A DNA stretch of 64,000 bases from assembly GCF_001699815.1 (NCBI RefSeq), contig NZ_MCGB01000057.1, positions 372,001 to 436,000 of the forward strand, in the 5' to 3' direction. The position numbers and the translations under genes were made by a program. This document shows, in pieces, positions 1 through 64,000 of the stretch. The notes below the pieces were generated by a model. That model searched no databases. It was given only the letters and a program-made list of their open reading frames with translations, and was not told the origin of the DNA. How positions within the stretch are numbered: position 1 is the stretch's first letter; each line of letters opens with the position of its first letter. Source of the stretch: Ralstonia pickettii (GTDB lineage Bacteria; Pseudomonadota; Gammaproteobacteria; Burkholderiales; Burkholderiaceae).

Positions 1-565
1 TCTGCGCGCGGTCGAACGTCCAGCGGGCGGCCTTCACGGCAACGGTATCGCCGCTGATGTCGGGGGCGTACGTTGTGTCGGCAGGCAGCACGGGCAGCCT
101 GTCGCCGTCTTTCAACGGGCGCCCTTCGAAACCACCAAAGCCGGCTTTCAGATCGGTGCTGCGCGAGCCCATCATCTCGGGCACATCGATGCCGCCGGCC
201 ACGCAGAGATACGCACGCACCCCGCCCTGCGCCACGCGCAATGTCAGCATCTGCCCGCGTTGCACGGGGATGGCGCGCCAAGCATGCACCGGTGCGCCGT
301 CGAGCGTGGCGCGGCAATCGGCGCCCGTCAGCGCGATCAGGCCATTGGCGTGGAAGCGCAGCGTGGCGTTGCCCAGCGTGAACTCGATGCCCGCCGCATC
401 GCTGCGGTTGCCAACCAAGCGGTTGCCCACATACAGCGACAGCGGATCCAGCGCGCCCGACGTGCACACGCCAAAACGGCGATAGCCGGTGCGGCCCAGG
501 TCCTGCACGGACGCCAGCACGCCGGCCCGCACGATCTCGATCATGGGTTGGGGTTTCGAACTCAT
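1..565 (-). CDS. pxpC: 5-oxoprolinase subunit PxpC, N-terminal part
   Basis: This is the first 188 residues of the C subunit of the PxpABC 5-oxoprolinase, which uses ATP to open 5-oxoproline to glutamate in the cytoplasm. The rest lies beyond the left edge. The start of the AHS2 (KipA/PxpC) domain is visible, with QDLGRTGYRRFGV at about residues 21-33 followed by TSGALDP, the usual family opening. The ATG overlaps the pxpB stop as ATGA, so the pair is probably translationally coupled. pxpA is expected nearby but is not in view. Older annotations call this family 'biotin-dependent carboxyltransferase' or an allophanate hydrolase subunit. The family assignment is secure; the exact substrate is inferred from the pair. 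Confidence 0.9.
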   Translation of the reverse strand, partial: MSSKPQPMIEIVRAGVLASVQDLGRTGYRRFGVCTSGALDPLSLYVGNRLVGNRSDAAGIEFTLGNATLRFHANGLIALTGADCRATLDGAPVHAWRAIPVQRGQMLTLRVAQGGVRAYLCVAGGIDVPEMMGSRSTDLKAGFGGFEGRPLKDGDRLPVLPADTTYAPDISGDTVAVKAARWTFDRAQ

Positions 566-1209
566 GCGCGCACCTTCGAGGCAACAAAGCGGATGCGGTC
601 TCCGGGCGCCAGCAGCGTGGGGGGATTACGCTGCGGCATGAAGAGCGCCGCGTCTGTGCGGCCAAGCAGTTGCCAGCCACCGGGGGATGCGGCCGGGTAG
701 ATGCCGGTCTGCTCGCCGCCGATGCCGACCGAACCGGCCGGCACGGCCATGCGCGGCTCGGCGCGACGCGGCGTGGCGAGTGACTTGTCGAGCCCGCCCA
801 TGTAGGCAAAGCCGGGCTGGAAGCCCAGGAAATAGACGATGTATTCCGGCGCGGTGTGACGGCGCACGACTTCGGCCGTGCTGAGGCCGGTGTGCTTGGC
901 GACTTCGCGCAGGTCGGGGCCTTCGTCACCGCCATAGGCGACTTCGATGTCGACGAGTTTGCCGTCGGCCACCAACGCCTGGCTCTCTTCCCAGGCCTCA
1001 CGCAGCTGCGTGGTCAATCGCTGCGCATCGGCCAGTGGACCGAACACGAGCGTGAGGTTGTTCATGCCGGGCACCACGTCGACCACGCCCGCCCAATTGG
1101 ACGCGCGCGAAGCCATGGCCCAGATGCGCTGCTGGCAATTCAGGGTGGCCGGTGGCGGCACTTCGCACAACAGCGCGAGTTCGCCCAGCCGGTGAATCGT
1201 GCACTGCAA
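562..1209 (-). CDS. pxpB: 5-oxoprolinase subunit PxpB (KipI family)
   Basis: 215-residue AHS1-domain protein, the B subunit of the PxpABC 5-oxoprolinase. The family signature YFLGFQPGFAYMGG lies at about residues 126-139, and the PAGSVGIGG segment with the adjoining SPGGWQLLGRT region is in the C-terminal half. Length is normal for the family. It is the first gene of the pair; its TGA overlaps the pxpC ATG. The upstream gap to 1484 includes an AT-rich stretch around 1275-1325 that probably carries the promoter, though I could not choose a clear -35/-10 pair. In Bacillus the homologue KipI inhibits a sporulation kinase, but in proteobacteria the pair works in 5-oxoproline turnover. Confidence 0.92.
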   Translation of the reverse strand: MQCTIHRLGELALLCEVPPPATLNCQQRIWAMASRASNWAGVVDVVPGMNNLTLVFGPLADAQRLTTQLREAWEESQALVADGKLVDIEVAYGGDEGPDLREVAKHTGLSTAEVVRRHTAPEYIVYFLGFQPGFAYMGGLDKSLATPRRAEPRMAVPAGSVGIGGEQTGIYPAASPGGWQLLGRTDAALFMPQRNPPTLLAPGDRIRFVASKVRA

Positions 1210-1484
1210 CTTAACCCCCGTCTCGTGTGCGCCGTTGGCGGGAAGATCCCTGCAAAACGACGCGCGTTTGAAAACGAAAGCGATACGTTAATAAATTGTC
1301 GATAAATTCTGTATAAGAAGTAACCCTTAGTCGTTCAGGGCCAAGTCGCTGCTGAACGCGGTCCGGCTGCACTCATCATAGGTGCCGGACGCGGTTAGCG
1401 TGACAGGCATGTTATGCCAAAGTCATATGAAAGGAGGAAGACGCCCCCAGAACAAGAGGCGTAGATCGAGACCGGAACTGAGGG

Positions 1485-2699
1485 TCAGGCGGCGGGCTCT
1501 TCGCGCGTGATGCGCAGACCCAGAACGAGTGCGGCGACGGCGCAGACAGCCATCATGCCCAGCAGCGGCAGCGCCGTCTGGCCGACGGCGGCAACCACCG
1601 TACCGGTCACCATGCCGAGGCCAAATTGCATGGCGCCCATGAGCGCCGAGCCCGTACCCGCACGCGCACCCTGCCCCGCCATTGCCAGCGCGCCGGTGTT
1701 GGGAGAGATGCAGCCGATCGAGGCGATGTAGCAGAACAGCGCCGCCAGCACGAGCGGCAGCGGCGTAAAACCGGCCGCGGCGGCAGCGGCAGCCAGCACG
1801 CTGGTGATGGCCGGCACCCACAGCGCCCGTCGCAGCACGCGCGCCGGCGAATACTTGCGCACCAGCCGCACATTCACGCGCGAGGCCGCGATCATCCCGG
1901 CGGCGTTGCTGCCGAACACCCAGGCGTACTGCGACGGCGTCAGCCCATAACCGTCGATCAGCACGAACGACGACACGGTGATGTACGCGAACATGCCCGA
2001 CAGAAACACGGCGCCGCACCACATATAGGCAGCGTAGTGGTGATCGCGCAGGAGTTCCCAGTAGTCGCGCAGCACGTGGCGGACTGCCAGCCTGCGCGCC
2101 TGCTCGGGCGCCAGCGACTCGCGCATCAGGTAATGCACCGCGACCAGCGACAGCACGCCAAATGCCGTCAGCAGAGCAAAGATGACCCGCCACGTTGTGA
2201 ACTGCAGCACTGCGCCGCCAATCATCGGCGCGAGGATGGGCGCTACACCCATCACCAGCATCAGCGTCGAATACGCCTGCGCGGCGCCGGCCGGGTCCAT
2301 GCGATCACGCACGGCAGCGCGTGCGATGACCATGCCCGCGCAGCCGCCAAACCCCTGCACGCCGCGCAGCACGGCCAGCATCGTGGCGTCTTTGGCGAAC
2401 GCGCAACCGATGGACGCCGCCACGTACATCGCCAGACCGATATAGAGCGGCGGCTTGCGGCCAAACCGATCGCTGGCTGGGCCGTAGATGAGCTGGCCGA
2501 TCGCCAGGCTGATCAGGAACACAGTCAGCGTGAGCCCCGCCGCGGCCGACGACGTATTCAGATCGCGCGCGATGGTCGGCAGGCTCGGCAGGTACATGTC
2601 CACCGACAGCGGGCCGATGGCCGTGAGCGCGCCAAGCAGCAGGAGCCAGCCGGGGATCGGGCCGGGCATGCGGGATCGTGCAGGAGCGGGAGCAGTCAT
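1485..2699 (-). CDS. Bcr/CflA-type multidrug MFS exporter
   Basis: 404-residue inner-membrane transporter of the major facilitator superfamily with about 12 hydrophobic segments. The first one after a short cytoplasmic N-terminus ends in DMYLPSLPTI, typical of the Bcr/CflA drug:H+ antiporter subgroup. The loop 2-3 motif reads GPASDRFGRKP. A longer in-frame opening exists upstream, but the ATG at 2699 (MTAPAPARSR) gives the normal family length. It is divergent from the ABC transporter operon that begins after 3000. Substrate cannot be read from the sequence; sulfonamide, bicyclomycin or chloramphenicol export is typical for relatives. Confidence 0.88.
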   Translation of the reverse strand: MTAPAPARSRMPGPIPGWLLLLGALTAIGPLSVDMYLPSLPTIARDLNTSSAAAGLTLTVFLISLAIGQLIYGPASDRFGRKPPLYIGLAMYVAASIGCAFAKDATMLAVLRGVQGFGGCAGMVIARAAVRDRMDPAGAAQAYSTLMLVMGVAPILAPMIGGAVLQFTTWRVIFALLTAFGVLSLVAVHYLMRESLAPEQARRLAVRHVLRDYWELLRDHHYAAYMWCGAVFLSGMFAYITVSSFVLIDGYGLTPSQYAWVFGSNAAGMIAASRVNVRLVRKYSPARVLRRALWVPAITSVLAAAAAAAGFTPLPLVLAALFCYIASIGCISPNTGALAMAGQGARAGTGSALMGAMQFGLGMVTGTVVAAVGQTALPLLGMMAVCAVAALVLGLRITREEPAA

Positions 2700-3150
2700 G
2701 AAGGGAGAACTTGACGCGGCGGCAGACGGGAGGCCCGCGCCGGAGTAAACCGGGAACTGTAGCGCAAAGCGGCGAGCCACGCGCGCGCACTGGTCAGGTG
2801 CACGACGGCATGCGCGCCCCACCCGAGGGCTGCACGTGCCACCTGCATACATCGGCATGACAAGCTGGACCCCACAAATCGCCGCGATCGGGCCGGCACG
2901 GGATTTGCACTCCGCCACCCCTCGTACGAGGCAGTCCCAAGCCGGCCGAAATCGCCGTTCGGCATGGAGCCGAACGATATAATTCGCGGTTGATGGCAGG
3001 CATCACCCAACCATGATGATTGCTGCGATGCGTCGGCGCGAATCTGCGTTGGCGTTGCCTGCAGTGAAGTGTCGTCAACACCCAAAAACGAGACCGCCTC
3101 CGCTGCGTACCGGCACGGTGAGCGGCACGGAAACCACGAGCCAACCTGTT
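2700..3150. promoter_or_regulatory. Divergent intergenic region between the MFS exporter and the BMP-type ABC operon
   Basis: About 450 bp separate the chosen starts of the two divergent genes. A TATAAT hexamer at 2978-2983 on the plus strand is a candidate -10 for the ABC operon, but I see no convincing -35 17 bp upstream. The frame of the ATPase gene stays open back to an ATG at 3013, so part of this stretch could be coding if that start is used. No tRNA, repeat or riboswitch fold was recognised here. Confidence 0.4.
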
Positions 3151-4693
<1,543 letters not shown>

Positions 4694-4701
<8 letters not shown>

Positions 4702-5803
4702 CGTCATGCATGGCAGCCGCCTGGCGCTGCCGGTTTCGCTGGAGCTGCGGGCGATCCCGTCGCGCACCATGGCCTATGCCTCGCCGCTCATCGCGCTGGT
4801 GTTGACGATGGTGTTCGGCCTGCTGCTGTTCGCGCTGCTTGGCAAAGACCCCGTGGCCGGCCTGCGCGTGTTCCTGGTCGAACCGCTGGTCAGCAAGCGG
4901 GCGATTGGCGAAGTGCTGCTCAAGACCGTGCCGCTGGTGCTGTGCGCGCTGGGCTTGTCGGTGTGCTATCGCACCAACGTGTGGAACATCGGCGCGGAGG
5001 GGCAACTGATCTTGGGCGGCATTTTCGCCGCGGCTACGATCGTCTACTTCGATACGCCGACACCCGCCATCCCGGGCGGCTTTGCGCTGGTGCTGGCCCT
5101 CGTTGCTGGCCTCATCGGCGGCGCGCTGTGGGCAGCGATCACGGCGCTGCTGCGCGATCGCTTTCATGCCAACGAGATCCTCGTCTCGCTCATGCTCACG
5201 TACATCGCGCAGTTGCTGCTGCTGTACGTGGTCAACGGGCCGTTGAAGGACCCGAACGGCATGAACTTCCCGCAATCGATCGTGTTCGACAGCGCGTTCG
5301 TTCTGCCGACGCTCGTGGCCGGCACGCGCCTGCACGTTGGCTTCCTGTTCATGCTCGTGATGACGGCGGCGATGACGTTGTTTGTCTTCCGCAGCTTTGC
5401 GGGCTATCGCCTTCAAGTCGGTGGCCTGGCCCCGCAAGCCGCGCGCTATGCGGGCTTCTCGTCGCGCGCGGCGCTGTGGACGGCGCTGCTGGTGTCGGGC
5501 GGCCTGGCAGGCGTTGCCGGCGCCTTCGAGGTCACGGGGCCGATCGGGCAACTGCTGCCGTCCATTTCCCCCGGCTACGGCTTTGCCGCCATCGTGGTGG
5601 CGTTCGTCGGGCGCCTGAATCCGGTGGGCACCGTGCTGGGTGCGATCGTGATGTCGCTGTTCTACATCGGCGGCGAGCTTGCGCAATCGCGCCTGGGCCT
5701 GCCGTCGGCCATTACCGGAGTGTTCCAGGGGATGCTGCTGTTCTTCCTGCTCGCCTGCGACACGCTCATCGAATACCGCCTGCGCTGGCGCGCACATCAC
5801 TGA
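4694..5803 (+). CDS. BMP-type ABC importer permease 1
   Basis: 369-residue integral membrane permease (BPD_transp_2 family, YufP/NupB-like). Hydrophobic segments alternate throughout, and the cytoplasmic coupling region includes RDRFHANEILVSLMLTYIA, the equivalent of the EAA loop in this family. The start codon lies inside the end of the ATPase gene, indicating translational coupling. The gene that follows 13 bp later encodes the partner permease, so the two would form a heterodimeric channel energised by the duplicated ATPase. Relatives import purine nucleosides; the substrate here is inferred. Confidence 0.9.
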
Positions 5804-5816
5804 TCGGGCCGCATAC

Positions 5817-6737
5817 ATGGAAAGTCTCGCTCCCCTGATCGCCGCGTCGATCAACGCCGGCACCCCGCTGTTGCTGGCCGCCCTGGGCCTCTTGATGAAC
5901 GAGCGCTCCGGCGTGCTCAACCTCGGCGCCGAAGGGATGATGCTGGTGGCCGCCGTGGTCGGCTTCATGGTCGGCTACCAGACGCAGATTCCGCTGCTGG
6001 GTTTTGCCGCCGGCGCGCTTGCCGGCATGGTGATGGCCGCCCTCTTCGCCTGGCTGGCGCTGGTGCTCGTCACCAACCAGGTCGCCACGGGCCTCGCCCT
6101 GTCGATTTTCGGCACCGGCCTGTCGGCCTTCATGGGCCAGCGCTTTGTCGGCATGTCGCTGCCGGCGCAGGCGCACGGCATCCCCGGGTTGGAGTCGATT
6201 CCGTTTGTCGGCCCCGCCCTGTTCGCGCACCACTGGATGGTCTATTTCAGCCTGCTGCTGTGCGGCGCGATTGCGTGGTTCCTGTTCAAGACGCGGGCTG
6301 GCCTCACGCTGCGGGCGATTGGGGAATCGCCGGAGTCGGCTCACGCGCTCGGCTATCCGGTACGCACCGTCCGCTTTGGCGCGCTGTTGTTTGGCGGCGC
6401 GTGCTGCGGGCTGGCAGGTGCCTACCTATCGCTGGTCTACACGCCGATGTGGGTCGAGAACATGGTCGCCGGCCGCGGCTGGATTGCCCTCGCGCTGACC
6501 ACCTTTGCCACTTGGCGCCCGCTACGCATTCTGTTCGGTGCGCTGCTCTTCGGCGGCGTGACGATCCTGCAATTTCACCTGCAAGGGATGGGCGTGTCGG
6601 TGCCGTCGCAGATTCTGTCGATGGCGCCGTTTGCCGCCACCATCGTCGTGCTGGCCATCATCTCGCGCAATCCGGATTGGATCCGCCTGAACATGCCCGC
6701 ATCGCTCGGCAAGCCGTTCCGCCCGGGGGCTGCCTAA
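5817..6737 (+). CDS. BMP-type ABC importer permease 2
   Basis: 306-residue membrane permease, partner of the preceding one (YufQ/NupC-like). The N-terminus has GTPLLLAALGLLMNERSGVL followed by NLGAEGMML, the diagnostic segment of the second permease in BMP systems. The frame extends further upstream inside the previous gene, but the ATG at 5817 gives the family-like N-terminus MESLAPLIAASINAG. Together with the ATPase and permease 1 it completes the inner-membrane core. A 79-bp gap separates it from the binding-protein gene, which has its own ribosome-binding site. Confidence 0.9.
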   Translation: MESLAPLIAASINAGTPLLLAALGLLMNERSGVLNLGAEGMMLVAAVVGFMVGYQTQIPLLGFAAGALAGMVMAALFAWLALVLVTNQVATGLALSIFGTGLSAFMGQRFVGMSLPAQAHGIPGLESIPFVGPALFAHHWMVYFSLLLCGAIAWFLFKTRAGLTLRAIGESPESAHALGYPVRTVRFGALLFGGACCGLAGAYLSLVYTPMWVENMVAGRGWIALALTTFATWRPLRILFGALLFGGVTILQFHLQGMGVSVPSQILSMAPFAATIVVLAIISRNPDWIRLNMPASLGKPFRPGAA

Positions 6738-6816
6738 ACTGCATGCAGCGTCAGCTTCTGCATTCCGCTTTTATTTGCCTCAACACAGTCAACGAGCCAC
6801 ACAACAGGAGAAATCG

Positions 6817-7974
6817 ATGAACGTTACCCGCAGGATCACGCTGGCCGCCCTGGCCGCCGGCGCTGCCCTGACCCTCTGGGGTTGCGGCAAGTCCAACGAC
6901 AACGCTAGCGGCAATGCCGCGCCGGCCGCATCATCGGCCCCCGCCGCTGCCGCACCGGCGCCGGCCAATGAACCGCTGAAGATCGCGTTCGTCTACGTCG
7001 GCCCGGTGGGCGACGCAGGCTGGACGCACGCCCACGACGACGGCCGCAAGGAAGTCGAAGCCAAGTTCGGCGACAAGGTGAAGACCAGCTTCGTCGAAAG
7101 CGTGCCCGAAAGCGCTGCGGACGCCGAGCGCGTGTTCCGCGACCTGGCCACGCAAGGCAACAAGGTCATCTTCGGCACGAGCTTTGGTTTCATGGAATCG
7201 ATGCTCAAGGTCGCCAAGGAATTCCCGGATGTGAAGTTCGAGCACGCCACCGGTTTCAAGACCGCCGACAACCTCGGCCAGTACGACGTGCGCACATATG
7301 AAGGCGCCTATCTGGCAGGCGTGGTGGCCGGCAAGATGAGCAAGTCGGGCAAGCTGGGCGTAGTGGGATCGGTGCCCATCCCCGAGGTGATCCGCAACAT
7401 CGATTCGTTCACGCTGGGCGCACGCAGCGTCAACCCGAAGGCCACCACCCGCGTGGTGTGGGTCAACAAGTGGTTCGATCCGGGCAAGGAGCGCGAAGCG
7501 GCCACCACCCTCATCGGCCAGGGCGTCGACGTGCTGATGCAGAACACCGACTCCGCCGCCGTCGTGCAGACCGCGCAGGAGAAAGGCGTCTACGCGATCG
7601 GCTGGGACAGCGACATGACCAAGTTTGGCGAGAAGGCCCACCTGGCGGCTTCGATCAACAAATGGGGCGTGTACTACACCAAGGTCATCGGTGATGTGCT
7701 TGAAAACAAGTGGAAGCCGGAAACCGTGTGGTGGGGCCTGAAGGAAGGTGCGATCGACCTCGGCGCATACAACGCCGTGGTGCCGGAAGACGTGAAGACG
7801 CTGGTCGAGACACGCAAGAAGGGCATCATCGACGGCTCGGCTCCGATCTGGAAGGGCCCGCTCAAGGACAACACCGGCAAGGAAGTCCTGCCCGTCGACA
7901 AGGTCGCCGACGACGGCTTCCTGCACGGCATCAAGTTCTACGTGGAAGGCGTGGAAGGCAAGATTCCAGGCTAA
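6817..7974 (+). CDS. BMP family (PnrA-like) substrate-binding lipoprotein
   Basis: 385-residue periplasmic binding lipoprotein that delivers ligand to the importer encoded just upstream. The signal peptide ends in lipobox LWGC with the modified cysteine at residue 23, followed by an Ala/Pro/Ser-rich linker to about residue 50. The BMP domain follows: IAFVYVGPVGDAGWTHAHD near the start and KVIFGTSFGFMESM further on. The ATG at 6817 has a good Shine-Dalgarno (ACAGGAG, six bases upstream). The binding protein is last in this operon, whereas it often comes first. Family members bind purine nucleosides or, in some proteobacteria, other nucleoside-like ligands. A strong terminator follows. Confidence 0.92.
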   Translation: MNVTRRITLAALAAGAALTLWGCGKSNDNASGNAAPAASSAPAAAAPAPANEPLKIAFVYVGPVGDAGWTHAHDDGRKEVEAKFGDKVKTSFVESVPESAADAERVFRDLATQGNKVIFGTSFGFMESMLKVAKEFPDVKFEHATGFKTADNLGQYDVRTYEGAYLAGVVAGKMSKSGKLGVVGSVPIPEVIRNIDSFTLGARSVNPKATTRVVWVNKWFDPGKEREAATTLIGQGVDVLMQNTDSAAVVQTAQEKGVYAIGWDSDMTKFGEKAHLAASINKWGVYYTKVIGDVLENKWKPETVWWGLKEGAIDLGAYNAVVPEDVKTLVETRKKGIIDGSAPIWKGPLKDNTGKEVLPVDKVADDGFLHGIKFYVEGVEGKIPG

Positions 7975-7993
7975 GTCGTACCCGTCTCGGCAA

Positions 7994-8026
7994 AAGCCGG
8001 CGTCTCGCGAGAGGGCCGGCTTTTTT
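7994..8026 (+). terminator. Rho-independent terminator of the BMP ABC operon
   Basis: Inverted repeat AAGCCGGC (7994-8001) with GCCGGCTT (8015-8022) followed by a T run to 8026. It lies 20 bp after the stop of the binding-protein gene. Confidence 0.85.
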
Positions 8027-8137
8027 CATGGACGATCGCGCCTCTTCTTGAAAACCGGACCGTTTCCCCAAGCTGATACGATGATCCGCCGGCCAAACGG
8101 ACTCATGTGACGCCGGCTTTTCATCAAGGAGCCCACG

Positions 8138-8434
8138 ATGTTCGGACGACTTTTCCGCCTGTGGAGCGTGGTGCGCAACGACGTGCGCCTGCTGTGGTTT
8201 GCGCTGCGCCATCCGGACAAGCCGTGGTGGCTCGCGCCGGCTGCGCTGCTGCTGGTGGGGTATGTGGTATCGCCCGTCGACCTGATCCCGGACGTCATTC
8301 CCGTGATCGGCTGGGTGGACGACATCGTGCTGGTGCCCTTTGCGCTGCACATGCTGCTGCGCGGCCTGCCCGACCGCGTGCGCGAGGATGCGCGCTTTGC
8401 TGCCGCCCGGCGTGTGAAGCCCTCCGGGCGGTAA
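8138..8434 (+). CDS. YkvA/DUF1232 small membrane protein
   Basis: 98-residue protein of the YkvA (DUF1232) family. The conserved core is a hydrophobic stretch with YVVSPVDLIPDVIPVIGWVD at about residues 46-65, the hallmark SPxDLIPD motif, followed by a second hydrophobic segment. It probably sits in the inner membrane; no biochemical function is established for the family. It stands alone between the ABC operon terminator and a convergent oxidoreductase gene whose stop is 9 bp away. The start has an AAGGAG sequence upstream. Confidence 0.85.
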   Translation: MFGRLFRLWSVVRNDVRLLWFALRHPDKPWWLAPAALLLVGYVVSPVDLIPDVIPVIGWVDDIVLVPFALHMLLRGLPDRVREDARFAAARRVKPSGR

Positions 8435-8443
8435 CGCCTCGAC

Positions 8444-9424
8444 TTATGGCAAGAGGATCGTCGACCCGGTCGTCTTGCGCGCTTCCAGATCGCGGTGCGC
8501 CTGCGCCGCGTTCTGCAGATCGTAGCGCTGGTGAATCTCGATCTTGACCTTGCCGCTGCTCACCACATCAAACAACTCTGCCGCCATCGGTTCCAGCAGC
8601 TCGCGCCGTGCCGTGTAAGTCATCAGCGTCGGGCGCGTGATCTTGAGCGAGCCTTTTGCGCTCAGCACGCTGAGGTCAACCGGTGGCACTGGGCCAGATG
8701 CGTTGCCGTAGGTGACCATCATCCCGCGCGGTGCGAGGCAATCCAGCGAGCCCGTGAACGTGTCTTTGCCAATGCCGTCGTAGACCACCGGCACGCCCTT
8801 GCCGCCAGTGATTTCGCGCACGCGTTCGGTAAAGTTCTCACGGGTGTAGACGATGGTGTGGTCGCAACCGTGCGCGCAGGCAAGTTCAGCCTTGGCATCG
8901 CTGCCAACGGTGCCAATCACCGTGGCGCCGAGCGCCTTGAGCCACTGGCACGCAATCAACCCCACACCGCCAGCGGCTGCGTGAAACAGCACCGTATCGC
9001 CGGGCTGCACGCGATAGCTGTCTCGGATCAGGTATTGCGCGGTCATGCCCTGCAGCATCATCGCTGCGCCGGTTTCAAAGTCGATCGCATCGGGCAGGCG
9101 CACGAGAATGTCGGCCGGCATCGTGCGCAACGCAGCGTAGGCGCCGGTCGGACGGCCGGCGTAGGCCACGCGGTCGCCCGGCTTGACGTGCGTCACGCCC
9201 TGGCCCACGGCTTCGACCACACCCGCGGCTTCCATGCCGATGCCGCCAGGCAGGGGCTGGGGATACAGCCCGGTGCGGAAATAGACGTCGATGTAGTTCA
9301 GGCCGATGGCGTGCTGCTTGATGGTGGCCTCGCCGGGGCCGGGCGCGGGCACGTCGACATCGACGTACTGCATCACTTCGGGGCCGCCGGTTTCAAAGAT
9401 GCGGATGGCTTTCGCTTGTGTCAT
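8444..9424 (-). CDS. Zinc-free NADPH:quinone oxidoreductase (MDR family)
   Basis: 326-residue medium-chain reductase of the quinone oxidoreductase (QOR/Qor) type. After the N-terminal GroES-like domain the NADPH-binding segment [19 protein letters not shown] is seen at roughly residues 145-165. The zinc-binding cysteines of alcohol dehydrogenases are missing. It would reduce quinones or enones in the cytoplasm with NADPH. The ATG at 9424 overlaps the stop of the upstream methylglyoxal synthase gene as ATGA; a longer frame exists but runs inside mgsA. Coupling to mgsA suggests a role with reactive carbonyls, which is inference. Confidence 0.9.
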
Positions 9425-9861
9425 GCGTGGATCTCCTTCGGATCGGGCGCCACCCGTTGCAAGGCAGACATCACCAGGTCGGCGGTTGCGAGGTTGGTGG
9501 CGCAGGGGATGTTGTGGACGTCGCAGGCGCGGACCAGCGCGTTGATGTCGGGTTCGTGCGGCTGCGGCGTCATCGGGTCGCGCAGGAAGATGACGGCGTC
9601 GACACGGCCTTCGGCCAACTGCGCGCCAATCTGCAAGTCGCCGCCCCACGGGCCGGACAGCATGCGCTGCACGGTCAGGCCGACTTCCTTCTCCAGGCGG
9701 CCACCCGTGGTGCCGGTCGCCAGCAAGTCGCATTGCGACAGGAAGGCCTGGTGCGTTTGGGCGAAAGCGACCATGTCGTCTTTCTTGTGGTCGTGTGCGA
9801 TCAGGGCGACGCGGCGTTTGCGAACTGCGCTTTCGGGCGTAGCGGGCGTAAGGGTGGTCAT
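9421..9861 (-). CDS. mgsA: Methylglyoxal synthase
   Basis: 146-residue cytoplasmic enzyme converting dihydroxyacetone phosphate to methylglyoxal and phosphate, a bypass that relieves phosphorylated-sugar stress. Visible motifs are the opening [10 protein letters not shown] at about 21-30, the phosphate-binding ATGTTGG, and [11 protein letters not shown] at about 70-80, in which Asp75 matches the catalytic Asp of the family. FLRDP and the C-terminal [10 protein letters not shown] segment also match. The ATG at 9861 leaves a 10-bp gap to the upstream SDR gene; an upstream in-frame ATG at 9900 would overlap that gene. It lies in the middle of a three-gene minus-strand operon. Confidence 0.93.
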
Positions 9862-9871
9862 GTCGATTGGC

Positions 9872-10663
9872 TTAAAAGGTGCCAGGGAAGCTGCCGCCAT
9901 CCAGCAGGATGTTTTGCGCGTTCAGGTAGCCGGCATGCTGGCTACACAGGAAGGCACAGACGGCGCCAAATTCGGCCGGTTGGCCAAAGCGTCGAGCCGG
10001 ATTGCCCTGCCGCTTGCGGTCGAAATTCTCTTCTGCGCTGATGCCGGCAGCCTTGGCGCCTGCCTCCAGCGTCTTGGTCAGGCGGTCGGTCTCGAACTGG
10101 CCCGGCAGCAGGTTGTTGATGGTCACGCCGTGCTTGGCGACTTCACGCGCCAGGCCGGCAACGAAGCCGGTCAGGCCGGAGCGCGCGCCGTTGGACAAAC
10201 CCAGCACGTCGATCGGCGCCTTGACGGCACCGCTGGTGATATTGACGATGCGGCCCCAGCGGCGCTCGATCATCTTGTCGACGGTGGCTTTGATGAGGTC
10301 GATCGGCGTGAGCATGTTGGCGTTGAGCGCGGCATTCCATACGTCGCGGTCCCAATCGCGGAAGTTGCCCGGCGGCGGGCCGCCTGCGTTGTTGATGAGG
10401 ATGTCGGGCGAGCCGCCCAGACGCTCGCATGCGAGCAGCGCTTCGGCACGGCCTTCCGGCGTGGTGATGTCGGTCGCCACTGCTTCCACGCGCACGCCGT
10501 GCGCCGTGCGGATGCGCTCGGCCGCTGCCGACAACGCTTCGGCACCGCGCGCGACGATCACCACGTCCACGCCTTCGGCAGCCAGCGCATCGGCGCACGC
10601 AAAGCCCAATCCCTTGCTTGCGCCACACACCAGCGCACGCTTGCCTTTCAGCCCCAAGTCCAT
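9872..10663 (-). CDS. SDR-fold oxidoreductase-like protein with altered catalytic residues
   Basis: 263-residue Rossmann protein of the short-chain dehydrogenase superfamily. The cofactor motif GASKGLG is at about residues 14-20, NNAGG at about 91-95, and the catalytic Ser is probably Ser144 in NITSGAV. Where the catalytic YxxxK should stand 13 residues later, the sequence is SNGAR, so Tyr is replaced by Ser157 and Lys by Arg161. Classical SDR catalysis is therefore doubtful, although nucleotide binding should remain. It heads the operon with mgsA and the quinone oxidoreductase. Automated calls usually name such proteins 3-oxoacyl-ACP reductase; the substrate is unknown. Confidence 0.85.
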
Positions 10664-10705
10664 CTTGTCTGACTCCTTGTGATTGCTATTTGGATTGGCC
10701 GCCCG

Positions 10706-11623
10706 TCAGCCGCGACGGCGTGACAGCAGCGCCATACCGGCAAGCACCAGCGCGCTGCCGGCAATCTGCCAAATCGTGATCGGCTCGCCCAGCAGCCACC
10801 AGCCCAGCAGCAGTGTCGACACCGGCCCGATCATGCCTGCCTGCGACGCCACGGGCGCACCCACGCGCGCCACCGCCATCATCGTCATCGTGACCGGCGC
10901 CACCGTACAGAACACCGAGTTGATGGTCGACAGCCCGTACACCTGCCAAGGCAACACCAGCGCCGACACCGGCCGCAGTACCAGAAACTGGACGATACAG
11001 GCCGCGGTCGACACGCACATCGCATAGGCGACGAGCCGCATCGATCCCACGCGTTTGACCAGCTCACCGCTGGCCAGCAGATAGATACCGTAGCTGACGG
11101 CGCTGGCGAGCACCAATCCGCCGCCCAGCCAGACGTTGTTACCGCCCAGGTTTAGGTCGTGCGCGAACACCAGCACGATGCCGGCATAGGCCAGCGCCAG
11201 CGACACCCACTGCAAGCCTGTAATGCGCCGCTTGAATACCGTCGACGTAATCAGCAGCACGAACGACGGTGTCAGAAACAGAATCAGCCGCTCCAGCCCT
11301 GCCGTGATGTATTGCAGGCCGAGGAAGTCGAGAAAGCTGGAGAGGTAATAGCCGATGAGGCCCAAGCCGACGATGCGCCAGCGGTCTGCCACGGCCAGGG
11401 GCTGCGCACGGCGCGACTGCCACCACCCCATCGCCATGAACAGCGGTGCGGCCAGGAGCATGCGCAGGGTGATGACCATGACGGCATCCACCTGATAGCG
11501 GTACATCAGCTTGGCGACGATGGCCTTGGCGGAGAACAGCACGGCGCCCGCGGACGCAAGCAGCAGACCGCCGGTGTCGGTAGTTCTTACGGGCGTGGTA
11601 GACGCAGAAGACGCTGTGGTCAC
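10706..11623 (-). CDS. DMT/EamA family transporter
   Basis: About 305 residues with ten hydrophobic segments in two EamA repeats, typical of the drug/metabolite transporter superfamily (inner membrane, often amino acid or metabolite export). The chosen start is a GTG at 11623 (VTTASSAS). The frame is open to 11779, but that segment looks non-coding and overlaps the divergent promoter of the NCS1 gene, so the start is uncertain. Its stop is about 40 bp upstream of the SDR gene start, so all four minus-strand genes could be co-transcribed. Substrate unknown. Confidence 0.82.
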   Translation of the reverse strand: MTTASSASTTPVRTTDTGGLLLASAGAVLFSAKAIVAKLMYRYQVDAVMVITLRMLLAAPLFMAMGWWQSRRAQPLAVADRWRIVGLGLIGYYLSSFLDFLGLQYITAGLERLILFLTPSFVLLITSTVFKRRITGLQWVSLALAYAGIVLVFAHDLNLGGNNVWLGGGLVLASAVSYGIYLLASGELVKRVGSMRLVAYAMCVSTAACIVQFLVLRPVSALVLPWQVYGLSTINSVFCTVAPVTMTMMAVARVGAPVASQAGMIGPVSTLLLGWWLLGEPITIWQIAGSALVLAGMALLSRRRG

Positions 11624-11731
11624 AACGGGGCGAGAGAGAGATGCGGGCGGTGTTGGAGAGCGTCGTCGATTGTATTGGAATTCAACAAAACGTTCCGGCG
11701 CGGGGTGCGCTGCACTTGGCACAGCTTTCGC

Positions 11732-11759
11732 TTGGGCACGCTGGTGACCGCCGTACAAT
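11732..11759 (+). promoter_or_regulatory. Candidate sigma-70 promoter of the NCS1 permease gene
   Basis: TTGGGC at 11732-11737 and TACAAT at 11754-11759 with a 16-bp spacer, about 50 bp upstream of the permease ATG. TACAAT occurs as a possible -10 upstream of several plus-strand genes in this window, including upp and hemF. Confidence 0.5.
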
Positions 11760-11807
11760 CGCGCCTGCATTCCGAACATCTACAACGACAACGGATCCCA
11801 CATCGAC

Positions 11808-13286
11808 ATGAGCCAAACCACCTCTGCCGCATTCTCTGCGGACGCCGCCGGGGCACCCGACCCGACCCTCTGGAACGAAGACCTCAACCCCACCCCGCCC
11901 GCCGCCCGCACCTGGACGGCCACCAACTACGCCGCGCTGTGGGTGTCGATGGTGGTGTCGGTGCCGGCCTATATGTTGGCTTCGGGCCTGATGAGTGAGG
12001 GCATGAACTGGTGGCAGGCCGTGCTGACGGTGTTCCTCGGCAACCTGATCGTGCTCGTGCCGATGGTGCTGGTGGGGCACGCGGGTACCAAGTACGGCAT
12101 TCCCTTCCCTGTGCTGGTGCGGGCCTCGTTCGGCGTGCGCGGTGCGCAGTTGCCGGCCATTCTGCGGGCCATCGTGGCGTGCGGCTGGTTCGGCATCCAG
12201 ACGTGGCTGGGCAGCCAGGCGATCTACACGATCCTCAACGTCGTCACGGACAACATGCTGGTCGGCAGCAATATTCCGGGGCTGGGCATCAACCCGGGCC
12301 AGGGATTCTGCTTCCTGCTGTTCTGGGCGCTGCACATCTGGCTGATCACCAAGGGGCTCGAATCGATCAAGCGCTTCCAGGCGCTGGCCACCCCGCTGCT
12401 GATTCTGGCCGCGCTGGGCCTGGTCTGGTGGGCGTATACCAATGCGGGCGGCTTTGGCCCGATGCTGTCGGCGCCGTCGGCGTTTGCGGCGGGCGGCAAG
12501 CGCGCCGGCGAGTTCTGGGGCTTCTTTTGGCCGTCGCTCACCGCCATGGTCGGCTACTGGGCCACGCTGGCGCTGAACATTCCCGACTTCACCCGCTTCG
12601 CGCGCAGCCAGCGCGATCAGCTTGTCGGGCAGGCAGTCGGCCTGCCGCTGCCGATGGGGCTGCTGGCCCTGGTGGCCGTGCTGGTCACGTCGTCCACGGT
12701 GGTCATCTACGGTCAGGCCATCTGGGATCCGGTCACGCTGGCCGGCAAGATGACCGGCCCGTCGGTCATCGTGGCCCTGCTGGCGCTGATCACCGCCACG
12801 CTGATGACGAACATCGCCGCCAACGTGGTCTCGCCGGCGTATGACTTCTCGAACCTGGCGCCGCATCGCATCTCGTTCCGAACCGGCGGCTACATCACGG
12901 CAGGCATCGGCCTGGCGATAATGCCGTGGAAGATCCTGGAAACCACCAAGGGCTACATCTTCACGTGGCTGGTCGGCTATGGCGCGCTGCTCGGCCCCGT
13001 GGCCGGGATCATGATGGTCGACTACTTTCTGGTGCGCCGCACCGTGCTCAAGACCGGCGAGCTATTCCGCGTAGACGGCCCGTACGGTTACGGCAACGGC
13101 TGGAACGGCCGCGCTATCGCCGCGCTGGTCATCGGCGTGCTGCCCAATCTGCCGGGCTTCTTCAAGCAGGCGGGATTCGTCGCCAGCGTGCCCGGCGTAT
13201 TCGAAGCGCTGTACACGTATGCGTGGTTCGTGGGCCTGGCGATTTCCGCCGTGGTGTATGTGATCCTGATGCGCGGCCGCCGTTGA
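11808..13286 (+). CDS. NCS1 family nucleobase:cation symporter
   Basis: 492-residue inner-membrane transporter of the NCS1 (cytosine/uracil/thiamine/allantoin) family with about 12 membrane segments. The N-terminus has NEDLNPTPPAARTWTATNYA followed by an ALW segment, the conserved entry to the first helix, and the region with FGVRGAQLPAILRAIVACGW matches the family. The next gene, 65 bp downstream in the same direction, is uracil phosphoribosyltransferase, so uracil is the likeliest substrate. That is inferred from context, not from binding residues. Allantoin or hydantoin transport remains possible. Confidence 0.9.
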   Translation: MSQTTSAAFSADAAGAPDPTLWNEDLNPTPPAARTWTATNYAALWVSMVVSVPAYMLASGLMSEGMNWWQAVLTVFLGNLIVLVPMVLVGHAGTKYGIPFPVLVRASFGVRGAQLPAILRAIVACGWFGIQTWLGSQAIYTILNVVTDNMLVGSNIPGLGINPGQGFCFLLFWALHIWLITKGLESIKRFQALATPLLILAALGLVWWAYTNAGGFGPMLSAPSAFAAGGKRAGEFWGFFWPSLTAMVGYWATLALNIPDFTRFARSQRDQLVGQAVGLPLPMGLLALVAVLVTSSTVVIYGQAIWDPVTLAGKMTGPSVIVALLALITATLMTNIAANVVSPAYDFSNLAPHRISFRTGGYITAGIGLAIMPWKILETTKGYIFTWLVGYGALLGPVAGIMMVDYFLVRRTVLKTGELFRVDGPYGYGNGWNGRAIAALVIGVLPNLPGFFKQAGFVASVPGVFEALYTYAWFVGLAISAVVYVILMRGRR

Positions 13287-13351
13287 GCGCTTCCAAAATC
13301 GACCCGGGGCGCGCCGGTACAATGCGCCCCATCTGAGAATCCGTTGCCGCC

Positions 13352-14002
13352 ATGAAACAAGATCCGCGCTTTCCGAACCTGTCCATCCTCAATCACCCGC
13401 TGATCCAGCACAAGCTCACGCACATGCGCGACAAGGACACGTCCACGCGCACGTTCCGCGAGCTGCTGCGTGAGATCACACTGCTGATGGGCTATGAGAT
13501 CACGCGCAACCTGCCGCTGACCAGCCGCCACATCGACACGCCGATGGGCCCGATGGAAGCGCCCGTCATCGCGGGCCGCAAGCTGGCCGTGGTGCCAGTG
13601 CTGCGTGCAGGCGTGGGCATGAGCGACGGGCTGGTGGAGCTGATTCCGTCGGCGCGTATCGGTCATATCGGCGTGTACCGCGATGACCAACACCGTCCGG
13701 TGGAATACCTCGTGCGGCTGCCCGACCTGGAAGACCGCACCTTCATCCTGTGCGATCCGATGGTCGCCACCGGTTACTCGGCCGTCCACGCGGTCGACGT
13801 GATGAAGAAACGCGGCGTGCCCGACGAGAACATCCTGTTCCTGGCACTCGTGGCGGCGCCCGAAGGCGTGGAGGTGTTCCAGAAGGCGCATCCGGGCGTG
13901 AAGCTGTTTGTGGCGTCGCTCGATTCGCACCTGGATGAAAACGCCTACATCATCCCGGGCCTGGGCGATGCGGGCGACCGCCTGTTCGGCACGAAAAACT
14001 GA
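13352..14002 (+). CDS. upp: Uracil phosphoribosyltransferase
   Basis: 216-residue cytoplasmic salvage enzyme making UMP from uracil and PRPP. The PRPP loop [11 protein letters not shown] begins at about residue 134, and the C-terminal uracil-binding segment [17 protein letters not shown] is present. Length and termini are those of bacterial Upp. It follows the NCS1 permease; a TACAAT at 13318-13323 may give it a promoter of its own as well. It converges with the HerA-like ATPase gene, with a shared terminator in between. Confidence 0.96.
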
Positions 14003-14020
14003 TCGCGCATTCTCAGCGCA

Positions 14021-14049
14021 AACAAAAACAGCCGGCAATGCCGGCTGTT
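14021..14049 (-). terminator. Terminator between upp and the HerA-like ATPase gene
   Basis: Inverted repeat AACAGCCGGC / GCCGGCTGTT (14027-14036 and 14040-14049) with a short AAT loop. The minus strand continues with a T-rich tail (complement of 14021-14027), so it fits best as terminator of the minus-strand ATPase gene. The plus-strand tail is weaker, but it may also stop upp transcripts. Confidence 0.75.
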
Positions 14050-14071
14050 GTCTTTGGTACGTCGGAAGCGC

Positions 14072-15634
14072 TCAGCGCCTCTTCGATCCGCCCAGAATGC
14101 TGCCCAGCACGCCGCGCACGATTTCGCGCCCGACGGTTGAACCGATGGTGCGCATCGTCGACTTGGCCAACGTTTCGACAATCGAATCGCCACGGCCGCT
14201 GCGGCCCGTACCCTTTGTGAGGATCGAGCCGACATCGCCCAGCCAGCCGCCGCTCTCCTGTGGCGCGGGCGCGGGCGCCGATGCGGGTGCTGAACCAGTC
14301 GATGCCCCGAAATCCGTGCCGATGGAACCCGGTGCAGGCGCCGATGTCGCCCCGCCCTTCGCCACGCGGCCGTTCAGGATTTCGTACGCCGATTCGCGGT
14401 CGATTGCCGTGTCGTAGCGGCCGGCCACCAGCGAATTCGTCATCAGCTCGCGGCGCTCGTCGTCCGAGATCGGGCCGATGCGCGACGCGGGCGGGACGAC
14501 AAACGCACGCTGCGTGATCTCCGGGCGACCGCCCTCGTCCAGCATGGAAATCAGCGCCTCGCCCACGGCCAGTTCGCCGATGGCCTCTTCGATGCTGAAC
14601 TCCGGGTTCGCGCGCATCGTGGTGGCCGCGGCCTTCACGGCCTTCTGGTCGCGCGGTGTGAACGCCCGGAGCGCGTGCTGCACGCGGTTGCCGAGCTGGC
14701 CGAGCACCGTGTCCGGCACGTCGGCCGGGTTTTGCGTCACGAAGTACACGCCCACGCCCTTCGAGCGGATCAGCCGCACCACCTGCTCCACCTTCTGCAG
14801 CAGCGACGGCGGCGCATCGTTGAACAACAGGTGCGCCTCGTCAAAGAAGAAGGCGAGCTTGGGCTTGTCCACGTCGCCCACCTCCGGCAGATGCTCGAAC
14901 AGTTCGGAGAGCAACCACAGCAGGAACGTCGCGTACAACTTGGGCGCGTTGAGCAGCTTGTCGGCCGCCAGGATGTTGATCACGCCCTGGCCGCGCACGG
15001 TCTGCATCAGGTCATTGATATCGAGCATGGGCTCGCCGAAGAACTGGTCTGCGCCCTGCTCTTCCAGCGCGATCAGGTTGCGCTGAATGGCCCCGATGCT
15101 GGCCGATGAGATGTTTCCGTACTTGTTCGTGTAGTCCGAAGAATGCTCGCCAACGTGCTGGAGCATCGCGCGCAGGTCTTTCATGTCAAGCAGCGCAAGG
15201 CCCGAGTCGTCCGCAATCTTGAAGACGAGATTCAGCACACCGGTCTGGATGTCGTTCAGCTCCAGCATGCGCGAGAGCATCAGCGGGCCCATGTCGGACA
15301 CGGTGGCGCGCACGGGGTGGCCGCGCTCGCCATACACATCCCATAGCGTGACGGGGCAACAAGCCCATTGCGGCTCTTCCAGGCCGCGCTCCTGCAGGCG
15401 AGCCTTGAGCTTGTCGTTCGGTTGGCCGGCCTGCGAAATGCCGGCCAGATCACCTTTCACATCAGCCAGGAAAACCGGTACGCCAATCTTCGACAGGCCC
15501 TGGGCGATCGTTTGCAGGGTGACGGTCTTGCCGGTGCCGGTGGCGCCGGTGATCAAGCCATGCCGGTTGGCGAGCTGGGGCAACAGCACCAACTCCGCTT
15601 TGGCGTTCTTGGCAATCAGGATGGGATCGGTCAT
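14072..15634 (-). CDS. HerA-like helicase/ATPase (DUF853)
   Basis: 520-residue P-loop ATPase of the DUF853/HerA-C family. Walker A GATGTGKT lies at about residues 28-35 and Walker [11 protein letters not shown] in the middle. The C-terminal part carries a Pro/Ala/Gly-rich linker, then a conserved tail with [20 protein letters not shown]. HerA relatives are hexameric DNA translocases; the DUF853 branch, common in proteobacteria, has no settled role. The ATG at 15634 gives the normal N-terminus [10 protein letters not shown]; the open frame further upstream is not convincing. It is divergent from yebC. Confidence 0.88.
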
Positions 15635-15718
15635 GGCGTTTGGACGAGGATCAATCTGGGGGGGCAACACACCGGCCACTCGACCAGACGGACGGGGCGG
15701 CGGGCGTGTGCAGCATGC

Positions 15719-15724
15719 TAAAAT
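15719..15724 (+). promoter_or_regulatory. Candidate -10 element of the yebC gene
   Basis: TAAAAT in the 173-bp divergent gap between the HerA-like gene and yebC, 84 bp upstream of the yebC ATG. No matching -35 is clear, so this is a weak assignment. Confidence 0.3.
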
Positions 15725-15807
15725 CCGCGACCGATTATAGAGCGTGCAGGTGGCGTCAAACCGCCATCTGGGCGCCAGATTCCACTGCATTCCGCTCGGA
15801 GAGTTTC

Positions 15808-16533
15808 ATGGCCGGTCATTCCAAATGGGCCAACATCAAGCATAAGAAAGCCGCTGCCGACGCCAAGCGCGGCAAGATTTGGACGCGCCTGATCAAGGAA
15901 ATCACCGTGGCGGCCCGTCTGGGCGGCGGCGATGCCGACTCCAACCCGCGCCTGCGCTTGGCCATGGACAAGGCCACCGACGCGAACATGCCCAAGGACA
16001 ACATCAACCGCGCCATCCAGCGCGGCGTGGGTGGCCTGGAAGGCGCAAACTACGAAGAAATCCGCTACGAAGGCTACGGCATCAACGGCGCCGCCGTGAT
16101 CGTCGACTGCCTGACCGACAACCGCACGCGCACCGTGGCCGAAGTCCGTCACGGGTTCGACAAGTACGGCGGCAACATGGGCACATCGGGCTCCGTCGCG
16201 TTCCTGTTCGACCACATCGGCCAGTTCATCTTTGCCCCCGGCACGCCCGAAGACAAGCTGATGGACGCCGCGCTCGAAGCCGGCGCCGATGACGTCATCA
16301 CGCACGACGACGGCTCGCTCGAAGTCATTTGCCCGCCCCACGATTTCGCCAAGGTCAAGACCGCGCTGGAAGCCGCCGGCTTCAAGGCCGAACTGGCCGA
16401 AGTCATCATGAAGCCGCAGACCGAAGTCGTGTTCACCGGCGAAGACGCGGTCAAGATGCAGAAGCTGCTCGACGTCCTGGAAAACCTGGACGACGTGCAG
16501 GAAGTCTTCACCAACGCGGTCATCGGGGAGTAA
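15808..16533 (+). CDS. YebC/PmpR family transcription/translation regulator
   Basis: 241-residue protein of the YebC family, with the invariant N-terminus [16 protein letters not shown] and, further on, [20 protein letters not shown] and [14 protein letters not shown]. Members act as DNA-binding regulators (PmpR) or help ribosomes through proline stretches; which applies here cannot be read from the sequence. The frame is open upstream, but the ATG at 15808 gives the family start. A strong terminator separates it from purD. Confidence 0.95.
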
Positions 16534-16550
16534 GCCCCGGACACGCGCAT

Positions 16551-16585
16551 AACGGCGATCGACCTCACGATCGCCGTTTTTGTTT
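16551..16585 (+). terminator. Rho-independent terminator after yebC
   Basis: Stem AACGGCGATCG (16551-16561) with CGATCGCCGTT (16568-16578), followed by a T-rich run. It lies 17 bp after the yebC stop and upstream of purD. Confidence 0.85.
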
Positions 16586-16628
16586 TCCAGATTTCGAATC
16601 GGATTTTGCAATTTCAGGTAGGTACAGC

Positions 16629-17897
16629 ATGAAAGTGATGGTGGTCGGTTCGGGCGGTCGAGAGCACGCCCTGGCATGGAAGCTGGCGCGCTCGCCCAAG
16701 GTACAGGTGGTGTACGTGGCCCCGGGCAACGGCGGCACGGCGCTCGACAAACGCCTGCAGAACCTCCCGATCACGGATCCGGAAGTGCTGGCCGCCTTTG
16801 CCGAGCGCGAGGGCATCCACTTCACGGTGGTCGGCCCGGAAGCGCCGCTGGCCGCCGGCATCGTCGACCTGTTCCGCGCCAAGGGCCTGCGCATCTTCGG
16901 GCCGACCAAGGCCGCCGCGCAGCTCGAATCGTCGAAGGATTTCGCCAAGGCATTCATGCATCGTCACGGCATTCCGACCGCCAAGTACCAGACCTTTAGC
17001 GATGCTGCGCAGGCACATGCGTACGTTGACCAGGAAGGCGCCCCGATCGTCGTCAAGGCCGATGGCTTGGCCGCAGGCAAGGGCGTGGTCGTGGCGATGA
17101 CGGCTGAAGAAGCGCACAGCGCCATCGACATGATGCTGGCCGACAACCGCCTGGGCGACGCCGGTGCGCGCGTGGTGATCGAAGAATTTTTGGCCGGCGA
17201 AGAAGCCAGCTTCATCGTCGTGTGCGACGGCAAGAACGTCGTGGCACTGGCCACCAGCCAGGACCACAAGCGCCTGCTCGACGGCGACGCCGGCCCCAAC
17301 ACGGGCGGCATGGGCGCCTACTCGCCCGCCCCGGTGGTCACGCCCACGCTGCACGCCCGCGCGCTGCGCGAGATCATCATGCCGACCATCCGCGGCATGG
17401 AGAAGGACGGCATTCCGTACACCGGTTTCCTGTATGCCGGCCTGATGATCGACGCCGAAGGCAATCCCAAGACGCTCGAATTCAACTGCCGCATGGGCGA
17501 TCCGGAAACGCAACCCATCATGGCGCGCATGAAGACCGACCTGTACGACGTGCTCGACCGTGCCATCGACGGCAAGCTCGACGGCATGGAGCTGGATTGG
17601 GACCGCCGCACCGCGCTGGGCGTGGTGATGGCTGCCCACAACTATCCGGACACGCCGCGCAAGGGCGACGTCATCACCGGCATCCCGAAGGAAACCGAAG
17701 ACAGCGTCACCTTCCATGCCGGCACCACGCTCAAGGACGGCGTGCTGACCACCAACGGCGGCCGGGTGCTGTGCGTGGTGGGCCTGGCCGATACCGTCAA
17801 GGCAGCCCAGCGTGCCGCGTACAACGCCATCGAGCAGATCCACTTTGACGGCGCCCAGTACCGTACCGATATCGGACATCGCGCCATCCGCCATTGA
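16629..17897 (+). CDS. purD: Phosphoribosylamine-glycine ligase
   Basis: 422-residue ATP-grasp ligase (GAR synthetase), step two of purine synthesis: phosphoribosylamine plus glycine and ATP gives GAR. It starts with MKVMVVGSGGREHALAWKL, the signature N-terminus. The ATP-grasp region shows VKADGLAAGKGVVV, and the metal/ADP-binding part reads LEFNCRMGDPE. Family length is normal. The ATG at 16629 follows the yebC terminator by about 45 bp. It is followed after 156 bp by hemF in the same direction. Confidence 0.96.
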   Translation: MKVMVVGSGGREHALAWKLARSPKVQVVYVAPGNGGTALDKRLQNLPITDPEVLAAFAEREGIHFTVVGPEAPLAAGIVDLFRAKGLRIFGPTKAAAQLESSKDFAKAFMHRHGIPTAKYQTFSDAAQAHAYVDQEGAPIVVKADGLAAGKGVVVAMTAEEAHSAIDMMLADNRLGDAGARVVIEEFLAGEEASFIVVCDGKNVVALATSQDHKRLLDGDAGPNTGGMGAYSPAPVVTPTLHARALREIIMPTIRGMEKDGIPYTGFLYAGLMIDAEGNPKTLEFNCRMGDPETQPIMARMKTDLYDVLDRAIDGKLDGMELDWDRRTALGVVMAAHNYPDTPRKGDVITGIPKETEDSVTFHAGTTLKDGVLTTNGGRVLCVVGLADTVKAAQRAAYNAIEQIHFDGAQYRTDIGHRAIRH

Positions 17898-17968
17898 GCG
17901 ACAGCCCGCCGCGCTGATGCCCCACGATGGGGCAGGCGCGGCATCCGTCACCCCGGGTGATCCCCAAC

Positions 17969-17995
17969 TTGCCCCCGCGGCCCGCCCGCTACAAT
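17969..17995 (+). promoter_or_regulatory. Candidate promoter of the hemF operon
   Basis: TTGCCC at 17969-17974 and TACAAT at 17990-17995 with a 15-bp spacer, 59 bp upstream of the hemF ATG. A GC hairpin TGCCCCA/TGGGGCA lies upstream at about 17919-17935 without a T run. The short spacer makes this tentative. Confidence 0.35.
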
Positions 17996-18053
17996 GGTGA
18001 CAACCGTATGACTCGGCCCGACTCGCCGCTACGAGCAGCCCCCTTCTGATCGC

Positions 18054-18962
18054 ATGGATACCCAAGCCGTCCGCGCCTACCTGCTGGACCTGCAGGACCG
18101 CATCACCACTGCCGCCAGCGCGCTGGACGGCGGCACGTTCGTCACCGACGCATGGGAGAAGCCGCCCACCGAGCGCCTGCGCGGCAGCGGCCGCACCCGC
18201 ATCCTGGAAGGCGGCGCGCTGCTCGAGCGCGGCGGCGTCGGTTTTTCGCACGTGATGGGCGACACCCTGCCCCCGTCGGCGACCGCCAACCGGCCCGAAC
18301 TGGCCGGGCGGGGTTTCGAGGCGATGGGCGTGTCGCTGGTCTTCCATCCGCGCAACCCCTACGTGCCGACGGTGCACATGAATGTGCGCTGCTTCGTCGC
18401 CGTGCGCTCCGATGCCGCCCCCGTCTGGTGGTTCGGCGGCGGCATGGACCTCACGCCCTATTACGGCTTCACCGAAGACGCCTCGCATTTCCACCGCACC
18501 TGCCAGGGCGCCCTTGCCCCCTATGGCGACGAGTTGTACCCGCGCTTCAAGCAATGGTGCGACGACTATTTCTATCTGAAGCACCGCAAGGAAGCGCGCG
18601 GCATCGGCGGCATCTTCTTCGACGACTTTGCGGAGCTGGGCTTCGAGCGCAGCTTCGAGATGATGCGCTCCGTCGGCGACGCCTTCCTGCCTGCGTGGCT
18701 GCCCATCGCCGAACAACGCCACGCGACGGCCTATGGTGAGCGCGAACGCGCCTTCCAGGCCTATCGCCGTGGCCGCTATGTCGAGTTCAATCTGGTATTC
18801 GACCGCGGCACGCTGTTCGGCCTGCAAAGCGGCGGCCGCGCGGAATCGATCCTCATGTCGATGCCGCCGGTGGCCAACTGGCGCTACGACTGGCAGCCGG
18901 AACCGGGCTCGCCGGAGGCCGCGCTATACACCGATTTCCTGCCGGCGCGCGACTGGGTATGA
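18054..18962 (+). CDS. hemF: Oxygen-dependent coproporphyrinogen III oxidase
   Basis: 302-residue cytoplasmic enzyme that decarboxylates coproporphyrinogen III to protoporphyrinogen IX using O2. Conserved segments include [10 protein letters not shown] with the metal-binding His, [31 protein letters not shown] and, near the C-terminus, [11 protein letters not shown]. Length matches the proteobacterial enzyme. Its TGA overlaps the nadD ATG, starting a tight plus-strand row of housekeeping genes. Confidence 0.97.
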
Positions 18963-19669
18963 CGCTTCCCACGTTCGTGCGCCCCACTCTCGATCGCCCC
19001 TACCGGCTTGGCTTGCTGGGCGGCACGTTCGATCCGCCACACGTCGGCCACATCGCCCTGGCCGAACTGTGCATTGCCCGCCTCGACCTCGATGAGCTGC
19101 TGTGGATTCCGACCGGCGTGTCGTGGCAGAAGGCCGCCGACATCACACCCGCTCCGCTGCGCTTCGCCATGACCGAACTGGCCGCCAAAGCGGTACGCGG
19201 CGGCCGCGCCCGTGTCCATGTGAGCGGCATGGAAGTCGATCGCCACGGCCCCAGCTACACCATTGACACCGTGCGCGAATTGCGCGGCGTCTACGGCCCG
19301 GACACCTCCATGGCGTGGCTGATGGGCGCCGACCAGCTCGTCGGCCTGGACACCTGGCACGGCTGGCAAGACCTGTTCGAATACGTCCACTTGTGCGTCG
19401 CCACACGCCCGGGTTTCGACCTCCAGGCACTGCATGTGCCGGTACAGCGCGAGCTCGATGTGCGCCGAGGCGACACAGCATTGATACAATGCGCACCCGC
19501 CGGCCATATGTGGATCGACCAGACCCTGGCCGTCGACCTGTCATCCACCCGCCTGCGCCAGCAGCTGGCCACCGGCGCGCGCTGTGACACCGACCTGCCC
19601 GCCGGCGTGGCCGACCTGATCCAATCGCATTCGCTGTACCGCCGTGCCAATGGCACGGTCAGTGCCTGA
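18959..19669 (+). CDS. nadD: Nicotinate-nucleotide adenylyltransferase
   Basis: 236-residue nucleotidyltransferase joining nicotinate mononucleotide and ATP to deamido-NAD in NAD synthesis. The motif [11 protein letters not shown] at residues 21-31 holds the HxGH catalytic pair (His28, His31), and the C-terminal [11 protein letters not shown] supplies the SxTxxR signature. ATGA overlap with hemF. An intrinsic terminator lies just after its stop, before rsfS. Confidence 0.95.
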
Positions 19670-19670
19670 C

Positions 19671-19701
19671 CGCGTGATTGACCACCTTCACGCGCTTTTT
19701 T
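19671..19701 (+). terminator. Intrinsic terminator between nadD and rsfS
   Basis: Stem CGCGTGA (19671-19677) with TCACGCG (19688-19694), then a T run to 19701. It stands inside an otherwise compact gene row, only 40 bp before the rsfS start, so it may act as a partial stop or attenuator. Confidence 0.7.
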
Positions 19702-19740
19702 GACCTTTTTCTCGCCTTTTAAACGTTCTTCTCACTCAGT

Positions 19741-20358
19741 ATGGATATTCGCAAACTACAACGCGTGATCGTCGACGCGCTCGAAGACGTCAAGGCGCAA
19801 GACATCAAGGTCTTCAATACGACGCACCTGACCGAACTGTTCGACCGCACGGTCATTGCCAGCGGCACCTCCAACCGCCAGACCAAGGCCCTCGCCGCCT
19901 CCGTGCGTGACGCCGTCAAGGAAGCCGGCGGCCACATCATCGCCGTGGAAGGCGAAGACGTGGGCGAATGGGTGCTGGTCGACTGCGGCGACGCCGTGGT
20001 CCACATCATGCAGCCGCAGCTGCGCCTGTACTACAACCTCGAAGAGATCTGGGGTGACAAGCCGGTGCGCATCGAACTCGGCGGCACCGGCAAGCGCGGC
20101 CTGCCCAAGGCCAGTGAAGGTTACGACGACGAGGAAGACGAGGCCGAAGAGGTCACGCCCGCCAAGCGCCGGACCACCAAGCCGAAGCTGGCTGGTGAGC
20201 GCCCGACCAAGGCCGCCGCACCGGCCAAGAAGGCTCCTGCCAAGACCGCCCCCAGGAAGCCGGCCACCAAGCGCGCACCCGGCACAGGCAAGCCCGCCAC
20301 GAAGACGGCCGCAAAGACGGCCACCAAGCGCGCGCCAGCCAAGAAGCGCGCGGCGTAA
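19741..20358 (+). CDS. rsfS: Ribosome silencing factor RsfS with long basic tail
   Basis: The first 120 residues are a normal RsfS/Iojap domain, which binds L14 on the large subunit and blocks subunit joining in starvation: it opens MDIRKLQRVIVDALEDVKAQ and holds EGEDVGEWVLVDCGDAVVHI. The family usually ends near residue 105-130; here about 70-80 further residues follow. This tail starts with an acidic DDEEDEAEE patch and becomes a Lys/Ala/Pro/Thr-rich repeat (KKAPAKTAP, KPATK, KRAPAKKRAA) resembling histone H1-like tails. It is followed 21 bp later by rlmH, a partner conserved in bacteria. Confidence 0.93.
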   Translation: MDIRKLQRVIVDALEDVKAQDIKVFNTTHLTELFDRTVIASGTSNRQTKALAASVRDAVKEAGGHIIAVEGEDVGEWVLVDCGDAVVHIMQPQLRLYYNLEEIWGDKPVRIELGGTGKRGLPKASEGYDDEEDEAEEVTPAKRRTTKPKLAGERPTKAAAPAKKAPAKTAPRKPATKRAPGTGKPATKTAAKTATKRAPAKKRAA

Positions 20359-20379
20359 CGTCTGGCAGACCGTCTCACC

Positions 20380-20850
20380 ATGCAGTTGCTGATCGTTGCC
20401 GTCGGGCACAAGATGCCGTCCTGGATCGAGGAAGGCTTCTCTGAATATGCCAAGCGCATGCCGCCCGAACTGCGCATCGAACTGCGCGAGATCAAGCCCG
20501 AGCAACGCTCGGGCAGCCGCACCGCCGCCACCGTCATGCAGCTGGAAGCCGCGCGCATTGAAGCCGCGCTGCCCAAAGGCTGCCGCATGATCGCGCTGGA
20601 TGAGCGCGGAAAGGACCTCACCACCGTCGCGCTGGCTGAATCGCTCACCGGATGGCAACAGGAAGGTGGTGATATCGCGTTCGTGATCGGCGGCGCGGAT
20701 GGGCTGGACCCGGCACTCAAGGCAAAAGCCCGTACGCTGATCCGCCTGTCGAGCCTGACGCTGCCCCACGGCATGGTGCGTGTGCTGCTGGCCGAGCAAC
20801 TCTACCGCGCATGGAGCATCACGCAGAACCACCCGTACCACCGCGTATGA
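20380..20850 (+). CDS. rlmH: 23S rRNA (pseudouridine1915-N3)-methyltransferase
   Basis: 156-residue SPOUT methyltransferase that methylates pseudouridine 1915 in helix 69 of 23S rRNA in assembled ribosomes. The SAM-binding knot region reads FVIGGADGL, and the C-terminus [20 protein letters not shown] with [11 protein letters not shown] is the family hallmark. Its stop overlaps the next ATG (ATGA). Adjacent to rsfS as in most bacteria. Confidence 0.96.
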
Positions 20851-21470
20851 CCATGGATGCACACGGCGCGCCTCACCTCTATCTCGCCTCGCAAAGCCCG
20901 CGCCGACAGGAACTGCTGCGCCAGATCGGCGCGCGCTTCGCGCTGCTGCTCGCCAGCGACGATGAAGATGCGGAAGGGCTGGAAGCCGAGCTCCCCGGCG
21001 AGACGCCCGACGACTACGTTCAACGTGTCTGCGCATTGAAGGCTCAGGCAGCTGTGCGTCGCCGCACTGCACGTAACCTCCCCGCTTTGCCGATCCTCAC
21101 GTCTGACACGACGGTGTGCCTGGGCGGCGAGATCCTCGGCAAACCTACTGACGCAGCCGACGCCCACCGCATGCTGCGCGGCATGTCAGGGCGCGAACAC
21201 CGCGTGCTGACCGCCGTCACCGTCGTCAAGGCCGACGGCACGCCGATGCACGCGCTGTCCGTTTCGGACGTGCGCTTTGCCGTGCTGACGGACAACGACA
21301 TCGCCCGCTACATCGCCAGCGGCGAGCCCTTTGGCAAGGCGGGCGCGTACGGCATCCAGGGGCGCGCAGCCGCCTTTGTGGCCCATATTTCGGGAAGCTA
21401 TTCGGGTATCATGGGTCTACCCCTGTTCGAGACCGCCGCACTGCTCGCACAGGCGGGCATCACGCTGTGA
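20847..21470 (+). CDS. Maf-family nucleoside triphosphate pyrophosphatase (YhdE type)
   Basis: 207-residue Maf protein that hydrolyses non-canonical or dTTP/UTP-type nucleotides to monophosphates. Motifs: [13 protein letters not shown] near the N-terminus, [15 protein letters not shown] with the catalytic Asp, and [13 protein letters not shown] with [11 protein letters not shown]. Position just before rng, as with E. coli yhdE, supports the YhdE (dTTPase/UTPase) branch. The ATG at 20847 overlaps the rlmH stop; a second ATG two codons later is equally possible. Confidence 0.92.
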
Positions 21471-21495
21471 ATCACGCTGTAACTCGCGCTCTCTG

Positions 21496-21593
21496 ACCGG
21501 CCCCGATGCACGCGCCGGACAGCGTGCGAGGGCCGGTTTCAAGACACGCTTCGGGCAACCCTGTCCGGCCCAGAGGCGGGTGCTGAAACCCGC
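21496..21593 (+). promoter_or_regulatory. Structured leader of the RNase G gene
   Basis: The 140-bp gap before rng holds two hairpins. The first pairs ACCGGCCC (21496-21503) with GGGCCGGT (21530-21537) and has an inner stem GCACGC/GCGTGC; only TTTC follows, so it is at best a weak terminator. The second pairs GCGGGT (21576-21581) with ACCCGC (21588-21593), 17 bp before the rng ATG. It may be a processing or autoregulatory leader, as known for RNase E. Confidence 0.4.
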
Positions 21594-21610
21594 TCTCCTG
21601 GTACCTCTCC

Positions 21611-23080
21611 ATGTCCGAAGACATTCTCGTCAATATCACGCCGCAAGAAACGCGCGTGGCTATCGTCCAGCAAGCCGCCGTTCAGGAGCTTCACATCGAG
21701 CGCACGCTGACGCGCGGCCTGGTCGGCAACATTTACCTTGGCAAGGTGGTGCGCGTGCTGCCTGGCATGCAGTCGGCCTTTATCGATATCGGGCTGGAGC
21801 GTGCGGCGTTCTTGCATGTGGCTGACATTTGGCACCCGCGCGACGCGAAGGACGCGCCGCCCACACCGCAAGTCGCCATCGAGAAGACGCTCTTCGAAGG
21901 CCAGGCGTTGATGGTGCAGGTCATCAAGGATCCGATTGGCACCAAGGGGGCGCGGCTGTCCACGCAGGTCAGCATTGCCGGCCGGACGCTGGTCTATCTC
22001 CCGCAAGACCCGCACATCGGCATCTCGCAGAAGATCGGCAACGAGGCCGAGCGTGAAGCGCTGCGCGCACGCGTGACCGCCATGGTGCCCACCGATGAGC
22101 GCGGCGGTTTCATCGTGCGCACGATCGCCGAAGAGTCGACCGACGAAGAACTCGCCAACGACGTCGCTTACCTGCGCAAGATCTGGGCGACCATCCGCCA
22201 CAATGCAACCACCCTGCCCGCCCCCTCGATCCTGTACCAGGACCTGAACCTCGCCCAGCGCGTGCTGCGCGATTTCGTGACGGACGAAACGCGCAGCATC
22301 CAGGTCGATTCGCGCGAGAACCATCAGAAGCTCGTCGAGTTTGCGCAGGAGTACACGCCGGCCGTGGTCGAGCGCCTGACGCATTACACCGGCGAACGGC
22401 CAATCTTCGACCTGTACAACATCGAGGCGGAAGTCGAGCGCGCGCTGTCGCGCCGGGTCGACCTGAAATCGGGCGGCTACCTGATGATCGACCAGACCGA
22501 GGCGATGACGACCATCGACGTCAACACCGGCGGCTACGTGGGCGCGCGCAACTTCGACGACACGATCTTCAAGACCAACCTGGAAGCCGCGCACACCATT
22601 GCGCGGCAACTGCGGCTGCGCAATCTGGGCGGCATCATCATCATCGACTTCATCGACATGGAGTCGGCCGAGCATCGCGATGCGGTGCTCGCCGAACTGC
22701 GCAAGGCGCTGTCGCGCGACCGCACGCGCATCACGGTCAACAGCTTCTCGCAGCTGGGGCTGGTTGAGATGACACGCAAGCGCACTCGGGAATCGCTTGC
22801 GCACGTGCTGTGCGAGCAGTGCCCGGTGTGCCAGGGCAAGGGTCAGGTCAAGACACCGCGCACCGTGTGCTACGACATCCTGCGCGAGATCATGCGCGAG
22901 TCGCGACAGTTCAATCCGCGCGAATTCCGCATCCTGGCGTCGCAGTCAGTGATTGACCTGTTCCTGGAAGAAGAAAGCCAGCACCTTGCGATGCTGGGGG
23001 ATTTCATCGGCAAGCCGATTTCGTTGCAGGTGGAATCGTCGGCGGCGAGCCAGGAGCAGTACGACATCATCTTGATGTAG
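21611..23080 (+). CDS. rng: Ribonuclease G
   Basis: 489-residue endoribonuclease of the RNase E/G family, acting on 5' monophosphate RNAs and on 16S rRNA 5'-end maturation. An S1 RNA-binding domain lies in the first 120 residues (DIGLERAAFLHVADI). The metal-binding catalytic aspartates are Asp303 in MTTIDVNTG and Asp346 in IIIIDFIDM. The zinc link CPVC provides Cys404 and Cys407. There is no long disordered C-terminal scaffold as in RNase E, so RNase G is the right call. It converges with an AhpD-like gene 26 bp away. Confidence 0.95.
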   Translation: MSEDILVNITPQETRVAIVQQAAVQELHIERTLTRGLVGNIYLGKVVRVLPGMQSAFIDIGLERAAFLHVADIWHPRDAKDAPPTPQVAIEKTLFEGQALMVQVIKDPIGTKGARLSTQVSIAGRTLVYLPQDPHIGISQKIGNEAEREALRARVTAMVPTDERGGFIVRTIAEESTDEELANDVAYLRKIWATIRHNATTLPAPSILYQDLNLAQRVLRDFVTDETRSIQVDSRENHQKLVEFAQEYTPAVVERLTHYTGERPIFDLYNIEAEVERALSRRVDLKSGGYLMIDQTEAMTTIDVNTGGYVGARNFDDTIFKTNLEAAHTIARQLRLRNLGGIIIIDFIDMESAEHRDAVLAELRKALSRDRTRITVNSFSQLGLVEMTRKRTRESLAHVLCEQCPVCQGKGQVKTPRTVCYDILREIMRESRQFNPREFRILASQSVIDLFLEEESQHLAMLGDFIGKPISLQVESSAASQEQYDIILM

Positions 23081-23106
23081 CGCCACACCCGGCCAGCGGC
23101 GCTGGG

Positions 23107-23706
23107 CTACGCCTTCTTCTCGCGCGGCAGACGGCCTAGCAGGAAGAACTCCTCGTTCGGCCGCATCGAAATCACATTCGCCATGCGATTCGACAGGCCG
23201 AAGAAGGCGGTGATGCCGGCGATGTCCCAGATGTCCTCATCATCGAAGCCGTGCGCGCGCAGCGCTTCATAGTCGGCGTCGTTGACGGTGTGCGATGCGG
23301 TGCAAACCTTCATCGCAAAGTCGAGCATGGCGCGCTGGCGCGGCGTGATGTCGGCCTTGCGGTAATTGACGGCCACCTGGTCGGCCACCAGCGGATTCTT
23401 CTCGTAAATGCGCAGGATGGCGCCGTGCGCGACCACGCAATACAGGCACTGGTTGGCAGCGGAGGTGGCGACGACGATCATCTCGCGCTCGCCCTTGGTG
23501 AGGCTGCTGCCTTCCCGCAGCATCAGCGCATCGTGGTACGCGAAGAAGGCACGGCACTCGTCGGGCCGATGCGACAGCGCAAGGAAGACGTTCGGCACAA
23601 AGCCGCTCTTCTCCTGCACCTCCAGGATGCGCGCGCGGATGTCTTCGGGAATGTCGGCCAGTGAAGGAACGGGGAACCGGCTGATGGGCGGCGTGGTGGT
23701 CGTCAC
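23107..23706 (-). CDS. AhpD-like peroxidase-related (carboxymuconolactone decarboxylase fold) protein
   Basis: 199-residue protein of the AhpD/CMD family (peroxidase-related enzyme subgroup). The redox motif CLYCVVAHGAI, a CxxC followed by His, sits at roughly residues 88-98 on the typical helix, and the C-terminus YFGLSNRMAN-like segment (AFFGLSNRMANVISM) matches. It probably reduces peroxides in the cytoplasm with a thiol donor; the physiological substrate is unknown. It stands alone between rng and msbA. Confidence 0.85.
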   Translation of the reverse strand: MTTTTPPISRFPVPSLADIPEDIRARILEVQEKSGFVPNVFLALSHRPDECRAFFAYHDALMLREGSSLTKGEREMIVVATSAANQCLYCVVAHGAILRIYEKNPLVADQVAVNYRKADITPRQRAMLDFAMKVCTASHTVNDADYEALRAHGFDDEDIWDIAGITAFFGLSNRMANVISMRPNEEFFLLGRLPREKKA

Positions 23707-23757
23707 GATGTCTCCTTTGATGTGAGCATCCTGAGCACGCCGCCCGAGAGGAAGGGC

Positions 23758-25527
23758 TTACTGGGTAGCGAACTGGATGCGATGGAGTCCAGCATACAAC
23801 CCATCGCGCTCGATGAGTTCGCGGTGCGTGCCGGCTTCGGCAATCTTGCCGTGCTCGAGCACGATGATCCGATCGGCATTTTCGATGGTCGACAGGCGGT
23901 GCGCGATCACCAGCGTCGTCCGGCCCTCCATCAGCCGTTCGAGCGCGGCCTGCACCTGGCGTTCGGACTCCGAATCCAGCGCGGACGTCGCTTCGTCCAG
24001 GATCAGGATCGGCGCGTCCTTGTAGATCGCACGTGCAATCGCCAGGCGCTGGCGCTGCCCACCGGACAGCTTCGAGCCGTTGTCGCCAACATTGGTATCG
24101 ATGCCCTCGGGCAGGTTGTCCACCACATCGGTCAGGTAAGCCGCTTCGAGTGCACGGCGCACGCGGGCCATGTCGATCTCGGAGGCGTCGCGCGCGCCAT
24201 AGGCCACGTTGGCGGCGATGGTGTCATTGAACAGCACCACATCCTGGCTCACGAAGGCGATCTGCCGGCGCAGGTCGTGCAGCGCCAAATCCGCCAGCGC
24301 ATCGCCGTCGAGCGAGATCGTGCCCGAGGTCGGATCGAAGAAGCGCGGCAGCAGGTTCACCAGCGTGGTCTTGCCGCTGCCAGATGGCCCGACCAGCGCA
24401 ACGACCTCGCCCGGCTTGACGTGCAGGTTGACATTATCGAGCGCCGCCCGGCCATCTTCCCCATAGCGGAACGTGACGTTGTCGAAGCGGACATCGCCCC
24501 GGGCACGATCGATCTTCTTGCCGCCTTCTTGCGGTTCGATCGGCGTGTCGATCAGGCCAAAGATGAATTCGGCGGCGGTCAGGCCGCGCTGCAGCGGCTG
24601 ATTCACGTCGGTCAAGTGCTTGAGCGGCGAGATCAGCAGCAGCATCGCCATCACAAAGCCGGTAAAGCCGCCGACCGTGGTCTGATTGGCCTGCGCCTGC
24701 ATCATGGCAATGGCCAGGATGACAGACAGCGCCAGCGCTGCCAGGAACTGCGTCACCGGCTGGTTCAGGCCGCCGGCCACGGCCACGCGCATGGCGTAAC
24801 CACGGAGGCGGTTCGTCATGGCATTGAAGCGCAGCGATTCATACGCCTCGCCGCCATGCAGCTTGACGACCTTGTAGCCGCCCACGGCCTCTTCGACCAC
24901 ATAGGCGGCCTGGTTGGTCAAGTTCTGGCTTTCGCGGTTGAGCGAGCGCAGGCGGCGGTTGATACGCGACATCAGCAGCCCGATGATCGGCAGGATCACC
25001 GCCACCACCAGCGTCAGACGCCAGTTGGTATAGAAGAGGAAGATCAGCAGCGCCAGCACCGTCATCGAGTCGCGCACCAGCGTGATGAACACGCCGGTCA
25101 GCACCTGCAGCACCTGGTTCACTTCAAAGATGACCGCGTTGATGATCGACGCGGCCGTATTGCGCTGATAGTACGAGGCCGGCGCCTGCAGCAGGCGCTC
25201 GAACATCTTCATCCGCAGATTCAGCAGCACCTTGTTCGATACGAGGCTCAACAGATACGTCGACGCAAATTGCGCGATGCCGCGCACCACCGCAATACCC
25301 ACCAGCATGGCCGGCACCTGCCACAGCTTGCCGGCGTACTCACCGCCGAAACCCTGATCCAGCAGATCCTTCACGACCTTGGGGATGATCCCCTCCGTGG
25401 CCGCCACCACACCCATGGCGACCATTGCCAGGATGAAGGCGGTCAATTCGGGGCGAAGGTAGCCCCACAACCGCTTGAGCATCGGCTTGGCGGGCGCTGG
25501 GTGATCAGACTTTGCTTGTATACTCAC
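23758..25527 (-). CDS. msbA: Lipid A/lipid flippase ABC transporter MsbA
   Basis: 589-residue half-transporter with an N-terminal six-helix domain and a C-terminal ATPase, flipping lipid A-core across the inner membrane. The ATPase shows Walker [10 protein letters not shown], signature [14 protein letters not shown], Walker [13 protein letters not shown] and the switch His in IAHRLST. The GTG at 25527 ([10 protein letters not shown]) gives the size of E. coli MsbA (582); the frame continues 27 codons upstream to 25608, which I consider non-coding. It neighbours LPS glycosyltransferases, supporting the lipid A role over a drug-export one. Confidence 0.93.
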
Positions 25528-25714
25528 GGCGTTTTCAAATGAGGGTGGGCAGCTTGCGTCGCATGGCGATCGCATGGCCGCCATAAAGTGCGTTGCAGCG
25601 GCTGTCATCCGACAGACGGGCGACCCGGCATTTTAGCGGCAATCCACCACCCGGCCCATCCTGCTGCGCAATGCCCGGTCCAGACTGGCCGACGCATCAC
25701 CTGACGCTTCCGCA

Positions 25715-26497
25715 ATGAGTTCGCGCGTTCCCACGTTTTTCATCAATCTCGACCACGACGCCGGGCGCCGCGAGGCCCTGGAACGACAACTCGATGCGTT
25801 GGGCCTGCCGCATCAACGCTTCCCCGGTGTGTACGGCAAGACACTTCCCGCCGACGAACTTGCGCGCCACTATGACCATGCACGCGCTACGAGCCAAAGC
25901 CGCGAATTGACCGTCGGCGAAGTCGGCTGCGCGCTGAGCCACCTCGGCGTCTACCGGGCAATGATCGAGCAGAACCTGCCCTACGCGCTCATTCTGGAAG
26001 ACGACGCGAAACTCGGGCCGGATGTGCCCGCCGTGCTCGACGCGCTGGCACAGAGCGTGTCACCCGACGAACCCGTCGTCACGCTGCTCACGCACATCGA
26101 CCGTTACTACAAGCGCAGCGCGCGACCGCTGACAGCGGACCACCGCACGGTCAAACTTGCCAACTACCAGTGGCTCGCGCATGGTTATTTCGTCACGCGC
26201 GCCGCGGCCAAGCGCATGGTCGAGCAGCTCTATCCCGTGTGGCTGGCCGCAGACTATTGGTACAAGTTTGAGCGCGAAGGCATCGTGCAGATGCGTGCGG
26301 TCGTACCTTATGTGATTGGCGTGCAGGACTTCGATAGCGGCTCAAACCTGGAAGCCGATCGCGCCATCAAAAGCCGCGAAGCCGACGACCGCCTGGGGCT
26401 CGGCCATCATCTGCGCCAGATCTTCGTGCGCAAGTTCCTCTATCAGATTTTCGTGCGGCCGTTTCTCGGCATCGTTAAGCAGAAGAAGACCTGGTGA
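25715..26497 (+). CDS. Glycosyltransferase family 25 (LPS biosynthesis)
   Basis: 260-residue GT25 enzyme, the family of LgtB/LpsA-type LPS sugar transferases. Family marks: FINLDHDAGRRE at the N-terminus, ELTVGEVGCALSHLGVYRAM at about residues 67-86 and LILEDDAKLGPD, the metal-binding DxD-like motif. The C-terminus is basic, as in membrane-associated transferases. It is divergent from msbA and converges with the GT2 gene; it is the only plus-strand member of the envelope cluster. Confidence 0.9.
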   Translation: MSSRVPTFFINLDHDAGRREALERQLDALGLPHQRFPGVYGKTLPADELARHYDHARATSQSRELTVGEVGCALSHLGVYRAMIEQNLPYALILEDDAKLGPDVPAVLDALAQSVSPDEPVVTLLTHIDRYYKRSARPLTADHRTVKLANYQWLAHGYFVTRAAAKRMVEQLYPVWLAADYWYKFEREGIVQMRAVVPYVIGVQDFDSGSNLEADRAIKSREADDRLGLGHHLRQIFVRKFLYQIFVRPFLGIVKQKKTW

Positions 26498-26512
26498 GCA
26501 GACGGCGCTCGT

Positions 26513-27355
26513 TCAGGCGCCCTGCTCTCGCAGTTCTGCAAGCCCGACGTCTGCGCGGATGATGTCGGTATTGCGCCGAGCCATCATGCGTTGATAGTTG
26601 GGGCTTTCCTGCTCGCGCGATTGCTCGCGATGCCATAGGTGGAAGACTTCGGTCGCGCAAAAACCGCGCTTGCGCCGCACGCCGGCGTTATAAAGGCGAA
26701 CCGCCAGATCGGCGTCTTCATGGCCCCATCCGACGAAGCTCTGATCGAAACCGTTCACGCGCTCGAAATCGCTGCGCCACACGCCAAGGTTGCAGCTCTT
26801 GATGCCGCGCAGGCTGGTGTCCTTGAGGGTACGCGGCACCGGTAAGCCCGGCACCAATAGCGGCACGAATTTGTTGACGCGGCCGGCGCGCCAGGCGGCA
26901 AACCAATACGCGCGATCCTTCAGGTGGATGTCGATCTGCTGGGCGACGACCTCGCGCGTCATCGCCTCATTCAGCAGGATGCGGCTGCCGGACAGCAGGC
27001 GCCCCCGCTCGGCCAATGCGCGGTGCCGCGCCACAAAATCCGGACGCGGCACGCAATCGCCATCGAGAAAAACGAGGTAGTCGGCGTCCGTCGCCAGCAC
27101 GCCGCGGTTGCGGATCTCACCGGCACGGAAGCCGTCGTCGGGATGCCAGACATGGCGCAGCGGATACGGCGCGGTCTTGGCGGCGGCTTCGATGGCAAAG
27201 CGTGTGTCATCGCGCGAACCGTCGTCGGCGACGATGACATCGAATGCGCGATCGGTCTGTGCGCTGCAGCCGGCCAGTACGCGAACCAGCGCGTCCGGGC
27301 GGTTATACGTCGTAACGATGAGGGCGATGCGACGCGGCGACTCAGAGCTTGCCAT
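26513..27355 (-). CDS. Glycosyltransferase family 2 with galactosyltransferase-type C-terminus
   Basis: 280-residue GT-A glycosyltransferase. The N-terminal GT2 motif reads IVTTYNRPDALVRVL, then VADDGSRDDT. FLDGDCVPRPDF carries the metal-binding DGD, and the C-terminal GWGHEDADLAVRLYNAG matches the Glyco_transf_7C domain with the catalytic ED pair. It is the last gene of a four-gene minus-strand operon; its start overlaps the upstream gene by 14 bp. Likely adds a core or O-chain sugar to LPS; acceptor unknown. Confidence 0.9.
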   Translation of the reverse strand: MASSESPRRIALIVTTYNRPDALVRVLAGCSAQTDRAFDVIVADDGSRDDTRFAIEAAAKTAPYPLRHVWHPDDGFRAGEIRNRGVLATDADYLVFLDGDCVPRPDFVARHRALAERGRLLSGSRILLNEAMTREVVAQQIDIHLKDRAYWFAAWRAGRVNKFVPLLVPGLPVPRTLKDTSLRGIKSCNLGVWRSDFERVNGFDQSFVGWGHEDADLAVRLYNAGVRRKRGFCATEVFHLWHREQSREQESPNYQRMMARRNTDIIRADVGLAELREQGA

Positions 27356-28115
27356 AACGATGCAGCATCATCAGCTTGACGTAGCGGTAATACGTGCCCT
27401 CGGCGTTCGACACGGCCAGCATGAAGCCCTCGGCGCCATCGAGGAAACCCCGCTGGATGATGTACGTACGGATGAATGCCCATAGCCCGTGGCCGATGGC
27501 ACTGCCCAACGACGCGCGCTTGCCCTTGGCATAAGCCGCGGCCGCACCTGCGGTCGAATAATCGTTGGCCTTGTCGAGCGCAGCCTTCAGGTCGGGAATC
27601 GAATAATGGATGATCGGGGCGCGGAAATCGCCCACCGTACCCTCGAAGACAAGGTGCGAGTGCACCGGCGCATCGAAGAACGTCACCTGCTCGCGCTTGA
27701 AGAAGCGACGAATGCGGTCCGGCCACCAGCCCGAATGCTTCATGAAGCGGCCACAAAAACTCGAGCTGCGCGGCATGGAGTAGACAGTGTGCGGACTGCC
27801 CGATTCCAGTACGGCGATCATCTCGGCCCGCAACTCGGGACTGATGCGCTCGTCGGCATCCAGTGAGAGCACCCAGTCAGTGCGGGCTTCGCGCAACGCG
27901 CGGTTGGACTGCTCGCCGTAGCCGGGCCAGTCGGTCTCGAACACGCGCGCACCGAGTTGGCGACAGATGTCCTGCGTGCCGTCCGTGCTGCCCGAGTCGA
28001 AGACGATGACATCATCCGCCCAGTCGCGCACCGAGCGGATGCAGTCGCCGATATCGGCGGCTTCGTTCTTGGCGACGATGATGACGGCGAGCGTGGCTCG
28101 ATTGGATGCAGGCAT
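27342..28115 (-). CDS. LPS core glycosyltransferase, GT2 (WaaE/LgtF-like)
   Basis: 257-residue GT2 enzyme resembling WaaE/LgtF, which adds beta-1,4-glucose to heptose I in the LPS inner core. Motifs: VIIVAKNEAADIGDCIRSV, VFDSGSTDGT and the nucleotide-sugar DxD in SLDADERISPE. The C-terminal region with GWWPDRIRRFFKREQ and the amphipathic FIRTYIIQRGFLDG segment is typical of this subfamily. Operon position between the ligase and the second GT2 gene. Confidence 0.88.
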   Translation of the reverse strand: MPASNRATLAVIIVAKNEAADIGDCIRSVRDWADDVIVFDSGSTDGTQDICRQLGARVFETDWPGYGEQSNRALREARTDWVLSLDADERISPELRAEMIAVLESGSPHTVYSMPRSSSFCGRFMKHSGWWPDRIRRFFKREQVTFFDAPVHSHLVFEGTVGDFRAPIIHYSIPDLKAALDKANDYSTAGAAAAYAKGKRASLGSAIGHGLWAFIRTYIIQRGFLDGAEGFMLAVSNAEGTYYRYVKLMMLHRYGKL

Positions 28116-28127
28116 GCGAAAACAGTC

Positions 28128-29408
28128 TCAGAAAACAGGAGCGGCGCCAAGCTGCTGCCGGCGCCGGTGAATATGCGCGGTGAACACGGCCACCATCACG
28201 CTATAGAACACGACGGTCTGCGCGATGATCAGCATCACTTCGGTCAGCCCAAACAGTAGAAAGCCGACACAGAGCGTGAGACCCATCGCGCCCGTCGTCC
28301 GCAAGACGCGGTCGTCGCACAGCGCGGCGCGCAGAAAGTAGGCGGCGGGCACCAGGTACAACGCCAGCAATGCGCCGATGCCCAGCACGCCAAGCGTGGC
28401 GCCATTGTATAGAAACTCATTGTGGGCATGCTCGAAGGCCGTCGCTTCCTGCGTGATCAGGCCCTCGGCGTGAATCGCCTTGAGAGCGGGCCCGAATTGG
28501 CCTCGCCCCACCCCGGCTAATGGGTGGCGCGTCAACATCAGCGTGGCGGCTTTCCACAGCTGGAAACGGATGCCAACTGACGTGTTGGTCTGGCCGGCCT
28601 GATAGGCGTGGATGTCTTCCATGGCCTGGTCGAAGCGGGTACGGACCACACTGGACGATACGCATACGGCAATCAGGAACACGAAGAACAGCAACAAGGC
28701 CGTCAATCGCTTTTTCCAGCTCACATGCCGCAGCGTCGCCACGGCGATCAACAGCAGTACGGGGATTGCAATCCATCCGCCCCGCGCCTGCGACAGATAC
28801 GATGCATAGAGCCCGGCACAGCCAGCTAACAGACGCAGCGCAATCAGGGCCCAGCCGTCATCTTCCGTCCAACCAATTGACATGAGGGCGAACAACGCCA
28901 TCAGAAGCGAAAGGTTGCCAAACGGAATGGCATTGGAGAACGCCCCGACCATGCCAACTCGTCCCGCCCGCAATTCGAGATAAGCCCACACAGCTGAGGC
29001 AAGCGCGCCCGCAACGCAGCCCCACTGCACGCTCTCCAACTGCTTAGGCCGCAATTGCAACAGCGCAAACAGCGCCAAGCCGAACAGCCAGAGCCGCCCA
29101 TAGGCAAACGGCACATTGCGCGGCGCGGCAGGGTTCAACTGCGCACTGATCAGCATCGCGGTCGGCATGGCCGCCATCGCCACAATCAACCAACGATGTT
29201 CACGCCACATCGCTCGCAGTCGGCTCATGACCGCCGCAGGCGCGGACAGCATCCACCCGAACGCGGCGACCAGCAGCAGCGAAAACGACAGGAAGGCAGC
29301 GCCGCGCACAGACAGCATGAAAGCCGGGAGGATGGCGATTCCAAACACGGTCAGCGCCGCCGGTGCGCTTGCTATCAGCGTCCGGCCTCGTTGCATCAAG
29401 CTGCTCAT
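28128..29408 (-). CDS. O-antigen ligase family protein (WaaL-like)
   Basis: 426-residue polytopic membrane protein with about 10-12 hydrophobic segments and one larger periplasmic loop that holds GVGRGQFGPAL and later HAHNEFLYN, the Wzy_C/WaaL loop with its conserved His. Such proteins ligate undecaprenyl-linked O-chain to lipid A-core in the periplasm. A polymerase (Wzy) role cannot be excluded from sequence alone, but the location among core transferases favours ligase. ATGA overlap with the upstream GT4 gene. Confidence 0.85.
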   Translation of the reverse strand: MSSLMQRGRTLIASAPAALTVFGIAILPAFMLSVRGAAFLSFSLLLVAAFGWMLSAPAAVMSRLRAMWREHRWLIVAMAAMPTAMLISAQLNPAAPRNVPFAYGRLWLFGLALFALLQLRPKQLESVQWGCVAGALASAVWAYLELRAGRVGMVGAFSNAIPFGNLSLLMALFALMSIGWTEDDGWALIALRLLAGCAGLYASYLSQARGGWIAIPVLLLIAVATLRHVSWKKRLTALLLFFVFLIAVCVSSSVVRTRFDQAMEDIHAYQAGQTNTSVGIRFQLWKAATLMLTRHPLAGVGRGQFGPALKAIHAEGLITQEATAFEHAHNEFLYNGATLGVLGIGALLALYLVPAAYFLRAALCDDRVLRTTGAMGLTLCVGFLLFGLTEVMLIIAQTVVFYSVMVAVFTAHIHRRRQQLGAAPVF

Positions 29409-30472
29409 CGCAACGTCCCCGCGCCAGGTGCAAGCGCCAGGAGCGCGTCGATGTGCGCAGCGATGCTCGGGTCATAGCGCAGGTGCTCACGCGGATTCGC
29501 CAAGCGCGCCTGCCCAGCCTGCGCACGGGCAACAGCTGCCTCAATCGTGCGCGCCAGCGTGGCTGGATCATCCAGGTCGAAGGTGGGTGCTCCTTCGACC
29601 GAGATCACCTCGGTGCAAGCGATATTGGCTGCCAGTACGGCAGGCGTGCCGCACAGCACGGACTCCACCCCAATCAGCCCGAACGGCTCGTAGTGCGAAG
29701 CGAGGATCGTGTAGTCCGCTGCGCGGTAGACGTTCTCGATGTCCTTGCGGTATCCCAGGTAGCGGATGTTGGGCGAGGACGAGGACACCGGGCGCCCGAT
29801 GACCACCAGTTGCACCGGCAGATCCGTCTTGGAGAAGAACGCCTCCAGCAGCGGATAGCCCTTGCGCTTGTGGCTCGACGACGGGAACACAAACGTGACC
29901 CGATCCTTCGCGAAGCCAAGCTCATCGCGCAGGCGCTGGCGCTCTGCGTCATCCACCGGCGAGAACTTCGTCTCACTCACCGGGGGGTACACCGTCTTTA
30001 CCTTGGCAGCGGGAATGTCGTAGTAGTCGAGCACTTCCTGCGCCATCAGTCGCGAGTGCGCAACGACGACGTGCGAGCGCACATAGTCTCGGCGCTCCAG
30101 CGCGATCTGCTGGCGATCCCAGAAGGCCGCCTTTTTTGAAAAGCTCTTGAGATAGCCGACGTGCGTGCCGCCACAAATAGCGATATCCGAAGCGCCCGTG
30201 CGATTGCAGCCGATCATCAGATCGATGTGCTCGCGCTTGGCCAGATGGCGCACGAGCCAGCCGAACGCGTGGTCATTCAATTTGCCGGGCAGCTTGCGCG
30301 TTGGCAATGCAACAGCCTTGACCTGGCGATATTCAGGAAGCGCCTTGTCCACCATCTTGGCGAAGAACACGGGACGGATGGCGCGCTCATGCAGGCCGCG
30401 CACCAGGTCCATCGCGTAGCGCTCGCTGCCACCGCTGTAGCCCAGCGCGTTGCACGAGATTCCGACGTTCAT
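29405..30472 (-). CDS. Glycosyltransferase family 4 (WaaG-like)
   Basis: 355-residue GT-B glycosyltransferase, first gene of the envelope operon. The C-terminal nucleotide-sugar half holds SHYEPFGLIGVESVLCGTPA, the E-x7-E motif of retaining GT4 enzymes. The N-terminus NVGISCNALGYSGGSERYAM resembles WaaG/RfaG-type LPS core glucosyltransferases. It is cytoplasmic and peripherally membrane-bound. About 80 bp separate it from dnaE, which lies upstream in the same direction, and the operon promoter should be there. Confidence 0.9.
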   Translation of the reverse strand: MNVGISCNALGYSGGSERYAMDLVRGLHERAIRPVFFAKMVDKALPEYRQVKAVALPTRKLPGKLNDHAFGWLVRHLAKREHIDLMIGCNRTGASDIAICGGTHVGYLKSFSKKAAFWDRQQIALERRDYVRSHVVVAHSRLMAQEVLDYYDIPAAKVKTVYPPVSETKFSPVDDAERQRLRDELGFAKDRVTFVFPSSSHKRKGYPLLEAFFSKTDLPVQLVVIGRPVSSSSPNIRYLGYRKDIENVYRAADYTILASHYEPFGLIGVESVLCGTPAVLAANIACTEVISVEGAPTFDLDDPATLARTIEAAVARAQAGQARLANPREHLRYDPSIAAHIDALLALAPGAGTLR

Positions 30473-30555
30473 GGATGCTTTAGTAATAATCGTATTGAGA
30501 CCGCAGTCGTGCCGAGCCTACGCCCGGCGATGGCGCCCCCCGCGCCATCTTCGAA

Positions 30556-33500
30556 CTACTCGTACACCGTTGCCACGTTCTCGGCATTGAGCGCCTGACG
30601 CAGCGCGGCGATCGCCGCTTCGCTCGGAACAATGCGCCACGCATCGCCGAGCACCGCTTCGCAGCGTGCCTGCTCACAAACGTAGTTGATGCGTACCGAG
30701 ACGCCATTGCCATCGGCCGCCACATGCGGCGAGAGCAGATCACGCAGCTTGGCCGCCGTTGAATCGCCATTCATCGACAGCCGGATCGCCCGCGCGAACT
30801 TGGCGCGCGCCTGCGTCATGTCCATGACCGACTCGGCTGTCACGCGCACGCCGCCAGTGAACATGTCATGGCGGGCGCTGCCCTGAACGATCAGCACTTC
30901 GTCTTCCTTGAACAGCGCGCGGTTGGCCTCGAAAACTTCGTTGAAGACCGTCACCTCGGTGGCTTCGCTGGCGGAGCCGTCGTCGAGCATCACGATCAGC
31001 ATCTTGCCGCGCTGCGTCATCTGGGTGCGCTGGCCTACGATCACGCCGGCCACGGTCTTGTTGCGCGCATCGCGGTTGCCGTAGCCGCCCCCGTTGCCCT
31101 TGTCGGTCACTTCGCGCGCCAGATCGGCCAGCGTCGTGCGTGCGAAGCGGCGCACCTCGTCACGGCATTCATCGAACAGGTGACCAGAAAGGTAAAAACC
31201 CAGCGCCTGCTTTTCTTCCTGCAGCTTGCGCTTGGTGGTCCAGGCCGGTTCGTCGACGAGTTCAGGGCGATGCTGCTCGGCATCGTCGCCGCTCATCAGA
31301 TCGAACAGCGACACCTGGTTGGCAGCGGCTGCCTTCTGCTCTGCGGCTTCCATGGCCAAGCCGATCGAAGCGAGCAGCTGCGCGCGGTTGGCGTTGAGGC
31401 TGTCGAAGGCGCCGGCGCGCACCAGCGCTTCGATCGTGCGGCGATTGACCTGGCGGCGGTCGACGCGTTCGCAGAAGTCAAACAAGTCCTTGAACGGGCC
31501 GTCTTCGCGTGCCCGCAGGATGTCCTCAATCGCGCCCTGGCCGCTGCCCTTCACGCCGCCCAGGCCGTAGCGGATGGTCTTGGCGTCGGTCGGTGCAAAA
31601 CGATACTGGCTTGCGTTGATATCCGGCGGCAGCACGGTCAGTCCGTTCTTGCCTCGGGCATCGTCGTAGAGGATCTTCACCTTGTCGGTGTCGTCCATGG
31701 CCAGCGACATGTTGGCTGCCATGAATTCGGCCGGGTGATGCGCCTTGAGCCACGCCGTGTAATACGCCAGCAGCGCATACGCGGCCGCGTGCGACTTGTT
31801 GAAGCCGTAGCCCGCGAACTTCTCCATCAGGTCGAAGATTTCATCGGCCTTTTCGGTGGAGAGCCCGTCCTTGGCTGCGCCCGCACGGAACAGCGCGCGG
31901 TGCTCGGCCATTTCTTCGGCCTTCTTCTTACCCATCGCTCGGCGCAGCAAGTCGGCGCCGCCGAGCGAGTAACCGCCCACGATCTGCGCCATCTGCATCA
32001 CCTGCTCCTGGTAGACCATGATGCCGTAGGTCTCCTTGAGCACCGGCTCGACGCGCGGATCGGGGTACTCCACCTTCTCGCGGCCGTGCTTACGTGCGCA
32101 GAAGCTGGGGATCAGGTCCATCGGGCCCGGGCGATACAGCGCCACGAGGGCGATGATGTCCTCAAAGCGGTCAGGCTTGGCGTCCTTCAGCATGCCCTGC
32201 ATGCCGCGGCTTTCCAGCTGGAACACGGCGACCGTGTTGGCCGTCTTCAGGATGTCGAACGCCTTCTTGTCCGTCAGCGGAATGTGGCTGCAGTTCCAAT
32301 CCGCCTTGGACGGATCGAGCATGCGGATGTAGCGCTCGGCCCAGTCAAGGATCGTGAGTGTGGTCAGGCCCAAGAAGTCGAACTTGACCAGGCCGACAGC
32401 TTCCACATCATCTTTGTCGTACTGACTGACGACGCCGGCATCTTCACCGCCTTGCGTGTAGAGCGGGCAGAAGTCGGTCAACTTGCCCGGGGCGATCAGC
32501 ACACCGCCCGCGTGCATGCCGACGTTACGCGTCATGCCTTCTACGCGTTGGGCGAGTTCCAGGAGCTGCTTGACCTCTTCTTCGTTGGCTTCGCGCTCGG
32601 CCAGCAGCGGCTCTTCCTTCTTGGCTTCTTCCAGTGTGACGAGCTTGCCCGGCTTGAACGGGATCAGCTTGGCCACGCCATCAACGAAGTTGTAGCCGAG
32701 ATCGAGCACGCGGCCCACGTCGCGCACCGCGGCCTTGGCGGCCATGGTGCCGAAGGTGGCGATCTGCGAGACGGCGTCCTTGCCGTACTTTTCCTTCACG
32801 TACTGGATGACGCGGTCGCGGCCGTGCTGGCAGAAATCGATGTCGAAGTCGGGCATCGACACACGTTCCGGATTCAGGAAACGCTCGAACAGCAGGTTGT
32901 ATTTGAGCGGGTCCAGATCGGTAATACCCAGCGCGTACGCCACCAGAGAGCCGGCGCCCGAACCCCGGCCCGGCCCCACTGGCACGCCATTGTTCTTCGC
33001 CCAGTTGATGAAGTCCGCAACGATGAGGAAATAGCCGGGGAAGCCCATCTTGATGATGGTGCCGGTCTCGAACTCCAGGCGGGCGTAGTACTCAGCGCGC
33101 TTGGATTCGCGCACCGCCTCGTCGGGAAACAGCACTTCCATGCGCTTTTCCAGCCCTTCCTTGGCGAGCTGGACGAGGTAGTCATCCAGCGACATGCCAT
33201 CGGGCGTCGGGAACAGCGGCAGCTTGGGCTTGCCCAGTTCCAGCTTGAGGTTGCAGCGCTGCGCGATCTGCACCGAGTTGGCCAGCGCGGACGGGATGTC
33301 GGCAAACAGCGCGCACATCTCGTCCTGCGTCTTGAAATACTGTTCGGTCGTGAAACGACGGGCGCGGCGCGGATTGGCAAGCAGTTCGCCCTCTGCAATG
33401 CAGGTGCGCGCTTCGTGGGCCGTGAAATCGTCCGGCGTCATGAACTGCACCGGATGCGTGGCCACCACCGGCAACTGCATGGCCGAGGCCAGCTTCACGG

Positions 33501-34074
33501 CCTGCTGAATATAGGCCTCGGTACCGGCGTGCCCGGCGCGCTGCAGTTCGATGTAGAAAGCGCCCGGAAACACGCGCGACCAGTTCGTCGCGAGCTTGCG
33601 CGCCAGCGCATCGTTTCCATTGGCCAGCGTCATGCCGATATCGCCCGCCATGGCGCCCGAGAGCGCCAGCAGACCGGTGGCCAGCGGCGCGTTCTCAACG
33701 CCCGGCTCGTCGAACCACTCGGGCGCGATTTCCGCGCGGCCGCGATGTTGGTTGGAGAGCCAAGCGCGGGCCAGCAACTGGCACAGGTTCAGGTAACCCT
33801 GCTTGTCACGCACCAGCAACAGCAGGCGCGTCGGCTTGTCGCGCTCGTCGTGATTGGTGATCCACACGTCGGCTCCGACGATGGGCTTCACGCCCTTGCC
33901 GCGCGCCTCCTTGTAGAAGCGCACCAGCCCGAAGGCATTGGCGAGATCGGTCAGCGCCAAGGCGCCCATGCCATCTTTGGCGGCAGCCTTGACGGCATCG
34001 TCGAGACGGACATTGCCATCGACGACGGAATATTCGGAGTGGAGACGGAGGTGGACGAAGCGCGGCGAATTCAT
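30556..34074 (-). CDS. dnaE: DNA polymerase III alpha subunit
   Basis: 1172-residue replicative polymerase. The N-terminal PHP domain begins [17 protein letters not shown]. The palm carries [19 protein letters not shown] and, near residue 405, [15 protein letters not shown] with the catalytic aspartates. Helix-hairpin-helix and OB-fold regions follow, and a C-terminal tau-binding tail completes the dnaE1-type chain. The ATG at 34074 (MNSPRFVHL) gives the family start; the frame runs 22 codons further without support. It is divergent from trhO. Confidence 0.97.
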
Positions 34075-34163
34075 CCGCGTATTGTAACGGGTGACACCTT
34101 CCGCAAAGCATTCCGGGCGTGCCCGATTGACCCGGAGCAACCCCGCACGGCTGCGCGGGCGGC

Positions 34164-34169
34164 TATAAT
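34164..34169 (+). promoter_or_regulatory. Candidate -10 element of the trhO gene
   Basis: Perfect TATAAT in the dnaE-trhO divergent gap, 61 bp before the trhO ATG. No -35 at the right distance is obvious; a TTGACC lies too far upstream at 34127-34132. Confidence 0.4.
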
Positions 34170-34224
34170 TTCGGCTTACGAATCAACGGGTTACCCAAGG
34201 CGCCAGAAAATGGCGCGGCAGCAC

Positions 34225-35073
34225 ATGCAGATCGTCAATATTTCCGCTTACAAATTCGTCACCCTCGATGACCGCGAGACCTTGCGCCCCGCCCTGCTGG
34301 CCGAGTGCCAGGCGCGCGAGCTGAAGGGCACCGTGCTGCTGGCGCCCGAGGGCATCAACATCTTCCTGGCCGGCTCGCGCGAGGCCATTGACGGCATCGT
34401 CGGCTGGCTGCGCGCCGACGCCCGTTTTGCTGACCTCGCACCGAAGGAAAGCCTGTCCGACCACCAGCCGTTCCGCCGCCTGCTGGTGCGCATGAAGAAA
34501 GAAATCATCACCATGCGCCACCCGCTGATCCGGCCGGAAGACGGCCGCGCGCCGTCGGTCGCGCCGCCCGACCTGAAGCGGTGGCTCGACCAGGGCCACG
34601 ACGACGAGGGCCGCCCCGTGGTGATGCTCGACACGCGCAATGACTATGAGGTTGCCGTCGGCACGTTCAAGAACGTCGTCGAATACAACCTCAAGAAATT
34701 CACCGAGTTTCCTCCCGCCATTGCCGCGCACAAGGACGACTTTGCCGGCAAGACGGTCGTGTCGTTCTGTACCGGCGGCATCCGCTGCGAAAAGGCGGCG
34801 ATCCACATGCAGGAGATCGGTGTCGAGCGCGTCTATCAACTCGAAGGCGGCATCCTGAAGTATTTCGAGGAAGTGGGCGGCGCCCATTACGACGGCGATT
34901 GCTTCGTGTTCGACCACCGCACCGCTCTCAATGCCGAACTGCAGCCAGCAGGGCCGAAGCAGTGCTTCGCCTGCCGCGCCGTTGTCACGCCGGAAGAACA
35001 GCAGTCCGCCGAGTACATCCCCGGCCAGCGCTGTCCGCATTGCGCAGGCAACCAAACGCGCGCCGCCGCATGA
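34225..35073 (+). CDS. trhO: tRNA uridine(34) hydroxylase, rhodanese-fold (TrhO)
   Basis: 282-residue member of the TrhO/UPF0176 family that hydroxylates U34 of certain tRNAs using O2, on the way to cmo5U or related modifications. An acylphosphatase-like N-terminal domain ([13 protein letters not shown]) precedes a rhodanese domain whose loop [13 protein letters not shown] contains Cys182 and Cys188. A C-terminal tail adds CFACRAVV and CPHC, a probable zinc site. The ATG at 34225 ([11 protein letters not shown]) fits the family; one at 34210 is also in frame. Its stop overlaps the next small gene. Confidence 0.92.
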
Positions 35074-35195
35074 AGCGCCTCGCCGCCCTCCTCCTCGTCA
35101 GCGCGCTTTGCCTTGCAGCATTGGGAGGTTGGGCGACGAACTGCGAGGGCGGATCGAACCGCGGCGTCTTCTGCGGAGCGGGCACGCGGTTCTGA
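35070..35195 (+). CDS. Small exported peptide of unknown function
   Basis: A 41-codon gene whose ATG overlaps the trhO TGA. The product starts [18 protein letters not shown], a clear signal-peptide-like segment (two basic residues then about 17 hydrophobic ones), followed by a short Gly/Asn/Ser-rich part with two cysteines (NCEGG and FCGAG) that could form a disulfide. No lipobox is convincing. A strong terminator follows 22 bp after the stop, so the gene is enclosed in the trhO transcript. I do not recognise the family; it may be a spurious frame, but signal peptide, coupling and terminator position argue for a real gene. Confidence 0.5.
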
Positions 35196-35216
35196 TCCTT
35201 CATTGCGTGCCAGCAA

Positions 35217-35243
35217 AAAAACGCCGGACATGCCGGCGTTTTT
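35217..35243. terminator. Bidirectional terminator between the trhO unit and the WrbA-like gene
   Basis: AAAAACGCCGG (35217-35227) pairs with CCGGCGTTTTT (35233-35243) around a 5-base loop, giving a T tail on both strands. It can serve the plus-strand trhO unit and the convergent minus-strand flavoprotein gene. Confidence 0.88.
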
Positions 35244-35259
35244 CTTTGAGCGATCCGGT

Positions 35260-35832
35260 TTACTGACGGCCGCGCACAAACTGGTTCGTGATCGCAACAA
35301 TGCGCTCGCCGAACAGCTTGGCGGTTTCCAGGTCGCCCGGCAGCGGACCTTCCTCGGGGCTCGCATCCGACGGCGATTGCGCCAGCGCGCCGCCAAAACC
35401 CGCCAGGTAGTTCACGTCGTTGCGCGTGGCGGCTTTGCTGTTGGCCGGCATCATGCCCGTGCCGACCCAGATCATTCCGTGCTGCTGCGACAGCGTCCAC
35501 AGGTACTGGATCGACGCGTACTTGTCGCCGTTCATCGACGCGGAATTCGTGAACCCCGCGGCGATCTTGTCCTTCCATGCGCCGGTGAACCATGCCTTGG
35601 ACGACGCATCGGCAAATTTCTTGAAGTCGCCCGAAACGCCGCCCATGTAGGTCGGCGCACCAAAGACGATCGTGTCGACGCCGGCCAGCAGGGCCCACGT
35701 GTCGTCATTGACGTCTGTCACCGAAATCAGATGTGCTTCCGCGCCGGCGCCTTGCACGCCTGCAAACACGGCCTCGGCTTGCTTCTTGGTGTGGCCATAA
35801 CCGCTGTGATAAACGACTGCAACTCGTGCCAT
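35260..35832 (-). CDS. Flavodoxin-fold NAD(P)H:quinone oxidoreductase (WrbA-like)
   Basis: 190-residue flavodoxin-like protein. The FMN phosphate loop is in VVYHSGYGHTKKQAE near the N-terminus, and GAPTYMGGVSGDFKKFAD and the AAGFTNSASMNGDK segment contact the flavin ring. It reduces quinones by two electrons in the cytoplasm, protecting against redox stress. Slightly shorter and more divergent than E. coli WrbA, so I leave the symbol out. It is single, 78 bp from the pirin gene upstream. Confidence 0.88.
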   Translation of the reverse strand: MARVAVVYHSGYGHTKKQAEAVFAGVQGAGAEAHLISVTDVNDDTWALLAGVDTIVFGAPTYMGGVSGDFKKFADASSKAWFTGAWKDKIAAGFTNSASMNGDKYASIQYLWTLSQQHGMIWVGTGMMPANSKAATRNDVNYLAGFGGALAQSPSDASPEEGPLPGDLETAKLFGERIVAITNQFVRGRQ

Positions 35833-35910
35833 GGGAATCCTCTTGGGGTTGGGGTACCGCGGGGGAACAACGGAAAAGAAAAATGGCGCACACAGCGTGC
35901 ACCACGAACA

Positions 35911-36609
35911 TTACGGCAGATCGAACACCAGCACTTCGCTGTCTTCGCCGCCAGACAGCATCACCGTCTCTTCTTGCGTCAGCTTGGCGGCGTCGCCGCC
36001 CACCAGCGTGCGACCGTTGACGCTCACCTTACCGCGCACGACGTGCACATAAGCGCGGCGGCCTGCGGCGATCGGCAGGGACGCAGTTTCTGCTCCATCG
36101 AACTTGCCGGCGTAGAGGGCCATGTCCTGGTGCACTTTCACCGATCCGTCACGGCCGTCGGCGCTGGCGATCAGGGCCAGCTTGCCGCGCTTGGCCGCCT
36201 CGTCGAAATGGCGTTCTTCGTAACCCGGCGTCAGGTTCAACTGCGCCGGCAGCACCCAGATCTGCAGAAAATGCGTGGTCTGGTCCTGCGCGTGGTTGAA
36301 CTCGGAGTGACGCACACCTGTCCCAGCCGTCATGCGTTGCACGTCGCCCCGGCGCAGCACGCTGCCGTTGCCCATGCTGTCCTTGTGCGCCAGCTCGCCG
36401 TCGAGCACGTAGCTGATGATTTCCATGTCGCGGTGGCCATGGGTGCCAAAGCCCATGCCGGCGGCGACGCGGTCCTCATTGATGACACGCAGCGGCCCGA
36501 ATTGAACGTGCTGCGGGTCCATGTAATCGGCAAACGAGAAGCTGTGATACGACTTGAGCCAGCCATGGTCTGCGTAACCGCGATCTTGAGAGGGGCGGAT
36601 TTCAATCAT
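35911..36609 (-). CDS. Pirin family protein
   Basis: 232-residue double-cupin pirin. The metal ligands are visible as THGHRDMEII (two His) and RHSEFNHAQ (His and Glu) in the N-terminal cupin; the conserved FSFADYMDPQHVQFGPLRV lies just before. Bacterial pirins may act as quercetin dioxygenases or as redox-responsive regulators. The ATG at 36609 (MIEIRPSQDRG) has an AGGAG-like site upstream. It is divergent from a LysR gene that probably controls it, a common arrangement. Confidence 0.93.
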   Translation of the reverse strand: MIEIRPSQDRGYADHGWLKSYHSFSFADYMDPQHVQFGPLRVINEDRVAAGMGFGTHGHRDMEIISYVLDGELAHKDSMGNGSVLRRGDVQRMTAGTGVRHSEFNHAQDQTTHFLQIWVLPAQLNLTPGYEERHFDEAAKRGKLALIASADGRDGSVKVHQDMALYAGKFDGAETASLPIAAGRRAYVHVVRGKVSVNGRTLVGGDAAKLTQEETVMLSGGEDSEVLVFDLP

Positions 36610-36687
36610 TTTGATGAATCTCCTATCCAAATTACTGCGCTGATGTGTGAATGGTACGCAGATTGGCTATAGTTGAGAGGCAAGGCT

Positions 36688-36704
36688 TTGATTCAATACA
36701 TCAA
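36688..36704. promoter_or_regulatory. Candidate LysR-type operator in the pirin-LysR gap
   Basis: TTGAT (36688-36692), seven bases, ATCAA (36700-36704): an interrupted palindrome of T-N11-A type immediately before the LysR ATG at 36716. Position suits autorepression of the regulator and control of the divergent pirin gene. Confidence 0.5.
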
Positions 36705-36715
36705 AAATTCTGAAC

Positions 36716-37618
36716 ATGGCGCTATCGCTGGAATCTCTGGAAGTGCTGGATGCGATTGAACGCAAGGGCAGCTTTGCCGCCGCGGCGCACGAACTGGGCA
36801 AAGTGCCCTCGGCGCTCACTTATGTGGTGCGCAAGCTGGAAGACGATCTCGATGTGCTGCTGTTTGACCGACGCCGCCACCGTGCCGAACTCACGCCCGC
36901 CGGCCGCGCGCTGCTCGACGAAGGTCGCCACCTGCTGCAGGCCGCCGACGACCTCGCCCGCCGCGTCAAACGCCTCGCCACCGGTTGGGAAGCCACGTTG
37001 ACCATCGTAGTCGACGATCTCGTGCACTTTCGCGCACTCATGCCCGTCATCCAGGATTTCTACGCCGAAAACACCGCCACGCGCTTGCGCTTCTGCCGTG
37101 AGGTCCTGGCCGGCACGTGGGACGCACTGCTTTCGGGCCGCGCAGATCTGCTGATCGGGCCGGCGCAGGTGATGCAGGTGCAGGGCATTCAGACGCGCAC
37201 GGTGGGCAACATCCCGTTCGTGTTTGCGGTGGCGGCACATCATCCGCTGGCGCAAATGGAGGAGCCGTTGCCTGCGGCCGCCATCACGCGGCATCGTATC
37301 GTTGCGGTGGGGGATACATCGCGCAATCTGCCTGCACGCACCATTGGTGTGATGGCTGGACAGGACACGCTGGTGGTGCCATCCATGACCGACAAGGTGC
37401 AGGCACAGATTCGTGGCCTGGGCTGCGGCTGGTTGCCGGTGCCGTTGGCACAACCGTATCTGGATTCTGGCGTGCTGATCGCCAAGGAAACCACCGAAGA
37501 CAAGCGCGCCGCCACCTTTCAGGTTGCCTGGCGCAACAACATGCGCGGCAAGGCGCTGCAATGGTGGGTCGACAAGCTGGAAGACCCGCGCCTGGGGCAG
37601 GCCCTGATGATGCAATAG
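36716..37618 (+). CDS. LysR-type transcriptional regulator
   Basis: 300-residue LTTR. The N-terminal winged helix reads [20 protein letters not shown] followed by the recognition helix [16 protein letters not shown], then the effector-binding periplasmic-protein-like domain (about residues 90-300). It is divergent from the pirin gene, which it likely controls together with itself; relatives beside pirin genes are YhaJ-like. The effector is not known. Confidence 0.93.
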
Positions 37619-37680
37619 GCGCCTCGCGCGGACAAATCGCGCACAATAGCGTCATCGACCTCTGCGCCTGGAGCGTTGCG

Positions 37681-38625
37681 TTGTCCCAAGCCAATCTCGA
37701 TTTTCCGGAATCCACCACGTCGTCGCGCGGCCAATACCGTGGCCGCTTTGCGCCCTCTCCCACGGGGCCGCTGCATATCGGCTCGCTGGTCACCGCGCTG
37801 GCCAGCTGGCTGGATGCACGCGTCCACGGCGGCGCGTGGCTGGTGCGCATTGAAGACATCGATTTCCAGCGCAACGTGCCCGGCGCCGACCGCGATATCC
37901 TCGCCACACTGGATGCACTCGGGCTCATTCCCGACGAGGCTCCGCAGTGGCAGAGCACGCACCTGTCACGCTTTGAACAGGCGCTGGAGCAGTTGCAGGC
38001 CAACGGCAACCTCTACCCGTGTGGCTGCACGCGCCGCGAGATTGCGGATTCCGTCACCAGCATCGACGCCAACGGGCACCTGCGTCACCAAACCCTCATC
38101 TATCCCGGCACGTGCCGCAACGGACTGCACGGCCGTCCGCCGCGCGCATGGCGCGTGCGTGTGCCGGATGCCGATGCCGCGACCATCTGCTTCAACGACC
38201 GTTGGCAAGGCATGCAATGCCAGAACCTGGCTGAAGCCGTAGGGGACTTCGTGCTCAAGCGCGCGGACGGCATGTGGGCGTACCAGATTGCGGTGGTGGT
38301 GGACGATGCCACGCAAGGCATCACGGACGTCGTGCGCGGCGCCGACCTGCTCGACTCGACGCCGCGCCAGATCTATCTGCAGCAGCTGCTCGGGCTGCCC
38401 GCGTTGCGCTATCTGCACGTGCCGGTGGTCGTGAACCCCGACGGCGAAAAACTCAGCAAGCAGACGGGCGCGCGCGCCATCAACCGTAGTCAACCGCTGG
38501 CCGCGTTGACGGAAGCGGCCCAACACCTCGGGCTCGACATTCGCGCGGGCGATGTGGAGGGGTTCTACCGGGACGCCGTCCCGGCATGGGCCAATCGCCT
38601 GGCACAACCTGCCCGGTGCGATTGA
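37681..38625 (+). CDS. gluQ: Glutamyl-Q tRNA(Asp) synthetase
   Basis: 314-residue class I synthetase fragment that attaches glutamate to queuosine in tRNA(Asp). The HIGH-type motif is [19 protein letters not shown], and the KMSKS-type motif is EKLSKQTGA. The zinc site uses the cysteines in [10 protein letters not shown] and later YPGTC. It lacks the anticodon-binding domain of GluRS, as expected. The start is a TTG at 37681, about 7 bases after GGAG; the frame is open further upstream inside the LysR gene. A terminator follows. Confidence 0.92.
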
Positions 38626-38628
38626 CCC

Positions 38629-38652
38629 CGGCGGCTGGAGCGCCGCCGTTTT
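38629..38652 (+). terminator. Rho-independent terminator after gluQ
   Basis: CGGCGGC (38629-38635) pairs with GCCGCCG (38642-38648) over a 6-base loop, followed by four T. It lies directly behind the gluQ stop, in the 39-bp gap to the convergent helicase gene. Confidence 0.7.
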
Positions 38653-38664
38653 CAGTCGACTGAC

Positions 38665-40161
<1,497 letters not shown>

Positions 40162-40325
40162 AGGGGAGATGCGGCATGCCGGTTGGCATGGCGGCGCGCC
40201 AGACCCAAGCGGAGAATCCCGCGTGCGGCTCGCGCAAAGCGTTAAAGATCAAAAGTTTATCACGTGAGACCCCACCCGGGACGGATGATGGGCCCACCCA
40301 GGCCAATGCCGGCGCCACAGCTGCC

Positions 40326-40339
40326 TTGACACGGATCAA
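40326..40339. promoter_or_regulatory. FNR/ANR-like box upstream of the ODP/MBL gene
   Basis: TTGAC-ACGG-ATCAA matches the FNR/ANR consensus TTGAT-N4-ATCAA at nine of ten defined positions; with flanking bases it is a perfect inverted repeat CTTGA-N6-TCAAG (40325-40340). It lies 62 bp before the ATG of a probable oxygen-binding di-iron protein. I see no good -10 at the ideal distance on the plus strand. A TAAACT on the minus strand at 40254-40259 may belong to the helicase gene. Confidence 0.55.
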
Positions 40340-40400
40340 GTATGGCCGGCACGCGCTGCGCCACCATCCGGGCATTGCCACCTGCGCCCTGCCCTCTCCC

Positions 40401-41216
40401 ATGGTCACCACGCTTTATGAATCGCCCGGACATGCCTGCCTGATGTTTTCCGACCTGGTCGACGATCACGACGACCTGCCAGTGCAGACCAACCAGTTCC
40501 TCATCGTCGATCACGGACACGGCGCGCTGATCGATCCGGGCGGCCAGATGACCTACAACGCGCTATTTCTGGCCATGAACCGGTACTTTCCGCCCAAGCA
40601 GCTCGACTACGTGCTGGCTTCGCATGCGGACCCGGACATCGTCGCGTCGGCGGGAAGGTGGCTCACGAGTTCCAGCTGCGACATCCTGATCTCGCGCGTG
40701 TGGGAGCGCTTTCTGCCGCATTTCTGCGCCGTCGGCAAGACCGAGGGGCGCATCGTGCCGATCCCGGATACGGGCATGGCGATTCCGCTGGGGCAATCGC
40801 ACTTGCTGGCGGTACCGGCGCATTTCCTGCATTCGGAAGGCAATTTCCAGTTCTACGATCCGGTGTCGCGCATCCTGTTCTCGGGCGATCTGGGAGCATC
40901 GATGGTGCACGCCAACGTGGCCGCCAAACCCGTGGACGATTTTGATGCGCACCTGCCGCTCATGGCACCTTTCCACCGTCGCTACATGAGCGGCAACCGC
41001 GTATGCCGGCTGTGGGCGCAGATGGTGCGCGGATTGCAGATCGAATGGATCGTGCCGCAGCACGGCCAGCCCTTCCGCGGGTCGGCCATGGTCAACCGGT
41101 TCATCGATTGGGTGGAAACGCTCGACTGCGGCATCGACCTGATGACGCCAGAGCTCTTCCGTCTGCCCGCCTTGCCGAACGCACCGGCGGGCGCGACGCT
41201 CAGGGCGCGGGCTTAG
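40401..41216 (+). CDS. MBL-fold oxygen-binding di-iron (ODP-type) protein
   Basis: 271-residue metallo-beta-lactamase-fold protein similar to the MBL module of flavodiiron proteins (FprA/ODP). Metal-ligand segments: SHADPDIVAS in place of HxExDH, AHFLHSEGNFQFYD, the bridging FSGDLGASM, and VPQHG. There is no flavodoxin domain, so it cannot reduce O2 or NO alone with FMN; stand-alone ODP proteins serve as O2 sensors or need a separate flavodoxin. The ATG at 40401 is chosen because the open frame upstream to 40176 looks non-coding and contains the FNR-like box. It overlaps the convergent TetR gene by 17 bp. Confidence 0.82.
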   Translation: MVTTLYESPGHACLMFSDLVDDHDDLPVQTNQFLIVDHGHGALIDPGGQMTYNALFLAMNRYFPPKQLDYVLASHADPDIVASAGRWLTSSSCDILISRVWERFLPHFCAVGKTEGRIVPIPDTGMAIPLGQSHLLAVPAHFLHSEGNFQFYDPVSRILFSGDLGASMVHANVAAKPVDDFDAHLPLMAPFHRRYMSGNRVCRLWAQMVRGLQIEWIVPQHGQPFRGSAMVNRFIDWVETLDCGIDLMTPELFRLPALPNAPAGATLRARA

Positions 41217-41910
41217 CTGCCGGGCTCGGGGCGGCGGGCAGGATGATCTTCATCATGGCGCCCGACAGTTCGACGGCCAGCACCTGCGCATCGATGCGCG
41301 ACGGGTCGTGCCAGGTGTACATGAAGCCCATGACGCCGCCCATCGAGTGCGCCGCGACACGCGCATCGCCAAAGTCGAACACGCCGGCGCGCTTGCCCTC
41401 GTCGAGCAGCGCATAGAGATCGCGGTAGTAACCGCGCGACATGCCGTGCAGCCATTCCACAGTTTCGGGGCGCAGGTATTGGCGGTCACGATACGTCAGC
41501 GCAGCGGCGTAGTGACAGTCGATGCAACGGCGCGCCATTTCCAGCAGACACGCCTGCAAGCGCTCTCGCACAGGCAGCGCCGGGTTGGCGGTTTCGCGGA
41601 TGGCCGACAGGCAGATCTGCGCGGCCTCGCGGCACAGGATGTCGAAAATCTCGTACTTGTCGGTGAAGTAGTAGTACACCGCCGGCTTGGTCACCCCAAG
41701 CGCGTTGCACAGGTCGCTCATCGTCATGCCGGCATAGCCCTTCGTGAAGAAGAGCTGCGCAGCCGTGTCGAGAATCTGCCGGCGGCGGGCCTCCTGCCGC
41801 TCGGCGATGTGGGGGCGCGTGGCCGGCGGTGTGATGCTGGGGGCGTCGGCGGCCCCGATGTCAGCAGACGGATGCGCGTCAGGAACGGCAGATTTGCGGG
41901 CGGTGGACAT
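41200..41910 (-). CDS. TetR family transcriptional regulator
   Basis: 236-residue repressor. After a disordered N-terminus the helix-turn-helix domain reads ILDTAAQLFFTKGYAGMTMS, then LGVTKPAVYYYFTDKYEIF. The C-terminal ligand domain is typical of regulators responding to acyl-CoA or hydrophobic ligands, but no ligand can be named. The ATG at 41910 is preferred over an upstream in-frame ATG. It is divergent from the ligase-carboxylase operon, with a palindrome in the gap that could be its operator. Confidence 0.9.
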   Translation of the reverse strand: MSTARKSAVPDAHPSADIGAADAPSITPPATRPHIAERQEARRRQILDTAAQLFFTKGYAGMTMSDLCNALGVTKPAVYYYFTDKYEIFDILCREAAQICLSAIRETANPALPVRERLQACLLEMARRCIDCHYAAALTYRDRQYLRPETVEWLHGMSRGYYRDLYALLDEGKRAGVFDFGDARVAAHSMGGVMGFMYTWHDPSRIDAQVLAVELSGAMMKIILPAAPSPAAKPAP

Positions 41911-42018
41911 GGCGCATATTTTCGCATGTCGCCTGCAGATGCGCCGGGGCATGCGCGCATCTTGGCGACATCTTCGCTTCCCGATGCTTGACGCATCAAA
42001 GAACGCTTTCTATATTCT

Positions 42019-42030
42019 TACCCGTTGGTA
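42019..42030. promoter_or_regulatory. Candidate TetR operator before the acyl-CoA ligase operon
   Basis: Palindrome TACC-CGTT-GGTA in an AT-rich segment (42010-42055) of the 200-bp divergent gap. TATA-like sequences (TATATT at 42011, TATAGA at 42050) flank it, so a bound repressor could block the ligase operon promoter. Confidence 0.45.
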
Positions 42031-42111
42031 TAAAAAATTACTTTTCAGTATAGATAGTGCGGCGCCACGTTGCGAACGCACTGCACAACCCAACGGAGAC
42101 AAGCTTTGGCG

Positions 42112-43815
42112 ATGGACGAGTCCGAGTATCTCGGCCGCGTTCGCGCGCTCTGGGCGCGCGCATGGCCGGTCGATACCCCACGTGAGCCGCATTACCCGAT
42201 CGGGCGCGTTGCCCTTACCGACTATCTGCGGCATTGGGCGCGCACCACGCCAGACAAGCCAGCGATCCATTTCTACGGGCACGACACGACGTTCGCCCAG
42301 CTTGACGATCTCTCCGACCGCGTCGCCGCCCTGCTCGCGCAACACGGCATTGGCGCGGGCGACCGCGTGGCCGTGTTCCTGTCGAACTGTCCGCAGTTCA
42401 ATGCGGTGTTCTTCGGCATCCTCAAGCTGGGCGCCGTGTATGTGCCGATCAGCCCGCTGTCGCAGCGCGCGGAGTTGATGCATGCGCTGGGCGACGCGAC
42501 ACCGCGCGCCATCGTCACGCTGGACCGCCTCATGCCGCTCGTGCGTGACGTGCGCGCCGAAACATCGATCGAGCACGCCTTCGTCACACGTTACGCAGAC
42601 GTGCTCCCCGCAGAGCCGACGCTGCCGCTCCCGGCAATGCTGACCGAACCGCCGCTGGCCTGCGGCGATGCAATCGACTTGTTGCCCGCATTGGCACAGA
42701 CCACGCCGATCCCCCTGCCGGCGGGTTCGCTCGATGCGGTTGCCGCGCTCAACTACACCGGCGGCACGACGGGGCTGCCGAAGGGCTGCATCCACACCCA
42801 GGGCGACATGGTCGATATGGCGGCCGCCTTCTCGACCGTGTCGCTGCGCGCGGATGCGGACACCGTCATGCTCAGCTTCTATCCGCAGTTCTGGATTGCG
42901 GGCGAAAACACCGGGCTGATCTTCCCTGCCTTCCTTGGCGTGCCACTGGTGTTGCTCGCGCGTTGGGATGCGGAGGCCTTCATGGCTGGCGTGCAGCGCT
43001 ATCGCGTGACCAACGGCTCGATGCTGGTCGATAGCGCCGCCGAGGTGATGGCGCATCCACGCGTGCATGCGTACGACTTACGCTCGCTGCGACATACGGG
43101 CGTGTCGTCATTTGTGAAGAAGCTGAACCCCGAATACCGCCGCGCGTGGCGCGAACTGACCGGCTCGACGATGGCCGAGAGCGCCTGGGGCATGACGGAA
43201 ACACAGACTTGCAACAGCTTCACTGTCGGCATGCAGGACGATGATTTCGATCTGCGCTCGCAGCCGATTTTCGTGGGCCTGCCGGTGCCCGGCACCGATT
43301 TCAAGATCTGCAATTTCGACACGCACGACCTAGTGCCAATCGGCGCCGAAGGCGAACTCTGCGTACGCACGCCCACGCTGCTCAAAGGCTACTGGAACAA
43401 GCCCGAAGCAACCGCCCAAACACTGCGCGACGGCTGGTTCCACACCGGCGACATCGGCTGCATCGACGAACAGGGCTACGTCCACTATCTCGGTCGCCGC
43501 AAGGAGATGCTCAAGGTCAATGGCATGAGCGTGTTCCCGGCGGAGATCGAGGCCATGCTGGGCAAGCACCCGGCCATCCTGGGTTCTGCCGTGGTAGGCC
43601 GCGCCGACGAACACCGAGGCCAGCTTCCCGTCGCCTTCGTGATGCTGCGCCCCGAGGCCGTCGGCACGCTGGACAGCGCCACGCTCACCGGCTGGTGCCG
43701 CGAGAACATGGCCGGCTACAAAGTGCCCATCGTGCGCATCGTCGATGCACTGCCGCTCACGGCCACCGGCAAGGTGCGCAAACAGGATCTCGCGCCGCTC
43801 GCTGAACAGCTCTAA
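42112..43815 (+). CDS. AMP-forming acyl-CoA ligase
   Basis: 567-residue member of the ANL superfamily that activates a carboxylic acid to its CoA thioester through an acyl-AMP. The P-loop is NYTGGTTGLPKGCIHT, the A5 motif WGMTETQT, the hinge region DGWFHTGDIG then YLGRRKEMLKVNG, and the A10 catalytic lysine is in LTATGKVRKQDL. The closest named types are CaiC-like and cyclohexanecarboxylate ligases, but substrate cannot be read. ATG 42112 is annotated; a TTG at 42106 has better spacing from GGAG. Fourteen bp downstream starts the fused carboxylase, so both act on the same acid. Confidence 0.9.
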   Translation: MDESEYLGRVRALWARAWPVDTPREPHYPIGRVALTDYLRHWARTTPDKPAIHFYGHDTTFAQLDDLSDRVAALLAQHGIGAGDRVAVFLSNCPQFNAVFFGILKLGAVYVPISPLSQRAELMHALGDATPRAIVTLDRLMPLVRDVRAETSIEHAFVTRYADVLPAEPTLPLPAMLTEPPLACGDAIDLLPALAQTTPIPLPAGSLDAVAALNYTGGTTGLPKGCIHTQGDMVDMAAAFSTVSLRADADTVMLSFYPQFWIAGENTGLIFPAFLGVPLVLLARWDAEAFMAGVQRYRVTNGSMLVDSAAEVMAHPRVHAYDLRSLRHTGVSSFVKKLNPEYRRAWRELTGSTMAESAWGMTETQTCNSFTVGMQDDDFDLRSQPIFVGLPVPGTDFKICNFDTHDLVPIGAEGELCVRTPTLLKGYWNKPEATAQTLRDGWFHTGDIGCIDEQGYVHYLGRRKEMLKVNGMSVFPAEIEAMLGKHPAILGSAVVGRADEHRGQLPVAFVMLRPEAVGTLDSATLTGWCRENMAGYKVPIVRIVDALPLTATGKVRKQDLAPLAEQL

Positions 43816-43829
43816 CCCACATCTGCTCC

Positions 43830-46800
43830 ATGACGTTTCGCAAACTGCTGATCGCCAATCGCGGCGAGATCGCCATTCGCATTGCCCGCGCAGCCGCCAC
43901 GATGGGCTTGCCCTCCGTCGCCATCTATTCCGAGGACGATCGCGACGCGCTGCATCCACTACGCGCAGATGAAGCCGTGCCCTTGTCCGGGACCGGCCCA
44001 CGCGCATACCTTGACGGCGCGGCCATCCTCGCCGCTGCACGCGCCGTCGGGGCCGAAGCCGTCCATCCCGGCTATGGGTTCCTAAGCGAGAACGCCGCGT
44101 TCGCGCGCCAGTGCGCCCAGGCCGGCGTGCAGTTCATCGGGCCGTCACCGCGTGTGCTCGACCTCTTCGGCGACAAGGCACGCGCTCGGGCCCTTGCACA
44201 CGAGGCCGGCATTCCCGTCGTCAGCGGCACGCAAGGTGCGACCACGCTGGAAGAGGCGCGCGCCTTCTTCGCCGCGCTGCCGCCCTCGCACGGCATGATG
44301 ATCAAGGCCGTATCCGGCGGCGGCGGACGCGGCATGCGCGCCGTGCACGATGCGCAGGCGATTGCCGACGCGTACGCGCGCTGCGTATCTGAAGCGACCG
44401 CCGCGGGTGGTGGCAGCGACGTCTATGTGGAAGCGCTGGTGCCCGCCCCGCGCCATATCGAAATCCAGATCGTCGCAGACGCGCACGGCCACGTTACGCA
44501 CCTCGGCGAGCGTGAATGCAGCCTGCAGCGCCGTCACCAGAAACTGATCGAGATCGCGCCCAGCCCCGCGTTGGACGATGCACTGCGCGCACGCATTGCC
44601 GAGGCTGCCGTCACGCTCGCCAAGGCGGCAGGCTACAGCGGCATCGGCACCTTCGAATTCCTCGTGGAAGGCGCGGGCACGCCGCACGCCACCTTCTACT
44701 TCATGGAGGCCAACCCACGCGTGCAAGTCGAACACACGGTCACGGAAATGGTGACGGGTATCGACCTGGTCGTGACCCAGCTGGCGCTGGCGCAGGGTGC
44801 GTCGCTCGCAGATGTCGGGCTTGCTCAGCCGATCGCGCCGCGCGGCCACGCCGTGCAGGTGCGCATCAATGCGGAGACCCTCGATGCAAGCGGTCAGCCG
44901 CACCCGTCCACCGGCATGCTCACCGCCTTCGAGCCGCCCAACGGCCCCGGCGTGCGCGTCGACACCTGCGGTTATGCGGGCTACCGTCCGAACCCGCGCT
45001 TCGACTCGCTGCTGGCCAAATTGATCGTCCACGCGCCGCACGGCACGTATGCGCAGACGCTGACACAGACGTACCGCGCGCTGTGCGAATTCCGCATCGA
45101 AGGGGTAGTCACGAACAAGCGGCTGCTGCAAGACCTGCTGCGCGATGCCGACGTGCAGACCAACGCCGTGCACACGCAGTTTCTCGATGCAAAGCTCGCC
45201 GACCTGGCCGCAGGCAACGGTGAAGCGCATCCCGCACTGCACGCCACGTCGGTCACCACCCCGGACCTGACGCCCGCTACGTCATTCATCGACGAGCTTC
45301 CTGACGACGCAGAAGTGCTCACCGCGCCAATGGATGGCGCGCTGATCCAGATCCATGCGCAAGCCGGTGCCACGGTCGCGCGCGGCGAGGTGCTGGCCGT
45401 CATTGAAGCGATGAAGATGGAGCACGTCGTCACCGCGCCGGCGGCCGGTCGTGTCCTGCAAGTCTGCGCACAGCCGGGCGCAACGGTGCGCGAGGGCCAG
45501 CCGCTGGCCGCGCTGCAGCCCGGCGACGCGCAACACGACGCCGCCGCAACCGACGCAGAGATCGATCTCGACCACATTCGCCCGGACCTGCAAGCCGTCA
45601 TCGACCGCCATGCATTCGGTCTCGACGCGAACCGTCCGGATGCCGTTGCCCGCCGCCGCAAGACCGGCCAGCGCACCGCGCGCGAGAACATCGCACACCT
45701 GTGCGACCCAGACTCGTTCATCGAGTACGGTGCACTGGCCATCGCAGCGCAACGCCAGCGGCGCGCACTCGATGACTTGATTCGCTCGACGCCGGCCGAC
45801 GGCATCATCACCGGCATTGGCACCGTCAACGGCACGCACTTCCCCGATCACGACGCGCGCTGCATGGTGCTCGCGTACGACTACACCGTGCTGGCAGGCA
45901 CCCAGGGCACCTTCAACCACAAGAAGACCGACCGTGCACTGGAGCTGGCGCAGCAATGGAAGCTGCCCGTTGTGCTGTTTGCCGAAGGCGGCGGCGGCCG
46001 ACCGGGCGACACTGAAAAGCGCGGCGTCAGTGGTCTGGACTGCCCGACCTTCATCCACTTCGCGCGTCTTTCAGGGCTGGTGCCGACCGTCGGCATCGTG
46101 TCGGGCCGCTGCTTCGCAGGCAACGCCGCACTGCTGGGCTGTGCCGACGTGATCATCGCCACGCGCGACGCGACCATCGGCATGGGCGGCCCCGCCATGA
46201 TCGAAGGCGGCGGTCTTGGCGTCTACGCGCCTGAGGAGGTCGGGCCCGTCAACGTGCAGGCGCCGAATGGCGTGATCGACGTGCTCGTCGAAAACGAGAC
46301 CGAAGCCGTGGACGCCGCGCGCCGCTACCTGAGCTATTTCCAGGGGCCGCTCGCCGACTGGGAAGCCGGCGACGTGCGCCACCTGCGCCACGTGATTCCC
46401 GAAAACCGCATGCGCAGCTATGACATGCGCGCCGTAATCGATGCATTGGCCGATACGGATTCGGTTCTGGAACTGCGTCAAGCCTTTGGTGTGGGCATCA
46501 TCACCGCGCTGATCCGCATCGAGGGCCGCGCCTTCGGCTGCATTGCCAACAACCCGCGCCATCTGGGCGGCGCCATCGATTCTGCAGCGGCAGACAAGGC
46601 ATCGCGCTTCATGCAGCTGTGCAACGCATTCGACCTGCCCATCGTCTCGCTGTGCGACACACCGGGTTTCATGGTCGGGCCGGAGGCGGAGAAGACCGCC
46701 ACGGTCCGCCACGTCAGCCGCATGTTCGTGACAGCCGGCAACTTGCGCGTGCCTTTCTTCACCATCGTGCTGCGCAAAGGCTACGGCCTTGGGGCGATGG

Positions 46801-47141
46801 CCATGGCAGCAGGCGGTTTTCACGCGCCGCTGTTCACCGCGTCGTGGCCGAGCGGTGAGTTTGGCGGCATGGGCATCGAAGGCGCCATCCGCCTGGGTTA
46901 CCGCAAGGAACTGGAAGCGGTGGAAGACCCGGCAGAACGCGAGGCCCTGTTCCGCAAGATGGTCGACGCCGCCTACGAGGAAGGCCGCGCGCTCAACATC
47001 GCCAGCTATCTGGAGATCGACGCGGTGATCGACCCGGCCGATACGCGCCGCTGGCTGCTGCGCGGGTTGCAATCGGCGCCGCCCGCCCCGCCAAGGCACA
47101 CACGCGACCCGGCCACGCGCCGCTTCATCGACACTTGGTAG
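43830..47141 (+). CDS. Single-chain biotin-dependent acyl-CoA carboxylase (BC-BCCP-CT)
   Basis: 1103-residue fusion of all activities of an acyl-CoA carboxylase. Residues 1 to about 450 form the biotin carboxylase (KLLIANRGEIAIRIARAA, ATP-grasp KAVSGGGGRGMRAV, MEANPRVQVEHTVTE). A biotinyl domain follows with VIEAMKMEHVV, biotinyl Lys529. From about 570 to the end lies the carboxyltransferase, with both beta- and alpha-type halves (HKKTDRALELAQQW, SLCDTPGFMVGPEAEK). Acetyl- and propionyl-CoA enzymes usually have separate subunits; the one-chain layout matches the long-chain acyl-CoA carboxylase (LCC) type, which is hexameric. Substrate choice is open. It is co-operonic with an acyl-CoA ligase. 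Confidence 0.93.
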   Translation: MTFRKLLIANRGEIAIRIARAAATMGLPSVAIYSEDDRDALHPLRADEAVPLSGTGPRAYLDGAAILAAARAVGAEAVHPGYGFLSENAAFARQCAQAGVQFIGPSPRVLDLFGDKARARALAHEAGIPVVSGTQGATTLEEARAFFAALPPSHGMMIKAVSGGGGRGMRAVHDAQAIADAYARCVSEATAAGGGSDVYVEALVPAPRHIEIQIVADAHGHVTHLGERECSLQRRHQKLIEIAPSPALDDALRARIAEAAVTLAKAAGYSGIGTFEFLVEGAGTPHATFYFMEANPRVQVEHTVTEMVTGIDLVVTQLALAQGASLADVGLAQPIAPRGHAVQVRINAETLDASGQPHPSTGMLTAFEPPNGPGVRVDTCGYAGYRPNPRFDSLLAKLIVHAPHGTYAQTLTQTYRALCEFRIEGVVTNKRLLQDLLRDADVQTNAVHTQFLDAKLADLAAGNGEAHPALHATSVTTPDLTPATSFIDELPDDAEVLTAPMDGALIQIHAQAGATVARGEVLAVIEAMKMEHVVTAPAAGRVLQVCAQPGATVREGQPLAALQPGDAQHDAAATDAEIDLDHIRPDLQAVIDRHAFGLDANRPDAVARRRKTGQRTARENIAHLCDPDSFIEYGALAIAAQRQRRALDDLIRSTPADGIITGIGTVNGTHFPDHDARCMVLAYDYTVLAGTQGTFNHKKTDRALELAQQWKLPVVLFAEGGGGRPGDTEKRGVSGLDCPTFIHFARLSGLVPTVGIVSGRCFAGNAALLGCADVIIATRDATIGMGGPAMIEGGGLGVYAPEEVGPVNVQAPNGVIDVLVENETEAVDAARRYLSYFQGPLADWEAGDVRHLRHVIPENRMRSYDMRAVIDALADTDSVLELRQAFGVGIITALIRIEGRAFGCIANNPRHLGGAIDSAAADKASRFMQLCNAFDLPIVSLCDTPGFMVGPEAEKTATVRHVSRMFVTAGNLRVPFFTIVLRKGYGLGAMAMAAGGFHAPLFTASWPSGEFGGMGIEGAIRLGYRKELEAVEDPAEREALFRKMVDAAYEEGRALNIASYLEIDAVIDPADTRRWLLRGLQSAPPAPPRHTRDPATRRFIDTW

Positions 47142-47166
47142 CCGAGAACCCACACAAGGAGGAGAC

Positions 47167-48444
47167 ATGCCCGCAGAGATCCGCTTTGCCCGTCCGTTGT
47201 CCGCATCGGCTTGTGCGGCAGCGTTGCTGTTCGCACCGCTGGCCCATGCCGCAGACCCGGCACCGATCAAGGTGGCGTTCATCGATCAGCTGAGCGGGCC
47301 GCTCTCGAATGTGGGCGAGCAGTTTCTGGCAAATCTGAAACTCGGCATTGACGATGCCAACGCGCAGCCGCAGGGCGTGCTGAACGGCGCGCGCTACGAA
47401 CTGTCGACGTACGACAACAAGCTCTCGGCGCAAGACAGTCTGTCGGCGCTGCAGAGCGCCATCGATGCCGGAGCGAAGATCGTCTTTACTGGCGGGTCGG
47501 GCTCGTCCGTGGTGGCGGCCATGGTGGACGCTGCCACCAAGCACAACGAGCGCAATCCGAACAGCCGCGTGCTGATCATCAACTACGCATCGATCGATCC
47601 CGACCTGACCGGCGCGCATTGCAGCTTCTGGCATTTCGCCACCGAGGCCAACACAGCGATGAAGATGCGCGCGCTCGCCAACTTCGTAAAAACGCAGCCC
47701 GATATCCGCACGGTCTACTCGCTGAACCAGGACTACGCGCACGGCCGGCTGTGGGCCTCGTTGGGCAAGCAGATGCTCTCGGCCGCGCGACCCGACGTGC
47801 AATTCACCGGAGAGACGCTACACCCGATCGGCAAGGTGAAAGACTTCGCGCCTTACGTCTCGAAGGCCAAGGCGACGGGCGCGGACACGCTCCTCACCGG
47901 CAACTGGGGGCAAGACCTGAACCTGCTCGTCAGGGCCGCCGGCGACATGAGCTACGACGTGCGTTATCTGAACCACAGCGGCGCAGGCGCCCCGGGCACC
48001 GTACTGGGAGTGTCGCAGGCCAAGATTGGCAAGGTGACCTGGGTGTCGGAATGGACGCCAGGCAACGGCAACGCGCAACTGATGCAGATGGATGCGCGCG
48101 TGCGGCAGACGCCCGCCGGCGAGCACTTCGCGCCGCGCACCGTGTTGTCTGTCGAACTCGTGACGGACGCCATCCGCAAAGCCGATTCCACCGATCCGCT
48201 GAAGATTGCGCTGGCGCTGGAAGGCATGCAGAAGCAGAGCTTCCTCGGCAACGTCACGATGCGCAAGATCGACCACCAGTTGCTGCTCCCGCAGGTCGTA
48301 TCGACGATCGCACCGGTGGACGGAAAGACCGTGAAGGTCGGCTACGACGGCACCCAGTGGGGCCACAAGACGGAGAGCACAACCGCAGCCAAAGACCTGG
48401 ACCTGCCGACCGCTTGCAAGATGAAGCGGCCGGCGGGCGCTTAA
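47167..48444 (+). CDS. Branched-chain-amino-acid-type ABC substrate-binding protein (orphan)
   Basis: 425-residue periplasmic binding protein of the LivJ/HAAT family (Peripla_BP_6). The signal peptide ends ..FAPLAHA with cleavage before ADPAPIKVAF. The body contains FTGGSGSSVVAAMVDAATK and LNQDYAHGRLWASLGKQM. The start is supported by a perfect AAGGAGGAG site. It is the third gene of the ligase-carboxylase operon, 25 bp after the carboxylase. No permease or ATPase gene is nearby, so it must use a transporter encoded elsewhere. Relatives bind amino acids, aromatic acids or short fatty acids; the operon suggests a carboxylic acid. Confidence 0.9.
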   Translation: MPAEIRFARPLSASACAAALLFAPLAHAADPAPIKVAFIDQLSGPLSNVGEQFLANLKLGIDDANAQPQGVLNGARYELSTYDNKLSAQDSLSALQSAIDAGAKIVFTGGSGSSVVAAMVDAATKHNERNPNSRVLIINYASIDPDLTGAHCSFWHFATEANTAMKMRALANFVKTQPDIRTVYSLNQDYAHGRLWASLGKQMLSAARPDVQFTGETLHPIGKVKDFAPYVSKAKATGADTLLTGNWGQDLNLLVRAAGDMSYDVRYLNHSGAGAPGTVLGVSQAKIGKVTWVSEWTPGNGNAQLMQMDARVRQTPAGEHFAPRTVLSVELVTDAIRKADSTDPLKIALALEGMQKQSFLGNVTMRKIDHQLLLPQVVSTIAPVDGKTVKVGYDGTQWGHKTESTTAAKDLDLPTACKMKRPAGA

Positions 48445-48460
48445 ACGATCAGGCCGACAA

Positions 48461-49471
48461 TCAATCAGCGCGGTCCGTGCGCAGCGGGCCGTATTCGATC
48501 GGCACCCAAGCGAAGGCGTTGCCGTCGCGGCGCACGTGGCCCAGGCCCGGGAACGGCAGATGTGCGCCGGCCACCCAGAGCTTGTCCCGCGCCGCTTCCG
48601 CTAACAGCTTACGGCGCGTGGCGACAGCAGCCTTCTTGTCGACGTCATATTCGAACGCGACCTCGGGGTGCTGGAACTGCACCGCATGGCTGTGCACGAT
48701 ATCGCCCCAGACGAGCAGGCTGCGTCCCTTCGAGGCAAACAGATAGCCGCTATGCCCCGGCGTATGCCCGTTGGCGACGACCGAGCGCACGCCCTGCACG
48801 ACCTCGTCGCCCGGCTTGAACTGTTTGAGCTTGCCCGCTGCCGCATACGGCGCCACAGAGTCGCGCGCCATCTTGAAGAACGGCTGCATGTCGCTTGGCT
48901 TGGAAGCGGCGATCGTTTCGCTCAACCAGAAATCGGCTTCTGGTGCGGCCACATACACCTGCGCATTCGCAAAGGCCGGTTGGCCTTGCGGCGTCAACAG
49001 GCCGCATGCATGGTCCGGATGCAGGTGCGTCAGCAGCACTGCGTCGATCTGCTCGGGCTGGTAGCCGGACGCGCGAACGTTGCCGGCCAGGCCGCCCATC
49101 GTCGGGCCAAAGCACGTACCAGAACCCGTATCGACGAGGATGCGTTTATCACCCGTGTCGATCAGGAAACCGTTCACCGCCGTCTGCATGCCCGGCGTGT
49201 TCGATACAAACATCCGCGCCAGCAGGCTCTGCACCGATTGCGCGTTCAGGCCAAGCAGGGTCTTAGCAGGCAGATCGGTGTAGCCGTCGTAGAGCGCGGT
49301 CACAACGTCGTCGCCCAGCGCCATGCGGTAATAGCCGGGCACCTGGGTGCGTTGCTGCGTAGCGGCGGCGGTGACAGCAGGGCCGGCGGCGCCTGTTGCG
49401 GGTTGGGCGTGGGCGAATCCGATGGACGCCGCCATCGCGGTAGCCACGGCGGCAGAGGTGAGCAAACGCAT
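48461..49471 (-). CDS. Secreted MBL-fold metallo-hydrolase
   Basis: 336-residue metallo-beta-lactamase-fold hydrolase with a signal peptide (MRLLTSAAVATAMAASIGFA then HA-QPATG). The zinc motif is LTHLHPDHACGL (HxHxDH); NGHTPGHSGY and the WGDIVHSHA segment give further ligands. It resembles lactonase-like periplasmic enzymes. The ATG at 49471 is chosen for its signal sequence; the open frame upstream to 49630 is not convincing. It converges with the binding-protein gene (16-bp gap, no terminator). Possible substrates are lactones or thioesters; not determined. Confidence 0.88.
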   Translation of the reverse strand: MRLLTSAAVATAMAASIGFAHAQPATGAAGPAVTAAATQQRTQVPGYYRMALGDDVVTALYDGYTDLPAKTLLGLNAQSVQSLLARMFVSNTPGMQTAVNGFLIDTGDKRILVDTGSGTCFGPTMGGLAGNVRASGYQPEQIDAVLLTHLHPDHACGLLTPQGQPAFANAQVYVAAPEADFWLSETIAASKPSDMQPFFKMARDSVAPYAAAGKLKQFKPGDEVVQGVRSVVANGHTPGHSGYLFASKGRSLLVWGDIVHSHAVQFQHPEVAFEYDVDKKAAVATRRKLLAEAARDKLWVAGAHLPFPGLGHVRRDGNAFAWVPIEYGPLRTDRAD

Positions 49472-49599
49472 GTCTTGGCTCCTGGAAAAAGACCGCTGCC
49501 CCGGTGCAGCGGCGAAAGCCGGATCATGCCACCGCCCAGCACATTGCGTTGCCGCCATTGGCGACAGGGGTATTGCCCAGGGAGAAACATGCCCCGCAG

Positions 49600-49627
49600 A
49601 AAAGAACAAGGCCCGACATGCCGGGCC
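49600..49627 (-). terminator. Terminator of the surface-protein cluster
   Basis: GGCCCG (49610-49615) pairs with CGGGCC (49622-49627); on the minus strand a T-rich tail follows (complement of 49600-49609). It lies directly after the 3' end of the PraB-like reading frame and marks the end of that unit. Confidence 0.6.
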
Positions 49628-49633
49628 CATGCT

Positions 49634-50175
49634 TCAGACCAATCGACGGCGGCTGCGCAACCGCCCGTCAACCAGGTACGTGCTGACTGCACGTGAAACT
49701 TCGGCGTCGATACCACCGTGCCGCTGCACCGTGCAGTCCGGCGTGAGCAATGCGTTGGTGAACGTGAGCGACGAGTTCGGATCGTTCCAGGCGGTCACGA
49801 CCTTGCTGGGGCCGCAGCTGCCCAGCAGGAACACGCTGACGGCTGCGTTGTTGATCGACAGCTGGTGGTGCTGTCGGCCTGGCCAGTCCACGGGGTCGCG
49901 CCCGAGATGAGGCCGCACGTCCCGCCGCCGGTAAACGATGTGGACGTGATGTTGACGATGCCCGAAGGCGTGATCGTGCCGGTGAAGGTCGCTGTGCAAT
50001 TGGCGCTGATGGAGCCTTTGGACAGCGTGGTCGCCCCGGTGACCGAGAATGGCTCGCCATTCGGGTTCATCGGTTGACCATCGACACGCGAAACGGTGAC
50101 GGCAAGTGCGGGTGTGGCTGCTACGGTGGCAAGTGCGAGTGCAACTGCAAGAGATACGACTTTACGTGTGCTCAT
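49634..50175 (-). pseudogene. PraB-like secreted protein, reading frame broken by indels
   Basis: The gene begins with a signal peptide (MSTRKVVSLAVALALATVAA, cleavage near ALA-VTVSR) and continues with SISANCTATFTGTITPSG and FTGGGTCGLISGATPWTGQ, like the PraB (alkane oxidation protein activator) family. After ADSTT the starting frame soon stops at 49795. The family-like sequence goes on in another frame as LSINNAAVSVFLLGSCGPSK and TAWNDPNSSLTFTNALLTPD. One missing C in the ACCACCAG run (about 49864-49869) would restore ACC-CAG-CTG. Near 49724-49730 an extra C would switch back to GTVVSTPKFHV. So it is a pseudogene or carries sequencing errors. The PraB name rests on memory of the family pattern. 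Confidence 0.6.
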
Positions 50176-50287
50176 TTATTGCCTCACTAGAACTGACGGT
50201 AGAAACCGCCTTAAGAATGCGGCGCAAACCGGTTCCCGCTCGATTCACGCCGGGCCGATTAGCCAGGCGCAGACAGCCGACACCCGG

Positions 50288-51112
50288 CTAAAACTTGTAC
50301 GACACCCCAACGAACGTGATGATCGGATTGGCCTTGAGCGTGGTCTTGGTGGTGGCCAGCGTGGTGCCGTCCGACGCCTTGATGACGGTCGCCGCTTCGG
50401 TCTTGAGCGGCAAGTACGACACCGTTGCCGTCAAGGCCCATTGCTTGTTGATCGCGTAGCTCGCACCGAGGTTGAAGATCGGCGCCCACGACGACGACGA
50501 TTTCCCCTCGACATACGTCGGCCCCGGCTTGCCCGCCCCCGCTGCCAGCACGCTGCCCAGTTCGCGATTCACCGCAGCCGCAAAGTACGGATTCAGCTCG
50601 ATGTTGGTGAAGAAGCTGTAGACCACACCCACGCCCACGAACGGACGGAACGTCGACTGCGCGTGCCCGAAGTACCACTGCAGAATGACCCCGGGGCTCC
50701 ATTGGCGCGCCTTGCGCACGGCCGGCTGGTTGGACGGGTCGTCCAGATCGACGTGGCCGAGCGCCCCTGCGGGCCCGGGTGCGCGGATCACGCCATGCCC
50801 GGTCAGCTTGAATTCGGGCGGCACGCCGGCAATCGTGGTCAGCGCAATGTTGTCGGTAAAGAAGTGCGTGAGCGTCAGGCCCAGCGTGTTGGCGTTGCTT
50901 ACGCGCAGCCCGCTGTTGGGCGACGTGAAGCTGCCGGGCAAGCGCAGCGGATCATTGATCGGCGCATTGATCACGCTGGTGGTCAGGTTGTTGCTCGAGT
51001 CCTGCGGCATGATGTGGAACCAGCCCACCGTCGCCACGTTGTCACCGGCCTGCTGCGCCATGGCGCCTGCGGATGCGCAGGCCGCCATCAATGCGACAGT
51101 CAGTTGTTTCAT
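50288..51112 (-). CDS. OmpW-type outer-membrane beta-barrel protein
   Basis: 274-residue outer-membrane protein with signal peptide MKQLTVALMAACASAGAMAQ and an OmpW-like barrel: LTHFFTDNIALTTIAGVPPE is the family segment, and the last strand ends ITFVGVSYKF with the terminal Phe that BamA recognises. OmpW forms a narrow hydrophobic channel for small apolar compounds. The ATG at 51112 has GGAGGAAGC just upstream; the frame extends far upstream inside another gene and is not used. Third gene in the minus-strand surface cluster, 74 bp after a DUF2957 gene. Confidence 0.9.
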   Translation of the reverse strand: MKQLTVALMAACASAGAMAQQAGDNVATVGWFHIMPQDSSNNLTTSVINAPINDPLRLPGSFTSPNSGLRVSNANTLGLTLTHFFTDNIALTTIAGVPPEFKLTGHGVIRAPGPAGALGHVDLDDPSNQPAVRKARQWSPGVILQWYFGHAQSTFRPFVGVGVVYSFFTNIELNPYFAAAVNRELGSVLAAGAGKPGPTYVEGKSSSSWAPIFNLGASYAINKQWALTATVSYLPLKTEAATVIKASDGTTLATTKTTLKANPIITFVGVSYKF

Positions 51113-51186
51113 GATGCTTCCTCCTGTTGTTCTGAGCGGAGCGCGGTTCTCTGTGCCGCGCCCCGTGGCGTGTGTTTCCGGAAACG

Positions 51187-52446
51187 TCACTGCACGAAGG
51201 CGCCCACGGTGAAGTACGGGTTCTTCGTATCGCTCATGTCCAGGAAGCCGAAGGTCTTGCCGGTGAAGATCAGCTTGCCCGTCGGGGCCGAGCCGGCCGG
51301 CGCGCTGGTCTGCGTGGTCCGGATCACGCCCGGGACGGTCTGCGTGAAATCCAGGTTCAGCGGTCGCGCCAGCGCTGCCTGCGACGCGTTGAACGGATCG
51401 AGCATCGTGGCCTGCGCGCCCACCAGCGCCGTGGCACGGTAGTTGAACGTGCTGTCCACACCGGTGTATTCGCCGTCTTGCGAGCCCTGCGCGATGTTGC
51501 CGACCGGTGCCATGATCGAAATGCCGGACTCGTCGTCTGCCACCGGCGGGCCGGCCGTCAAGTCGGAATTGGCCGCACCGACGCGAATGAAGATCGGCAC
51601 GAGCTGGCCATACAGCTTGCCCACGATCATCACGCCCTTGCCCGCCTTGGCCGGATCGAGCGACGACACGGTTGCCGGCACCTGCGGCTGATAGTTCAGC
51701 GTGGTGAAGGCCGGCGCGTCGCCGCGCAGCGTCAGCTTCTGGTTGACCGTCGCGCTTGACGTCAGGCAGGCTCCGCCGTTCTTCACGCCCAGGTTGTCGC
51801 ACTCGGTGTAGGTGCCGTCCGCGTTGATGGTGAAACGCGCATCGACCGCCTGCTGCGAGAAGTTCTGCGACGGCACCTGGTGGTAGCCGAGCTGGTTGTA
51901 GTTGCCGGCAATCTTGGTCAGATCGGTCTCGGTGTTCGAGAAGCTGATGAACGGGTAATACGGGAACGTGGTCTGCGCAATCTTGCCCACGCCGACAATG
52001 CCGTCGAACTGGATCGTCGCCCCCGGAATCGTGCCGCCCAGCACGCCTAGCCCCAGGAAGAACCGCGCCGGACGGCTCGGATCAAGGCTCGCGTTGTTCA
52101 GGCGGAACGCGCACTGGTTCAGCTTCTCGGTCGGCAGCGCCGTCTCTTGCGTGAGCGTGCCGGTCTGCACGTTGTTGGGCGCCGTATCGCGCGTGGGCGC
52201 CACAGTGCCAGTCTTGACCGGAATCGGCGAGGCCAGATACGTGATCTGGTACGTCATCTTCGTCGTATCGAGCTGAACCTTCACGAGTTCACCTGAGCCC
52301 GACCCGCCGGTGAACACGGTGTTGTAGTCGATGGCCTGCGGACACAGGCGCTGGATCACCGGGGGCGGCGGATCATCGCCGCCTCCTCCGCACGCTGTCA
52401 CCATCGGTGCGCACGCGAGCACGACCAACCATTTACGCCATTGCAT
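51187..52446 (-). CDS. DUF2957 lipoprotein A
   Basis: 419-residue predicted lipoprotein: MQWRKWLVVLACAPMVTACG has a lipobox VTAC with Cys19, then a Gly/Asp/Pro linker. The body is rich in Gly, Thr and Asn, as in beta-rich surface proteins, and contains TGGSGSGELVKVQLDTTKMT near the N-terminus. The chain ends FTVGAFVQ, shared with its upstream paralogue. DUF2957 proteins are known mainly from Ralstonia/Cupriavidus/Burkholderia; no function is established. GGAGGAGAC lies before the ATG at 52446; an earlier in-frame ATG at 52461 is less likely because the signal sequence starts at MQW. Confidence 0.85.
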   Translation of the reverse strand: MQWRKWLVVLACAPMVTACGGGGDDPPPPVIQRLCPQAIDYNTVFTGGSGSGELVKVQLDTTKMTYQITYLASPIPVKTGTVAPTRDTAPNNVQTGTLTQETALPTEKLNQCAFRLNNASLDPSRPARFFLGLGVLGGTIPGATIQFDGIVGVGKIAQTTFPYYPFISFSNTETDLTKIAGNYNQLGYHQVPSQNFSQQAVDARFTINADGTYTECDNLGVKNGGACLTSSATVNQKLTLRGDAPAFTTLNYQPQVPATVSSLDPAKAGKGVMIVGKLYGQLVPIFIRVGAANSDLTAGPPVADDESGISIMAPVGNIAQGSQDGEYTGVDSTFNYRATALVGAQATMLDPFNASQAALARPLNLDFTQTVPGVIRTTQTSAPAGSAPTGKLIFTGKTFGFLDMSDTKNPYFTVGAFVQ

Positions 52447-52532
52447 TTGCGTCTCCTCCATGTTGTTGTTCAGAGGTGGCGGCGCACACATTGCGCATGC
52501 CGCCACCGGATGTGCTTGCATTGATGCGCGCC

Positions 52533-54128
52533 TCACTGGACAAATGCGCCGACCGTGAAGAACGGGTTGTACTTGTTGTTGTTCATGAGCATCGCGTACA
52601 CGTTGCCCACCTTGACGGCCACGCCGGTGTCGCCGGCCTTGAACAACGCGACGTTGCCGCTGGCGCCTTGCGCGTTGAAGTCGTTCTGCGCGGTCACGAT
52701 CAGCTTGCCCGGCGCGCTTTGCGTGTAGTCGAGCCCGAACTGCGCTGTCACACGCGATGTGAGCGGGTTGATGAAGGCCGCGGTGCCGTTCTGGAACAAC
52801 GTGGATGTGTAGTTGGCGGCGAGTGTCGACACGGCCGTCCCGTCGCTGCAGTTGCCGGCATTGGCGTGGAAGAAGCCCCCACTAAAGGAGCCGGACAGTT
52901 CCGGATGATCAACCGTAGCGTTCAAGCCGTTGCCGCTGGCGGGCGCACCACTCGGGCCATTGTTGGTGACCACGCCGCAAGCCGAGCCGCTGGTCGCCCC
53001 AACGAAACCGCCCTTGAGCGCATTGGCCGGGATCGCCGTTGCTGGCGAGAGGATCGAGATGCCGATCTGGTCATCCGCCACCGAAGCCAGCAGGTTTGTC
53101 GGATCGCTGTGCGAATAGCCAACACGGATCACCACCGGCACGACCTGTCCGTTGAGCTTGCCGGCAATCAGAATGCCCTTGGCCTGGCTCGGCGCCAGCA
53201 GCACCAGCGGTGAGACCTGGCCGACATACGGATACGGCACGTTGCTGCTGGTCGGGTTGCTGACAAACACGTTGTCCTGCGAGCCATCGGTGTTCTGACG
53301 CAGCGTCCAGGGCGTGCCCGTCGTGTGGCAGGAATAGTCGATCCCTTCGGCCGTACACGAGCCGTCCGCTTTTAACGTTTGCGTCCAGTTGACGGCATCG
53401 GGCTGCCAGCCTTGCGGCGCCGAGGTTTGGTTGCCCGAACCCGTGGGCGTGACATGCACGCCGACCTGGTTGTAGCGCCCCGCGACCTGCGAGAAATCCG
53501 TCACCGTCTCGGAGAAGCCCAGGAACGGATAGAAATCGAACGTTCGCGACGGCACTGCGCCAATCACGACGCCCGGAATCGGCTGGATGCCTGCGAACTG
53601 GATGGTCGCCCCCGGGATGCCGCCCCCCACGATGCCCTGACCGACAAACAGCATCGGCGGATCCTGCGGATTGACGGTGATCGCGTAGCTGTTGTCCGCC
53701 GTCTTGCCCGACTGCAGCACGAAAGCGCAGCGGTTCTGCTCGCGGGTCGGTAAGTTGGCCGGATGCACGAACGTACCGTCGATGATCAATCCCTTGCGCG
53801 TCGTATTGACCTGGCCCGCCGAGGTCGGCACCGACGACTCGAGGAACTGCATCTGGTACGTGTTCTTGCTCGTGTCGAACTTGACCTTGATGTACTCGCC
53901 GCTACCCGAGCCGCCGGTGTACGTAGTCGTGTAGTCCAGCGCCGCCGGGCACAGACTGGTTGGCGTGCTGGGCGTGGTGTTCGCTCCGCTAGGCGGACAA
54001 GAACTCCCCGAACACTGCGCAACATCCGACGAGCCGGGGTCGTCTGCCCCGCCGCACCCGCCAATGAACGGCATTGCAACTATGCAACTGGTTGCCATGA
54101 CAACAAAAAGATGACGTCGACTACCCAT
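52533..54128 (-). CDS. DUF2957 lipoprotein B
   Basis: 531-residue paralogue of the next gene and first of the surface cluster. The signal peptide ends FIGGC with Cys25, followed by a Ser/Pro/Thr linker with a few cysteines (QCSGSSCPPSG) absent from copy A. The shared part begins LCPAALDYTTTYTGGSGSGE and ends FFTVGAFVQ. It is about 110 residues longer than copy A, mostly from an internal Gly/Ser/Asn-rich insertion after the middle. The leader before its ATG (AACATGAGGAGACAACC) resembles that before copy A, so the duplication included the ribosome-binding region. Role unknown; probably outer-membrane surface or periplasmic. Confidence 0.85.
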   Translation of the reverse strand: MGSRRHLFVVMATSCIVAMPFIGGCGGADDPGSSDVAQCSGSSCPPSGANTTPSTPTSLCPAALDYTTTYTGGSGSGEYIKVKFDTSKNTYQMQFLESSVPTSAGQVNTTRKGLIIDGTFVHPANLPTREQNRCAFVLQSGKTADNSYAITVNPQDPPMLFVGQGIVGGGIPGATIQFAGIQPIPGVVIGAVPSRTFDFYPFLGFSETVTDFSQVAGRYNQVGVHVTPTGSGNQTSAPQGWQPDAVNWTQTLKADGSCTAEGIDYSCHTTGTPWTLRQNTDGSQDNVFVSNPTSSNVPYPYVGQVSPLVLLAPSQAKGILIAGKLNGQVVPVVIRVGYSHSDPTNLLASVADDQIGISILSPATAIPANALKGGFVGATSGSACGVVTNNGPSGAPASGNGLNATVDHPELSGSFSGGFFHANAGNCSDGTAVSTLAANYTSTLFQNGTAAFINPLTSRVTAQFGLDYTQSAPGKLIVTAQNDFNAQGASGNVALFKAGDTGVAVKVGNVYAMLMNNNKYNPFFTVGAFVQ

Positions 54129-54504
54129 GGTTGTCTCCTCATGTTTTGGAACTTGTTGTGTTGTGGGCCGGCGAATGTGTGCAACGGCCGGTCAATACCC
54201 CCGCCTGTCGGCAAACGACAGCCGACAGCGCACGACCTGCCCCGTCGGCAGATCGACTTGCAAACATCAAAAACGACGGGCGTGCTTGGGCCGCGCTACC
54301 GCTAATCGGCCGGTATCACGCTGATCGGCTGGGCGCCGATCCCAAGAAAAATCGTGGTAATGCTGCTAGCGCGGATGAGCTTCACCACCGCTGCTGCAGT
54401 GATGACGATGGCGATGACGCGCGTGGGCACGCGCAGAAGCGAAATGCTGGAAGGGCCCGTTTTGAATGCGTAACATCCTGTGTCTCCGAAGGGTACGCTA
54501 CTGG

Positions 54505-54561
54505 CTATTTACTTATCGTTATGGCCGAAACTATGGTCCGCCCGGAGTATGAAGTAAATAG
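54505..54561. repeat. Perfect 10-bp inverted repeat with 37-bp spacer
   Basis: CTATTTACTT at 54505-54514 and its reverse complement AAGTAAATAG at 54552-54561. It lies about 380 bp upstream of the first DUF2957 gene in otherwise GC-rich DNA; it could be a looped or paired regulator-binding site. Confidence 0.5.
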
Positions 54562-54792
54562 AGATTTCATTCAAAACAGCGGCGGCAATCCCCCGCACAA
54601 GCAGGCGCGGCGCGGTTTCGCGGATTTTCAAACGAGGAAATGAAACCGTTTCGTTTGAAGCGTTTTAAACTCCCCCTCCGGTTGGGGGGAATGCCCGCGC
54701 AATGCGGCTTATTTAATTATGTCGAAATGAATATATTTCGCCGAGAGCAACTGCGGTAGCAAAATACGATCCCGAAACAATAACGCGCGTAA

Positions 54793-54810
54793 GAAAAAGA
54801 AAAAGAAAAA
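54793..54810. repeat. Hexanucleotide repeat (GAAAAA)3
   Basis: Three perfect tandem copies of GAAAAA. On the minus strand this is a T-rich run following the tRNA gene and a small GCCA/TGGC hairpin, so it may serve as terminator tail; as a short tandem repeat it could also vary in copy number. Confidence 0.6.
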
Positions 54811-54873
54811 GCCGCCACATGAAATGGCACACAAACGCGGATGAAAGGGAAGAAAAGGCGGCAGGGGAAAGAA

Positions 54874-54961
54874 TGGTGGGCCGGGTGGGATTCGAACCCA
54901 CGGTGTCCTTTCGGAGGCGGATTATGAGTCCGCTGCCTGCAACCAGCACGGCGTCCGGCCC
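54874..54961 (-). tRNA. tRNA with CAU anticodon on a class II (long variable arm) body
   Basis: An 88-nt cloverleaf read on the minus strand: perfect 7-bp acceptor GGGCCGG/CCGGCCC, anticodon arm GCGGA-CTCATAA-TCCGC (anticodon CAU), T arm GTGGG-TTCGAAT-CCCAC, discriminator A and encoded CCA. The D arm GCC-GTGCTGGTTGCA-GGC and the 15-nt variable region with TCC-GAAA-GGA look like tRNA(Ser)/class II tRNAs, not like Met or Ile2. Position 8 is A instead of the near-universal U. The anticodon loop CTCATAA equals that of tRNA(Ile2) and initiator tRNA. Automatic tools would probably call it Met or Ile2; the amino acid cannot be assigned here. It starts right after the rpoD terminator. Confidence 0.85.
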
Positions 54962-54972
54962 TGTAAAACGAG

Positions 54973-55001
54973 AAAAAAAGAGACCCGGCGCTTAGGCCGG
55001 G
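54973..55001 (-). terminator. rpoD terminator
   Basis: CCCGGC (54984-54989) pairs with GCCGGG (54996-55001); on the minus strand TCTC and seven T follow (complement of 54973-54979). It lies 69 bp after the rpoD stop and only 12 bp before the tRNA gene. Confidence 0.8.
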
Positions 55002-55069
55002 CCCGATGCAGGATTTTACCTGAAAGTGGGCGCGAGCCCACTCGGAAAATCGCCTGCTTCGCTACAGGA

Positions 55070-57703
55070 TCAGCTTCCCTCGAGGAAGCTCTTCAGCTTG
55101 TCAGAGCGGCTCGGATGGCGCAGCTTGCGCAGTGCCTTCGCTTCGATCTGACGGATACGCTCGCGGGTCACGTCGAACTGCTTGCCGACTTCTTCCAGCG
55201 TGTGGTCGGTGCTCATCTCGATACCAAAACGCATGCGCAGCACCTTGGCTTCGCGCGGCGTCAGCGAATCGAGCACGTCCTTCACCACGCCGCGCATGGA
55301 GCCATGCAGCGCCGCTTCGGCCGGGGCCAGCGTGTTCGTGTCCTCGATGAAATCGCCCAGATGGGAGTCGTCGTCGTCACCGATCGGCGTTTCCATGGAG
55401 ATCGGCTCCTTCGCGATCTTCATGATCTTGCGGATCTTGTCTTCCGGCATCTCCATCTTCTCGGCCAGCGTTGCCGGATCCGGCTCGTTGCCGGTTTCCT
55501 GCAGGATCTGACGCGAGATGCGGTTCATCTTGTTGATCGTCTCGATCATGTGCACCGGAATACGGATGGTGCGCGCCTGATCGGCGATCGAACGCGTAAT
55601 GGCCTGACGGATCCACCACGTGGCGTACGTCGAGAACTTGTAGCCGCGACGGTATTCGAACTTGTCCACCGCCTTCATCAGGCCGATGTTGCCTTCCTGG
55701 ATCAGGTCGAGGAACTGCAGACCGCGGTTCGTGTACTTCTTGGCGATCGAGATCACCAGACGCAGGTTGGCCTCGGTCATCTCGCGCTTGGCCTCACGGG
55801 CGCGGCGCTCGCCTTCCGACATCTTGCGGTTGACGTCCTTCAGCTCGGTCAGCGGCAGCACCACGCGTGCCTGCAGGTCGATCAGCTTTTGCTGCAGTTC
55901 GTGCACGGCCGGCACGTTGCGCTCGACGATGGTGCTGTACGGCTTGCCGTCGGCCACCACGGTCTCGATCCACTTCAGGTTGGTCTCGTTGCCCGGGAAG
56001 CGCGCAACGAAGTCGCTGCGCGGCATGCCGCACTTGTCCACCACGATGTTCAGGATGGCGCGTTCGAGCTTGCGCACTTCGTCCACCTGGCCGCGCAGCG
56101 TGTCGCACAGGCGCTCGACGTTGCGTGCCGTGAAGCGGATCGTCATCAGTTCGGCCTGGATGGCTTCCTGCGCCTTCACGTAAGGCTTGGACTTGTAGCC
56201 TTCCTTCTCGAACGCACGGCGCATCTTGTCGAACTGCTCGCCGATCACACCAAACTTGAGCAGCGCAGCCTGCTTGAGCTCTTCGAGTTGACGGGCCGAA
56301 GCTGCGGCAGCGCCGGCACCTTCATCGTCCTCGTCTTCCTCTTCGTCGCCCTCTTCTTCGGCTTCCTCTTCCTCGAATTCCTCTTCTTCCTCAGCAGCAG
56401 CGGCTGCATCGGCTTCAGCGTTCGGATCGATCAAGCCATCGATGTACTCGTCGATCTTGGCTTCGTCGTTGGCAACGCGCTCGCCCATGGCGAGGATTTC
56501 GGAGATGGTGACCGGGCAGGCCGAGATGGCCATGACCATGTCCTTCAGGCCGGCTTCGATGCGCTTGGCGATCACGATTTCGCCTTCGCGCGTCAGCAGC
56601 TCGACCGTGCCCATTTCGCGCATGTACATGCGCACCGGGTCGGTCGTGCGGCCGAATTCGGAGTCAACCGTCGACAGCGCGGCTTCAGCTTCTTCTTCAG
56701 CTTCCTCTTCCGTGGTCACGGAAGGTGCGTTGTCGTTCAGGAGCAGCGTTTCGGCGTCCGGCGCCTGCTCGTACACGGCAACGCCGATGTCGTTGAGCGT
56801 GGCAACCAACGTTTCCAGCGACTCCACATCGACCATGTCGTCGGGGAGGTGGTCGTTGATTTCGGCGTAGGTCAGGTAGCCGCGCGATTTGCCCAGCTTG
56901 ATCAGCGCCTTGAGCTTCTGGCGGCGGGCCTCAAGCTCTTCTTCCGAACCGCCTTGCTGCGAGGCAGCGAATTCCTTGAGCAGGGCTTTTTCCTTGGCCT
57001 TGCGGTCACGGGCCTTCAGCTTTTCGGTTTTCGGTGCCGGAGCGGCGGGGGTGTCAAATTCTTCAGTCACGTCCGTGCTGCTGTCGTCTGCCTGCGTCTC
57101 TGCCTTGGGCTTGCGGCCGCGCTTCTTGGGCTCGGCTGCTGCCTCGGCGCGGGGCGCGGGAGGAGTTGTGGGGGTGGCCTCTGCCTGGGCGGTGCGCTTG
57201 GTGTCTTCCGCGGCCGCCTTGGCTGGCTTGGCTGCGGTGTTGGTACGAGCGGTACCCGTCTTGGTTGCGCTTGCGCTGGCAGGGGTCTGCTTGCTCTCGA
57301 CTTCGGTAACTTTCGATTTCGCCACGGTGGTTGTCTTGCCCTTGAGTGCGACGGAAGCGGCTGTGCCGCCAGGTCTGGCGCTCGTGCTCATCGACGTCGA
57401 GACCTTGCCTGAGGTTGAAGATTGGATCGCGCCCTTTGTGCGCGCTGTCGGTTTGACAGTCTTGGCGGCGACGGCGATATCGGCGGTCTGGCGCGGCTGG
57501 GTTTTCCCCGTCTTTGCCGGCACAGTGGCCTTCACCCCTGTCGATCCTGCCTGCCCCATATGGATCCGACCATTTGCGACTTTCGCCGTTCCCGCTGGTG
57601 GCTTTCCTCCTCCCGAGCCGCGCGCCGATGAGGATCGCTTGGCAGAAACAGAAGCAGGACTGGCCTTGGAACCGGCCTTCGCGGAGGTCTTCACCTTCAC
57701 CAT
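55070..57703 (-). CDS. rpoD: RNA polymerase primary sigma factor RpoD
   Basis: 877-residue sigma-70, far longer than the E. coli protein (613). Residues 1 to about 255 are a Lys/Ala/Thr/Ser-rich low-complexity extension that includes [11 protein letters not shown] (AT-hook-like) at about 192-202. Region 1.1 follows ([20 protein letters not shown]), then a strongly acidic Glu/Asp run inside the non-conserved region, region 2 with [20 protein letters not shown], region 3, and region 4.2 with [20 protein letters not shown]. The ATG at 57703 ([11 protein letters not shown]) is preferred to an earlier in-frame one. dnaG lies 169 bp upstream in the same direction. Essential core factor. Confidence 0.97.
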
Positions 57704-57872
57704 GGGCACGCTCACTCCCCCAAAAATGGGAAAAAGGACTTGCAATCCAAACCGGCTATTCTAGCACGCCAGACCAAGCCGGTCTAAACGAAAGTCGGGT
57801 TTTCGCCTGAAAAATCAAGGGGCTACCCGCAATTGCCCGCCCCGCTTGGAGCTTGCCTCTGCGGCGCATGCG

Positions 57873-59684
57873 CTACACGAGCTGTCGGCGGCGGCTGATT
57901 TCGCCCACCAGCCAGCGCATGCGCTCCTTGTCGTCGTCGCCGGCATGGCCGGCTTCCATCTTGCGCTGCAACATCTCCAGCTCGCGCTTGAGCGGCTCGG
58001 CGAGCATCTTTTGTACGGCAGTATCGAATTCGGACATGGCCGGCTCCAGTTCGATGTCGTCCTGGAGCACAGCCGTGCGCAGCCCGGCAAAGGCCTCGGC
58101 ATAGGGCGTCTGCCCCAAGCGCTCAACAAAGGCGCCGAAGTGCACTTCCGGACCCACAGCATCGCATTCGCCCAGCAGCGCCGCCAATACCTCACCTTGG
58201 GGCAATTGCGGCGCTGTCAACTGGGCGCGGGCATCGGCGTCGAGCCGAGCGGCCAGCGCGGGATAGCGCATCAGCAGGCGCAACACCTTCTGCTCAAGCG
58301 CCGTAGGTGCGGTGCGCGCCACGCGGGGCCGCTTTTGCGTCATGCGGCCCGCTTGGGCCGGGTCGCTGCGAAGGCCACATAGCGCTTCGATGTCGGCAGG
58401 CGTGGTGCCTGTCATGTCGGCCAGGCCGCGCACAATCTGCAGGCGCAGGCCGCCGGCGGGCATGGCGCTCAGCAGCGGCTTGGCCTCGTATTGGGCGCGG
58501 GCACGGCCCTCGGGTTGACGCAGGTCGAGATCTTCGGTCACCGCCTGGAGCAGGAAGCGCGACAGCGGCATCGCGTTGTGCACTTCACGGGCGAAGGCCT
58601 CGGTGCCCTCTTCGCGCACGAAGCTGTCCGGATCGTGCTCGGCGGGCAGGAAGAGGAACTTGATGGTCTTGTTGTCGGTGGCGTGCGGCAGGCAGGCTTC
58701 GAGCGCACGACGTGCGGCGCGGCGCCCGGCGCTATCTCCATCAAACGAGAAGATGACAGTGTCGACCTGCCGCAGCAGCTTCTGCACGTGAGTCGGCGTG
58801 CACGCCGTGCCCAGCGTGGCCACCGCATTGGCAAACCCCAGCTGCGCCAGCGCGACGACGTCCATATAGCCTTCCACGACCAGCACATAGTCGAACTCGC
58901 GGATGGCGTTGCGTGCCTCGAACAGCCCGTACAGCTCGGTGCCCTTGCTGAACAGCGGCGTTTCGGGGGAGTTGAGATATTTCGGCTCGCCTTGCCCCAG
59001 CACCCGGCCGCCAAAGCCGATCACCACGCCTTTGGTATTGCGGATGGGGAACATGATGCGATCGCGGAAGCGGTCGTAGCGGCGGTGCGAGCCATCGGCG
59101 CCGGTCTTCTCGCTTTCAATGACGAGGCCGGCTTCGATGAGCGGTGCGGCAGTGGCGTCTTCGCGGTATGGGCCGAACACGGCTTCGAGCGATTGCCAAT
59201 CGTCCGGCGCATAGCCGAGGCCGAAGTGTGCGGCGATCTCGCCCGTCAGGCCGCGGCCTTTGAGGTATTGGATGGCATTGGGGGCGCTGCGCAATTGCTT
59301 GCGGTAGTGGTCGCAGGCACGGGCCATGACGTCGCCGAGTGCGACGGTCTTGGCTTGCTGCTCCGCACGCGCGGCGGGCGGCAGGCCACCGCGCTCTTCG
59401 GGCACCACCATGCCCACGGACTGCGCAAGATCCTTGATGGCCTCGACGTACGATTGCCCGGAAAACTCCATCAGGAAGCCGATGGCCGACCCATGCGCGC
59501 CGCAGCCGAAGCAGTGATAGAACTGCTTGGTGGGCGACACCGAGAACGACGGCGACTTCTCGTTATGGAAGGGGCACAGCCCCATGAAATTGGCGCCGCC
59601 CTTCTTCAACTGCACGTAACGGCCCACCACGTCGACGATATCGACGCGGTTGAGCAGATCGTCAATGAACGGCTGCGGGATCAC
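57873..59684 (-). CDS. dnaG: DNA primase
   Basis: 603-residue primase that makes RNA primers at the fork. The N-terminal zinc finger uses Cys37, His40, Cys58 and Cys61 (CPFHNEKSPSFSVSP then FYHCFGCGAHG). The catalytic TOPRIM core has VVEGYMDVVAL and the acidic FSFDGDSAGRRA. The C-terminal 150 residues form the DnaB-interaction domain. It lies between yqeY and rpoD, as in the macromolecular-synthesis operon. Confidence 0.97.
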   Translation of the reverse strand: MIPQPFIDDLLNRVDIVDVVGRYVQLKKGGANFMGLCPFHNEKSPSFSVSPTKQFYHCFGCGAHGSAIGFLMEFSGQSYVEAIKDLAQSVGMVVPEERGGLPPAARAEQQAKTVALGDVMARACDHYRKQLRSAPNAIQYLKGRGLTGEIAAHFGLGYAPDDWQSLEAVFGPYREDATAAPLIEAGLVIESEKTGADGSHRRYDRFRDRIMFPIRNTKGVVIGFGGRVLGQGEPKYLNSPETPLFSKGTELYGLFEARNAIREFDYVLVVEGYMDVVALAQLGFANAVATLGTACTPTHVQKLLRQVDTVIFSFDGDSAGRRAARRALEACLPHATDNKTIKFLFLPAEHDPDSFVREEGTEAFAREVHNAMPLSRFLLQAVTEDLDLRQPEGRARAQYEAKPLLSAMPAGGLRLQIVRGLADMTGTTPADIEALCGLRSDPAQAGRMTQKRPRVARTAPTALEQKVLRLLMRYPALAARLDADARAQLTAPQLPQGEVLAALLGECDAVGPEVHFGAFVERLGQTPYAEAFAGLRTAVLQDDIELEPAMSEFDTAVQKMLAEPLKRELEMLQRKMEAGHAGDDDKERMRWLVGEISRRRQLV

Positions 59685-59724
59685 GCGGGGTGCGCCCCTT
59701 GGATGCTGCGAGGGTGGAGGGGAT

Positions 59725-60183
59725 TCAGGCGCCCGCCAGGGCGGCCTTCACGCGTGCCGAGACTTGCGTCATGTCGGCGCGGCCGGCCAGGGCGGGCTTG
59801 AGGATGCCCATCACCTTGCCCATGTCTTGCGGGCCAGCTGCGCCGGCCTTGGCCACGGCGTCACGCACCGCAGCGTCGACTTCGGCTTCCGACAGTTGCG
59901 CGGGCATATAGACCTGCAGCACGGCCACCTCTGCCGCTTCCTTGGCGACGAGATCGTCACGGCCGGCTTGCTCGAATGCGGTGATGGAATCCTTGCGCTG
60001 CTTGAGCATCTTGTCGATCACGGCCAGCACGGCAGCGTCATCCAGTTCAATGCGTTCGTCCACCTCGCGCTGCTTGATGGCAGCCTGCAACAGACGGATC
60101 GTGCCCAGACGATCCGTTTCCTTGGCGCGCATGGCGGCCTTCATGTCTTCCGTGATCTGTGCCTTGAGGGACAACTGCGACAT
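59725..60183 (-). CDS. GatB/YqeY domain protein
   Basis: 152-residue YqeY protein, related to the tail domain of GatB amidotransferase, with SLKAQITEDMKAAMRAKETD at the N-terminus and the C-terminal GKVMGILKPALAGRADM segment. It may bind tRNA; its function is unproven. It sits 40 bp before dnaG, its usual neighbour. The ATG at 60183 (MSQLSLKAQ) is the family start. In many proteobacteria rpsU precedes it; here no rpsU is present. Confidence 0.92.
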   Translation of the reverse strand: MSQLSLKAQITEDMKAAMRAKETDRLGTIRLLQAAIKQREVDERIELDDAAVLAVIDKMLKQRKDSITAFEQAGRDDLVAKEAAEVAVLQVYMPAQLSEAEVDAAVRDAVAKAGAAGPQDMGKVMGILKPALAGRADMTQVSARVKAALAGA

Positions 60184-60203
60184 TCCGAACTCCGATAAAC
60201 GGC

Positions 60204-60235
60204 AAAACCCGCTTGGACGGTGGGCCCAGCGGGTT
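60204..60235 (-). terminator. Possible terminator before yqeY
   Basis: AACCCGCT (60206-60213) pairs with AGCGGGTT (60228-60235); on the minus strand the stem is followed by TTTTG. It lies between the flavoprotein stop at 60307 and the yqeY ATG, so it would separate the flavoprotein gene from the yqeY-dnaG-rpoD unit. Confidence 0.55.
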
Positions 60236-60306
60236 GCAAACTTTGAAAAATGGATCACTGATCGTAGCACAGAACCCGAACAGTTCCAGGACAGATCCGT
60301 GGGGGA

Positions 60307-61530
60307 TCAACGGGCCGAGGCAGCCTCTCCTGCCGCGACGGCCGAAGCCCACGCCCACTGGAAGTTGTAGCCGCCGAGCCAGCCTGTCACGTCGACCACC
60401 TCGCCGATGAAGTACAGGCCGGGTGCCGATTGGGCCTCCATGGTGGCGGATGACAGCGCGCGCGTATCGACCCCGCCGCGCGTCACCTCGGCTTTCCGAT
60501 ACCCTTCGCTGCCGGACGGGGTCAATTCCCAGCGGTTGAGTGCGGCGCCAAGTGTGCGCAGCACCTTGTCGGGCAGCTCGGCAATCGGCGCCTGCGGGTT
60601 GGCGCCGTGCGTGGCGCACCATGCCTGCGCGACGCGTTCCGGCAGGCGCTGCGCCAGGAACGTACCGAGTTGCTTGCGTGAGCCGGTTTTCTCATCGCAC
60701 AGCCACTGCCCGGCGTCGGTGTCCGGCAGCAGATCGATAAGAAGCGGCTGGCCGGCATGCCAAAAACTGGAGATTTGCAGCACGGCCGGCCCCGACAGCC
60801 CGCGATGGGTCAGCAGCAAGTCTTCGCGGAACATCGTCGCGCTCCCTTTGCGACCGCCCTTGCCGGGAGGCTGCGCAACGGTCACGTCCACTTCCATCGA
60901 CACGCCCGACAACGCCGAGAACGGCGCCCAATGCTCGGCGTTGAAGGTGAGCGGCACCAATGCCGGGTGCGTCTCAACGATCTTCAAACCGAATTGGCGC
61001 GCAATGCGATACCCGAAATCGGTCGCGCCGATCTTGGGGATGGACAGGCCGCCCGTGGCGATCACCACCTTGTTGGCGACGATCTCGCCCGCACTGGTCG
61101 ACAGGCGATAGGCCTCGCCGTCCTTGCCGACTTCAGCGATCGCGCAGCCGGTGCGCCAGATGACGTTGCCCCGCTCGCATTCTGTTTCGAGCATGCGGAT
61201 GATGTCTTCCGCACTGTCGTCGCAGAAAAGCTGGCCCTTGTGCTTCTCGTGATACGGAATGCGGTAGCTGGAGACAAGGCTGATGAAGTCCTGCGCCGTA
61301 TACCGCGCCAGCGCCGAACGGCTGAAGTGCGGGTTGTTCGACAGGTAGTTGGCGGGGCCCGCGTTGACGTTGGTGAAGTTGCAGCGGCCGCCGCCGGAGA
61401 TGCGGATTTTCTCGGCCAGCTTCGTCGCGTGGTCGATCAGCACCACACGTGCGCCGCGCTGCCCGGCCACGGCCGCGCACATCATCCCGGCCGCGCCTGC
61501 GCCGATCACCGCTACATCGCACCGCATCAT
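60307..61530 (-). CDS. HI0933/BaiN-type FAD-dependent oxidoreductase
   Basis: 407-residue flavoprotein of the HI0933/YhiN (BaiN) family. The FAD dinucleotide motif is DVAVIGAGAAGMMCAAVAG at the N-terminus, GGGRCNFTN is the family mark at about residues 46-54, and VVDVTGWLGGYNFQWAWASA is the C-terminal flavin segment. Biochemical role is not fixed; some act on steroid-like double bonds. Its 5' end is divergent from tsaD with a gap of about 95 bp. Confidence 0.9.
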   Translation of the reverse strand: MMRCDVAVIGAGAAGMMCAAVAGQRGARVVLIDHATKLAEKIRISGGGRCNFTNVNAGPANYLSNNPHFSRSALARYTAQDFISLVSSYRIPYHEKHKGQLFCDDSAEDIIRMLETECERGNVIWRTGCAIAEVGKDGEAYRLSTSAGEIVANKVVIATGGLSIPKIGATDFGYRIARQFGLKIVETHPALVPLTFNAEHWAPFSALSGVSMEVDVTVAQPPGKGGRKGSATMFREDLLLTHRGLSGPAVLQISSFWHAGQPLLIDLLPDTDAGQWLCDEKTGSRKQLGTFLAQRLPERVAQAWCATHGANPQAPIAELPDKVLRTLGAALNRWELTPSGSEGYRKAEVTRGGVDTRALSSATMEAQSAPGLYFIGEVVDVTGWLGGYNFQWAWASAVAAGEAASAR

Positions 61531-61625
61531 GATCGCTGCGCCGCCCTATTCTTGAAGAAACCGCGCATTTTAACTTGTGCTATCTTCAGCAGCCTTCCCA
61601 TTGCATTCCTCACGCCCCGCCTGCC

Positions 61626-62669
61626 ATGCTGGTCCTCGGCATCGAATCCTCCTGTGACGAAACCGGCGTCGCCCTGTACGACACCCACTCCGGCCTGCGC
61701 GCGCATGCGCTGTATTCGCAGATCGCGATGCACCGCGAATACGGCGGTGTGGTGCCCGAGCTGGCCTCGCGCGATCACATCCGCCGCGTGATTCCGCTGC
61801 TCGAAGAGGTGCTCGGCAAGGCGGGCGCCACACGCGCGGACATCGACGCCATTGCCTATACGAAGGGCCCCGGGCTGGCAGGCGCACTGCTGGTGGGCGC
61901 TTCGGTGGCGAACGCGCTGGCATTTGCACTGGGCAAACCGCTGGTAGCCGTGCACCACCTCGAGGGGCACCTGCTCTCGCCGTTGCTGGAGGCCGACCGG
62001 CCGGAGTTTCCGTTCCTGGCGCTGCTCGTCTCGGGCGGGCATACGCAGTTGATGCGCGTCGATGCCGTCGGCCAGTACACGCTGCTCGGCGAGACGCTCG
62101 ACGACGCCGCCGGCGAAGCCTTCGACAAGACCGCCAAGCTGCTCGGCCTCGGCTACCCGGGCGGCCCCGCCGTTTCGCGCCTGGCCGAGTTCGGCAACCC
62201 GGGCGTGTTTGACCTGCCCCGACCGATGCTGCATTCGGGCAATTTCGATTTCTCGTTCGCGGGCCTCAAGACCGCGGTGCTCACCCAGGTGCGCAAGCTC
62301 AACCTGACCGATAGCGAGACCTGTTATCAGCCGCGCGCCGATCTTGCGCGCGCGTTTGTCGACGCTATCGTCGAAGTGCTGGTCAAGAAGACGCTGCGCG
62401 CCGCGCGCGAGCATGGCCTCAAGCGCATCGTCGTGGCCGGTGGGGTGGGCGCCAACCGCCAGTTGCGCGAGGGCTTGAACGCCGAGGGCAAAAAGCGCGG
62501 CTTGCGCGTCTACTACCCCGACCTGCAGTTCTGCACCGACAACGGCGCGATGATCGCCTTTGCCGGCGCGATGCGGCTGCAGGCTGACCCCGCACAAGTG
62601 CAGGACGGCTACGGCTACGGCGTCACGCCACGCTGGGACCTCGAAGACATCCGCATCCGGCACGCATGA
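61626..62669 (+). CDS. tsaD: tRNA N6-threonylcarbamoyladenosine transferase TsaD
   Basis: 347-residue Kae1/YgjD family enzyme that transfers threonylcarbamoyl to A37 of ANN-decoding tRNAs with TsaB and TsaE. It starts [19 protein letters not shown]; the metal His pair is in [14 protein letters not shown], and [11 protein letters not shown] and the C-terminal [11 protein letters not shown] match the family. The ATG at 61626 gives the normal length; a TTG-initiated frame upstream is not needed. A strong terminator shared with folE2 follows. Confidence 0.97.
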
Positions 62670-62670
62670 A

Positions 62671-62698
62671 AAAAAGCCGCTCGATTGAGCGGCTTTTT
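62671..62698. terminator. Bidirectional terminator between tsaD and folE2
   Basis: AAAAAGCCGCTC (62671-62682) pairs with GAGCGGCTTTTT (62687-62698) around a GATT loop, giving a T run on either strand, one base after the tsaD stop and 18 bp from the folE2 stop. Confidence 0.92.
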
Positions 62699-62715
62699 CT
62701 TGGGGCACAGCGCGA

Positions 62716-63522
62716 TTACTTGTCGGAGCGCTTGTCGCGCTCGATCAGCGCATAGGCGCTGTGGTTGTGAATCGACTCGAAGTTTTCCGCTTCCAGCGTG
62801 TAGGCGACGATGCGATCGTCCTGGTTCAGGCGCATGGCGATATCGCGCACCAGGTCTTCCACGAACTTCGGGTTTTCGTACGCACGCTCGGTCACGAACT
62901 TCTCGTCCGGACGCTTGAGCAGGCCCCACAGTTCGCACGACGCTTCTTCTTCGGCCATGCGAATGAGCGCCTCGACCGGCGTATCGGCCGCCAGCTCGGC
63001 GTCGATCGTGATGTGCGAGCGCTGGTTGTGCGCACCGTACTGCGAGATCTTCTTCGAGCATGGGCACAAGCTCGTCACCGGCACCAGCGCCTTGACGCGG
63101 ACCTTGGTGTGGCCGTCGCGCACTTCGCCAATCATCGTCACTTCATAGTCCATCAGCGACTGCACGCCCGACACCGGGGCCGTCTTGCTGACGAAATACG
63201 GGAAGTGGACTTCGATGCGGCCGGCGTCGGCTTCGAGCTTCTCCAGCATCTTTTCCAGCAGCAACTGGAACTGCGCCAGATTCAGCGGCTCGCGCTCTTC
63301 TTCAAGCAGCGCGACGAAGCGCGACATGTGCGTGCCCTTCTGGTCGGCCGGCAGATGCACGTCAAGATTGTACGTGCCGACGGTGTTCAGCACGCCTGAA
63401 GGGGTTTGCAGCGACATCGGGTAACGCACGCCGCGCACGCCAACACGCTGAATGGGAATCTGGCGGGTATCGTGGCTGGACTGCACGTCCGGCATCGCGA
63501 AAGCCGGGTTCATATCGTTCAT
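62716..63522 (-). CDS. folE2: GTP cyclohydrolase FolE2
   Basis: 268-residue GTP cyclohydrolase IB, making dihydroneopterin triphosphate for folate (and queuosine) synthesis. FolE2 works with different metals than FolE1, useful under zinc limitation. Family segments: [10 protein letters not shown] near the N-terminus, the metal-binding Cys in [12 protein letters not shown], and the C-terminal [11 protein letters not shown]. No zinc-uptake-regulator box was recognised upstream. It is downstream of dxs in the same direction. Confidence 0.95.
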
Positions 63523-63771
63523 GATCGGTTTCCTTTACGGTCGCCCGGCCATCGCAGTCGGCCGGCACGCAACGAGTGTGAAACCGCGGAACCTGGCTGA
63601 CGGTGACCACCCCTCAAGTGATCCAATCTGCCCATCCCGCGACTGCGCACACAATTCAAAAATAAGACTGGCGGAGTGTAAAAGAAATTTCCTACCTTTG
63701 CAGTCAACTACTCAAACCCGCGGCTGCAATGCGGGTGATTGATTCTGCCTATGGCACGGCGCCAAAGTGCC

Positions 63772-64000
63772 TCAGGCGACGCGCGGGGCTGCAGCGCGCG
63801 GCTGCACGGCAAAACGCTCGCGGATGGAAGCGAGGATGCCATTGGCATCCAGCCCGCACTGCGCCAGCAGCGCCGCGTGATCACCGTGATCGACAAAGCG
63901 GTCGGGCAGGCCGAGCTGCAATACCGGCGTTGCAACACCGGCGGCAGCCAGCGCTTCCAGGCAGGCGCTGCCGGCGCCGCCCATCACGCAACCTTCCTCT
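63772..64000 (-). CDS. dxs: 1-deoxy-D-xylulose-5-phosphate synthase, C-terminal end
   Basis: Last 75 or so residues of DXS, the thiamine-dependent first enzyme of the MEP isoprenoid pathway; the rest lies beyond the right edge. The fragment begins [19 protein letters not shown] and includes [20 protein letters not shown], both characteristic of the C-terminal transketolase domain. A 249-bp gap without obvious terminator separates it from folE2. Confidence 0.9.

What the first reader, a model, noticed from the sequence alone, without database searches (positions are those of the whole stretch)
54874..54961. Class II-shaped tRNA carrying a CAU anticodon
The acceptor, anticodon and T stems pair perfectly and CCA is encoded, so the gene looks functional. 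The D arm and the 15-nt variable region (TCC-GAAA-GGA) are those of a serine-like long-arm tRNA, and position 8 is A instead of U. The anticodon loop CTCATAA is that of tRNA(Ile2) or initiator tRNA. No standard CAU-reading tRNA (Met, fMet, Ile2) has a long variable arm. Known long-arm tRNAs are Ser, Leu, Tyr and Sec. It may be a specialised or mischarging tRNA, or a regulatory tRNA-like gene next to rpoD.
Basis: partly seen in the sequence, partly recalled or inferred. Interest (0 to 1): 0.8.

Follow-up and report, generated by a model that had tools for sequence, protein, structure and literature searches.

The report
Long-armed isoleucine tRNA reading AUA
In this Ralstonia genome the only tRNA gene found that could read the rare isoleucine codon AUA has a long extra arm that textbooks reserve for serine, leucine, tyrosine and selenocysteine tRNAs; it sits where relatives keep a normal version, and close copies ride on mobile DNA.

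Summary
Window 54874-54961 (-) is an 88-nt class II tRNA with a CAU anticodon, a 3-bp variable arm, A8/U14 and encoded CCA, 108 nt downstream of the rpoD ORF. It is not an addition to a normal set: the genome's other CAU genes are one elongator Met and one initiator, no UAU gene was found, and a two-contig congener shows the same. In sampled Ralstonia, Paraburkholderia and Trinickia the slot behind rpoD holds a class I tRNA-Ile2, a class I tRNA-Ile2 split by a group I-like intron, or this class II gene. It has the published TilS determinants (G3:C70, C4:G69, C5:G68) and A73, lacks key Leu, Ser and Met determinants, and TilS is present. The few AUA codons that could be aligned mostly face Ile or Val. 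All three variable-arm pairs covary. Best reading: a class II tRNA-Ile2 that TilS converts to a lysidine-bearing AUA decoder. Cupriavidus carries copies on plasmids, and in one genome a 48-kb island splits the class I Ile2 gene at its anticodon loop while carrying an intact class II copy. Nine paper searches found no class II tRNA-Ile2 described. Expression, lysidine and charging are inferred.

The parts
54874..54961 (-). class II tRNA-Ile2 (CAU) gene, 88 nt with encoded CCA
   Evidence: ARAGORN, Rfam RF00005 46.7 bits, fold, covariance model hit 119.4 bits (the window is one of the 8 sequences the model was built from)
54924..54926 (-). anticodon CAU; C34 is the predicted lysidine site
   Evidence: loop CTCATAA read
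54917..54933 (-). anticodon arm GCGGA-CTCATAA-TCCGC; 16 of its 17 nt as in the class I Ile2 of congeners
54902..54916 (-). 15-nt variable region with 3-bp stem TCC/GGA and loop GAAA
   Evidence: fold; all 3 pairs covary
54935..54954 (-). A8, C9 and the D arm (3-bp stem, large loop; U14, G15, G18 G19, U20a)
   Evidence: sequence; A8 and U14 in 24 of 25 distinct model-selected copies
54885..54901 (-). T arm; identical, with the 3' acceptor strand, to a 77-nt class I tRNA-Ile2 of genus g10
54955..54961 (-). 5' acceptor strand GGGCCGG: G3:C70, C4:G69, C5:G68 are TilS determinants
   Evidence: sequence; determinants from PMC12514573 passages
54981..55004 (-). hairpin with T-run between rpoD and the tRNA, shared by class I and class II Ralstonia
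55070..57745 (-). rpoD (longest ORF; start codon not settled), upstream neighbour on the same strand
57873..59684 (-). dnaG, part of the conserved rpoD neighbourhood

Best explanation
The gene encodes a class II tRNA-Ile2. Its transcript has a CAU anticodon; TilS recognises the acceptor pairs G3:C70, C4:G69, C5:G68 and the anticodon loop and turns C34 into lysidine, so that the tRNA reads AUA and is charged by IleRS. The long variable arm is tolerated because leucine and serine identity are blocked (G15-C48, U20a and reversed A8/U14 against LeuRS; A73 and C4:G69 against SerRS). It stands in place of a class I tRNA-Ile2 behind rpoD. Shown: structure, covariation, sole candidacy within the searches made, slot occupancy, TilS gene, AUA facing mostly Ile or Val. 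Inferred: expression, lysidine, charging, the anti-determinant role, and the route by which it arrived.
For: Own genome: of 47 tRNA hits the CAU genes are elongator Met (L016), fMet (L023) and this one; no UAU; one hit (L046) has no clear anticodon. Two-contig congener G009: of 51 hits, CAU = 1 Met, 2 fMet, 1 class II; no UAU; one unclear. Slot: 10 Ralstonia and 7 Trinickia class II genomes gave no class I match, and 46 of 48 Paraburkholderia none (E up to 3e-11); 11 of 11 sampled Paraburkholderia without class II have intron-split class I behind rpoD. 98 of 113 named copies have rpoD 98-329 nt upstream. Variable-arm covariation. A class I tRNA-Ile2 behind rpoD in g10 has the same acceptor, A8 and T arm. 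TilS over cut-off in 14 of 14 genomes. AUA: 20 aligned codons, I 12, V 4, M 2, T 1, F 1, Leu 0, Ser 0. TilS determinants of PMC12514573 met.
Against: No expression, lysidine or charging data. Two E. coli Ile determinants are absent: U12-A23 (here C12-G23) and C29-G41 (here G29-C41, though class I Ile2 of the same genus also has G29-C41). The D-loop differs from the 11-nt loop that helps B. cenocepacia TilS. 6 of 35 distinct relatives have U5.G68 and one a 3:70 mismatch. The AUA sample is small, and AUA sites are less conserved than AUC or AUU sites (60% Ile against 93-94%). A73 plus a long arm is a risk for leucylation. Two Paraburkholderia genomes carry class I as well.
Confidence: 0.89

Rival explanations
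1. The tRNA is charged with leucine or serine because of its long arm, so AUA is (partly) recoded.
For: A73 and a large variable region are Leu determinants (PMC9976931 table); 22 nt shared with tRNA-Ser(CGA).
Against: 0 of 20 aligned AUA codons face Leu or Ser in orthologues; A15-U48 and A20a for Leu and G73 for Ser are missing; acceptor and T arm equal a class I Ile2; C4:G69 and C5:G68 point to TilS.
Confidence: 0.04
2. It is an extra elongator tRNA-Met, as ARAGORN labels it, and AUA is read by some other means.
For: ARAGORN label; CAU anticodon; 2 of 20 AUA codons face Met.
Against: U4-A69 and A5-U68 of bacterial tRNA-Met are absent; a normal elongator Met exists; no UAU tRNA and no class I Ile2 were found; it occupies the Ile2 slot.
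Confidence: 0.03
3. It is a pseudogene, tRNA-like regulator or leftover integration site near rpoD.
For: Low RF00005 score for its genome (46.7 bits, third lowest of 47); related copies, some degraded, lie on plasmids and islands.
Against: Stems intact, three-pair compensatory changes in the variable arm, 99-100% identity over 10 Ralstonia genomes, and no other gene found for an essential function.
Confidence: 0.03
4. On how it arose: class II Ile2 grew out of a chromosomal class I Ile2 lineage and spread with the rpoD locus; the plasmid and island copies are secondary. (This concerns origin and can be true together with the best explanation; raised from 0.2.)
For: The 77-nt class I tRNA-Ile2 of genus g10, also behind rpoD, has the same 8 first and 28 last nt, A8 included; flanks on both sides are conserved in Ralstonia G006 and class II congeners.
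Against: The g10 gene differs in D arm, anticodon stem and variable loop, and I saw no step between; copies on Cupriavidus plasmids; island G254 carries one; at least 5 switches among 26 chosen Paraburkholderia on an rpoD tree.
Confidence: 0.35

Closest known systems
Class I tRNA-Ile2 (CAU, lysidine-34, substrate of TilS)
   Same: CAU anticodon with CTCATAA loop, A73, C4:G69, C5:G68, G3:C70; same slot behind rpoD; in genus g10 (L058) also the same acceptor, A8 and T arm
   Different: 15-nt variable region with a stem instead of a short loop; U14; C12-G23; different D arm
Bacterial class II tRNAs Ser, Leu, Tyr
   Same: long variable arm with a stem; 22 nt of the T-arm region as in tRNA-Ser(CGA)
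   Different: CAU anticodon; lacks G73 (Ser), A15-U48 and A20a (Leu), G34 U35 (Tyr)
allo-tRNAs and selC* tRNAs (PMC7609411, passages seen)
   Same: long-arm tRNAs with anticodons outside Ser/Leu/Tyr
   Different: those have longer acceptor stems (8/4 or 9/3 for allo-tRNAs); this one is 7/5 and stands in the place of an essential gene
Genomic islands in tRNA genes (Islander, PMC4383910, passages seen)
   Same: island with an integrase-like gene, cut at the anticodon loop (G254)
   Different: Islander islands restore the split gene with an attP fragment; in G254 the class I gene stays split and a complete class II tRNA lies inside

Membership tests
tRNA-Ile2 | CAU anticodon in a CUCAUAA loop (A35, U36, A37, A38) | tested here: met
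   determinants
tRNA-Ile2 | TilS determinants C4:G69, C5:G68 and, for B. cenocepacia TilS, G3:C70 | tested here: met
   window sequence; determinants from PMC12514573; relatives: 6 of 35 have U5.G68, one a 3:70 mismatch
tRNA-Ile2 | 11-nt D-loop that helps B. cenocepacia TilS | tested here: not met
   12-nt loop on a 3-bp stem in the model structure; the paper calls it a helper, 6% on its own
tRNA-Ile2 | IleRS determinants A73 and C4-G69 | tested here: met
tRNA-Ile2 | IleRS determinants U12-A23 and C29-G41 (E. coli) | tested here: not met
   C12-G23 and G29-C41 here; congeneric class I has U12-A23 but also G29-C41, so 29-41 does not define the family in this genus
tRNA-Ile2 | only AUA-reading tRNA of the genome; TilS gene present | tested here: met
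   draft genome, one tRNA hit without clear anticodon
tRNA-Ile2 | lysidine at C34 and isoleucine charging | not testable with these tools
   needs mass spectrometry and acylation assay
tRNA-Ile2 as usually described (class I) | short (4-5 nt) variable loop | tested here: not met
   15 nt with a covarying stem
tRNA-Leu | A73, A15-U48, A20a, large variable region | tested here: not met
   A73 and large arm met; G15-C48 and U20a instead
tRNA-Ser | G73, R4-Y69, large variable region | tested here: not met
   large arm met; A73, C4-G69 instead
elongator tRNA-Met | U4-A69, A5-U68 | tested here: not met
   C4-G69, C5-G68
initiator tRNA | unpaired 1-72 (C1, A72; recalled) | tested here: not met
   G1-C72 paired
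allo-tRNA | 8/4 or 9/3 acceptor domain | tested here: not met
   7/5

The most novel reading that the evidence does not exclude
Class II tRNA-Ile2 is a mobile rescue tRNA: elements that integrate into the anticodon loop of the host's single essential tRNA-Ile2 gene destroy it and bring a structurally different, TilS-compatible substitute, which makes the element hard to lose. After the element decays the substitute stays as the resident gene. The window shows such an end state, and island G254 an intermediate.
Probability: 0.33. Interest if true: 0.85.

Novelty: new variant of a known kind. Interest (0 to 1): 0.77.

Why it matters
The rule that bacterial long-arm tRNAs serve only Ser, Leu, Tyr and Sec would have an exception that carries an essential codon in at least three genera. 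It gives a natural test of how IleRS, TilS, LeuRS and SerRS discriminate by shape, shows that an essential tRNA slot can be taken by a structurally different tRNA, and corrects an annotation: ARAGORN labels these genes tRNA-Met.

Tried and rejected
Chance or misfold: rejected by fold, covariation and conservation. Hidden intron-split or 76-nt class I Ile2 in the own genome: no match; the RF00028 search was also negative in 16 genomes but is weak, because two introns of this locus score only 30-31 bits, under the gathering score of 50. Class II CAU outside the family: in 399 genomes drawn from the order (some of them family members) the only other matches at E up to 1e-12 were two tRNA-Leu. Phages: 152 records matched part of the gene; of the 20 listed the annotated ones were tRNA-Lys or tRNA-Asn, and the other 132 were not seen. 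Remnants of class I in the window: no match of 28 nt or more. BLAST of the sequence beyond the distal end of island G254 against normal Cupriavidus flanks gave no match, so the empty site was not shown. Enlarging the AUA test with 800 kb more of G006 added 2 AUA positions. My first idea of a Ser-Ile2 chimera was dropped: the T arm is better explained by the g10 class I Ile2. My first claim that A8 and U14 are invariant in 35 sequences was dropped, because the pattern that chose them fixes both; it was retested on model-selected copies. Literature searches without a class II Ile2: (nothing returned).

Full report
Observation. The minus strand of window 54874-54961 holds an 88-nt tRNA gene with encoded CCA, 108 nt after the end of the rpoD ORF; rpoD and dnaG lie upstream on the same strand. 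It folds as a 7/5 cloverleaf with a 3-bp variable arm and matches RF00005 at 46.7 bits, third lowest of the genome's 47 tRNA hits.

What else reads CAU. ARAGORN anticodons were read for the 47 hits of the own genome; one (L046) is unclear. CAU occurs in an elongator Met, an initiator and the class II gene; no UAU occurs. Because G000 is a draft of 113 contigs, I repeated this for G009, a congener in 2 contigs: of 51 hits, CAU in one Met, two tandem fMet and the class II gene, no UAU, one unclear. The class II gene is the only candidate AUA decoder found.

Genus names. Genus g10 has no name here.

Slot behind rpoD. A covariance model of 8 class II sequences was run on 398 genomes drawn from the family. 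By my count of its listing 79 genomes have a CAU class II match of 100 bits or more. Ralstonia (16 genomes): 10 class II; of the others 4 have a class I tRNA-Ile2 of 79 nt, 1 a class I of 76 nt, and in G001 (90% complete) none was found. Trinickia (11): 7 class II, 3 class I of 76 nt, 1 intron-split class I. Paraburkholderia (59): 48 class II, 11 intron-split class I. Cupriavidus genus g3 (59): 14 class II, plus a degraded relative in G413; of the 14, BLAST shows a full-length class I in 13 and a split one in G254. At E up to 3e-11 no class I match was found in the 10 Ralstonia and 7 Trinickia class II genomes, nor in 46 of the 48 Paraburkholderia after setting aside the G212 match, which is tRNA-Lys; G271 and G402 have an extra class I in a Gly-Ser-Ile2 tRNA cluster. 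The 76-nt type was sought in 24 class II genomes and found in none, and in 3 of 3 positive controls. Of 22 loci examined, 19 hold rpoD, and in all 19 an Ile2 gene or its split halves follows on the same strand; the other 3 are the inner and distal parts of island G254 and a Cupriavidus plasmid. Of 113 named class II stretches (chosen by an exact 36-nt pattern), 98 have rpoD 98-329 nt upstream, measured from the end of the tblastn match; of the other 15, 12 are Cupriavidus (8 with more than 2 kb upstream and no rpoD) and 3 are Paraburkholderia with too little upstream DNA to tell.

Intron. In 12 of 12 split class I genes an insert of 248-304 nt lies in the anticodon loop behind rpoD. Two of two tested inserts match group I intron RF00028 at E 4e-6 and 2e-6, below the gathering score; no match in the 12 loci reaches the gathering score. 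tRNAscan-SE 2.0 (PMC8450103, passages) reports group I introns in tRNA-Ile2 of Acidovorax and Burkholderia.

Structure under selection. 212 class II instances (overlapping fetches included) gave 37 distinct sequences; I dropped one ending in CTA and one of 86 nt and aligned 35. They were chosen by a pattern that fixes positions 6 to about 40 except two, so the D arm could not vary; the variable and T arms could. All three variable-arm pairs change on both sides (UCC/GGA 18, GGA/UCC 16, UCA/UGA 1) with 100% pairing. Overall 99.6% of cells pair against 90.7% in shuffles and the covariation score is 0.208 against 0.067, 0 of 500 shuffles each; two other measures do not exceed the shuffles (pairs changed on both sides 5, reached by 361 of 500; further pair types 6, reached by 498 of 500). 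Without that pattern, 50 model-selected loci give 47 CAU copies, 25 distinct; 24 have A8 and U14, and the variable arm is UCC/GGA in 13, GGA/UCC in 10, GGA/UUC in 1 and read out of register in 1.

Identity. From the bacterial table of PMC9976931 (passages) and from PMC12514573 (passages), the tRNA has A73, C4:G69, C5:G68 and G3:C70, expected of a TilS and IleRS substrate. It lacks U4-A69 and A5-U68 of Met, G73 and R4-Y69 of Ser, and A15-U48 and A20a of Leu. Against: U12-A23 and C29-G41 of E. coli tRNA-Ile and the 11-nt D-loop are missing. TilS is over its cut-off in 14 of 14 genomes searched.

AUA meaning. ORFs were called by my own script. In 109 reciprocal best pairs of at least 60% identity between G009 (class II; 400 kb) and G006 (class I; 1.2 Mb), 20 AUA codons of G009 face I 12, V 4, M 2, T 1, F 1; none face Leu, Ser or Tyr. 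The reverse control, 12 AUA codons of G006, gives I 8, V 2, L 1, M 1. AUC and AUU face Ile in 93-94%, so AUA sites are more variable. AUA is 0.50 per 1000 in the class II member and 0.30 in the class I member of these pairs, but over all called ORFs it is 1.00 against 1.69, so no trend is claimed.

Mobility. A plasmid search found 10 records, 9 of Cupriavidus, identity 90-99%, 7 predicted conjugative; five of the six fetched hold a class II tRNA. The sixth, the 27.6-kb Paraburkholderia sp. SOS3 plasmid, carries a tyrosine recombinase gene and 58 nt identical to the class II 3' part from just before the anticodon loop, as an attP would. In G254 the class I gene behind rpoD is split in its anticodon loop with ACTCATAAT at both ends, about 48 kb apart; an intact class II tRNA lies about 180 bp inside the rpoD end and an integrase-like gene (phrog_1, 8.5e-17) next to the other half. 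The island also has an IS21-like pair and genes matching TmtA, DpdE or DISARM-like and IIG restriction models. ARAGORN finds only the class II tRNA in the two end loci, so class I is not restored, unlike the islands described in PMC4383910 (passages). This is one genome, and the empty site was not shown.

In-place swap. In Ralstonia, G006 (class I) and G000, G009, G014 (class II) share the upstream hairpin and the sequence further downstream before the lipoprotein genes; the tRNA and its near flanks differ. G012 and G007 share the upstream part only. On an rpoD tree of 54 selected loci, midpoint-rooted, class II against not takes at least 11 changes (300 shuffles: mean 18, lowest 11), 5 within 26 Paraburkholderia and 1 within 15 Ralstonia. 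This is a single gene linked to the tRNA, and the sample was chosen, so I read it only as a hint of repeated replacement.

Origin. The model also scores 62-69 bits on 77-nt genes of genus g10 (44 in the capped listing). The one I read (L058) is a class I CAU tRNA behind rpoD with A8, whose first 8 and last 28 nt equal the window gene; D arm, anticodon stem and variable loop differ. So acceptor and T arm come from an Ile2 lineage; the source of the long arm and D arm is open. This raised the chromosomal-origin rival (0.2 to 0.35), lowered the mobile-rescue reading slightly (0.35 to 0.33) and raised the Ile2 reading slightly (0.88 to 0.89).

Literature. Nine searches of the held library gave no description of a class II tRNA-Ile2 in the listings and in the passages that I opened; no paper was read whole. 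Subscription papers and tRNA databases were not searched, so it may be listed somewhere without comment.

Noticed in passing
L143 (G349:C3:166615-166702; Cupriavidus necator UYPR2.512, tied by the lengths of two other contigs): A relative of the class II scaffold with a CTA (amber) anticodon, U8 and an acceptor mismatch; L146 (G413) is a similar degraded copy.
   Followed up: partly
L147 (G378:C26:36502-36587): A chimeric tRNA with CGT anticodon: class I-like 5' half and class II-like 3' half, as an integration event could make.
   Followed up: partly
L109 10001-10041 (plasmid pHG1 of Cupriavidus necator H16): A degraded 3' half of class I tRNA-Ile2 about 4 kb from the class II tRNA.
   Followed up: partly
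window 54981-55004 (-): A hairpin with a T-run, preceded by a TAAAAT box, stands between rpoD and the tRNA in class I and class II Ralstonia; no sigma-70-type site was called. Terminator of rpoD or leader of the tRNA is unclear.
   Followed up: partly
   Followed up: no
   Followed up: no
L045 (G000:C20:80698-80769) and L046 (G000:C96:82841-82914): Two odd low-scoring tRNA genes of the own genome: a second tRNA-Cys(gca) and one without a clear anticodon; hits with the same labels occur in G009 (L522, L523).
   Followed up: partly
L058 1455-1531 (G024) and 43 further 77-nt hits in genus g10: Class I CAU tRNA with A8 and the same acceptor and T arm as the window gene, behind rpoD; only L058 was read.
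   Followed up: partly
window 51187-54128 (-): Two paralogous proteins (about 33% identical in BLAST pieces) follow the tRNA in the window, G009, G014, G006 and G007, not in the stretch of G012.
   Followed up: partly
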